Both the position numbers and the translations under genes were made by a program. Under the pieces are notes generated by a model. It was given only the letters and a program-made list of their open reading frames with translations, searched no databases and had not been told where the DNA came from. DNA of 41,148 bases from Alphaproteobacteria bacterium. Its GTDB lineage: Bacteria > Pseudomonadota > Alphaproteobacteria > Micropepsales > Micropepsaceae. This document shows, piece by piece, positions 1 through 41,148 of this stretch (within the stretch, counting starts at the first letter, position 1; the number at the start of each line of letters is the position of its first letter). The stretch is from positions 1 to 41,148 of the forward strand of contig SHWE01000016.1 in NCBI GenBank assembly GCA_009693985.1. The letters run 5' to 3'.

Positions 1-1538
1 GGCACGCGCGCGAAAACGCCGCCCGTCAGATTGTGCCAGAAGCCGCGGAAGATATTGGAGGCGGCACTTCTAACGTGTGCGAACAACGCCTTGTCGAAGG
101 CTTTCAACGCCTCGTTCGGATCGGAAAGATTGGCCGCTTCCATCTCCTTCAACAGATGCGGATGGCAGCGGATCGCGCCCTGTCCGAAGATCATCAGCGA
201 GCGCGTCAGGATGTTGGCGCCTTCGACTGTGATGGCGACCGGCACGCTCTGATAGACGCCGAAGAGATAATTGCGCGGCCCATCGCAGATGGCGCGCCCG
301 CCATGAATGTCGAGCGCGTCGTTGAGCGCGGTGCGCATGCGTTCGGTGGCGTGATATTTCAGGATCGCGGAAAGCACGGAGGGCTGCTGGCCTTCATCCA
401 GCGTCGCCGCGGTCAGCCGCCGCGCCGCGTCGAGCCCATAGGCGTAACCGGCGATGCGCGCCAGCGGCTCCTCGACGCCTTCGAAGCGCCCGATGGCCAT
501 GCCGAATTGACGGCGGACGCGCGCATAGGCGCCGGCGAACCGCGCGCAGAACATGGCGCAGCCGGTGCCGAGCGCCGGCAGCGAAATCGCACGGCCCGCG
601 GCGAGGCAATCCATCAACATGCGCCAGCCCTGCCCGACGCGCTCGCGGCCGCCGATCACATATTCCATCGGAATGAAGACGTCTTTGCCTTGCGTCGGGC
701 CGTTCTGAAACGCTTGCCCGGCGGGGAAATGACGCCGCCCGATCAGCACGCCCGGCGTGTTGGTGGGCACGAGCGCCAAGGTGATGCCGATGTCTTCCTT
801 CCCGCCGATCAGATGATCGGGATCGTAGAGACGGAACGCGAGGCCGAGGATCGTCGCCACCGGGGCGAGCGTGATGTAGCGCTTGTTCCAGGTGACGCGC
901 AGGCCGAGCGTGCGCACGCCCTGATGTTCGCCATAACAGACGACGCCGCGGTCGGGGATAGAGGCGGCGTCCGAGCCTGCTTCCGGATGCGTCAGCGCGA
1001 AACAGGGAATCTCCTTACCGATGGCGAGGCGCGGCAAATAATGATCGCGCTGCCCGTCGGTGCCGTAGCGCATCAACAATTCTGCGGGGCCGAGCGAATT
1101 GGGCACCATCACGGTGACCGCCGCCGTCGGGCTGCGGCTGGCGATCTTCATCACCACCGCGCTGTGCATCAGGGCCGAGAAGCCGAGACCGCCGCGTTCC
1201 TTGGGGATAATCATGCCCATGAAGCCGCTGTCGCGGATGAACGACCAGACATGCTCGGGCAGATCGCCGGCGCGGCGGATCTCCCAATCGTTGAGCATGG
1301 AGCAGAGCTTTTCGACGGGGCCGTCGAGGAACATCTGTTCTTCGGCCGACAACATGGGCTTGGGGAAGCCTCGCAGCTTCGACCAATCGGGCTTGCCCGA
1401 GAAGAGATCGGCGTCCCACCACACGGTGCCGGCCGCGATGGCGTCGCGCTCGGTCGGTGAGATGGGCGGTAAGACCTTGCGATACCAAGCAAAAATTGGC
1501 TTTGTGAGGTGCCGTGCGCGCCAGCTCAAACCGCTCAT
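1..1538 (-). CDS. fadE: Acyl-CoA dehydrogenase FadE, 3' end beyond the window edge
   Basis: This is the N-terminal 512 residues of a FadE-type acyl-CoA dehydrogenase, the flavoenzyme that makes trans-2-enoyl-CoA in the first step of fatty-acid beta-oxidation. Read from the ATG at 1538 leftwards, the protein matches the E. coli FadE core closely: TPTERDAIAAGTVWWD near the start, then PNSLGPAELL, TWNKRYITLAPVAT, RRQFGMAIG and VEGANILTRSLMIFGQGAIR. The ATG is preceded by a GAGAGG ribosome site; an in-frame ATG lies 33 bases upstream, and an in-frame stop (1602-1604) blocks any longer start. E. coli FadE (814 aa) begins with a hydrophobic segment; here fewer than 45 residues precede the conserved core and none form a membrane helix. 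The C-terminal part is outside the window. It is divergent from bioB across 163 bp. Family assignment is firm. Confidence 0.93.
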   Translation of the reverse strand, partial: MSGLSWRARHLTKPIFAWYRKVLPPISPTERDAIAAGTVWWDADLFSGKPDWSKLRGFPKPMLSAEEQMFLDGPVEKLCSMLNDWEIRRAGDLPEHVWSFIRDSGFMGMIIPKERGGLGFSALMHSAVVMKIASRSPTAAVTVMVPNSLGPAELLMRYGTDGQRDHYLPRLAIGKEIPCFALTHPEAGSDAASIPDRGVVCYGEHQGVRTLGLRVTWNKRYITLAPVATILGLAFRLYDPDHLIGGKEDIGITLALVPTNTPGVLIGRRHFPAGQAFQNGPTQGKDVFIPMEYVIGGRERVGQGWRMLMDCLAAGRAISLPALGTGCAMFCARFAGAYARVRRQFGMAIGRFEGVEEPLARIAGYAYGLDAARRLTAATLDEGQQPSVLSAILKYHATERMRTALNDALDIHGGRAICDGPRNYLFGVYQSVPVAITVEGANILTRSLMIFGQGAIRCHPHLLKEMEAANLSDPNEALKAFDKALFAHVRSAASNIFRGFWHNLTGGVFARV

Positions 1539-1701
1539 ACCTGCACCTCTCTTAGCAACCGGAACTCGCATCCGGCCTTCGATGCAACCTTTGCACAGTG
1601 TTTACCAAGGAAACGTAACCGAAATGCGGGTTTCTGTCCTTACGCTTCCGGCCCCACAATGAACCCGCTAGGGTGAAAACGCGAGAAAACATGAGTTTGT
1701 C

Positions 1702-2700
1702 ATGCAGGATGTGAGGAATATGGGGTCTGCCGCTGGGGTTTCCACGGCCGACATAAGGCACGATTGGACGCGAGGCGAGGTAGAGGCGCTGTTCGCGCTT
1801 CCCTTCAACGATCTGATGTTCCGCGCCCAATCCCTGCACCGCAAATATTTCAATGCCGGCGAAGTGCAGATCTCGGCGCTGCTGTCTATCAAGACTGGCG
1901 GCTGTCCGGAAGATTGCGCCTATTGCCCGCAGGCGGCGCGCTACGACACCGGGGTCAAGGCCGAAAAGCTGATGGCGCTGAACGCCGTCCTCGACGAAGC
2001 CCGCGCCGCCAAGGAACGTGGCGCCTCGCGCTTCTGTATGGGCGCGGCCTGGCGCGAGCCCAAGGACCGCGACCTCGATTCGGTCTGCGCCATGGTGGAG
2101 GGGGTGAAGGAAATCGGGCTCGAAACCTGCGCCACGCTCGGCATGCTGACGGAAAATCAGGCGCGGCGGCTGAAGGATTCGGGGCTCGACTATTACAACC
2201 ACAATCTCGACACCTCGCCCGAGCATTATGGCGACATCATCAGCACGCGGACCTACCAGGAACGCCTCGATACGCTGGACCATGTGCGCAAGGCCGGCAT
2301 GAATGTCTGCTGCGGCGGCATTGTCGGCATGGGCGAGAGCGCCAAGGGCCGCACCGGGCTTATCGCGACTCTGGCGAGCCTGCCCGCGCATCCTGAATCC
2401 GTCCCCATCAACATGCTGGTACGGGTCGAAGGCACGCCTCTTGCGGCCACCGCCCCGCTCGATGCGCTCGATTTCGTGCGCACCATCGCGGTCGCCCGTA
2501 TCGCGATGCCGAAATCCGTCGTGCGCCTTTCCGCCGGGCGCGAGGAAATGAGCGACGAGACCCAGGCGCTGTGCTTCCTCGCCGGGGCCAATTCGATCTT
2601 CTACGGGGAACGCCTCCTGACGACGCCCAACCCGGCGGCCGACCATGACCGGGCGCTGATGACGCGGCTTGGCCTTGTTCCGATGCCTTCCGCCGGCTGA
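1702..2700 (+). CDS. bioB: Biotin synthase BioB
   Basis: Radical-SAM enzyme that inserts sulfur into dethiobiotin, the last step of biotin synthesis. At 332 aa it has the usual length. The 4Fe-4S radical-SAM motif is C68-x3-C72-x2-C75. Cysteines that fit the second (2Fe-2S) cluster are at C112, C143 and the C203-C204 pair, and the late VRLSAGRE segment is conserved in the family. A second in-frame ATG at 1720 has GAGG four bases upstream and may be the true start, since the ATG at 1702 has no visible ribosome site. No other bio genes adjoin it, so the rest of the pathway must be elsewhere or absent. A weak hairpin lies downstream. Confidence 0.96.
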
Positions 2701-2762
2701 AAAGCCCCCCCAATTCTTCACGAGCGAGTGAAAATCCTCAGTCTCAAAAAGCTGTGAATCGC

Positions 2763-2788
2763 CCGCGCGCCTTACGCGCGGCAATTTT
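2763..2788 (+). terminator. Possible Rho-independent terminator after bioB
   Basis: A 6-bp all-GC stem (CCGCGC/GCGCGG) with a 7-base loop is followed within a few bases by AATTTT. It lies about 60 bp after the bioB stop and before the next plus-strand start. The short stem and four-T tract make this only a modest candidate. Confidence 0.35.
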
Positions 2789-2818
2789 CGCTCGTCTAAC
2801 CGTAGCTTCCAAGGAGAT

Positions 2819-3373
2819 GTGGCTATAAGTCGTGTCATGCATTGTGTTCGCTTCGGCAGCGCGGTGGTCATGGTTGCGGCGCTGACCGCAATGGCTTCGG
2901 CGGCGGATGTGTCGGCCGACAGTCTCAAATTCAACAATGGCGTGGTCAGGGCGGCGAACGGCTTCGAAACCGTCAGCAACAATTACGTCGTCGCCAACCC
3001 GACCAGCGTGTTCAGCGATCATTTTTATTATGGTGGAAGGGTGACCGGCGATCTGAAGCGCGGCGACCGTGTCGACGTGCTCGCCAAGGTCAAAGGCTAT
3101 GATTGGGTGCCGGTCGGACGCGGCGGCAACGGCATCGGCTATGTGCCGATCTCATGGCGGCAAGAGCCCGGGCAGGCGGCTCGCCAGCATCGATTTGCCC
3201 GCGCCCGGCGGGCCGATCATCAGTATGTTGTGACCGCCGGCGGCGGCGATTTCGAGCGCGCGCTTGGCGGTCTCCTGACCTTTCACGTCGCGCAAATCGG
3301 GAACCGAGATGGTGTTGCTCGCCGCGAGCCGCGGTTCCGGTCCCAGAATTTCGTTGGTGTGCTTGCTGCATAA
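2819..3373 (+). pseudogene. Secreted SH3-like protein gene with lost 3' end, chimeric tail
   Basis: The first ~112 codons encode a signal peptide (hydrophobic run VVMVAALTAMASA) and a bacterial SH3-like domain ending in YDWVPVGRGGNGIGYVPIS. Such domains normally continue a little past YVPIS. Here the frame runs on into about 70 residues of low-complexity, Arg/Ala-rich sequence. That tail is the antisense of a comM fragment read in the wrong sense, so it is not a genuine domain. The junction is near 3152-3157. I infer that a deletion removed the 3' end of this gene and joined it to comM, which lies convergently. A start at the GTG 2819 puts AAGGAG only 2 bases away; the ATG at 2837 gives the cleaner signal peptide. 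The product might still be secreted with an odd tail. Confidence 0.6.
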
Positions 3374-3421
3374 TGGAGCGACACCTTCGAACGCGACCGT
3401 ATAGACATGGGCGAGTGTCAG
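3152..3421 (-). pseudogene. comM: Remnant of comM (YifB, Mg-chelatase-like AAA+ ATPase)
   Basis: Read on the minus strand, an 89-codon frame starts as [13 protein letters not shown], which fits the extreme N-terminus of ComM/YifB. It then jumps to GPEPRLA...[21 protein letters not shown] and the Walker A motif [20 protein letters not shown], and stops. An intact ComM is about 500 aa. Roughly 170 residues between the N-terminus and the PEPRL region, and everything after Walker A, are missing. The codon at the expected start is CTG. In many alphaproteobacteria comM lies beside gshB, yraN and rsmI, and those genes are just to the right here, so this looks like decay in place. ComM is known as a branch-migration helicase for natural transformation. 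Confidence 0.85.
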
Positions 3422-3458
3422 CGGCGGCCCCCGGCCGATTGGCGCCTAATCTTCCCTG

Positions 3459-4838
3459 CTAAATGAACGAAACGCCAGGGTCGCTGAACAGCGGACCCTC
3501 ATGCGCGTAACGAAATTCCGCCTGCTCCGTGGGATGGCTGTGATAATTGCCGATGATCAAGGGTAGCCGGACGATTCGGTAACGGAGCGACTGCGAAAGC
3601 ATCAGCCACCAGGCAAGGTCGCCCGCCGCCTGAATGAGCGAGCCATCATTGAGACGCCAGGGAATCCGGGGCGCTTTTGCGTGCACATCGGCCCGCCACA
3701 TCGTCACCGGACCATAGGTCCCAGAACCCTCTCTGCTCGAGCCGAGCCGTGTCGTTTCGCCTTTGCGCGGCGGCCAATTGGTTTCCAGCGGAAGCCGGTC
3801 GGCCGGATAGCAGGGTTCGACGGCGTCGGTTTCGGCCTGGCTGTGGCAGATCTTCCAATCGCCCCCGATGGCGGCCGCCTGCTGTTTGCGGATTTCGTTT
3901 TCCATCGTTTCGACAGCGTCGGGCGCGAGCCGGTCGTCGAGATTGAGATTCATGATGAGGGGCGTCGCCACCAGCGACAGCGCGACGTTCCACGCCTGAT
4001 AGATCGAAAGATTTTCCGCGACCGAAATGGTTCGGCCCTTAAGGCTATCGGGCGGCGCGTCGCCGCCGTCGAACACATAGATCTGTTCGACCGGCACGGT
4101 CTGACGCGCGAGATTCTCGGCGTGGCCACGCAACAGCTCAGCGCGCATAGGGTCTTTGTGCCAAACGGCGCAAATGACGGAGGTATGCGCCAGACGCTGC
4201 ACGTCCTTGCGCTTGAAAACGTAATCGTGCTCGAGCTTGCCGACGAAATCATAGCCCTTATCCGCCATCAGCCTGGGAATGCGTTCGTCGTCGTAATTGT
4301 TCTCGATGGTGAAGAGGGAAATGCGAAACCGTTCCGGATCGAAATCGGAAAGCACGGCAAGCTCGGCGCCTTCGACGTCGATCGAGCAATAATCGATTTT
4401 CGTGAGCGCGTGCTTGGCGAGCAGCGCCGAAAGCTTCGTCACCGGCACGCGGCGGCTGGTTTGCGCGGTGCGCGCGAGGCGCCCGAGATGGCGCGGATCG
4501 AAATTGCCCGAAAGGCCGGACAGCATTTTTTCGTCGGGACCCGCTCTGTCGTCCGCTTCGATGAAATCGGCTTCACCTTCGAAATCGGCGACGCAAACCT
4601 GTTCGCAAACGGCTTTGCGTGTTTGCTTGAGTTTGGCGAAGGCGGAAGGGAGCGGCTCGACGCAGAGACCCGTCCAGCCCATTGAGCGTTCGAAGAACAA
4701 GGTGTTGGAGAATTTCTCGCCGTCATAGGCGCCGATATCGACGAAGACGCCGCCGCGTTTCCCGCGGAAGAAATTTTCCCAAAGGAATCTATCCTGCCCG
4801 ATTTGAGAAAAGAATTTCACACGACTCGCCGCTCGCAA
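3459..4838 (-). CDS. FkbM-family methyltransferase fused to a GT2-like glycosyltransferase
   Basis: 459 aa with two domains. Residues ~8-212 are a FkbM-type SAM methyltransferase: the opening FSQIGQDRFLWENFF, glycine-rich SAM motif VFVDIGAYDGEKFSNT (31-46), VEPLP (60-64) and SIDVEGAEL (152-160). From ~218 a second domain starts with a GT-A-like strand (SVICAVWHKDP), then YVFDGGD (254-260), QAWNVALSLVATP and NLNLDDRLAPDAVE (297-310), where LDDR is a candidate metal/nucleotide-sugar site. It ends in a family-2 glycosyltransferase-like fold with no membrane helix. A role in surface polysaccharide decoration is inference. It sits between the comM remnant and an iron-permease-family gene, a position often taken by comM-gshB neighbours, so it may be an insertion. 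The substrate cannot be told from sequence. Confidence 0.8.
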   Translation of the reverse strand: MRAASRVKFFSQIGQDRFLWENFFRGKRGGVFVDIGAYDGEKFSNTLFFERSMGWTGLCVEPLPSAFAKLKQTRKAVCEQVCVADFEGEADFIEADDRAGPDEKMLSGLSGNFDPRHLGRLARTAQTSRRVPVTKLSALLAKHALTKIDYCSIDVEGAELAVLSDFDPERFRISLFTIENNYDDERIPRLMADKGYDFVGKLEHDYVFKRKDVQRLAHTSVICAVWHKDPMRAELLRGHAENLARQTVPVEQIYVFDGGDAPPDSLKGRTISVAENLSIYQAWNVALSLVATPLIMNLNLDDRLAPDAVETMENEIRKQQAAAIGGDWKICHSQAETDAVEPCYPADRLPLETNWPPRKGETTRLGSSREGSGTYGPVTMWRADVHAKAPRIPWRLNDGSLIQAAGDLAWWLMLSQSLRYRIVRLPLIIGNYHSHPTEQAEFRYAHEGPLFSDPGVSFI

Positions 4839-4878
4839 ACCCGAGCGAGCTTGGCTTATGGCCCCGCCTCAAGGCAAG

Positions 4879-5391
4879 TCAGGGAGGCGTGTCGTGCTTG
4901 GCCGCTTTGCGCGCCTTCGCCCGCGCGCGCCGCGCTTCGAGATGTTCGAGCGTCTCTTCCGCCTTGCGGCAAAACTCCTGATGGAGCGCGCTCAGTTCCT
5001 GTTCGGACAGATCCTCGGCGATGGCCAAGGAGTTGTGCGCGCCTTTGACCGCGATGATCCGCTCGGCGAGCTTGATCTGCACCGCCATGGTGTCGCGGTT
5101 CTGACTCTGCTGGATAAGGAACACCATCAGGAAGGTGACGATGGTGGTGCCGGTATTGATGACGAGCTGCCAGGTGTCGGAAAAGCCGAAGATCGGCCCC
5201 GTCACCACCCAGACAAGCGCGACCCCGACAGCCAGAAAGAAGGTGAGCGGGCGGCCGGAGGCAAGCGCTGTCGCGCGGGCGAAACGATCGAACCCGTGGC
5301 TCCCATTGCCATTGTGGTTCAGCGGAGCCCCAGCGCTTGCATGCGCCCGTTTGCCTGCGTTTTTCTTCGCTGCTATGACCCGATCCTGCAA
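4879..5391 (-). CDS. Low-affinity iron permease family membrane protein
   Basis: 170 aa with two membrane segments, roughly residues 48-68 and 75-95. The conserved block includes [37 protein letters not shown] and [15 protein letters not shown], typical of the bacterial low-affinity iron permease family (Pfam Iron_permease). The N-terminal 30 residues are polar. The C-terminal half is a charged helix rich in Glu, Arg and Ala, probably cytoplasmic. The family name comes from fungal proteins; an iron-transport role of the short bacterial form is not well established. It lies about 40 bp after gshB on the same strand and could be cotranscribed with it. Confidence 0.82.
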
Positions 5392-5430
5392 TCGTCACCC
5401 TGGCAATAACGCGCGAAGGGCCGACTCGGT

Positions 5431-6378
5431 TTAGGTTTTGCCCACGCGCCGCTCGATGGCGTCCCAGATGAGGGCGGCGGCGTCCGCTCCCCCGAAACGC
5501 TTCAGCTCCTGGATCCCGGTCGGCGAAGTGACGTTGATCTCGGTCAAATAATCGCCAATCACATCGATGCCGGTGAAGATCAGCCCGCGCGCTTTCAGCT
5601 CCGGGCCTATGGCCGCGCAAATGGCGCGGTCGCGGGCCGACAGATCGACCGCTTCCGCGCGCCCCCCGACATGCAGATTGGAACGCGCTTCGCCCACCGC
5701 CGGCACGCGGTTGATGGCACCGCATGGCTCTCCATCGACGAGGATGATGCGCTTGTCGCCCTTGCGCACTTCGGGGACGTAGCGCTGCACGACCACCGGC
5801 TCGCGATAGAATTGCGTGAACATTTCGAGCAGCGCGTTCAGATTCTCGTCTGCTTGGGTCAAGCGGAAGACGCCGGCGCCGCCATTGCCGTAGAGCGGCT
5901 TGAGCACGATGTCGGAATGCTCCTTGCGGAAGGCGCGGATTTCTTCGCGGTCGGTGGTGATCAGCGTCGGCGGCATCAAGCCCTTGAACTGGGTGACAAA
6001 CAATTTCTCCGGCGCGTTGCGGACATGGAAGGGATCGTTGACGACGAGCGTTTTGGGATGGATGCGCTCGAGCAGATGCGTCGCGGTGATATAGGCCATG
6101 TCGAAGGGTGGGTCCTGGCGCATCAGCACGACATCAGAATTTGCGAGCTCATAGACCGACGCCTCGCCGAGCGTGAAATGATCGCCCTTCACGTCGCGCA
6201 CTTTGAGGGTGCGCACGCGGGCAATGATCGTCTCATCACGCATGGTGAGATCGCGCGGCCCGTAATAGAGGAGCTTGTGGCCGCGCGCTTGTCCCTCGCG
6301 GGCGAGCGCAAAGGTGGAATCGCCCGCAATATCGATGCGCTCGATAGGGTCCATCTGGATCGCGACGGCAAGGCTCAT
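5431..6378 (-). CDS. gshB: Glutathione synthetase
   Basis: 315 aa, full length for the prokaryotic ATP-grasp glutathione synthetase that joins gamma-glutamylcysteine and glycine. The N-terminal domain is [47 protein letters not shown] and the central ATP-grasp lysine region ([16 protein letters not shown]) follow. The C-terminal metal/ATP site is [21 protein letters not shown]-like, with the Glu-Ile-Asn-Val-Thr run near residue 275. It starts 11 bases after the upstream SirB1-like gene's stop, so the two are likely cotranscribed. In many alphaproteobacteria comM follows gshB; here two other genes and a comM scar lie downstream. Confidence 0.96.
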
Positions 6379-6389
6379 GCGCAGGCTTT

Positions 6390-7262
6390 CTAGTTGAGAC
6401 GGCGTTTGAGGGCTTGCAGCGCGATCGCCGCTTCATTGTGAAGCGCATTGCCCGCCGGTGCGAGGGATAAAGCGCGCTCGAAGGCGCTGCGTGCCGCCGA
6501 CAGCACGCCGGTCGCCTCTTGCAGGCGGCCAAGATCGATCCAGGCACCGGCGCGGCGAGGCGCGATCAACGTCATGCGCCGGGCGATTTCGAGGCTGCGG
6601 GCGATGTCGCGCCCCTTCAGCGCTCGTCCCTTGATGTTGTTCAAGAGACGCAACAGCAAGTCGATATCGCTGACCGCTTCGAAGGGGCTGGGCGCGCCCG
6701 GCGCCGGCGGCTCGGCAAAGACGGCCGCGCCCATGCGTGGGCTGGTCAGTCTTTCGCGGTCGAGCGCGGCGCCGCCATTGAACGGATCGACGAACGCCTC
6801 GCTCCCCTTGACGGCGATGCGCAGCATGAAATGGCCGGGCGCGAAGAGGCCGGAGGATTCATGGCCCGCCGCGCGCGCCGCATGGATGTAAAGAATGCCG
6901 AGCGCGACCGGCAATCCGCGCCGCTTTTCGATGACCTGAAGGAAATCGGCATTACCGGGCGCTTCATATTGCATGCGGTCGCCATCATAGCCGTAACGTC
7001 CGGCGATGACGGAAGCGACCGCTTCGGCCGCGCGTTCGGCGTCGGGCGAGAATTCGGCCTCGACGCGCGCGCCATGGCCAAGCTCGGAGAGATGCGCGCG
7101 ATAGGGCCCCAGCTTCCTATTCGGATGATCGAGGGCGGAGAGCATCAGGGCGGCGGTTGCGATGTCGTGCGGGCCTTCGCCCGCTTCGCCCAGCTTCGCA
7201 AGATACGCCTCGGGCGCAACATCGCCTTCTGTGCTTTCCGCGCGCTCCGATGGTGTCATCAC
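6390..7262 (-). CDS. SirB1-family protein (transglutaminase-like with TPR tail)
   Basis: 290 aa. Residues ~30-180 match the SirB1/UPF0162 transglutaminase-like core: [22 protein letters not shown], then [11 protein letters not shown] and [16 protein letters not shown]. The conserved His and Asp are present, but Gly-Leu-Pro replaces the catalytic Cys region, as is usual in this non-catalytic family. Residues ~195-288 form two or more TPR-like helix pairs ([19 protein letters not shown] and [19 protein letters not shown]). The molecular role of SirB1 proteins is unresolved. The start overlaps the stop of the upstream BON-domain gene by 4 bases (ATGA type), so translation is probably coupled. 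Confidence 0.85.
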
Positions 7263-7894
7263 TGCGAGATCTGGGTCCCGAAACCGTAGCGGATCGGATC
7301 ATCCTTCAACACGACGTAATTTTCCACCCGCACCGCGCCGAGCCCTTGCGCATGGGCGACCACGCGGTCGATTTCCGCCTGGCTCTGGGCCACGCCCATC
7401 AGATAGATCACGCCATGCACGACGTCGGTGGTGTAGTTGACGTCTTTGATCTCCTTATCACCGAGCAGGATCGCTGCCAGCCGCGTGCGCGTGATGAGAT
7501 CGGAGGGACGGTCGAGCCAGCCGAACCCTTCCGTGACTTCGACGGCGTTATCGACTTTGCGCACGCCTTCGACGCTCCAGGCGACGCGCGTGGCGTCGAG
7601 ACGCTTATCGGGCGAGTCGACATGGCCCGCCATCAGCACGCGCCCTTCGATGACGGTGGTGGAGATGGCCAGCGACGTTCCGAAATTGGCTTGCGCGAGC
7701 CGCGTGTCGAGCGTCGACTTGATGCGGGTGTCGTCGACCGCATTGCCGATGGTGCGTTCCTGACGCACGGCGGAAACGCCGGCGACCACGCCGCCCGCGG
7801 CCAGAAGCACGCAGCCCGACAGCCCGGGCGAGACGGCAAGCAGAGTGACGAAAGCGATACGCGAAGGACTCTTACGCGGGGCACAGAATTTCAT
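7259..7894 (-). CDS. BON-domain outer-membrane lipoprotein (DolP/YraP-like)
   Basis: 211 aa with a lipoprotein signal peptide: a basic N-terminus, a hydrophobic stretch and the lipobox L-S-G-C, lipidated at C28. Two BON domains follow at about 50-120 and 125-195; both show the pattern I-x-V-T-E-G/V-V-x-G-x-V-Y-L-M-G-x-V. DolP (YraP) of E. coli is an outer-membrane lipoprotein with two BON domains that binds anionic phospholipid and supports envelope integrity, and it too lies near yraN and rsmI (yraL). This shared neighbourhood makes the assignment stronger. It sits about 80 bp after yraN on the same strand. Confidence 0.88.
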   Translation of the reverse strand: MKFCAPRKSPSRIAFVTLLAVSPGLSGCVLLAAGGVVAGVSAVRQERTIGNAVDDTRIKSTLDTRLAQANFGTSLAISTTVIEGRVLMAGHVDSPDKRLDATRVAWSVEGVRKVDNAVEVTEGFGWLDRPSDLITRTRLAAILLGDKEIKDVNYTTDVVHGVIYLMGVAQSQAEIDRVVAHAQGLGAVRVENYVVLKDDPIRYGFGTQISQ

Positions 7895-7975
7895 CGCAGA
7901 CTCTCCCGTTACGTTACGCGGTCACAAACCCCCAAGACCCCTGCCCCCCAATTTTGGCGCTCATAATTCCGGCGC

Positions 7976-8365
7976 TCATGATCCGGGCCGCCAGGCATCG
8001 TGCACATGGCGCGGCCAGCTTCCCGGGATAACCAGTATGGCGTCGAATCGGACGCCTTTGTGGCGTAAACCCGGTCGCGCACCCAAGTAAAGCTCCGCCG
8101 CCCGGGCGACCCGGCCCCGCTGGCGCATTCCGAGCGACTCGCCGGCCGCCAATTCGTCCCCGCGGGCCTTCGCCTCGATGAAGCAAAGAACGCCGGACGG
8201 GCTCATGGCGACGAGGTCGATCTCGCCGGCGTGGGTTTTCACCCGGCGCCCGAGCAGACGGTAGAATTTGCAAATGAGCCAGATGGAGGCGAGCCGTTCG
8301 GCCCGCCGTCCCTGGCTTTCCGCCCGGCGTTTGGCTTTGCCGTCGCCCTTAGCTTTCCGGGTCAT
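7976..8365 (-). CDS. yraN: YraN/UPF0102 family nuclease-like protein
   Basis: 129 aa. The family core is visible: a basic N-terminus (KRRAESQGRRAERLASIWLICKFY region), RRVKTHAGEIDLVAMSPSGVLCFIEAKAR near residues 40-68, then QRGRVARAAELYL. The GEIDLVA...EAK signature is that of the Holliday-junction-resolvase-like fold (D-x(n)-E-x-K), and the catalytic Asp, Glu and Lys are all present. The biochemical function is not firmly known. Its start overlaps the end of rsmI by 17 bases, so it is probably translated from the same mRNA. Confidence 0.88.
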   Translation of the reverse strand: MTRKAKGDGKAKRRAESQGRRAERLASIWLICKFYRLLGRRVKTHAGEIDLVAMSPSGVLCFIEAKARGDELAAGESLGMRQRGRVARAAELYLGARPGLRHKGVRFDAILVIPGSWPRHVHDAWRPGS

Positions 8366-9278
8366 CGGGGGCGCCTTTGCCCTTCAATTGGAGCGCCCGC
8401 TCATAAACGCTTCGCCGGGGGGCGCCCGTCGCGTCGGCGATCAGGGCGGACGCCGCCTTGACCGGCATGAAGGGGAGCGCCTGGCCGAGCAGCGCATCGA
8501 TTTGCGCTGCATCGATGTCCGCTTCGTCCTTCGCCGGAGGGGCGATGACGAGGGTGACTTCGCCCTTGGGTGGATCGGAGGCGGCATAAGAGGCCGCCAG
8601 CGCAGCCAGCTCCCCCTCGCGGATTTCCTCATGCAGCTTGGTTAGCTCGCGCGCGACCGCCGCCTTGCGGGGCCCGAAAATTGACGCCATTTGGCACAAT
8701 GTTTCGGCGAGCCGCCGGGGCGATTCGAAGAACACAAGCGTTGCCGGAACGGTGCGCAACTCCGTCAACCGGGCGCGAAGCTCGCCCAGCTTGGTGGGCA
8801 GGAAGCCCGCGAAGAGGAAAGCGTCCGACGGCAGGCCCGCGGCGACGAGAGCGGAAAGCGGCGCCGAAGCGCCGGGGATGGGGAAAACCGCGATGCCTTC
8901 GTCGCGGGCGGCGCGCACCAGACGGTGGCCGGGATCGGAGACGAGAGGGGTTCCCGCATCGCTGACCAGCGCAAGCTTTGCGCCCTCGCGCAATCTTGCC
9001 AGCAATTTGGGCCGGACCTGCGGCCCGTTGTGATCATTATAGACCAGCAGGGGGCGGCTGATGCCGTAGATCGCCAGCAGTTTCGCGGTCACGCGGGTGT
9101 CTTCCGCCACAATCGCGTCGCATTGGCGAAGCACGTTCAGCGCCCTAAGCGTGATGTCGGCGGCGTTGCCGATCGGTGTCGCGGTTATGTAGAGGCCCGG
9201 CGCAAGCCCGTTCTCTAACGAAGGAAAGGATTTACCGCTGCCGCCGCCCGTCCTAGGGTCGGAAAGTGCTTCGCGCAC
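8349..9278 (-). CDS. rsmI: 16S rRNA 2'-O-methyltransferase RsmI
   Basis: Tetrapyrrole-methylase-fold enzyme that 2'-O-methylates C1402 of 16S rRNA. The core runs GLYITATPIGNAADITLRALNVL, AEDTRVTAKLL, SDAGTPLVSDPGHRLVRAA, IPGASAPLSAL and FFESPRRLAETL. The frame is open upstream to 9563, but that part is low complexity and overlaps the opposite-strand lipoprotein gene. I take the GTG at 9276-9278, which gives 309 aa and has GGGGAAG a few bases upstream; this leaves about 22 residues before the core, as in other alphaproteobacterial RsmI. The divergent start of the LpoA-like gene is then 56 bp away. In E. coli the same neighbours (yraL/yraM/yraN/yraP) cluster. Confidence 0.93.
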   Translation of the reverse strand: MREALSDPRTGGGSGKSFPSLENGLAPGLYITATPIGNAADITLRALNVLRQCDAIVAEDTRVTAKLLAIYGISRPLLVYNDHNGPQVRPKLLARLREGAKLALVSDAGTPLVSDPGHRLVRAARDEGIAVFPIPGASAPLSALVAAGLPSDAFLFAGFLPTKLGELRARLTELRTVPATLVFFESPRRLAETLCQMASIFGPRKAAVARELTKLHEEIREGELAALAASYAASDPPKGEVTLVIAPPAKDEADIDAAQIDALLGQALPFMPVKAASALIADATGAPRRSVYERALQLKGKGAPDDPES

Positions 9279-9334
9279 CGCGTCTTCCCCGCGTGCGCGC
9301 GGCTTTGAAGGCGGCGCCGAAGGAGCAGCCTTGG

Positions 9335-10654
9335 ATGGGTGATGTGCTGATGTCTTTCGCTGGCGCGCCACGCTGCGCTGCTCCCCAAAGATCCAGGCTC
9401 GAATCGGCACGCCGATTGTGCGCGATTGGCCTGGTGCTTGCGATAGGCGCGGCAATCTCCGCCTGCCAGACGCCGATGCGGATGCCGCTGCCCCCACCGC
9501 CTCCGCCGCCCGTGGAGTCGCCGCCGCCACCGCCACCGCCGCCGATCTTCGTGCCCCCGCCACCGCCGCCCCGGGCGGAGCTACCGAACTATTACCGCCT
9601 ACGCAACACGCCGGCCGGAGTGGTGCCGGCGCGCGTCGCGCTGATCCTTCCCTTCTCCAGCCCTTCGGCCGAGACGCGCGCGCTCGCCGATTCGCTTCAA
9701 AAGGCCGCCGAGCTTGCCATCTTCGATGCCAAGATCCCCAACATCCTTTTGATGCCGCGCGACGATGGCGGTTCGCCGGAACAAGCGGCGCTTGCCGTGG
9801 CGAAGGCCATCGACGATGGCGCGGAAATCATCCTGGGTCCGCTCTTCGCCCAATCGGTCGCGGCGATCACGCCGATCGCGCGCGAGAAGAAAGTGCCGGT
9901 CGTTGCCTTCTCCAGCGACCGCGCGGTGGGCGGGCGCGGCATCTATCTCTTGAGCTTCCAGCCCGACACCGAAGTGCGCCGCATCGTCAACTATGCGGCG
10001 TCGAAAGGGCACCGGCAATTTTCCGCGTTGGTTCCCCGCTCGCCCTATGGCGAGGTGGTGGCCGAAGCATTCCGCAATTCGGTGATGGAATCGGGGGCGA
10101 GCATCGCCACCTTGCAAAGCTTCGATGCGGCGCCCGAACTGGTCGCGGGGCCGGCGCGCCAAGCCGCGGCGGCACGCGCCGACGCCATCCTGATCGGCGA
10201 TGGCGGCGTGATGCTGCAAGCGATCGCGCCCGCGCTCGTCATCGGCGGCGCCAACAGCCAGACGACGAAATTCCTCGGCACCGGATTATGGGCGGATGCC
10301 GCCGTCGCGCGCGAGCCTTTGTTGGAGAGCGGCTGGTTCGCGGGCCCTTCGCCGGAAGCCTTCGCGGTGTTCTCGGTGCATTACCGCGCGATCTACAACA
10401 CGCAGCCGCCGCGCATCGCGACTTTGGCCTATGATGCGATGGCGCTGGTCGCGCTGCTCGCCAAAGGTCGGCCCTATGAGCGCTTCACGGAAGCAGCCCT
10501 CACCGATCCCAGCGGCTTCTCCGGTGTCGATGGCATCTTCCGCTTCCGCGACAATGGTTCGGCGGAACGGGGCCTTGCGATTCTGGAAGTGAGCCCCGGC
10601 GGTTTCCGCGTCGTGGATCCGGCGCCGACTGCGTTCCCGGCGGCGGGTTTCTAA
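9335..10654 (+). CDS. Penicillin-binding protein activator, LpoA/YraM-like lipoprotein
   Basis: 439 aa from the ATG at 9335, which has AGGAG nine bases upstream. A signal peptide ends in the lipobox I-S-A-C, so it should be lipidated. Next comes a run of proline blocks (about residues 48-82, seven to eight prolines each, broken by VES, IFV and RAE), likely a stiff spacer that reaches from the outer membrane. The rest is a type-1 periplasmic-binding-protein fold: VARVALILPFSS-like opening, ILGPLFAQSVAAITPIA, VPVVAFSSDRAV and RRIVNYAASKGHR. This matches the C-terminal half of LpoA, the outer-membrane activator of PBP1a; the TPR half of E. coli LpoA is missing. Synteny with rsmI and yraN supports it. 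Confidence 0.85.
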   Translation: MGDVLMSFAGAPRCAAPQRSRLESARRLCAIGLVLAIGAAISACQTPMRMPLPPPPPPPVESPPPPPPPPIFVPPPPPPRAELPNYYRLRNTPAGVVPARVALILPFSSPSAETRALADSLQKAAELAIFDAKIPNILLMPRDDGGSPEQAALAVAKAIDDGAEIILGPLFAQSVAAITPIAREKKVPVVAFSSDRAVGGRGIYLLSFQPDTEVRRIVNYAASKGHRQFSALVPRSPYGEVVAEAFRNSVMESGASIATLQSFDAAPELVAGPARQAAAARADAILIGDGGVMLQAIAPALVIGGANSQTTKFLGTGLWADAAVAREPLLESGWFAGPSPEAFAVFSVHYRAIYNTQPPRIATLAYDAMALVALLAKGRPYERFTEAALTDPSGFSGVDGIFRFRDNGSAERGLAILEVSPGGFRVVDPAPTAFPAAGF

Positions 10655-11274
10655 CGGCGCGCTTCTTCGAGACGCGCGATCATTTCCTTGGGCAGACGCC
10701 GGGCTATCGCGATGTCGACCGCATCGCGGCCCGTGGGGCCCTTGATCGAAGGATCGGCACCCGCCTCGATTAAAAGCGCCAAGGTCTTCAAGCGTTGCAG
10801 ACGCGCCGCATAGAAGATCGGGGTTTCGCCATGCCCTTGGAGATTGAGGCGCGGTTTCGCTTTCAGGAGCTCGCGACACATCGGCGCGTCGTCGCGCCAC
10901 ACCGCCGCCCAGAGCGACCAGCTGGCGTCGGCGCCTTCGCGCAGCAACATGCGCACAAGGGGAAAATTCTCGCCGCGGGCCACCGCATACCAGACGGGCG
11001 TGGCGCGGAAATCGCCTTCGTCCTCGTCCATCGGCACTTCGGCGTGGAGGTCCGCTCCGGCATCGAGCAGCGCGCGCACCGTCTTGATGCCGTTGGGCTC
11101 GCGCAAATCCTTGCCCACCGGGTTGACCGCGCAGGCCATGTGCAGCGCGGTGCGCTTCTTCGGATCGGTGGCGGCGGCGAGGGCGGGCGCTTGGCCAAGC
11201 ATCGCTTTGGCCGTCTGCGCGTCCCAGCTCTTCGCGGCTTCGAAAAGCGCGGTCTTGGACGGCGCCCGATTCAT
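10651..11274 (-). CDS. Ankyrin-repeat protein
   Basis: 207 aa made of about five ankyrin-type repeats, for example KRTALHMACA, VRALLDAGADLHAEV, ATPVWYAVARGENFPLVRMLLREGADAS, GETPIFYAARLQRLKTLALLIEAGADPS and RDAVDIAIARRLPKEMIARL. There is no signal peptide or membrane segment, so it is probably cytoplasmic. Ankyrin repeats bind other proteins; the partner is unknown. It is the last gene of the rph-rdgB-hemW operon (4-base overlap with hemW), and its stop overlaps the stop of the convergent LpoA-like gene by 4 bases. Confidence 0.85.
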   Translation of the reverse strand: MNRAPSKTALFEAAKSWDAQTAKAMLGQAPALAAATDPKKRTALHMACAVNPVGKDLREPNGIKTVRALLDAGADLHAEVPMDEDEGDFRATPVWYAVARGENFPLVRMLLREGADASWSLWAAVWRDDAPMCRELLKAKPRLNLQGHGETPIFYAARLQRLKTLALLIEAGADPSIKGPTGRDAVDIAIARRLPKEMIARLEEARR

Positions 11275-12413
11275 TCTTCCGCCAATCTCGCGATGATCGC
11301 GTTCAGCACGAGTCGTCCTCGTTTGGTGGCCGCAAGACGATTACGCGTGGCTGTGACCAATCCCGCTTCTTCCAGCTCGGCGATGCGCGAGGGCGAGAGC
11401 ACGGCCCCCCAGCGTGCGGCGTAAGCTTCGAGGTCGATACCTTCGGCAAGGCGGAGGTTCATCAGAAGATGTTCGCGCGCCGCGTCTTCGGGCGGAACCG
11501 GGCTTAAGCTAAGGCTGCTGCCTTTCGCCTCGACATGGCTAAGCCACGTTTCCGGCAGGCGTTGGGCGACGCTGGCGAAACGCTCGCCGCCGATGGTCAG
11601 CCGCCCATGGGCGCCCGGACCAACGCCGGCATAATCGCCATAGCGCCAATAGAGAAGATTGTGACGGCTCTCGGCGCCCGCCCGCGCATGATTGGAAATC
11701 TCGTAGGCGGGCAGGCCGGCTTCATCCAAGATTTCTTGCGTCATTTCATAGAACGACGCGGCCTCGTCTTCGCCGGGGGTCGTGAGTCTGCCTTGGCGCG
11801 CCAGGGTGGCGAAGGCGGTGCCGGGCTCGATGGTCAATTGGTAAACCGATAGGTGTTCGGTACCGAAGGCAAGCCCCTGTTTCAGTTCCGCTATCCACTC
11901 CTTCTCGGTTTGATCGGGGCGCGCATAGATCAGATCGAAATTGACCCGGCCGAAAATCCGCTGCGCCAAGCGAACCGCTTCTTTCGCTTCCTCCGCCCCA
12001 TGCAGCCGACCCAGCGCCTTCAGCGCGGCATCGTTGAGCGCCTGCACCCCGACGGAGACGCGATTGATCCCGGCGGCGCGGTAATCCTTGAAGCGCTCCT
12101 GCTCGACGCTGTTGGGATTGGCCTCGAGTGTGATCTCGGCATCGGGCGCGATGCCCCATAGCCCTGCGATAGAGTCGAGCACGGAGGCAACGCTCCGCCC
12201 GCTCATCAGCGAGGGCGTGCCGCCGCCGAAGAAGACGCTGGCGACCTCGGGGCGTGCGTCGCCTTGCAACGCGGCGACCGCCGCAAGTTCCTTGGCGATG
12301 GACGCGCTCCAGCGCGTCTCGTTGAAGCTCTCGCGGACATGGGAATTGAAATCGCAATAGGGGCACTTGGCCGCGCAGATCGGCCAATGAACATAGATGC
12401 CGAACGCGCTCAT
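11271..12413 (-). CDS. hemW: HemW, radical-SAM heme chaperone
   Basis: 380 aa. It opens with [20 protein letters not shown], in which C13-x3-C17-x2-C20 plus the following F form the HemW signature; genuine oxygen-independent coproporphyrinogen oxidase HemN has an extra upstream arm. [19 protein letters not shown] and [12 protein letters not shown] follow, typical of the family, and a C-terminal HemN_C domain ([16 protein letters not shown]) completes it. HemW is thought to bind and deliver heme rather than make it. The gene overlaps rdgB upstream and the ankyrin gene downstream by 4 bases each; rdgB-hemW adjacency is common in alphaproteobacteria. Confidence 0.94.
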
Positions 12414-13021
12414 TGTTCCGTAGACGGAAGGATTGCGCTGGCGACGAATTTCTCGAAGGCGCGGGCCCGATGCGAGATGGCGTGCTTGGCTTTGGGGTCC
12501 ATTTCGCCGAAGGTGAAGCGGCCGTGCTCCGGTATGAAGATCGGATCATAGCCGAAACCGAACGTGCCGCGCGGCGGGAAGGTGAGCGAGCCGTAGACGC
12601 GGCCCTCGAAAATTTCCGTCGCGGCGCCGGGCTTGGCAAGCGCCAGCACGCAAACGAAATAGGCCCGCTTGTCGGGATTGCCGTTCAGCTCTTCTTCGAC
12701 GCGCCGCATGGCGTGACGGAAATCCTTTTCCGGTCCCGCCCAGCGCGCCGAATAGATTCCGGGCGCGCCATCGAGCCCCGCGACGCAGAGGCCCGAATCG
12801 TCCGACAGCGCCGGCAATCCCGAAGCCTTGGACGCGGCATCCGCTTTCAATACGGCGTTCCCGGCGAAGGTCGTTTCGGTTTCTTCGGGCTCGGGCAAAC
12901 CCAGTTCGGCAGCGCCGATCGCCTGCAAATCATAGGGCGCAAGCAATTCATGAATTTCCCGGACCTTGCCGCGATTGTGGCTGGCGACGACAAGTCTGTC
13001 TCCGCGCGCCAGCCGGATCAC
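12410..13021 (-). CDS. rdgB: Non-canonical purine NTP pyrophosphatase (dITP/XTP) RdgB
   Basis: 203 aa, standard length for the Ham1/RdgB family, which hydrolyses dITP and XTP to monophosphates and keeps them out of DNA and RNA. Visible motifs are [13 protein letters not shown] (N-terminal substrate loop), [18 protein letters not shown] (metal-binding Asp pair), [13 protein letters not shown] and [10 protein letters not shown]. The start overlaps the stop of rph by 4 bases, and the stop overlaps hemW, so the three genes form one translationally coupled unit. Confidence 0.96.
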
Positions 13022-13746
13022 AGCTTGAGCGCCTGCTTCTGCAATTGCACCAGGTCGGTCGCGCCCTTGCGCGCCAGGCGCAACAGCTCGGCGAATTCCG
13101 CATCCGAGAACGGCGCGCCTTCCGCGGTGCCTTGGATTTCGACGAGACCGCCGCCGCCCGTCAGCACAAAATTCGCGTCCGTGCCGGCGGTCGAATCTTC
13201 CGCGTAATCGAGATCGAGCACCGGCGTTCCCTCATGGATGCCGCAAGAAACCGCAGCGACATGATCCTTGATGGCATGGCGCGCGATCAGGCCGGTGCCG
13301 GCCATGAAATTGATGCACTGGTAGAGCGCGACGAAGCCCCCCGTGATCGAAGCCGTGCGCGTGCCGCCATCGGCCTGGATGACATCGCAATCGATGATGA
13401 TCTGGCGTTCGCCCAAAAGTTCGAGCGCGGTCACCGCGCGCAAAGAACGCCCGATCAGGCGCTGGATTTCCTGGGTGCGCCCGCTCTGTTTGCCCGCCGC
13501 CGCCTCGCGCCGCGTGCGCTCGTTGGTGGCGCGCGGCAGCATCCCATATTCCGCCGTGACCCAGCCCTTGCCGGAGCCGCGCAAGAAGGGCGGCGCCTGG
13601 TTCTCCAGGCTCGCCGTGCACAGCACATGGGTATCGCCGAACTTCACCAGGCAGGAGCCTTCCGCGTGCTTCAGCACGCCGGGCTCGAGAGAGACCTTGC
13701 GCATTTCATCGTTGCGGCGGGCAGACGGGCGTAAAGCAGGAGCCAT
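13018..13746 (-). CDS. rph: Ribonuclease PH
   Basis: 242 aa, full length for the phosphorolytic 3'-5' exoribonuclease that trims tRNA precursors. It contains [79 protein letters not shown] and [22 protein letters not shown], with the conserved Asp pair of the catalytic centre in the [10 protein letters not shown] segment. It is the first gene of the rph-rdgB-hemW-ankyrin operon and is divergent from hrcA across a 125-bp interval, an arrangement common in alphaproteobacteria. Confidence 0.97.
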
Positions 13747-13871
13747 GGGGTCTCTTGAAGTTGGGGGTCGCGACGGTTACCTACCGGCCAGGCGTACGGC
13801 ATGCAAATATGGCCGCCAGCGACGCCTTCCGCCGCGTAGAAAGCTTTGACGTTGCAAGGGTTTGACCCAGC
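13747..13871. other. Divergent rph/hrcA intergenic region
   Basis: This 125-bp gap must hold the promoters of rph and of hrcA-grpE. A CTTGAAG at 13754-13760 resembles the -35 of alphaproteobacterial heat-shock (RpoH) promoters, but I see no convincing partner -10. There is no CIRCE element (TTAGCACTC-N9-GAGTGCTAA), so no sign of HrcA self-repression. Confidence 0.4.
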
Positions 13872-14966
13872 ATGGACACGCGCAGCGTGAAACCCGTGAG
13901 CGCCGATTTCGCAGTCGCCGACCTGTCGTCGCGGCCGCGCGAGGTGTTTCGCCATCTGGTTGAGGCCTATCTGGGCGCCGGCGAGCCGGTCGGCTCGCGT
14001 ACCCTTTCGCAGCGCCTGCCGCTAACGCTTTCCCCGGCCTCGATCCGCAACATCATGGCGGATTTGGAGAAAATGGGGCTGATCTACGCGCCCCATACCA
14101 GCGCCGGGCGCGTGCCGACCGAGCGCGGCTTGCGCCTCTTCGTCGATGGCATGTTGCAGATCGGCGATCTCACCAGCGATGAGCGCTCCACCATCGAGGA
14201 GCGGCTCAGCGCCTCGGGACGGCCGTTCGAGGACGTGCTGGCCCAGGCGGCTTCGAGCCTTTCGGGCCTGTCGCGTTGCGCCGGTCTGCTGGTCGCGGAA
14301 AAGCAGGAGGTTGCCCTGCGCCATGTCGAATTTGTCAATGTCAGCCCGGGCAAGGCGCTGGCGGTTCTGGTCGGCGTCGACGGCAGCGTCGAGAACCGGC
14401 TGATCGATACGCCTTTGGGTCTGCCGCCTTCGGCGCTGACGGAAGCCGCCAATTATCTTTCCGCCAAGCTGGCCGGGCGCACGCTCGATGCGGCGCGCGG
14501 CGAGATTCTGAAGGAAATCGAAGAGCAGCGCGCCGAGCTCGACACGCTGACGGCGCAGATCGTCGCCGAAGGAATCGCCACCCTCTCGGCGCGCCCGCGC
14601 GAAGGCAACGCGGCGGCCGCGGATAGAATTCTCATCGTGCGCGGCGCCTCCAATCTGCTCGACGACGTGGAAGCGGCCAGCGATCTGCAACGCGTGCGCA
14701 CTTTGTTCGACGATATCGAACGCAAGAACGATCTGATCGCGCTGCTTGAAGTGGCCCGTGCGGGTGAAGGCGTGCGCGTCTTCATCGGTTCGGAGAACAA
14801 GCTGTTCTCGCTGTCGGGCTCATCCGTCGTGGCGGCGCCCTATGCCGACGCCAAGGGCAAGGTGGTCGGCGTCATCGGAATCATCGGGCCGACCCGGTTG
14901 AATTATGCCCGCATCGTGCCGATGGTGGATTATACCGCCCGGGTCATCGGCCGCTTGCTGGCCTGA
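13872..14966 (+). CDS. hrcA: Heat-inducible transcription repressor HrcA
   Basis: 364 aa, usual size. The N-terminal winged helix (about 20-85) reads REVFRHLVEAYLGAGEPVGSRTL, SPASIRNIMADLEKMGLI and APHTSAGRVPTERGLRLFVDGML. GAF-like and dimerisation regions follow, ending in GVIGIIGPTRLNYARIVPMVDYTARVIG, which is highly typical. HrcA represses chaperone operons through CIRCE operators; none is visible here, so its targets (for example groES-groEL) must lie outside the window. grpE follows after 33 bp with its own GAAGGA ribosome site, so the two are probably one heat-shock transcript. Confidence 0.97.
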   Translation: MDTRSVKPVSADFAVADLSSRPREVFRHLVEAYLGAGEPVGSRTLSQRLPLTLSPASIRNIMADLEKMGLIYAPHTSAGRVPTERGLRLFVDGMLQIGDLTSDERSTIEERLSASGRPFEDVLAQAASSLSGLSRCAGLLVAEKQEVALRHVEFVNVSPGKALAVLVGVDGSVENRLIDTPLGLPPSALTEAANYLSAKLAGRTLDAARGEILKEIEEQRAELDTLTAQIVAEGIATLSARPREGNAAAADRILIVRGASNLLDDVEAASDLQRVRTLFDDIERKNDLIALLEVARAGEGVRVFIGSENKLFSLSGSSVVAAPYADAKGKVVGVIGIIGPTRLNYARIVPMVDYTARVIGRLLA

Positions 14967-14999
14967 CTTTTTGAGACCTTAAGCGTTTGAAGGAATGAC

Positions 15000-15590
15000 A
15001 TGGCAGCCGAAAACGACGACATGCCCTTGCCCGAAGAGATGGCGGGACCAGCGGACGAAAGTGATGCGGCCCGCGAGATCGCAGGCTTGCGGACCGAAAA
15101 CGAGACGCTGAAGGACCGCGCTTTGCGGGCGCTCGCCGAGGTCGAGAATGTGCGCAAGCGCCTTGAGCGCGAGCGCGACGAGGCCAAGGCCTACAGCGTC
15201 ACCCGCTTCGCCCGCGATCTTCTCAATGTCGCGGACAATCTTGCCCGCGCGCTCACCGCGCTTTCCCCCGACGCGCGCGCGCGCGCCGACGATGCGCTGA
15301 AGGCCGTGCTCGACGGCATCGATGCCACCGCGCGGGAGCTGAAAGCGACGCTAGGCCGCCACGGCGTGAAGGAGATCGAGGCGCTGGGCGCCAAATTCGA
15401 TCCGCATCTGCATCAGGCGATCGCCGAAGTCCCCGGCGAGGGCGTCACCCCCGGAACCGTCGTGAACGTGGTCCAGTCCGGCTACATCATCGGCGACCGG
15501 CTGCTGCGGCCCGCGATGGTCACAATCGCCAAGAGTGACGGCGGCAGACGCCCCGCTTCCAATGGCGGCGGCCTCGACACGACCGTTTGA
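15000..15590 (+). CDS. grpE: Nucleotide exchange factor GrpE
   Basis: 196 aa. An acidic N-terminus leads into a long coiled-coil helix (EIAGLRTENETLKDRALRAL...RKRLERERDEAKAYSVTRFARDLLNVADNL). The C-terminal beta domain (KFDPHLHQAIAEVPGEGVTPGTVVNVVQSGYIIGDRLLRPAMVTIAK) is the GrpE signature. GrpE releases ADP from DnaK. It follows hrcA by 33 bp with a GAAGGA site, and dapB starts 18 bp after its stop, so the three may be cotranscribed. The dnaKJ genes are not in the window. Confidence 0.97.
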   Translation: MAAENDDMPLPEEMAGPADESDAAREIAGLRTENETLKDRALRALAEVENVRKRLERERDEAKAYSVTRFARDLLNVADNLARALTALSPDARARADDALKAVLDGIDATARELKATLGRHGVKEIEALGAKFDPHLHQAIAEVPGEGVTPGTVVNVVQSGYIIGDRLLRPAMVTIAKSDGGRRPASNGGGLDTTV

Positions 15591-15607
15591 GTCCCTAGAA
15601 TGCCCGC

Positions 15608-16414
15608 ATGACCGTTCGCGTGACCATTGCCGGAGCTTCGGGGCGCATGGGCCGTGCGCTGATCCGCGCGCTCGCCGAGACCGCCGACATGCGGCTCGCC
15701 TTCGCGCTGGAGCGCACCGGTCATCCCGATCTGGGCGCCGATGCGGGAGTGCTTGCGGGCCTCCCCGCTTGCGATGTCGCGCTTAGCGATGATCCGCTGG
15801 CGGCGCTGGCGAAATCCGACGCGGTGCTCGATTTCACCGCGCCAGCCTCGAGCGTCGCGGTCGCCGAACTCGCCGCCCAGGCCCGCATCGTCCACGTCAT
15901 CGGCACCACGGGATTCTCGGACGGCGATTTGAAGCGCCTCTCCGCCGCGGCGCGGCATGCCGTCATCGTCAAATCGGGCAATATGAGTCTCGGCGTCAAT
16001 CTGATGGCGGCGCTGGTGCGCGAAGCCGCCAAGGTACTGCCCAATTACGACATCGAGATCGTCGAGATGCATCATCGCATGAAGGTGGATGCGCCGTCCG
16101 GTACCGCGCTTCTGTTGGGCGAGGCTGCCGCCGAGGGGCGCGGCATCGCGCTCGGCGAGCACCGCGTGCCCGCCCGCGAAGGCCAGACCGGCGCGCGCAG
16201 CGACGGCGTCATCGGTTTTGCCTCTTTGCGCGGCGGCACCGTCGTCGGCGATCACACGGTGACGCTGGCGGGTCCCTTCGAACGCATCGAGATCAGCCAT
16301 CGCGCCGAGGACCGTTCGATCTTCGCGCGCGGCGCGTTGGCGGCCGCCCGCTGGGGCCAGGGCAAGAAGCCGGGCCTCTATGCGATGAGCGAGGTGCTCG
16401 GGCTTTCACGCTGA
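15608..16414 (+). CDS. dapB: 4-hydroxy-tetrahydrodipicolinate reductase DapB
   Basis: 268 aa, standard length for this step of the diaminopimelate/lysine pathway, which feeds peptidoglycan. The N-terminal NAD(P)-binding loop is [18 protein letters not shown]; the catalytic region is [20 protein letters not shown], with the His-His and Lys that bind and protonate substrate. [15 protein letters not shown] and the C-terminal [18 protein letters not shown] complete the enzyme. It sits just after grpE, an order frequent in alphaproteobacteria. Confidence 0.97.
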
Positions 16415-16431
16415 TCTTCCGGGAGGTCACC

Positions 16432-17622
16432 ATGATGCGCAAATTTTCCTTTGTGCTTGCGCTGGCGGCATTGACCGCGCCGGCGGCGGCGCAGACCGCG
16501 ACGCAAGCCGCCCAGTGCAACAGCACCAACGACGCGCAAGCCATCATCGGCTGCACCATGATCACGACCTTGAACGTCGCGCCGAACGTCAAGAGCGCCG
16601 CCTTCAGCAATCGCGCCCGCGCCTATCTGCATCGCGGCGATACGATGCGCGCGCTCGGTGATCTCGATCAGGCGATCAAGCTCGATCCCAAGAATTCGCG
16701 CGCCTTCGCCTATCGCGGCGACTATTATACGGGCCGCGGCGAATATGGTCAGGCGCTCGAGGACTACACCGCCGCGACCCAAGCGAACCCAAAGGATTTC
16801 GAAGCCTTCGGCCAGCGCGGCAATCTTCATCTCGTGCAAGGCCAACCGGAAGCCGCCATCCGCGATTACGATCAGGCGCTCGCCGTCAATCCGAAATTCG
16901 TCACCGCCTTTTCCAATCGCGGCGAGGCCTATCGGCTACTCGGCCAATTCGACCGCGCGATTCAAAATTACAATCAGGCCATCGCGCTGGCGCCGACCTT
17001 CGCCGCCGCTTACGACAATCGCGGCGTCGCCTATGCCAGCCGCGACGAGTTCGACAAGGCGCTGGCCGATTTCGACAAGGCCGCCGCGCTCGATCCGGGC
17101 AATGTGCTGGTGCTTCAACACCGCGCCTTCGCGCTTGAGGGAAAAGGCGACCATGCCGGCGCCATCGGTGCGTTCGACAAGGCGCTCAGCGCCAATCCGA
17201 AGGACGCGGCGATCCTGGTCGCGCGCGGCAACGCCCATCAGGGCCAGGGCAATGTCGATGCGGCCATCGCCGATTACAGCACGGCGCTTAGCCTCGATGA
17301 ACGCAATGCGGGCGCCTATGCCAATCGCGGCACGGCGCTGGCATTGAAGGGCGAGTATGGCCGCGCCATCGCGGATTTCGGCGCCGGCTTGCGCATGGCC
17401 CCCCAGATGACGGCGCTCTACGCCAATCGCGGCCTCGCTTATGTGAAGATGAAAGACTACCGCGCCGCCATTCCCGATCTCGACCGCGCGGTCGGCGCCG
17501 ATCCCAATGACGCGTCCTCGCTTTACAATCGCGGCGTGGCGAAACGCGAGACCGGCGACATCGCCGGCGGCGATGCCGACATCGCCAAGGCGCGGGCGAT
17601 CAATCCGAACGTCGGGAACTAG
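16432..17622 (+). CDS. Secreted tetratricopeptide-repeat protein
   Basis: 396 aa. A signal peptide (MRKFSFVLALAALTAPAAA then cleavage near AAAQ) precedes about ten consecutive TPR units of 34 residues, each with the pattern A-x-x-N-R-G-x-A-Y...A-I-x-D-x-x-x-A-I-x-x-x-P. Two cysteines (QCN and GCTM) lie just after the signal peptide. It should be periplasmic and act as a protein-binding scaffold; the partner is unknown. It follows dapB by 17 bp with a GGAGG site, so it could be in the same transcript. The gene's 3' end overlaps the convergent Ada-like gene by 4 bases. Confidence 0.88.
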   Translation: MMRKFSFVLALAALTAPAAAQTATQAAQCNSTNDAQAIIGCTMITTLNVAPNVKSAAFSNRARAYLHRGDTMRALGDLDQAIKLDPKNSRAFAYRGDYYTGRGEYGQALEDYTAATQANPKDFEAFGQRGNLHLVQGQPEAAIRDYDQALAVNPKFVTAFSNRGEAYRLLGQFDRAIQNYNQAIALAPTFAAAYDNRGVAYASRDEFDKALADFDKAAALDPGNVLVLQHRAFALEGKGDHAGAIGAFDKALSANPKDAAILVARGNAHQGQGNVDAAIADYSTALSLDERNAGAYANRGTALALKGEYGRAIADFGAGLRMAPQMTALYANRGLAYVKMKDYRAAIPDLDRAVGADPNDASSLYNRGVAKRETGDIAGGDADIAKARAINPNVGN

Positions 17623-18467
17623 ATTCCTGCGCGGGCCGATTCGAGGGCCAGCATCGCGCGCTTGCGGTTCACGCCCCAATGATAGCCGGTGAGCGCGCCC
17701 GACGAGGCGAGCACCCGGTGGCAGGGAATGATCAGCGAGATCGGATTGCGCCCGATGGCGGCGCCGGTGGCGCGGGCAGCGCGCGCGGTGCAGACCTGTT
17801 CGGCAATGGTGCGATAGGTCGTGACCTTACCTTCCGGAATGGCGATCAGCGCCTGCCACACCTTGATCTGCCAGGGCGTGCCGAAAAGCTGGATCGGCAG
17901 CTCGCCTTTGCCGGAGAAGATCGCCTTGGCGTAGGGCGCCGTCCCCGCTTCGTCCGCGACGAAATTTGCCTTGGGCCAGCGGGCGCGCATATCGGCGAGT
18001 TGCGCGTCCTCCGCGCCTTCGTCGGAGAAGGCGAGTCCGCAAAGCCCCCGTGATGTCGCCATCACCAGCGCGGGTCCGAACAGCGAGGGATGGAAGCCGT
18101 AGGCGATGGTCAGCCCCGCGCCACCCTTGGCATAGGTGCCTGGCGTCATCGCTTCGACCTTCAGCGCAAGATCGTAGAGCCGCGAGGGGCCCGACAGGCC
18201 GGCGGCGAAGGCCGCGTCCATGACGCTCGCCCCCTCGCGCAAACCCTTCTTGGCGTGTTCCAGAGTCAGATGGGCGACGAAACTCTTGGGGCTGACACCG
18301 GCGAGCCGCGAGAACTCGCGCTGGAAATGAAACGGCGACAGGCCGGCGGCCCGCGCCGCGTCTTCCAGCGCCGGCTGAGATTCGTGGTTTTCGGAGAGAT
18401 ACGCAATGGTGCGCGCGATGCGGGCGTAATTTGCGCTTTCCGTTTGGTCGTTCGTTCTTTGCAACAT
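17619..18467 (-). CDS. AraC-type regulator fused to O6-methylguanine-DNA methyltransferase
   Basis: 282 aa. Residues ~15-115 are an AraC helix-turn-helix domain (ALEDAARAAGLSPFHFQREFSRLAGVSPKSFVAHLTLEHAK, a single-residue-tuned AraC signature). Residues ~120-280 are the Ogt/Ada C-terminal methyltransferase (FGTPWQIKVWQAL, GRNPISLIIPCHRV, TGYHWGVNRKRAMLALE) with acceptor C249 in PCHRV. The N-terminal zinc/methylphosphotriester domain of E. coli Ada is absent, so this protein cannot sense methyl damage the classical way. It repairs O6-alkylguanine in DNA and may also regulate genes; that is inference. It is convergent with the TPR gene. Confidence 0.9.
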   Translation of the reverse strand: MLQRTNDQTESANYARIARTIAYLSENHESQPALEDAARAAGLSPFHFQREFSRLAGVSPKSFVAHLTLEHAKKGLREGASVMDAAFAAGLSGPSRLYDLALKVEAMTPGTYAKGGAGLTIAYGFHPSLFGPALVMATSRGLCGLAFSDEGAEDAQLADMRARWPKANFVADEAGTAPYAKAIFSGKGELPIQLFGTPWQIKVWQALIAIPEGKVTTYRTIAEQVCTARAARATGAAIGRNPISLIIPCHRVLASSGALTGYHWGVNRKRAMLALESARAGI

Positions 18468-18480
18468 GGGAGGGAATTTA

Positions 18481-18496
18481 GTCCCGCTTGCGGGAC
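18481..18496. repeat. Short perfect inverted repeat between DUF2244 gene and Ada-like gene
   Basis: GTCCCG-CTTG-CGGGAC is a perfect 6-bp stem with a stable-type tetraloop, in the 50-bp gap between two minus-strand genes. In the minus transcript it lies just before the Ada-like ribosome site GGAGG. There is no T-run after it, so it is not a clear terminator; it could be a weak attenuator, an mRNA 5' hairpin, or a chance palindrome. Confidence 0.3.
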
Positions 18497-18517
18497 GACG
18501 CGACCCGATTCTTGCTG

Positions 18518-18994
18518 CTAGGGAGAAGCTGCGGCTTTGGCTTCGCCGAGCGCCTTGCGCAAAGCGCCGGCCAGGCTGGCGCGTTCCTCCGCGCCCAGGA
18601 ACGAGCCGACGATCCAGCGCCGCCCGCGCGAGACCAGCGCCAGCTCGCAGCCCAGAAGATCGGGGTCGTCATGGTCGACGCGCAGCCAATAGGGATTGAG
18701 CTCCTCGCGCCGCGCGATCCCGCGCGGATTGATCCGTTCGATCAGGAACGTATTCGCGGCCAGGATGAGGTGCTCGCGCCTCTTGGCAGCGCGCACGCTC
18801 GCCCGCATCGCCAGCGCAAGGAGCAGAACGTCGGCCCCCAGGAACGGCGTCACCGGCCAGGCACCATGCAGGATGAAGACGATGCCGGCGACGAAGCTCA
18901 CCAGCGCCACGAAGCCGATCACCAGCGTCAATCCCAACGGCCCGAGCGGACGGTTGGGTTCGAGGATGGCGTCGAAATAAATCCGTTCCTTCAT
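18518..18994 (-). CDS. DUF2244 membrane protein
   Basis: 158 aa. The pattern fits Pfam DUF2244: FDAILEPNRPLGP at the start, two membrane helices at about 19-42 and 47-66, then VRAAKRREHLILAANTFLIER and a C-terminal soluble part with WIVGSFLGAEERASLAGALRKAL. Function unknown. In alphaproteobacteria it is often beside nth, as here (divergent, 45 bp apart). No enzymatic motif is visible. Confidence 0.8.
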   Translation of the reverse strand: MKERIYFDAILEPNRPLGPLGLTLVIGFVALVSFVAGIVFILHGAWPVTPFLGADVLLLALAMRASVRAAKRREHLILAANTFLIERINPRGIARREELNPYWLRVDHDDPDLLGCELALVSRGRRWIVGSFLGAEERASLAGALRKALGEAKAAASP

Positions 18995-19039
18995 GCGTGA
19001 AAACTACCGAAACCGCGCCCCGCTCGCTAGACTTTCCTG

Positions 19040-19756
19040 ATGGCCCGCTTCCGCCCCGGCGAGATCGAGGAGTTTTTTTCGCGGCTGGCGGCGCAGGACC
19101 CCGATCCGCGCACCGAGCTGCAATACAAGAATTCCTACACGCTCCTCGTCGCGGTGGTGCTGTCGGCGCAGGCGACCGACAAGGGCGTCAACAAGGCGAC
19201 CGAGCCGCTCTTCGCCCATGTCGATACGCCCGAGAAAATGGTCGCGCTCGGCGAAGACAAATTGCGCGAGGCGATCAAGACCATCGGGCTGTTCCGCATG
19301 AAGGCCAAGAACGTGATCGCGCTCTCCAAGACGCTGATCGCGGAACATGGCGGCGAGGTTCCGCGCGACCGCGAGGCTTTGGAGCGGCTTCCCGGCGTCG
19401 GGCGCAAGACCGCCAATGTGGTCCTCAACGTCGCCTTCAAGGAGCCCACCATCGCGGTCGATACCCATATCTTCCGCGTCGGCAACCGCACCGGCCTCGC
19501 TCCCGGCAAGAACCCGCGCGAAGTCGAGGACGGGCTCGAAAAGATCGTGCCCGACAAATTCAAGCTACACGCCCATCATTGGCTGATCCTGCATGGGCGC
19601 TATATCTGCGTCGCGCGCAAACCCCGCTGCCCCGACTGCCTGGTCGCCGACATTTGCCGCTTCAAGGACAAGACCAAGCCGCCGGGCAAACGCCCCGAGG
19701 TCGAGGCGAGCATCCTCAAGAAGAAGCTCAGGACATCCGGGCGCGGCGCGCGCTGA
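19040..19756 (+). CDS. nth: Endonuclease III (Nth)
   Basis: 238 aa. DNA glycosylase/AP lyase for oxidised pyrimidines. The helix-hairpin-helix LPGVGRKTANVVL holds the catalytic Lys (K123) and the catalytic Asp is D141 in AVDTHIFRV. The 4Fe-4S cluster ligands are C190-x6-C197-x2-C200-x5-C206, all present. There is no Shine-Dalgarno sequence before the ATG. A TAGACT lies only 6 bases upstream (19028-19033), compatible with a leaderless mRNA. Its 3' end overlaps the convergent lipoprotein gene by 29 bases. Confidence 0.97.
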   Translation: MARFRPGEIEEFFSRLAAQDPDPRTELQYKNSYTLLVAVVLSAQATDKGVNKATEPLFAHVDTPEKMVALGEDKLREAIKTIGLFRMKAKNVIALSKTLIAEHGGEVPRDREALERLPGVGRKTANVVLNVAFKEPTIAVDTHIFRVGNRTGLAPGKNPREVEDGLEKIVPDKFKLHAHHWLILHGRYICVARKPRCPDCLVADICRFKDKTKPPGKRPEVEASILKKKLRTSGRGAR

Positions 19757-20201
19757 GCCCCGTCAGGCAGGCGGTATCGGCGGGCATGGCGCGGCCGCGC
19801 GGGTTGGTTTCGGAATAGCGCAAGCGCCAGATCTCGCCCTCGCGATAAAGGAAGAAGAATGCGGCGCAGCCCATCCCGTCATAGCGCCAGAGCTCGGAAT
19901 CGGTTTCCCGGCGGACGAAATCGGGAGCGCCATAGACCGCCCGCAGGCTGACGGAATCCGTGGGCGGGCCGAGCGGGGCAAGCGGCATCATGGATGCCGG
20001 GATTGCCGCCGGCGGAACGGTTGCAATAGGCGCCGGTGCGGCCGCTGCCGCCGCTGCGGTTGCAGACGCCGTCATCATCGGCGCAAGCGGGGGTGCCGGT
20101 ATCGCCGGCGGGGTGGCGCAGGCGGCAAGCAGCAGCATACTCCCGCATCCACAAAACGCTTTTGTCCTTGCCAAGGGCGGGGCCGATCCGTAAGCGGTCA
20201 T
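19728..20201 (-). CDS. Small lipoprotein, function unknown
   Basis: 157 aa from the ATG at 20201. The frame opens upstream, but that part has no conserved features and would run into the divergent kinase start. The signal peptide ends at a lipobox (L-L-A-A-C), so it is probably lipidated. It is followed by a long Ala/Pro-rich linker (about residues 30-85) and a compact C-terminal domain with VYGAPDFVRRETDSELWRYDG and LYREGEIWRLRYSE. That domain resembles small SmpA/OmlA-like or hypothetical lipoproteins by pattern only. Two late cysteines (GCAAFFF, TACLTG) could form a disulfide. Nothing suggests an enzyme. Confidence 0.65.
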   Translation of the reverse strand: MTAYGSAPPLARTKAFCGCGSMLLLAACATPPAIPAPPLAPMMTASATAAAAAAAPAPIATVPPAAIPASMMPLAPLGPPTDSVSLRAVYGAPDFVRRETDSELWRYDGMGCAAFFFLYREGEIWRLRYSETNPRGRAMPADTACLTGLSARRARMS

Positions 20202-20254
20202 TATTATCTTTCGCTTATAAACATCAGCATTGCGCCACACCACAGAGATCAACA

Positions 20255-21247
20255 ATGAACGCATCCTATGATATTGCCGGAATTGGTAATGCGATCGTCG
20301 ACGTCATCTTTCCGGCGACCGACGCTTTCCTGCTCGAACACCGCATCGCCAAATCGGTGATGACGCTGATCGACGAGTATCGCGCCTCGCAGCTTCTGCT
20401 TCTGGTCAAGCGCGGCACGGAAAGCTCCGGCGGGTCCGCCGCCAATACCATGGCGGGGATCGCATCGCTCGGCGGCAAGGGCAAATTTGTCGGCAAGGTT
20501 AAAAATGACCGACTGGGACAATCCTTCGCGCGGGACATGCGCGCCATCGGCGTCGATTACGACACGCCGCCCGCCGCGGACTCGCTACCGACCGCCTGCT
20601 GCATCATCGCGGTCACGCCGGACGGCCAGCGCAGCATGAACACCTATCTCGGGGCCTGCCGCGAGCTCACCCCCGACGACGTCGATGCCAACGCCATCGC
20701 CGCGTCCAACGTGCTCTATATCGAAGGCTATCTGTGGGACCAGGAGAATTCCAAAGCCTCGATCCGCAAGGCCATCGCGGCCGCGAAGGGCGCCGGGCGC
20801 AAAGTCGCCTTCACCTGTTCCGATCCCTTCTGCGTCGGCCGCTATCGCAGCGAATTCCTCGACCTCATGCAGAACGACATCGACATTCTCTTCGCCAATG
20901 AGGCCGAAGCGATGGCGCTGTTCGAAGCGGCGGATTTCGATTCGGCGCTTGCCAGCGCGCGTGCATGGAAAGGCCTCGCCTCGCTGACGCGTTCCGAGAA
21001 AGGCTGCGTCATCGCAGCGCCCAATGGCGAGGTGCATGTGCTCGACGCGGCACCGGTGGCGCGGGTCATCGACACGACGGGCGCGGGCGATCAATTCGCC
21101 GCCGGCTTCCTCTTCGGCATGTCGAAAGGCATGGATTTGCGCGGCTGCGCCAAGCTGGGCGGCATCGCCGCGGCCGAAGTGATCTCGCATTACGGCGCGC
21201 GTCCGGAGATGTCGCTGAAATTGCTGGAGGCGCAGTCCGGCTTCTAA
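20255..21247 (+). CDS. PfkB-family sugar/adenosine kinase
   Basis: 330 aa. N-terminal DIAGIGNAIVDVI, then GGSAANTMAGIASLGGKGKFVGKVKNDRLG (the first PfkB signature), and the catalytic/ATP signature VIDTTGAGDQFAAGFLFG near residue 270 with the Asp base. The overall sequence is closest to the adenosine-kinase branch found beside secB or other housekeeping genes in alphaproteobacteria, but substrate is not certain from sequence; ribokinase-like or fructokinase-like action is possible. An earlier open frame exists; the ATG at 20255 starts the conserved domain. It is divergent from the small lipoprotein gene across 53 bp. Confidence 0.88.
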   Translation: MNASYDIAGIGNAIVDVIFPATDAFLLEHRIAKSVMTLIDEYRASQLLLLVKRGTESSGGSAANTMAGIASLGGKGKFVGKVKNDRLGQSFARDMRAIGVDYDTPPAADSLPTACCIIAVTPDGQRSMNTYLGACRELTPDDVDANAIAASNVLYIEGYLWDQENSKASIRKAIAAAKGAGRKVAFTCSDPFCVGRYRSEFLDLMQNDIDILFANEAEAMALFEAADFDSALASARAWKGLASLTRSEKGCVIAAPNGEVHVLDAAPVARVIDTTGAGDQFAAGFLFGMSKGMDLRGCAKLGGIAAAEVISHYGARPEMSLKLLEAQSGF

Positions 21248-21249
21248 TT

Positions 21250-21268
21250 GCCGAAATTCGGCCATTTT
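21250..21268 (+). terminator. Weak hairpin terminator candidate after the PfkB gene
   Basis: GCCGA-AAT-TCGGC, a 5-bp stem, begins 3 bases after the kinase stop and is followed two bases later by TTTT. The stem is short, so the call is tentative. Confidence 0.3.
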
Positions 21269-21317
21269 CAGATGCTGAGCTTGCTATAGTCGGATTTCAT
21301 CGCCGCAGGAGGGGATC

Positions 21318-22151
21318 GTGCGCCGATATTTCATTCTGCTTTTGGCGGGCCTTATCTCTGCGTCCGCGAGCCCCGCGATGGCGCAGACACTCGCCGAGCA
21401 TCCGCTAACCCGAACATCCGTCGAGCAGATGTCGCCGGAAGAGACAATCCGGCGCGTCCTCGGACCGTTGAACGAATTGTTTGTGGAGCGGGAGATCGGA
21501 TTCTTCCGGCAGCCATGTGGCAATTGTTACTTGCAGAACATCACCTTCTGTTCGAAACCTCAAGCGATCGGCGTGGGCATATGCGCGGCTTCGCGCCTGA
21601 CGGCAACGTATGAGCCCGCGGTTGCTACCTCGCTGGCGCGACCGGCAACGCGCGACACACCCGTCAAAACAACGTCCGTCGAGGCTGCCCCGATATACTC
21701 GATCGTGCGGCGTACGGATCTGCCTGAAGGTGCTTCTGGCGGGATGCGCGCTACGGCATCGATCTGTTCGGGGTTTATGTCTGCGAGCCGGTTTTTCTCC
21801 GTCGATCGGCCCACTGACATCAGGTCTGCTTTGAATTTTCTAAACGATGTCGCTCGACAAGCCCAAGGGGCGACGGCATTACCGTTTGCAATCGCTTGCG
21901 AAGGTCATGCAGTCTGCGATTCGCCCCGTCAATTCCTCGCAACGTTTGGCTTTAATCGGATTATCGGCATGCGCGACGCCGTTTGTGAGCCGGTAACTGA
22001 CACGATCCCGGAATGCTATTATGTTCGGGTCTCCGATGATGTCCTGCCCGAAACATATTTCGACATCGGGCTGTTCGGTTCTCGCCGGAATGGTGGCCCG
22101 TTTGAGATCGAGAGGGTTACTGTACGGCTGGGGCGATTTCCACCGGCGTAG
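21318..22151 (+). CDS. Secreted Cys-containing protein, unrecognised
   Basis: 277 aa from a GTG with a strong AGGAGGGG ribosome site. It has a signal peptide (hydrophobic run then ASPAMA, cleavage before QTLAEH). The mature protein has about ten cysteines: a cluster at PCGNCYLQNITFC and GICAASR, then SICSG, ACEGHAVC and the late AVCEP and IPECYY. These could form several disulfides. I recognise no domain. GC is lower than its neighbours (about 53-60% in lines I counted versus up to 70%), which suggests recent acquisition or weak selection. A TATAGT about 30 bases before the start may be its -10. Confidence 0.7.
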   Translation: MRRYFILLLAGLISASASPAMAQTLAEHPLTRTSVEQMSPEETIRRVLGPLNELFVEREIGFFRQPCGNCYLQNITFCSKPQAIGVGICAASRLTATYEPAVATSLARPATRDTPVKTTSVEAAPIYSIVRRTDLPEGASGGMRATASICSGFMSASRFFSVDRPTDIRSALNFLNDVARQAQGATALPFAIACEGHAVCDSPRQFLATFGFNRIIGMRDAVCEPVTDTIPECYYVRVSDDVLPETYFDIGLFGSRRNGGPFEIERVTVRLGRFPPA

Positions 22152-22164
22152 CATTGCGAAATCA

Positions 22165-22581
22165 TCAATCCCCTATCAAATGCAGCAGCACGTCGCGCGT
22201 GTGGCCCGCGTCGCGGTGCTCGAAGAGATAGATCGCCTGCCAGACGCCTAAAGCGGGCGCGCCGTCACTGACGGGAATTCCAATCGAGGTTTGCGACAGC
22301 GCCGAGCGGATATGCGCCGGCATGTCGTCGGGGCCTTCGGTCGAATGGCGGTATTGCGTGCCGTGCGGCGCCAGCTTCGCATAGGCGTCTTTCAGATCGC
22401 GCAGCACGTCGGGATCGGCGTTCTCCTGGATCAGCAGGGAGGCCGACGTATGCGGCACGAAGACGGTCAGCAGACCCGTGCCGATTTTCGCATCGGCGAC
22501 AAAGCGGCGGATTTTCGCCGTCAGATCGGTGAAGCCCGGTCCGTGCGTCACCACCGTCAAGCGAAGGCTGTGCTGTTTCAT
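22165..22581 (-). CDS. yjbQ: YjbQ/UPF0047 family protein
   Basis: 138 aa from the ATG at 22581, which overlaps the stop of the upstream Smr gene by 4 bases; the longer open frame upstream is a shadow of that gene. The family pattern is clear: KIGTGLLTVFVPHTSASLLIQENADPDVLRDL, DDMPAHIRSALSQTSIGIPVSDG and GVWQAIYLFEHRD. The conserved His (in HTSAS and DMPAH) are candidate active-site residues. E. coli YjbQ has weak thiamine-phosphate synthase activity; the physiological role is unsettled. It ends the Tim44-mltA-Smr-yjbQ minus-strand run. Confidence 0.9.
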   Translation of the reverse strand: MKQHSLRLTVVTHGPGFTDLTAKIRRFVADAKIGTGLLTVFVPHTSASLLIQENADPDVLRDLKDAYAKLAPHGTQYRHSTEGPDDMPAHIRSALSQTSIGIPVSDGAPALGVWQAIYLFEHRDAGHTRDVLLHLIGD

Positions 22582-23066
22582 CGCTTGCGCCGCAGCGTCA
22601 CGTAATAGGCGCCGGCGCCGCCATGCCTTGCGTGGGCTTCCGCCACGCCGCCGACCAGCGGTTTCAAATCGCCCTGCCCGAGCCAAAGCGGAAGCTGCCC
22701 GCGCAGGATCCCGCCCTTGCCGGTGATGACCAGCACCAGCCGCTGGCCCTCCGCGCGCGCACCCATCAAGAAGCGCACCGACGCACGATAGGCCGCGTCC
22801 TGTGTCATCCCATGCAAATCGAGCCGTGCCTCGGGCTCGCCCCGCCCGCGCCGCAGCCTTGCATCGTCATGGCCTCCGATTTTGGGCGCAGGGACTTCGT
22901 TGAATTCGGGCGCAGGAATCCGCGATGGGGGCCGCACGACTTTCACCGGCTTCGGCGCCACGCTCGTGCGCACACGGCGCTTCTTCAGCGGCTTGGCATC
23001 TTTCAGCGCGGTGCGGAATAGCGTCTCTTCTTCTTCGGACGCCTGACGGGTGTGCCGCCGAATCAT
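22578..23066 (-). CDS. Smr-domain protein (putative DNA/RNA endonuclease)
   Basis: 162 aa from the ATG at 23066, with a 4-base overlap with the mltA stop. The N-terminal ~60 residues are basic and Pro/Lys-rich (KPLKKRRVRTSVAPKPVKVV). The Smr domain follows: RLDLHGMTQDAAYRASVRFL (the LDLHG box), VLVITGKGG (the H/TGKG box), and the late HGGAGAYYVTLRRKR. Smr domains can nick DNA or cleave RNA; the target here is unknown. A longer open frame to 24143 is an out-of-frame shadow of mltA. Confidence 0.9.
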   Translation of the reverse strand: MIRRHTRQASEEEETLFRTALKDAKPLKKRRVRTSVAPKPVKVVRPPSRIPAPEFNEVPAPKIGGHDDARLRRGRGEPEARLDLHGMTQDAAYRASVRFLMGARAEGQRLVLVITGKGGILRGQLPLWLGQGDLKPLVGGVAEAHARHGGAGAYYVTLRRKR

Positions 23067-24295
23067 GGCGGCGTATTGAACGAGGCCGTAGAGCCGAGGC
23101 GAGCGGCCACAGCTTTGGGCAACAGCACGCTCATGCGGCCCTCGCTGCGCATCCGTCCGGCGATTTCTCCGGGCCTCGCGCCGAAGCCCCAATAGACGTC
23201 GCCGCGAAGCGCGCCGCGTATGGCCCCGCCGGTGTCCTGCATAATGAGAAGCCTGTCGAAAGCGCGCTCCGACCCTGCGGCGTCCGCGTCGGGCGCGACC
23301 GTTTCCAAAAACGCCGGAACGCCAAGCGCGTGAATGCCGGTATCGACCGCAAGGCTTGCTTCGGGCGTCAGGGGGGCGCCTTGCGTGCCGGCCGCGCCGA
23401 GGGCGGGATCGCCGATGGCGCGTTCGGCGAAAAACACATAGGACGCATTCGCGTTCATCAAGCCTTCCGCATCCGCGGGGTGAGACGCGAGCCAGGCGCG
23501 GATCGATTGCGCCGAGACCTCTTCGCGTTTCATTTCGCCGCGCTGCACGAGCACCGCGCCGATGGCGGTGTAAGGCTGGCCGTTCTGTCCGGCGAAGACC
23601 GCGCGCACCACGCTGCCATTGTCGAGCGTGATGCGCCCCGAGCCTTGGATTTGCAGGAAGAAGGCATCGACCGGATTGTCGATATAGAAAAGCGCCGTCG
23701 CCGCCGGCAGGCCGCCGCGCACGATCTCGGAGCGCGCCGGATAGGGCACCAGCCGGTTCATCACCACGCGGCCCGCCAGGCGTTGGCCTTTGAACGTGTC
23801 GCGGAAGAGACCCAGATCGACGCTGACGAGATCGGCGGGAGCACCATAGAGCGGCGTCTGATAGGCGTCGTGGCGCGTGCGGCTGCCGCGCAATTCCGGT
23901 TCGTAATAGCCGGTGAAAAGACCGAGCCTGTCGCCCTGGCTCATGCGATAGGGAACGAAATTCGCCTCGAAAAAATTGCGCGCCTCGCCGGGCGATGTCG
24001 CCGCCGCACAGGCGCCGCGCCAGTCCGCGACGGTGCCGGCATATTGCACGCCACCCATCGGCGTTGCGTCTTGCCGCTGCACCAGAACCGCGCAGGAGCG
24101 TTGGAATGCGACAAGCGCAGCTGACAGAGCGGCGCTGCGCCACCCCTCAAGCGCGGCAAAGCCCGTTTGCGTCAGCGTCAGGCTCTGCGGGGCCGCGGGC
24201 ATCGGCGATGGCGGCGCCATCGTCATGCAGCCGGCGAGTAAAACGCCCGCCAACCCATTCGCTATCCAGGAGGGGCGTTGCGTCCGAAGCGCCAC
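23063..24295 (-). CDS. mltA: Membrane-bound lytic murein transglycosylase A
   Basis: 410 aa. Lipoprotein signal peptide with lipobox L-A-G-C (C23). The MltA domain contains GLFTGYYEPELRGSRTRHDAYQTPLYG and FYIDNPVDAFFLQIQGSGRI. The C-terminal 3D domain is AFDRLLIMQDTGGAIRGALRGDVYWGFG, which holds the catalytic Asp. The enzyme cleaves peptidoglycan with 1,6-anhydro product formation in the periplasm. It is downstream of the Tim44-like gene (14 bp) and overlaps the Smr gene by 4 bases. Confidence 0.95.
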   Translation of the reverse strand: MALRTQRPSWIANGLAGVLLAGCMTMAPPSPMPAAPQSLTLTQTGFAALEGWRSAALSAALVAFQRSCAVLVQRQDATPMGGVQYAGTVADWRGACAAATSPGEARNFFEANFVPYRMSQGDRLGLFTGYYEPELRGSRTRHDAYQTPLYGAPADLVSVDLGLFRDTFKGQRLAGRVVMNRLVPYPARSEIVRGGLPAATALFYIDNPVDAFFLQIQGSGRITLDNGSVVRAVFAGQNGQPYTAIGAVLVQRGEMKREEVSAQSIRAWLASHPADAEGLMNANASYVFFAERAIGDPALGAAGTQGAPLTPEASLAVDTGIHALGVPAFLETVAPDADAAGSERAFDRLLIMQDTGGAIRGALRGDVYWGFGARPGEIAGRMRSEGRMSVLLPKAVAARLGSTASFNTPP

Positions 24296-24309
24296 CAGAG
24301 GCCCTTCGT

Positions 24310-24993
24310 TCAGTTGCCGCTATCGGTCGAGACCAATATCCAATTCGGATCGTTCGAGCGAAGATTGCGCGCAAAGGTCCAGACTTCGGTAACCTGATGC
24401 GGCGTCTTGGCATCGCCCTCGATCAGCACGCCAGACGAATCGTAACCCGCATGCATGACCTCGCTCTCGAAGCTCACCGAGATTTCCGCCGTCTGGTCTT
24501 TGACCTCGGCCGAAGCGACGCGGGCGGACTTCAACGAGAGGAAGGTGAATTCCACGCGTTCCTTCTTCGCCTCGCGTTGTTTTATCGCGCGTTCGAAGGT
24601 GTGGAACACATCGTCCGAAAGAAGCGGGCGCAGCGTGTCGCGTTCGCCGCGCGCGAAGGCCGTCACCACCATCTCGTAAGCGGCCCGCGCGCCTGAAAGG
24701 AAACGTTCGGTGTCGAAGCTGCGGTCGGCGAGCTTGATGTCCATCAGCGCGCGCGCCAGCGGTCCTTGCACGGCGGCGCCCGCGCCCGCCGGAGGCGAAC
24801 GGTCGGGCAGTGTCACCACATTGTCCTTCGCCGGCGGCTTCGGATTGAGACTCGCGCCATCGGGCATGCGCAATTCGTCGTTGCGCGTGCGCTCATGACC
24901 GGTACGCCGGCCGAGCACAGTATAGAGCCGGAAGGCGATGAATCCGGCCAGCAGACCGAAGAGAATGACGTCGAAAAATTGGAAGCTATTCAT
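24310..24993 (-). CDS. Tim44-domain (TimA-like) membrane protein
   Basis: 227 aa from the ATG at 24993 (start MNSFQFFDVILFGLLAGFIAF, AAAGG a few bases upstream). One N-terminal membrane segment (about 6-24), a Pro/charged linker, and a soluble domain (about 75-225) with FLSGARAAYEMVVTAFARGERDTLRPLLSDDVFHTFERAI, HQVTEVWTFARNL and WILVSTDSGN. This matches the Tim44 C-terminal domain family. In alphaproteobacteria TimA lies next to secB and mltA and may help place proteins in the inner membrane. It is divergent from secB across 287 bp. Confidence 0.9.
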   Translation of the reverse strand: MNSFQFFDVILFGLLAGFIAFRLYTVLGRRTGHERTRNDELRMPDGASLNPKPPAKDNVVTLPDRSPPAGAGAAVQGPLARALMDIKLADRSFDTERFLSGARAAYEMVVTAFARGERDTLRPLLSDDVFHTFERAIKQREAKKERVEFTFLSLKSARVASAEVKDQTAEISVSFESEVMHAGYDSSGVLIEGDAKTPHQVTEVWTFARNLRSNDPNWILVSTDSGN

Positions 24994-25280
24994 CTGAGCC
25001 TTTCGTCCGAACCGCTTTCCCGTTTGTAGCCGGGAGAGGGCCATGGGCCATACCCCGCTCGACCCGAGAGCCTAATCCTTGAAGCCGACGCGGTCCAGCG
25101 CCGCCACGGCTTCGCCTCGTGCAAATTGCGGATATGGAACGCCCAATATGGAAGACCGGGGCCATTTTGCTACTCCTACCCGAGGCGGCGCTTGTCACGC
25201 TTTGGCGATCCGTGGTAGCGCCGGGCCTCGCTCACGCAAGTTCCCATATCAGCCCTTAAATTTGCGGAAAAGAAACGACA
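24994..25280. other. Divergent Tim44-like/secB intergenic region
   Basis: At 287 bp this is the largest gap in the window. It must hold promoters for both genes. I see a direct repeat ATATGGAA in the middle (around 25133-25155) but no convincing sigma-70 promoter, terminator or RNA gene. The fxsA gene that lies here in some relatives is not present. Confidence 0.5.
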
Positions 25281-25784
25281 ATGGCCGAACAGAACAAAGA
25301 CACCAATGGCGGCGGACAAGCGGCACCCCAAGGGGAACCGGCAAGCCCGGCCATCCAGATTGTCGCGCAATATGTGAAGGATCTGTCCTTCGAAAATCCG
25401 GGTATGGGCTTGAATATCCAGCGCCCGCAGATCGACTTCAACGTCGACCTGCAAGCCAAGCGCATCCAGGAAGGCGGGCCTTTCGAGGTCCTTCTGAAAC
25501 TTCGGGTCACCGCGGTTCAGGAAGAGCGCACGCTGTTCCTGCTGGAAATCGCCTATGGCGGGCTGTTCATCCTGGATCGCGTTCCCGACGAGGCGATCCA
25601 GCCGATCCTTCTGATTGAATGTCCGCGCCTGCTGTTCCCCTTCGCCCGGCGCATCGTTGCCGATCTCGTCAGCGATGGCGGGTTGCCGCCTTTGATGATC
25701 GAGCCGATCGATTTCTCGGCGCTCTATCGTAACAAGATGGCGGAAGCGGCCGCCGCCGGCCAAGCCCCGGCTTCCATCGGCTAG
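25281..25784 (+). CDS. secB: Protein-export chaperone SecB
   Basis: 167 aa, standard length. The pattern is QIVAQYVKDLSFENPGMGLNIQ, then FNVDLQAKRIQEGGPFEVLLKLRVTA, LLEIAYGGLFIL and LIECPRLLFPFARRIVADLVSDGGLPPLMIEPIDF. SecB keeps preproteins unfolded and hands them to SecA. It starts with GAAACGACA just upstream and is convergent with dnaQ (4 bp between stops). Confidence 0.97.
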   Translation: MAEQNKDTNGGGQAAPQGEPASPAIQIVAQYVKDLSFENPGMGLNIQRPQIDFNVDLQAKRIQEGGPFEVLLKLRVTAVQEERTLFLLEIAYGGLFILDRVPDEAIQPILLIECPRLLFPFARRIVADLVSDGGLPPLMIEPIDFSALYRNKMAEAAAAGQAPASIG

Positions 25785-25788
25785 GAAA

Positions 25789-26466
25789 TCAGCTCCAGAT
25801 CACATCACCGTCAAGCTCGCCGGTGACGAAGCGGGCATGGGCTTCGCGCTCTTCGGCGCTGAGCCGTTCGGCCAGCGGCGTTGGGCGCGGTTTGGCGATC
25901 CGCACGGTGATTTCGGCGCCGCGCAGATCGCCGGGCGCAAGCTGTAGCCGCGCCTGCCTGCCGCCGATCAGCTCCAGATAGACCTGGGCCAGCAATTCGG
26001 CGTCGATCCTGGCGCCATGCTTGGTGCGCGCCGTGAGATCGATGTTGAAGCGCCGGCAGAGCTCGTCGAGCGAGTAGCGCGCACCCGGAAACCGCCTTTT
26101 GGCCAGCGCGATGGTATCGATGCCGCGGGCCGGAAGGAATGTGGGCAGGCTGAGTCTGCCGAATTCCGCGTTGAGGAAGCGCAAATCGAACTCGGCATTG
26201 TGGATGATGAGCGGCGAATCCGCGACGAAGGCTAGAAATTCCTCAACGACGTCGCCAAAGCGCGGCGCATCCTTGAGCTTCTCCGCCGTCAGCCCGTGGA
26301 CCCGCGTGGCTTCCTCGGGAATGTCCCGCTCGGGCTGCACGAGAACGTGAAAGAATTTCCCGGTCGGAAGATGATTGTCGAGCTCGAGGCAAGCGATCTC
26401 GATGATGCGGTGGCCGTCGCCCGGGTCCAGGCCCGTGGTTTCGGTATCGAGTACGATTTCCCGCAT
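25789..26466 (-). CDS. dnaQ: DNA polymerase III epsilon subunit (proofreading exonuclease)
   Basis: 225 aa. The three exonuclease motifs are all present: Exo I VLDTETTGLDP (D7, E9), Exo II IIHNAEFDLRFLNAEF and Exo III HGARIDAELLAQVYLEL with the catalytic His and Asp. The C-terminal ~40 residues are the link to the alpha subunit. It is the last gene of the ppsR-maf-aroE-coaE-dnaQ operon; its ATG shares one base with the coaE stop (TGATG). The coaE-dnaQ pair is typical of alphaproteobacteria. Confidence 0.97.
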   Translation of the reverse strand: MREIVLDTETTGLDPGDGHRIIEIACLELDNHLPTGKFFHVLVQPERDIPEEATRVHGLTAEKLKDAPRFGDVVEEFLAFVADSPLIIHNAEFDLRFLNAEFGRLSLPTFLPARGIDTIALAKRRFPGARYSLDELCRRFNIDLTARTKHGARIDAELLAQVYLELIGGRQARLQLAPGDLRGAEITVRIAKPRPTPLAERLSAEEREAHARFVTGELDGDVIWS

Positions 26467-27074
26467 CAGCTTCCTATCCGGCGCTTCACTTGTTCGACGA
26501 CACGCGTCACCTGTTCGAAAGCGTGGCTCAAGCCCTTGTCGGTCTCAATTAGAAAATCGGCTTTTGCACGCTTTTCGGAATCGTGCACCTGACGGGCCTG
26601 GATGGCGTCGAGCTTTCCCTCGGTCATGCCTTCGCGGGCCAGCACGCGGGCGCGTTGTACGGCGGCGGGCGCCGACACCACTACCACGGCATCCATTTGG
26701 GATTGGCTCTTGGTTTCGAACAGGAGCGGAATATCGAGCACGACGATGGGCTCGCCGCGTTGCTCGGCGGCGTCGAGGAATTCCTCGCGCATCCTCGCGA
26801 CCAGAGGATGCACGATGGCCTCCAACCGTTTGAACGAGTCCTGATCGGTTGCAACGATGGTACTGAGCCGGGCGCGGTCCACTTGTCCATCGACGATGGC
26901 GCCCGGAAAGGCGTCGGCGATGGGAGCGACCGCGGCGCCGCCCTTCTCGTAGAGCGCGTGAACGGCGGCGTCCGCGTCATAGACGGGAATGCCGAGCCGG
27001 CCGAACAGCTTGCCCGTTTCGGTCTTGCCCATGCCGATGGAGCCGGTCAGCCCGATTTTGAAGGGCCTAGGCAT
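26466..27074 (-). CDS. coaE: Dephospho-CoA kinase
   Basis: 202 aa, full length for the last step of CoA synthesis. The P-loop is [17 protein letters not shown]; then [14 protein letters not shown] (substrate region), [22 protein letters not shown] and the base-binding region. The last Ser/Arg-rich tail is usual. It overlaps aroE by 8 bases and dnaQ by 1 base, indicating one polycistronic, translationally coupled unit. Confidence 0.97.
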
Positions 27075-27912
27075 TGAGGGCGGCTTCCAGCTCAGCCCGC
27101 AGCGCCGGCGTGACCTCCGGCGTCACGCCGAACCAGGCGGCAAAGGCGGGGGCTGCCTGATGCATCAACATGCCAAGGCCGCCCATGGTGCGATGGCCCC
27201 GTGCTTTGGCGGCGCGCAACAGCTCCGTCTCCAACGGGTTGTAGACGATGTCGACGATTGCGGCCTCGCTGGGCAACACGTCCAGCGAGATCTCCAGCCG
27301 GTCCTTGCCGATCATACCAAGGCTCGTGGCGTTGACGAGCAGCCGCGCGCCGGTAAACGCCCGTGCCCAGTCGCCCCAGAGGGCCGTTTTCACGGGCGCC
27401 GTGGCGCCGAACGACGCGGCCAAGGCTTCGGCGCGGGCTTGCGTGCGGTTGATGAGACGGATTTCGGGTGCGCCCGCTCGCGTCAGCGCAAGTACGATGC
27501 CGCGCGCGGCGCCGCCGGCGCCCAGCACCACGACAGGACCGGCGCTCGCCGCGTCTTTTCCGAGGCTCTGGTTAAGGCTCGCCGCGAAGCCACACACATC
27601 GGTGTTCATTCCCGCAACGCGCCCGTTCTCGAAAACAAGCGTGTTCACCGCACCGGTGATTTGCGCGTCTTCATCGCGCATCTCAGCCAATGCGAAGGCC
27701 GCTTCCTTGTGCGGCACCGTCACACTGGCGCCGGCGAAACCCATCAGCGGCAGCGCTGCGACACAAGTGGCGAAATCCGCAGGCTGAATCACGAGCGGCA
27801 CATAGGCGCCTTTGATCCCATATTGCTTGAGCCAATGATTGTGCATCGCCGGGCTCAGCGATTGATGCACCGGCCAACCGATGACGCCCGCAAGCTTGAT
27901 GTTCGCGCTCAT
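27067..27912 (-). CDS. aroE: Shikimate dehydrogenase
   Basis: 281 aa. N-terminal substrate domain with [17 protein letters not shown] (shikimate binding Ser-Leu-Ser) and TVPHKEAAF (catalytic Lys of the NVTxPHK-type motif, here VTVPHK). NADP domain with [17 protein letters not shown] and [12 protein letters not shown]. The C-terminal [18 protein letters not shown] is diagnostic. It catalyses the fourth committed step of aromatic amino-acid synthesis. Its start overlaps the maf stop by 4 bases. Confidence 0.96.
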
Positions 27913-28511
27913 TGAGGCAGTGCTCCCATGTCGCGCAACGCCGTCAGCACCGCAAGCAAGGGCAGCCCGCGGATGCAGAACTGATCGCCCGCGACGTCGC
28001 TGAAAAGCTGCGCGCCGCGTCCTTCGATGCGATAGACTCCGACGGAGCCGAGCGCTTCGGGAAGTTCCACGCCGAGATATTCGTCCAGAAAGCGTTCCGA
28101 GAAATCGCGCATCGTCAGAAACGCATTTTCGCTATGGCGCCAGACCGCTTTACCGTCGCGCGCGATAACCGCCGCGCTGATCAGCTCGTGTTGACGGCCG
28201 CGCAAGGCGCTCAACGTTTCGCGGGCCTCTGTCTCGCTCATGCATTTGCTGAACATGCGGCCGCGGCAGACCAGCACCTGGTCGGCCCCCAGCACCAGGG
28301 CGCCCGGATGCCGCGCGCTGACATCGAGCGCCTTGGCCTCGGCGAGCGCATCGGCGATTTCGCCCGGTGTCATTCCGTCCACCACCATTGCTTCTTTCAG
28401 CGCGTCTTCGTCGATTCCCGACGGCACCGAAGTGAACGCCACGCCGGCGGCTTCCAGCATGAGGCGACGGCTGGACGAGCCCGACGCAAGAATGATCGGA
28501 GCATCCTTCAC
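27909..28511 (-). CDS. maf: Maf-family nucleotide pyrophosphatase
   Basis: 200 aa. N-terminal IILASGSSSRRLMLEAAGV (Maf signature, phosphate-binding Ser/Arg), VLGADQVLVCRGRMFSK with the Asp and Lys that distinguish Maf, and YRIEGRGAQLFSDVAGDQFCIRGLPLLAVL. Maf proteins hydrolyse modified or canonical NTPs, and in several bacteria link to septum formation. It overlaps ppsR upstream by 4 bases and aroE downstream by 4 bases. Confidence 0.95.
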   Translation of the reverse strand: MKDAPIILASGSSSRRLMLEAAGVAFTSVPSGIDEDALKEAMVVDGMTPGEIADALAEAKALDVSARHPGALVLGADQVLVCRGRMFSKCMSETEARETLSALRGRQHELISAAVIARDGKAVWRHSENAFLTMRDFSERFLDEYLGVELPEALGSVGVYRIEGRGAQLFSDVAGDQFCIRGLPLLAVLTALRDMGALPQ

Positions 28512-29326
28512 GACACCGCTCCCCGCTCCGTCAGCAGGTTGAGGATGGCGGCGGCGGTCTCTTCGATGGAGCGGCGCGAGACATCGATCGAAGGCCAGTC
28601 ATGGCGCTCGAACATTTTGCGGGTGGCGGCGATCTCGGCGCGAACTGTTTCCTCGTCCACATAATCGGCGCCCTTGGTCTCGCCCATCGTGGTGAGCCGG
28701 TTGCGCCTTATCTGCAAGAGACGTTCGGGCGACAGATAGAGCCCGACGATCAGCGGCTTCTTGGCGGCGAACAATTGCTCGGGCGGCTCCACGCCCGGCA
28801 CGATCGGAACATTGGCGGCCCGCACGCCGCGGATGGCGAGATAAATACAGGTCGGCGTCTTCGAGCTGCGGCTAACACCGACCAGGATGACGTCCGCCTC
28901 GCCCAGGTTCTGCGTGCTCTGGCCGTCATCGTGCTGGATGGCGAAATTGAGTGCCTCGACGCGTTCGAGATAGCGCGAATCCATGTCGTGCTGCCCGCCC
29001 GGCCGGTGACTTTCCTCCTCACCGAGGAACTTGCCCATCGATTGGACCGCCCGGTCGAGAATCGAGACGCAGGGCACCCCCAGCGTCTTGCACTCGGCCT
29101 CCAGCGCCTTGCGCAGCTCCGGGTTCACCAGCGTGAAGAAGACGATGCCGGGGTCGGCCGCAACATGATCGACGGCACGGCGAAGTTGCCGTTCATTGCG
29201 CACCAGCGAATAGATATGCTCGCGTGCCGAGGCCCCCTCGAACTGCGCGCAAACCGCTTTGGCGACGACATTGAGCGTCTCGCCGGTGGCGTCGGAAATA
29301 AGGTGCAAATGATACTCGCGAGGCAT
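28508..29326 (-). CDS. ppsR: PEP synthase/PPDK regulatory kinase-phosphorylase (DUF299)
   Basis: 272 aa from the ATG at 29326. The open frame runs further up, but that part enters the AT-rich interval and has no family pattern. Core elements are YHLHLISDATGETLNVVAKAV, RPGGQHDMDSRYLERVEALNFAIQHDDG, the P-loop VGVSRSSKTPTCIYLA and the late AANVPIVPGVEPPEQLF. These proteins (PSRP/RP001 class) switch PEP synthase or pyruvate phosphate dikinase on and off by ADP-dependent phosphorylation. It is the first gene of the ppsR-maf-aroE-coaE-dnaQ operon and is divergent from hemE, the arrangement found at the Caulobacter chromosomal origin. Confidence 0.95.
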   Translation of the reverse strand: MPREYHLHLISDATGETLNVVAKAVCAQFEGASAREHIYSLVRNERQLRRAVDHVAADPGIVFFTLVNPELRKALEAECKTLGVPCVSILDRAVQSMGKFLGEEESHRPGGQHDMDSRYLERVEALNFAIQHDDGQSTQNLGEADVILVGVSRSSKTPTCIYLAIRGVRAANVPIVPGVEPPEQLFAAKKPLIVGLYLSPERLLQIRRNRLTTMGETKGADYVDEETVRAEIAATRKMFERHDWPSIDVSRRSIEETAAAILNLLTERGAVS

Positions 29327-29562
29327 GATTCCATCCACCAACCATTCACAGGCTTCAACAAGTTCCCATGGAACCGTGTATTGGGTTGCATAGGTTGAAA
29401 GTTTATCCCCAAGTCCGGTTTGGAAAGGCAACGCTTGCGCAAGCCATACGGCACAGCGTATTACGACCGCAGCTCCGGCAATCATCCACAATATTCGGCC
29501 CCAACACCATCAGCATCAAGAAGACTTAAGAGATTCAGAGAACTGAAGGAACGGCAAAGAAC
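29327..29562. other. Candidate chromosomal replication origin (ppsR-hemE interval)
   Basis: This interval separates a minus-strand operon from a plus-strand operon, so both read away from it. The four lines 29341-29580 have 114 G/C in 240 bases (47.5%), and 29521-29580 only 37%, far below the rest. Near-consensus DnaA boxes are TTATCCCCA at 29403-29411 and TCATCCACA at 29482-29490 (each one mismatch to TTATCCACA), same orientation, 79 bp apart. GANTC methylation sites are at 29327-29331 and 29532-29536. The Caulobacter crescentus origin lies between hemE and a ppsR/RP001 homologue. No TTAA-N7-TTAA CtrA site is visible. Confidence 0.65.
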
Positions 29563-30588
29563 CTGTCTTTATTAGAGAAAGTTCTGCAACGTGATGTGCT
29601 TCGTTCGCCCCCGATCTGGGTGATGCGGCAGGCTGGACGCTACCTGCCAGAATATCTGGCGATGCGGGCGAAGGCCGGTTCGTTCTGGACAATGTGTATG
29701 ACCTCGGAGCTCGCGGTCGAGGTGACGTTGCAGCCTATTCGGCGCTTCGATTTCGATGCGGCGATTTTGTTCTCGGATATTTTGGTTATTCCATTCGCGC
29801 TTGGCCAGAATGTGCGCTTTGAAGAGGGTGAGGGACCGGTCCTCGACAAATTCGCCGGACTGGAAAGTCTGGTTCGCGATGAAACCGTGTGGGCGGAGAA
29901 ACTCGCGCCGGTCTACACAGCGATGCGAGAAACGCGCAAAGGTCTGGCGAGCGAGAAAGCGCTGATCGGATTTGCCGGCGCGCCGTGGACGCTGGCAGCC
30001 TATATGCTGGAAGGGCGTGGCTCCCCCGATCAACGCGCGGCTAAATTGTTCGCCTATCGCGATCCGGATTCGTTCAAACGATTACTGGATGCTCTCTGTG
30101 ATGCGGTCGCCTGGCATCTGCTTCGGCAGATCGATGCCGGCGCCAATGTGGTGCAGATCTTCGATTCCTGGGCCGGCGGTCTGACCGACAAAGCCTTCGC
30201 CGATTGGGTGGTGGCGCCCAACAAGCGGATCGTCGCCGCCATCCGCAAAGTGCGGCCCGATGCGAAAATCATCGGCTTCCCGCGCGCGACCAACCAAGCC
30301 GGTTACGAGCTTTATGCCAAGGAGGTCGGCGTCGATGCCGTCAGCATCGATACGGCGACACCGCTGGGCTGGGCCGCTAAAACGCTTGGGCCGCGCGTCG
30401 CGGTGCAGGGCAATCTCGATCCCATCGCGCTGATCGCGGGCGGACACGCGCTCGATTCCGCCGTCGACCGCATCCTGGAAGCCACAGAAGGCGTGCCGTT
30501 CATTTTCAATCTCGGCCATGGTGTGCTGCCCGAAACGCCGCTCGATCATATGGCGCAGATGATCGAGCGCGTGCGAGGGGTTCAGTGA
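29563..30588 (+). CDS. hemE: Uroporphyrinogen decarboxylase HemE
   Basis: Converts uroporphyrinogen III to coproporphyrinogen III. The start of the fold is [24 protein letters not shown]; then [28 protein letters not shown] (catalytic Asp in FSDIL), [16 protein letters not shown] and [12 protein letters not shown]. The in-frame sequence upstream ([15 protein letters not shown]) fits the usual N-terminal helix. The only standard start codon after the upstream stop (29527-29529) is a GTG at 29596, which would delete that helix. I chose a CTG at 29563, which has GAAGGA about 12 bases upstream; this start is an inference. hemH overlaps the 3' end. Confidence 0.93.
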
Positions 30589-31634
30589 AGCTCGCCATCG
30601 TTCTGTTCAATCTCGGCGGGCCCGACCGGCCCGAAGCCGTACGGCCCTTCCTCGAAAATCTGTTTTCCGATCCCGCGATCATCAACCTTCCCGCCTTCGT
30701 ACGTCGGCCGCTGGCGAAATTCATCGCCGCACGCCGCACCCCACTGGCGCGCGGGTTCTACGATCAGATCGGCGGCCGCTCGCCCATCCTGCCCGAAACC
30801 GAAGCACAGGCCCGCGCGCTCGAAACCGCGCTGGTACGCACCGGCCACACCGCGAAATGTTTCATCGCCATGCGCTATTGGCACCCGATGACACGGGAAA
30901 CCGTGGCGGCGGTGCGCAGCTTTCAACCCGACAGAATCGTCTTGCTGCCGCTCTATCCGCAATATTCGACCACCACGACACGATCTTCGCTCGAGGAGTG
31001 GCGCAGAGAGGCGAAACGCCAGCGTCTGACGGCGCAGGCCCACGAAGTCTGTTGCTATCCGTTCGAGGCGGGCTTCGTGGCGGCGCTGACCGAGATGCTG
31101 AACGATGCGCTGGCGCACGCCAAACCGGGCATCGAATACCGCGTCCTCTTTTCCGCCCACGGTCTGCCCAAGCGGATGATCGAGCGCGGCGATCCCTATC
31201 AATGGCAGGTGGAGCGCACCGTCGAAGCCATTCTGGCGCGCCTGACGCTGAAGGATATCGATTACACGATCTCCTATCAGAGTCGGGTGGGCCCCTTGGA
31301 ATGGATCGGCCCCGATACGGATGCGGAGGTGCGCCGGGCCGGCGCCGACGGCAAAGGGCTGATCGTGATTCCGGTTGCCTTCGTCTCGGAACATTCCGAA
31401 ACGCTCTACGAGCTCGACATCGCTTATGGAAAGCTAGCGCGGGAAACCGGCGTCCCCGATTATATCCGCGTGCCGACGGCGCGCACGCAGCGGCCCTTCA
31501 TTGAGGCGCTGGCCTCGCTTGTCGGGCTGGCGCTCGGCTCCAAGGGGCCGGTCTCCTGCGCGCCGGGACGCATCTGCCCGCGCGACCGCGTCTGCGGCCA
31601 GGACGAACAAGGCAGGGGGGCGAAAGATGCTTGA
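30585..31634 (+). CDS. hemH: Ferrochelatase
   Basis: 349 aa. GTG start that overlaps the hemE stop by 4 bases. Inserts Fe2+ into protoporphyrin IX. Core: [27 protein letters not shown], catalytic His in [18 protein letters not shown] (H192) and catalytic Glu region [15 protein letters not shown]-terminal cysteine set C325, C331, C337 plus an internal C156/C157 pair could hold a 2Fe-2S cluster of the kind known for Caulobacter ferrochelatase; the spacing is my count, not checked against structure. hemJ starts 8 bases before this gene's end. Confidence 0.95.
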
Positions 31635-32076
31635 GGCGCTGAACCCGTTCTATCTCTGGATCAAGGCGTTCCACATCATCGCGGTGATCGCCTGGATGGC
31701 CGGGATGCTCTATCTGCCGCGGCTTTACGTCTATCATTGCGAGGTCGCGCCCGGGTCGGCCGAGTCGGCGCGCTTCAAGACGATGGAGCGCCGCCTTCTT
31801 CGCGCGATTGTGAATCCGGCGATGATCGCCACCTGGCTGCTCGGCATCACCCTCGTCCTCACCCCGGCGAGCGGCGGTTTCGCCCAAGGCTGGCTGCACG
31901 CGAAGCTTCTCCTGGTTGTCGCTCTGTCTGCCGCGCACGGGCTTTTTTCCAAGTGGCGCAAGGACTTCGAGAAGGATGTCAACCGGCGCCCGGCGAAATT
32001 CTACCGCATATGGAACGAGGTCCCGGCGGTCCTGATGATCGGAATCGTCATCCTCGTGGTGGTGAAACCGTTCTGA
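31627..32076 (+). CDS. hemJ: Protoporphyrinogen oxidase HemJ (UPF0093)
   Basis: 149 aa from the ATG at 31627, overlapping hemH by 8 bases. Four membrane helices: about 8-26, 58-77, 84-101 and 128-146. YLWIKAFHIIAVIAWMAGMLYLPRLYVYH holds the conserved His of the heme/substrate site, and MERRLLRAIVNPAMIATWLLG and NEVPAVLMIGIVILVVVKPF close the match. HemJ oxidises protoporphyrinogen IX in many alphaproteobacteria. With hemE and hemH it forms a late-heme operon; its product feeds HemH. Confidence 0.94.
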   Translation: MLEALNPFYLWIKAFHIIAVIAWMAGMLYLPRLYVYHCEVAPGSAESARFKTMERRLLRAIVNPAMIATWLLGITLVLTPASGGFAQGWLHAKLLLVVALSAAHGLFSKWRKDFEKDVNRRPAKFYRIWNEVPAVLMIGIVILVVVKPF

Positions 32077-32094
32077 GCCGCGCCTCCCGCTGTC

Positions 32095-32122
32095 TTGAAA
32101 GGGATTTGCAAGCGCCTAGATT
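32095..32122 (+). promoter_or_regulatory. Candidate promoter of rho
   Basis: TTGAAA (32095-32100), a 16-base spacer and TAGATT (32117-32122) lie about 195 bp before the rho start. The -35 matches TTGACA at 5 of 6 and the -10 matches TATAAT at 4 of 6. The flanking CTTGAAA also resembles a heat-shock sigma -35. The long leader (about 190 bases) would leave room for control of rho, for example by Rho itself. Not tested. Confidence 0.35.
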
Positions 32123-32315
32123 CCCGTTAGAAGTTCGCCGTTCTTCAAATTGACGCCCAATGGTCCGCGCCTTGCGGGTTTGCCGCCGAAGCGGCACGGG
32201 CCACGAACCCTCCACTTCCAACGCCCGCGTCGGACCTCTCGCGGTCGTAGACCCATACTCCCGCATCATTCGTTATCTCCGTAAGCCCGCTCCCACCCCC
32301 TGTCAGGTATGTCCC

Positions 32316-33599
<1,284 letters not shown>

Positions 33600-33613
33600 G
33601 AGGCGCGGAAAGC

Positions 33614-34213
33614 CTACCGCGTTTGGTTCGCGCCGGCGGCGCCGGTGGTCATGATCCGCCAGCCGGCGATCACGAACAATCCCGCCATTGCAGCCCCGAT
33701 CACGAGATCGGGGATGTTCGAGCGCGTCGCCGCCACCGCGCCGGCCGCCGCGATCACCGAAATATGCCCGACCGCATCATTGCGCCCGAAGCGCCACAAC
33801 GCTTCGAGGCTCGACAATTGGCCGCGCGCATGGAGCATGATCGCGCAACAGCTAAGATGGGCGATGAGCGCGATCCCGCCCATGACGATCATGGTGACGG
33901 GATGGGGAAGGCTGCCCATGAACAGGCGCCTGACCGCGATGGCGACGACGAGCGCGCCCAACAGCATCATCACCGCGCCTTGAACGGCGACCATCCAGCG
34001 CTGGCGCTTCAGCCCGGTCGAGACGCGTAGCGCGAGCCCGGCGCTGATCGAATGCTGCACGAAGATCAAGGCGTCGGCGGCGAGCACCGTCGACCCCGCG
34101 GGCACCGCCACCATGCTCACGATGAACGCCATCAACCCGGTGATGAGGGCGATCATGGCAAGCGCGATGCGTTCATGCTCGAGCAATAAGGCTCTCGTCT
34201 TTTCGGGTTGCAA
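33614..34213 (-). CDS. CDF-like cation transporter membrane domain
   Basis: 199 aa with six membrane segments and no C-terminal cytoplasmic domain. AADALIFVQHSISAGLAL (helix 2) and ALWRFGRNDAVGHISVIAAAGAVAAT (helix 5) and PDLVIGAAMAGLFVIAGWRI (helix 6) resemble the short CDF-type cation transporters of Proteobacteria. Helix 2 has one Asp and a distant His rather than the usual D-x2/3-H-x3-D; helix 5 has N-D-x3-H. The metal site is therefore unusual, and transport of Zn/Co/Cd should not be assumed. It starts immediately after the quinone oxidoreductase gene (ends and starts adjoin), so it is probably cotranscribed with it. Confidence 0.7.
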   Translation of the reverse strand: MQPEKTRALLLEHERIALAMIALITGLMAFIVSMVAVPAGSTVLAADALIFVQHSISAGLALRVSTGLKRQRWMVAVQGAVMMLLGALVVAIAVRRLFMGSLPHPVTMIVMGGIALIAHLSCCAIMLHARGQLSSLEALWRFGRNDAVGHISVIAAAGAVAATRSNIPDLVIGAAMAGLFVIAGWRIMTTGAAGANQTR

Positions 34214-35182
34214 TCATGGCAGCAGCACGGTCGCGCCCGTGGTCTCGCGCGAATGCAGCGCCTCGTGGCACTTCCTCACATCGCTCAGCTTGAAGCGCTG
34301 ATTGACGGCGATCTTCACCGCGCCCGAGGCAATCGCGGCAAACAGATCGTCGGACGTCTCCTGCAACTCCGCCGCATTGCGCGCATAGCTCGCCAGCGTC
34401 GGCCGCGTGAGGTAGAGCGAGCCCTTGCCGGAAAGGATCAAAGGTTCGAACGGTGGCACCGCACCGGACGAATTGCCGAAATAGACCAGCATCCCGCGAA
34501 CGGCGAGACAATCGAACGAGCCCATGAAGGTGTCTTTGCCGACCGAATCATAGACCACCGGCACGCCTGCCCCGCCGGTGAGTTCGCGCACGCGCTTCAC
34601 CCATTCCTCTTTGCGGTAATTGATGACATGGGCGCAGCCATTTTCCTTGGCCAGCGCGATCTTGTCGTCCGAACCGACCGTGCCGATCACATTGACGCCG
34701 AGATGCTTGGCCCATTGCGAGGCGATCAGTCCGACGCCGCCCGCCGCCGAATGAAAGACGATGCTCATGCCCGGCTTCACCGGGAACGTCGCTTTGAGCA
34801 GATAGCGCGCCGTCAGCCCCTTCAGCATCGCGGCGGCGGCCGTTTCGTCGGAAATGCCGGGCGGCAATTTCACCGCCTGCCAGGCGGAGATGTTGGCGCT
34901 TTCCGCATAGGAGCCGCGCACCATGCAATAGGCGACGCGGTCGCCGACCTTATGCGAATGGACGTCCGAGCCTACCGCCTCCACGACGCCGGCGGCTTCG
35001 GAGCCGATTCCGGCCGGCATCGGCAGCGTGTAGAGGCCGGAGCGATGATAGGTGTCGATGAAATTGACACCGATAGCGGTGTGCTTGATGCGCACCTGAT
35101 CGGCGGCAAGCGGCGGGAGCTCGATGTCGTCGAGCTCCAGGACTTCCGGCCCGCCGGCCCTGTGGATACGGACAGCTTTCAC
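34214..35182 (-). CDS. NADPH:quinone oxidoreductase (zeta-crystallin type)
   Basis: 322 aa medium-chain dehydrogenase/reductase. MKAVRIHRAGGPEVLELDDIELPP at the start, GVNFIDTYHRSGLY, PAGIGSEAAGVVEAVG and the cofactor loop FHSAAGGVGLIASQWAKHLG mark the QOR family. There are no zinc-binding Cys/His clusters, as expected for quinone reductases. It reduces quinones or enones with NADPH in the cytoplasm. Downstream of a dienelactone hydrolase gene (5 bp), suggesting an operon with that gene and the CDF-like gene. Confidence 0.92.
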   Translation of the reverse strand: MKAVRIHRAGGPEVLELDDIELPPLAADQVRIKHTAIGVNFIDTYHRSGLYTLPMPAGIGSEAAGVVEAVGSDVHSHKVGDRVAYCMVRGSYAESANISAWQAVKLPPGISDETAAAAMLKGLTARYLLKATFPVKPGMSIVFHSAAGGVGLIASQWAKHLGVNVIGTVGSDDKIALAKENGCAHVINYRKEEWVKRVRELTGGAGVPVVYDSVGKDTFMGSFDCLAVRGMLVYFGNSSGAVPPFEPLILSGKGSLYLTRPTLASYARNAAELQETSDDLFAAIASGAVKIAVNQRFKLSDVRKCHEALHSRETTGATVLLP

Positions 35183-35187
35183 GGCCC

Positions 35188-35886
35188 TTACCCGAGATGC
35201 TGGCGGAAGAACGTGTCGGTGCGGCTATTGGCGAGGTCGGCGCAGGCCTTGTCGTAATGCTGGCCGCCATCGCGCGCGAAGGCGTGATCCATCTCTGGAT
35301 AGGTATGGATGGTCACATGCGGATTGCCCTTCAGCCCGTCGGTGATCTGCTTCTGCGCCTCGGCCGGCACGAACTGGTCCTTACCCGCGATGTGCAGCAT
35401 CAGCGGTTTCTTGATGTTCTTGGCTTCGTCGAGGACGGTCTGGATATAGACGCCGTAATAGCCGACGGAGGCATCCGTATCGGTGCGGGTCGAGGAGAAG
35501 TAGGCCATCCGGCCGCCGAGGCAATAGCCGACGGTTCCGACCTTGCCGGTGCAGCCGGGGGCCTTGCGCAAATAGGAGATCGCCGTCTGGATATCGCCGC
35601 CGCCCTTGTCCTGGTCGAATTTCTGCATGAAGGCGAAAGCCTGATTCCAATGATCCTGGCTTTGATCGGTGAGCTGAACGCCGGGCTGCATGCGCCAGAA
35701 CAGATCGGGCGCCAGCGCGAAGCGCCCCTTGGCGGCGTGGGCGTCGCAAACTTTACGCACCCAATCGTTCACGCCGAAGATTTCCTGGATTACGATTACG
35801 CCCGGTCCGTGTCCGGATGACGGCGAAGCGAGATAGCCGCCGAAATTGCCGTCCGGTCCTTTGATCGTGATGTCCTTACCGCTCAT
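35188..35886 (-). CDS. Dienelactone hydrolase family protein
   Basis: 232 aa alpha/beta hydrolase. The dienelactone-hydrolase signature is clear: VIVIQEIFGVNDWVRKVCDAHA with E36, nucleophile Cys C122 in VGYCLGGRMAY, Asp D170 in IAGKDQFVP and His H201 in EMDHAFAR. All four key residues are present, so it should be active. The natural substrate is unknown: chlorocatechol-type lactones are the textbook case, but most family members are broad esterases. It is followed after 5 bp by the quinone oxidoreductase gene, and lies 101 bp after the YyaL-type gene. Confidence 0.92.
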   Translation of the reverse strand: MSGKDITIKGPDGNFGGYLASPSSGHGPGVIVIQEIFGVNDWVRKVCDAHAAKGRFALAPDLFWRMQPGVQLTDQSQDHWNQAFAFMQKFDQDKGGGDIQTAISYLRKAPGCTGKVGTVGYCLGGRMAYFSSTRTDTDASVGYYGVYIQTVLDEAKNIKKPLMLHIAGKDQFVPAEAQKQITDGLKGNPHVTIHTYPEMDHAFARDGGQHYDKACADLANSRTDTFFRQHLG

Positions 35887-35987
35887 TCCCTCGTCTCCCC
35901 AGTTTTTGGTTTAGGTTTGTGAAACCAGCATAGCGTTTCGCAACTGCACTCACCACCCCGCGGCCCTTAGCGCCAATCAGCTTTGCG

Positions 35988-38075
<2,088 letters not shown>

Positions 38076-38154
38076 ATGGCGCGTTGAAGGGAATGGAGCG
38101 CGGTTCTAGTTTCCTAGCTTCACGGTGCCCACAAGGCTAGAGGGTCGAGCTTGC

Positions 38155-39474
38155 ATGGCTTCCGGCGCCGACATAAATCGCCCATCCGATACGATCTTCG
38201 CGCTGGCCACCGCGCCGGGGCGGGCGGGCGTCGCGGTCGTGCGCGTGTCGGGTGCGAAAGCGGATGCGTCTTTGTCGGCACTCTCCGATGGAGAATTGCC
38301 GGCGGCCCGAATGGCAGTTCTTAGAACATTATATGATAAATCGAACGACGTTAGGATTGATACTGCGCTGACCTTGCGGTTTCCTGCACCCAATTCTTAT
38401 ACGGGCGAAAATATCGTGGAGTTTCAAATCCATGGCGGCCCCGCGGTGAGCGCCGCGCTGTTGCGGGCGTTGGGTGCCCTGCCCGGTCTTAGGCTGGCGG
38501 AGCCCGGCGAATTCACCCGGCGCGCGGTCGAGAATGGCAGGCTCGATCTCATCCAGGCCGAGGCCATCGCCGATCTGGTCGCCTCTGAAACCGAAGCCCA
38601 GCGCCGCCAGGCCTTGCGCCAGCTCGAAGGCCAGCTTGGCGGGCTCTACGAAGAATGGCGGGCGCGGCTGATCCGGAGTGCCGCCTGGATCGAGGCGACC
38701 ATCGATTTTCCCGATGAAGAGATTCCCGCGGATTCTCTAGCCCAAAGCCGGGCGGCGCTGGCGGCGCTTGCAGAGGAAATCCAAGCCCATCTCAATGATG
38801 GGCGGCGCGGCGAAATCTTGCGCGATGGGCTGAGCGTGGCCGTCATTGGCCCGCCCAATGCCGGCAAGAGTTCGCTGGTCAATGCGTTGGCCCGGCGCGA
38901 TGTCGCCATCGTTTCCGAAATCGCCGGAACGACGCGTGACGTGATCGAGGTCCGGCTCGATCTCAAGGGCTACCCCGTGATTCTCGCGGACACGGCGGGC
39001 CTGCGCGAAGCCCGCGATAGCATCGAGGCGGAAGGGATTGCCCGCGCGCGGGCCAGGGCGGAAGGAGCGGATTTGCGGCTTCTGGTGCTGGACGGCAGCG
39101 ATTCTTCTTCAACAGACCATGGCTTTAGCGCGGATCTGGTGGTTTGGAACAAAGCGGATTTGTCAAAGGCGAAGGGCGCCGGCCTTTGGGTTTCGGCCAA
39201 GACAGGTGAGGGTTTGCAGACGCTGATCGATGCCCTCGCGACACGCGCGGCGAAGGGGTTGGAGGGCGAGGCGCCGGTCATCACGCGGGCCCGCCACCGC
39301 GAGGCGTTGGAGCAAACGGCGCAGGCGCTGAAACGGGCCGCTTCGATTGAAGCGCCTGATCTCGCGGCGGAAAATGTCCGCCTGGCGGCGAACGCACTGG
39401 GGCGCGTCACCGGCCGGGTTGACCTCGACGAATTGCTGGATGTGGTCTTCCGCGATTTCTGTATCGGGAAGTAA
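38155..39474 (+). CDS. mnmE: tRNA modification GTPase MnmE
   Basis: 439 aa from the ATG at 38155; a GTG 30 bases upstream is possible but lacks conserved sequence. N-terminal DTIFALATAPGRAGVAVVRVSG and YTGENIVEFQIHGGP bind the folate; the GTPase has G1 GPPNAGKSSLVNAL, G2 GTTRDVIE, G3 DTAGLRE and G4 NKAD, and the catalytic C-terminal CIGK. With MnmG it makes 5-carboxymethylaminomethyl-uridine at tRNA wobble U34. The codons around 38320-38360 are AT-rich (TTATATGATAAATCG), unlike the rest. A perfect parS lies right after the stop. Confidence 0.97.
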   Translation: MASGADINRPSDTIFALATAPGRAGVAVVRVSGAKADASLSALSDGELPAARMAVLRTLYDKSNDVRIDTALTLRFPAPNSYTGENIVEFQIHGGPAVSAALLRALGALPGLRLAEPGEFTRRAVENGRLDLIQAEAIADLVASETEAQRRQALRQLEGQLGGLYEEWRARLIRSAAWIEATIDFPDEEIPADSLAQSRAALAALAEEIQAHLNDGRRGEILRDGLSVAVIGPPNAGKSSLVNALARRDVAIVSEIAGTTRDVIEVRLDLKGYPVILADTAGLREARDSIEAEGIARARARAEGADLRLLVLDGSDSSSTDHGFSADLVVWNKADLSKAKGAGLWVSAKTGEGLQTLIDALATRAAKGLEGEAPVITRARHREALEQTAQALKRAASIEAPDLAAENVRLAANALGRVTGRVDLDELLDVVFRDFCIGK

Positions 39475-39475
39475 G

Positions 39476-39491
39476 TGTTTCACGTGAAACA
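39476..39491. other. parS: parS centromere site for ParB
   Basis: TGTTTCACGTGAAACA is an exact match to the 16-bp bacterial parS palindrome, beginning two bases after the mnmE stop and 39 bases before the mnmG start. ParB-CTP loads here to start the partition complex. In alphaproteobacteria parS lies near mnmG-rsmG-parA-parB, so parAB is expected beyond the right edge. No second copy is visible in the window. Confidence 0.92.
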
Positions 39492-39530
39492 TCGGTTGTC
39501 CGCAAAGGGCGAAAGGCTTAAACGACGGCC

Positions 39531-41148
39531 ATGACAGGCTTCGACGTCATCGTGATCGGCGGCGGCCATGCCGGCTGCGAGGCGGCTGCTTCGGCGGCAC
39601 GGCTCGGCGCGCGCACCCTGCTGCTGACGCATCGCGCCGACACGATCGGCGAAATGTCCTGCAATCCCGCCATCGGGGGGCTCGGCAAGGGGCATCTGGT
39701 CCGGGAGATCGATGCACTCGATGGGCTGATGGGACGTGTCGCCGATGCGGCCGGGATTCAATTCCGGCTGCTGAACCGGCGCAAGGGTCCTGCCGTCCGA
39801 GGCCCCCGCGCCCAAGCGGATAGGAAGCTCTACCGGGCCGCGATGCAACGGGCTTTGGCCGCTCAGGAGAACCTCACCATCCTGGAAGCGTCGGCCGAGG
39901 ATTTGATCCTCAGGGATGGCCACGTTACCGGGGTCGCAACGGCATCGGGCGATTGGATTTTGGCGCCAGCCGTAGTATTGACGACAGGCACGTTCCTTGG
40001 CGGCCTCATCCATATCGGGGAGCGGAAGATTCCCGCTGGCCGGGTCGGGGAGGCCCCGTCACTCGGCCTGTCCAAAACGCTGCGCGGCTTCGGGCTTGCG
40101 ATGGGGCGGCTGAAGACGGGCACCCCGCCTCGGCTCGACGGCAAGACCATCGATTGGGCGGGCCTGGACGAGCAGAAGGGGGACGATCCGCCGACCCCGT
40201 TCTCCTTCCTGACGATGGCGATCACGACGCCGCAGATTTCCTGCCATGTCACGGCGACGACCGCCGAGACCCACGCGATCATCAAAGCGAATCTCGCCCG
40301 GGCGCCGATCTATTCCGGCCAGATCGAGGGTGTCGGGCCCCGCTACTGTCCCTCCATCGAGGATAAGGTGGTGCGATTCGCCGGCCGCGATGGGCATCAG
40401 ATTTTCCTCGAGCCGGAAGGGCTCGACGACGACACGGTCTATCCCAACGGGATCTCCACCTCTCTGCCGGAGGAGGTCCAGCTCGCCCTCCTGAAAACCA
40501 TCCCAGGGCTGGAGCGGGCGGGCATGGTCCGGCCGGGCTACGCCATCGAATATGATTACGTCGATCCGCGGGGGCTGAACCCCAGCCTCGAAGTGAAGCA
40601 GGTGGGCGGCCTCTTTCTCGCCGGCCAGATCAATGGCACGACCGGCTATGAAGAGGCGGCGGCCCAAGGGTTGATCGCCGGCATCAACGCGGCGCGGTTA
40701 GCGGGCGGTAGCACAGCCTTCGGTCTGGATCGCAGCCAAGCCTATATCGGCGTGATGATCGACGATCTGGTGACGCGCGGCGTTGCCGAACCGTACCGGA
40801 TGTTTACTTCGCGGGCCGAGTACCGGCTTTCCTTGCGGGCGGACAATGCCGATCAGCGGCTGACCGCGATCGGCGAGGCGATCGGGGTCGTAGGCTCCGA
40901 GCGCGGCGCAATCTTCCACGGAAAACTGCTCCGCCTGGAAGAGGGAAGGCGCCTGGCCGCGAGCCTCCGGCTCACCCCCAATGAAGCGGCGCGCCACGGT
41001 ATCGCCGTCCGCCAGGATGGGGTCCGGCGCAACGCGGCCGAGCTGCTGTCTCTGCCCGAGGTGGACTTCGCAACCCTCACCCGCGTCTGGCCCCAACTTG
41101 CCGCGTTCGCCCCGGATGTCGCCGAGCAGATCGAAATCGACGCCCATT
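39531..41148 (+). CDS. mnmG: tRNA modification enzyme MnmG (GidA), 3' end beyond the window
   Basis: N-terminal 539 residues of MnmG, the FAD protein that with MnmE modifies tRNA wobble uridine 34. FAD-binding [21 protein letters not shown] opens the protein; then [103 protein letters not shown] and [22 protein letters not shown]. The full protein is about 620 aa, so ~80 residues are missing at the right edge. ATG at 39531; the promoter may overlap the parS site. It is the first of the expected mnmG-rsmG-parA-parB group. Confidence 0.96.

Follow-up and report, generated by a model that had tools for sequence, protein, structure and literature searches.

The window analysed here, 41,148 bp in length, is the whole of contig C52. 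It comes from a MAG that is 63.6% complete and broken into 68 contigs totalling 2.01 Mb. Within the window, ppsR and hemE are separated by a 236-bp gap. The original prediction placed the chromosomal replication origin in this gap and described a flip in gene polarity there, a description borne out by profile matches: ppsR lies on the minus strand and hemE on the plus strand, both reading away. The features to which we refer are as follows.

28508 to 29326, minus strand: ppsR (COG1806/DUF299), left boundary gene; NCBIfam PRK05339, 1.1e-101; its ATG ends at 29326
29327 to 29562, no strand: proposed oriC, the ppsR-hemE intergenic region, 236 bp
29327 to 29331, no strand: GANTC site (GATTC), also beside ppsR in two congeners
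29342 to 29350, plus strand: degenerate DnaA-like site CCATTCACA, weak, from the genus alignment; nCCACA at the aligned place in relatives
29403 to 29411, plus strand: DnaA box TTATCCCCA, one mismatch, containing the W-box core TCCCCA; site shared with 4 of 6 congeners
29434 to 29462, plus strand: promoter-like pair CTTGCG-N17-CGTATT, probably for hemE; same spacing, by reading, in 5 of 7 genus sequences
29482 to 29490, plus strand: DnaA box TCATCCACA, one mismatch, G-box-like
29502 to 29519, plus strand: tract CAACACCATCAGCATCAA, adjoining the second DnaA box and conserved in relatives
29515 to 29574, no strand: candidate unwinding element, 36.7% GC
29532 to 29536, no strand: GANTC site (GATTC) adjoining the unwinding element
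29563 to 30588, plus strand: hemE, right boundary gene; TIGR01464, 1.2e-113; CTG the likely start
39476 to 39491, no strand: perfect parS TGTTTCACGTGAAACA, 9.9 kb from the gap

Boundary genes and base composition

The gap length of 236 bp holds only if hemE starts at the CTG at 29563. A standard start first appears in the ORF listing at GTG 29596, use of which would remove 11 residues, and no ATG, GTG or TTG lies ahead of the conserved N-terminus (window positions 29530-29600). Judged by that N-terminus, CTG 29563 is likely to be the hemE start. A rare start and a sequence error are indistinguishable here; in many relatives TTG is read as the start. Leftward from the gap lie ppsR, maf, aroE, coaE, a dnaQ-like ORF, secB and a Tim44-like gene; rightward lie hemE, hemH, a hemJ-like ORF and rho, with mnmE and an mnmG-like ORF farther out. 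Of these neighbours, maf, aroE, coaE, secB, Tim44, hemH, rho and mnmE are profile matches, and the others were read from ORF translations.

In position and in boundary genes, the gap matches the Caulobacter origin, which was mapped by experiment, and the origin predicted in Rickettsia (PMC1914354). In that work, an oriC of this kind adjoins hemE and/or COG1806, carries DnaA boxes in the intergenic region, and exceeds the genome in AT content. Here both genes flank the gap, which does hold DnaA boxes, and the lowest GC among all 236-bp stretches of the window is found at 29354-29589. The GC values originally given were reproduced, with 0.475 over 29341-29580 and 0.367 over 29521-29580; the gap as a whole has a GC content of 0.492, against 0.637 for the window. 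By nearest-neighbour energy, the least stable 100-mer in the window is 29480-29579.

There is a second explanation for such a region: that it is merely the AT-rich divergent promoter region of ppsR and hemE, where DnaA acts at most as a transcription factor, and that the true origin lies at another place within some tens of kb, for example nearer parS. The promoter-like pair at 29434-29462, common to congeners, favours this explanation (a scan with the E. coli sigma-70 consensus missed the pair and gave no match), as does the conserved right end of the gap in relatives, part of which consists of the TTG start of hemE and its ribosome-binding site. The match between these boundary genes and those of mapped origins speaks against it, as do the findings on box spacing and on relatives without hemE given below, and we consider it very unlikely.

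DnaA boxes and the adjoining tract in relatives

Both one-mismatch DnaA boxes named in the original prediction are real. The degenerate site at 29342-29350, the promoter-like pair and the perfect parS are additional to that prediction. The exact TTATNCACA is absent from the gap, and the boxes that it does hold are few and weak, which we counted against an origin. The window contains five one-mismatch boxes, against 2.2 expected by shuffling, and two of the five fall inside the gap (P = 3e-4 for this by chance). A 252-kb contig of the relative G005 carries 17 boxes, and the sole pair less than 250 bp apart sits in its ppsR-hemE gap, contrary to what a promoter region alone would lead one to expect.

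The original prediction also proposed comparing this interval among related genomes. Ranked by HemE identity, all of the 30 nearest relatives retain the divergent ppsR-hemE arrangement, and their gaps measure about 215-306 bp. Together with that of the window this makes 31 gaps, which have in common GANTC sites, a CATCATC-type tract and oriented DnaA boxes. When one mismatch is allowed, the 31 gaps contain 22 DnaA boxes, strongly oriented, where dinucleotide shuffles give 1.7 (sd 1.2); core hexamers number 68 against 16 shuffled on the plus strand and 14 against 4 on the minus strand. It is important to note that the shuffles ignore shared ancestry, and that box and motif counts among relatives, these and those below, are non-independent events. 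Within the genus, TTATCCCCA stands at a near-identical distance in five of seven sequences, and the core TCCACA of the second box is invariant and is followed in most sequences by a CAACAnCATCAnCATCA tract.

In an enlarged set of relatives, 42 of 45 gaps contain the CATCATC-type motif, in 66 copies where shuffling gives 7.3. Beyond the second box, the tract in relatives shows a three-base periodicity, with three consecutive TC[A/T] found 31 times against 0.7 by shuffling. This arrangement resembles the basal unwinding system of DnaA box and DnaA-trios in that the co-oriented boxes of several relatives are followed, some 14-16 bp on, by a three-base-periodic tract; it differs in that the tract reads 3'-[T/A]AG-5', unlike the 3'-GAT-5' trio consensus. 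Under the published search rule, a DnaA box must have at least three 3'-NAN-5' trios no more than 16 bp away (PMC8287927); the longest run in the window is two, below that minimum, and over the relatives the pattern is near chance (19 of 45, against 13.7 by shuffling). In B. subtilis a cytosine can stand for the central adenine of the trio (PMC10721633), and for this reason a diverged DnaA-trio is a possible but unproven reading of the conserved tract.

A natural experiment is provided by relatives in which hemE has left this position but the origin module has been kept. In twelve relatives, ppsR has no hemE next to it (G030, G032, G034, G055, G065-G067, G070, G071, G079, G080 and G082). In two of these, both complete genomes, hemE is distant from ppsR by about 1.7 Mb (G066) and 1.4 Mb (G067), while ppsR is still within about 18 kb of parB. 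The regions upstream of the hemE-less ppsR, which precede an apparent hemH, keep a module of the type TCCACA / TCACA / CATCTTCA / GANTC, and in G065 and G067 an apparent old hemE start (TTG AAG TAG) is left as a remnant. Since the module is kept where hemE has departed, it belongs to the locus and not to hemE expression, which is difficult to reconcile with a promoter region alone. The same observation bears on a further idea, in which the conserved tract would serve hemE as a riboswitch or structured leader RNA and would be no origin element. The tract does lie directly upstream of hemE; however, it persists where hemE is absent, and Rfam gave no match up to E = 1, leaving a leader RNA an extremely improbable explanation. 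The relocated hemE copies are about 47-52% identical to the HemE of the window, compared with 54-72% for copies located at the origin. One genome, G037, holds both kinds of hemE, which suggests replacement by another hemE.

Chromosome polarity, dnaA and parS

Polarity was examined in G016, a complete relative of 4,264,312 bp, of which about 37% was sampled. A T-A skew model gives a best origin at 1.72 Mb, and the gap, at 1.64 Mb, is nearly as good. If the gap is taken as the origin, GGGNAGGG occurs 263 times on the leading and 60 times on the lagging strand. The best GGGNAGGG origin is at 1.50-1.56 Mb, about 80-140 kb from the gap, with a terminus near 3.70 Mb; this offset of the best fit was counted against the gap. 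T-A skew and GGGNAGGG polarity flip within about 40-120 kb of the gap, and flip again near the antipode. G011 agrees loosely and with broad limits (66 at the gap, 70 at best), and the short same-genus contigs hold too few GGGNAGGG sites for polarity to be read. No match to the E. coli dif core was found in four relatives. As polarity resolves position only to about 100 kb, placement at the level of bases rests on the conserved footprint, and skew of this resolution is the one further point in favour of a promoter region with an origin elsewhere. GC skew is ambiguous in G005, G006, G011 and G016 and too weak alone to place an origin. GC skew is likewise uninformative in Hyphomonas neptunium, where marker frequency gave a replication peak close to hemE (PMC6650430). 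That origin was mapped experimentally and ours in silico, but both are near hemE; two consensus parS and parAB lie about 7 kb from hemE there (PMC6650430), compared with a parS 9.9 kb away here.

The rival view of an origin beside dnaA has in its favour that this arrangement is common in bacteria generally. The 3.5 kb around the MAG's own dnaA holds no DnaA box, even with one mismatch allowed. In G016 the distance between dnaA (4.12 Mb) and the gap is 1.8 Mb, and as an origin dnaA fits GGGNAGGG polarity poorly, scoring 53 against 203 for the gap and 225 for the best position. This argues strongly that dnaA is not the origin in G016, and for the window we give an origin beside dnaA next to no chance. 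In G016, G066 and G067, some 1.8-2.2 Mb separate dnaA from the ppsR gap; dnaA is nearer the terminus than the origin there, unlike in Caulobacter, where it is near the origin.

The parS at 39476-39491 is the sole one found in the MAG, in a search allowing one mismatch of a genome 63.6% complete. Among 19 relatives with both on one contig, parS and hemE are 9-19 kb apart, and parB lies about 13-21 kb or less from hemE in G005, G006, G009, G011, G016 and G028. In the genus g6 (G084-G094), a parS search allowing one mismatch found nothing in 10 of 11 genomes, whose centromere sequence may have diverged.

Nature and control of the proposed origin

Our conclusion from these results is that the ppsR-hemE gap is very probably the chromosomal oriC, as originally proposed. 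Five lines of in silico evidence, largely independent of one another, support this: the boundary genes, a parS at 9.9 kb, the oriented-box footprint of the 31 gaps, persistence of the module without hemE, and polarity in two complete relatives. The predicted origin is of the Caulobacter-type, hemE-linked alphaproteobacterial kind, with some regulatory divergence. We envisage DnaA bound to two or three weak, co-oriented boxes, of which the one at 29482 would direct a DnaA oligomer rightwards onto the adjoining CATCA-type tract. Melting of AT-rich duplex at about 29502-29580 may follow, allowing a helicase to be loaded and bidirectional replication to begin, with ParB at parS, 9.9 kb off, segregating the new origins. 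Timing would probably be set via DnaA, and possibly via CcrM methylation at GANTC, not via canonical CtrA sites. On this reading, hemE-linked origins reach one more alphaproteobacterial family, an uncultured one, and the footprint would serve as a marker when MAGs are oriented or growth is estimated from coverage.

The closest model, Cori of Caulobacter crescentus, lies between hemE and CC0001/COG1806; the boundary genes are the same and both regions are AT-rich. The weak DnaA sites of the gap resemble the G-box (TGATCCACA) and W-box (TCCCCA) of Cori (PMC1914354, PMC4285127, PMC4468827). Cori differs in exceeding 400 bp, compared with 236 bp here, and in having five CtrA sites, compared with no canonical one here. 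In agreement with the original prediction, no TTAA-N7-TTAA with at most one mismatch occurs anywhere in the window, and hence none overlapping DnaA sites as at Cori. Across 45 related gaps, canonical CtrA sites are at chance (6, against 5.3). The suggestion that control by CtrA is absent or different therefore gains support across the family, as regards canonical sites. CtrA itself is present in congeners, 77-82% identical to a Caulobacter sequence, and was not found in the MAG, which is incomplete (63.6%). The missing sites are not disqualifying, because hemE-linked members with none have been reported: in Wolbachia, Anaplasma and Ehrlichia the origin is predicted beside hemE, as here, and CtrA sites are few or absent in some (PMC1914354). 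Wolbachia has a different boundary gene, COG1253, whereas hemE and COG1806 are intact here and it is hemE that some relatives have lost. The gap also differs from Cori in lacking an IHF consensus; none of the 45 gaps has WATCAANNNNTTR, a pattern stricter than the WATCAN5WTR of PMC1914354, and IHF sites vary among members, N. sennetsu included (PMC1914354). Conserved origin position and canonical CtrA sites, undetectable at this origin, would be separable. A more specific proposal, which we consider rather unlikely, is that the family has a Caulobacter-position origin without CtrA sites though CtrA is retained, controlled perhaps via CcrM methylation and unwound perhaps via the conserved 3'-[T/A]AG-5' three-base tract, unlike the known DnaA-trio.

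The two GANTC sites of the original prediction are indeed present, at 29327 and 29532; such a pair in 236 bp is unremarkable alone. In the 45 gaps, GANTC is 2.6-fold enriched (134, against 51 shuffled). This signal may in part be the hemE promoter and ribosome-binding site, and methylation control is therefore only a suggestion. Over the whole window GANTC is about twofold depleted (101, against 215 in dinucleotide shuffles), which might fit an active CcrM-type methylase. A RAMA-domain protein of CcrM size is encoded in the MAG, and GcrA is present in three of four congeners tested.
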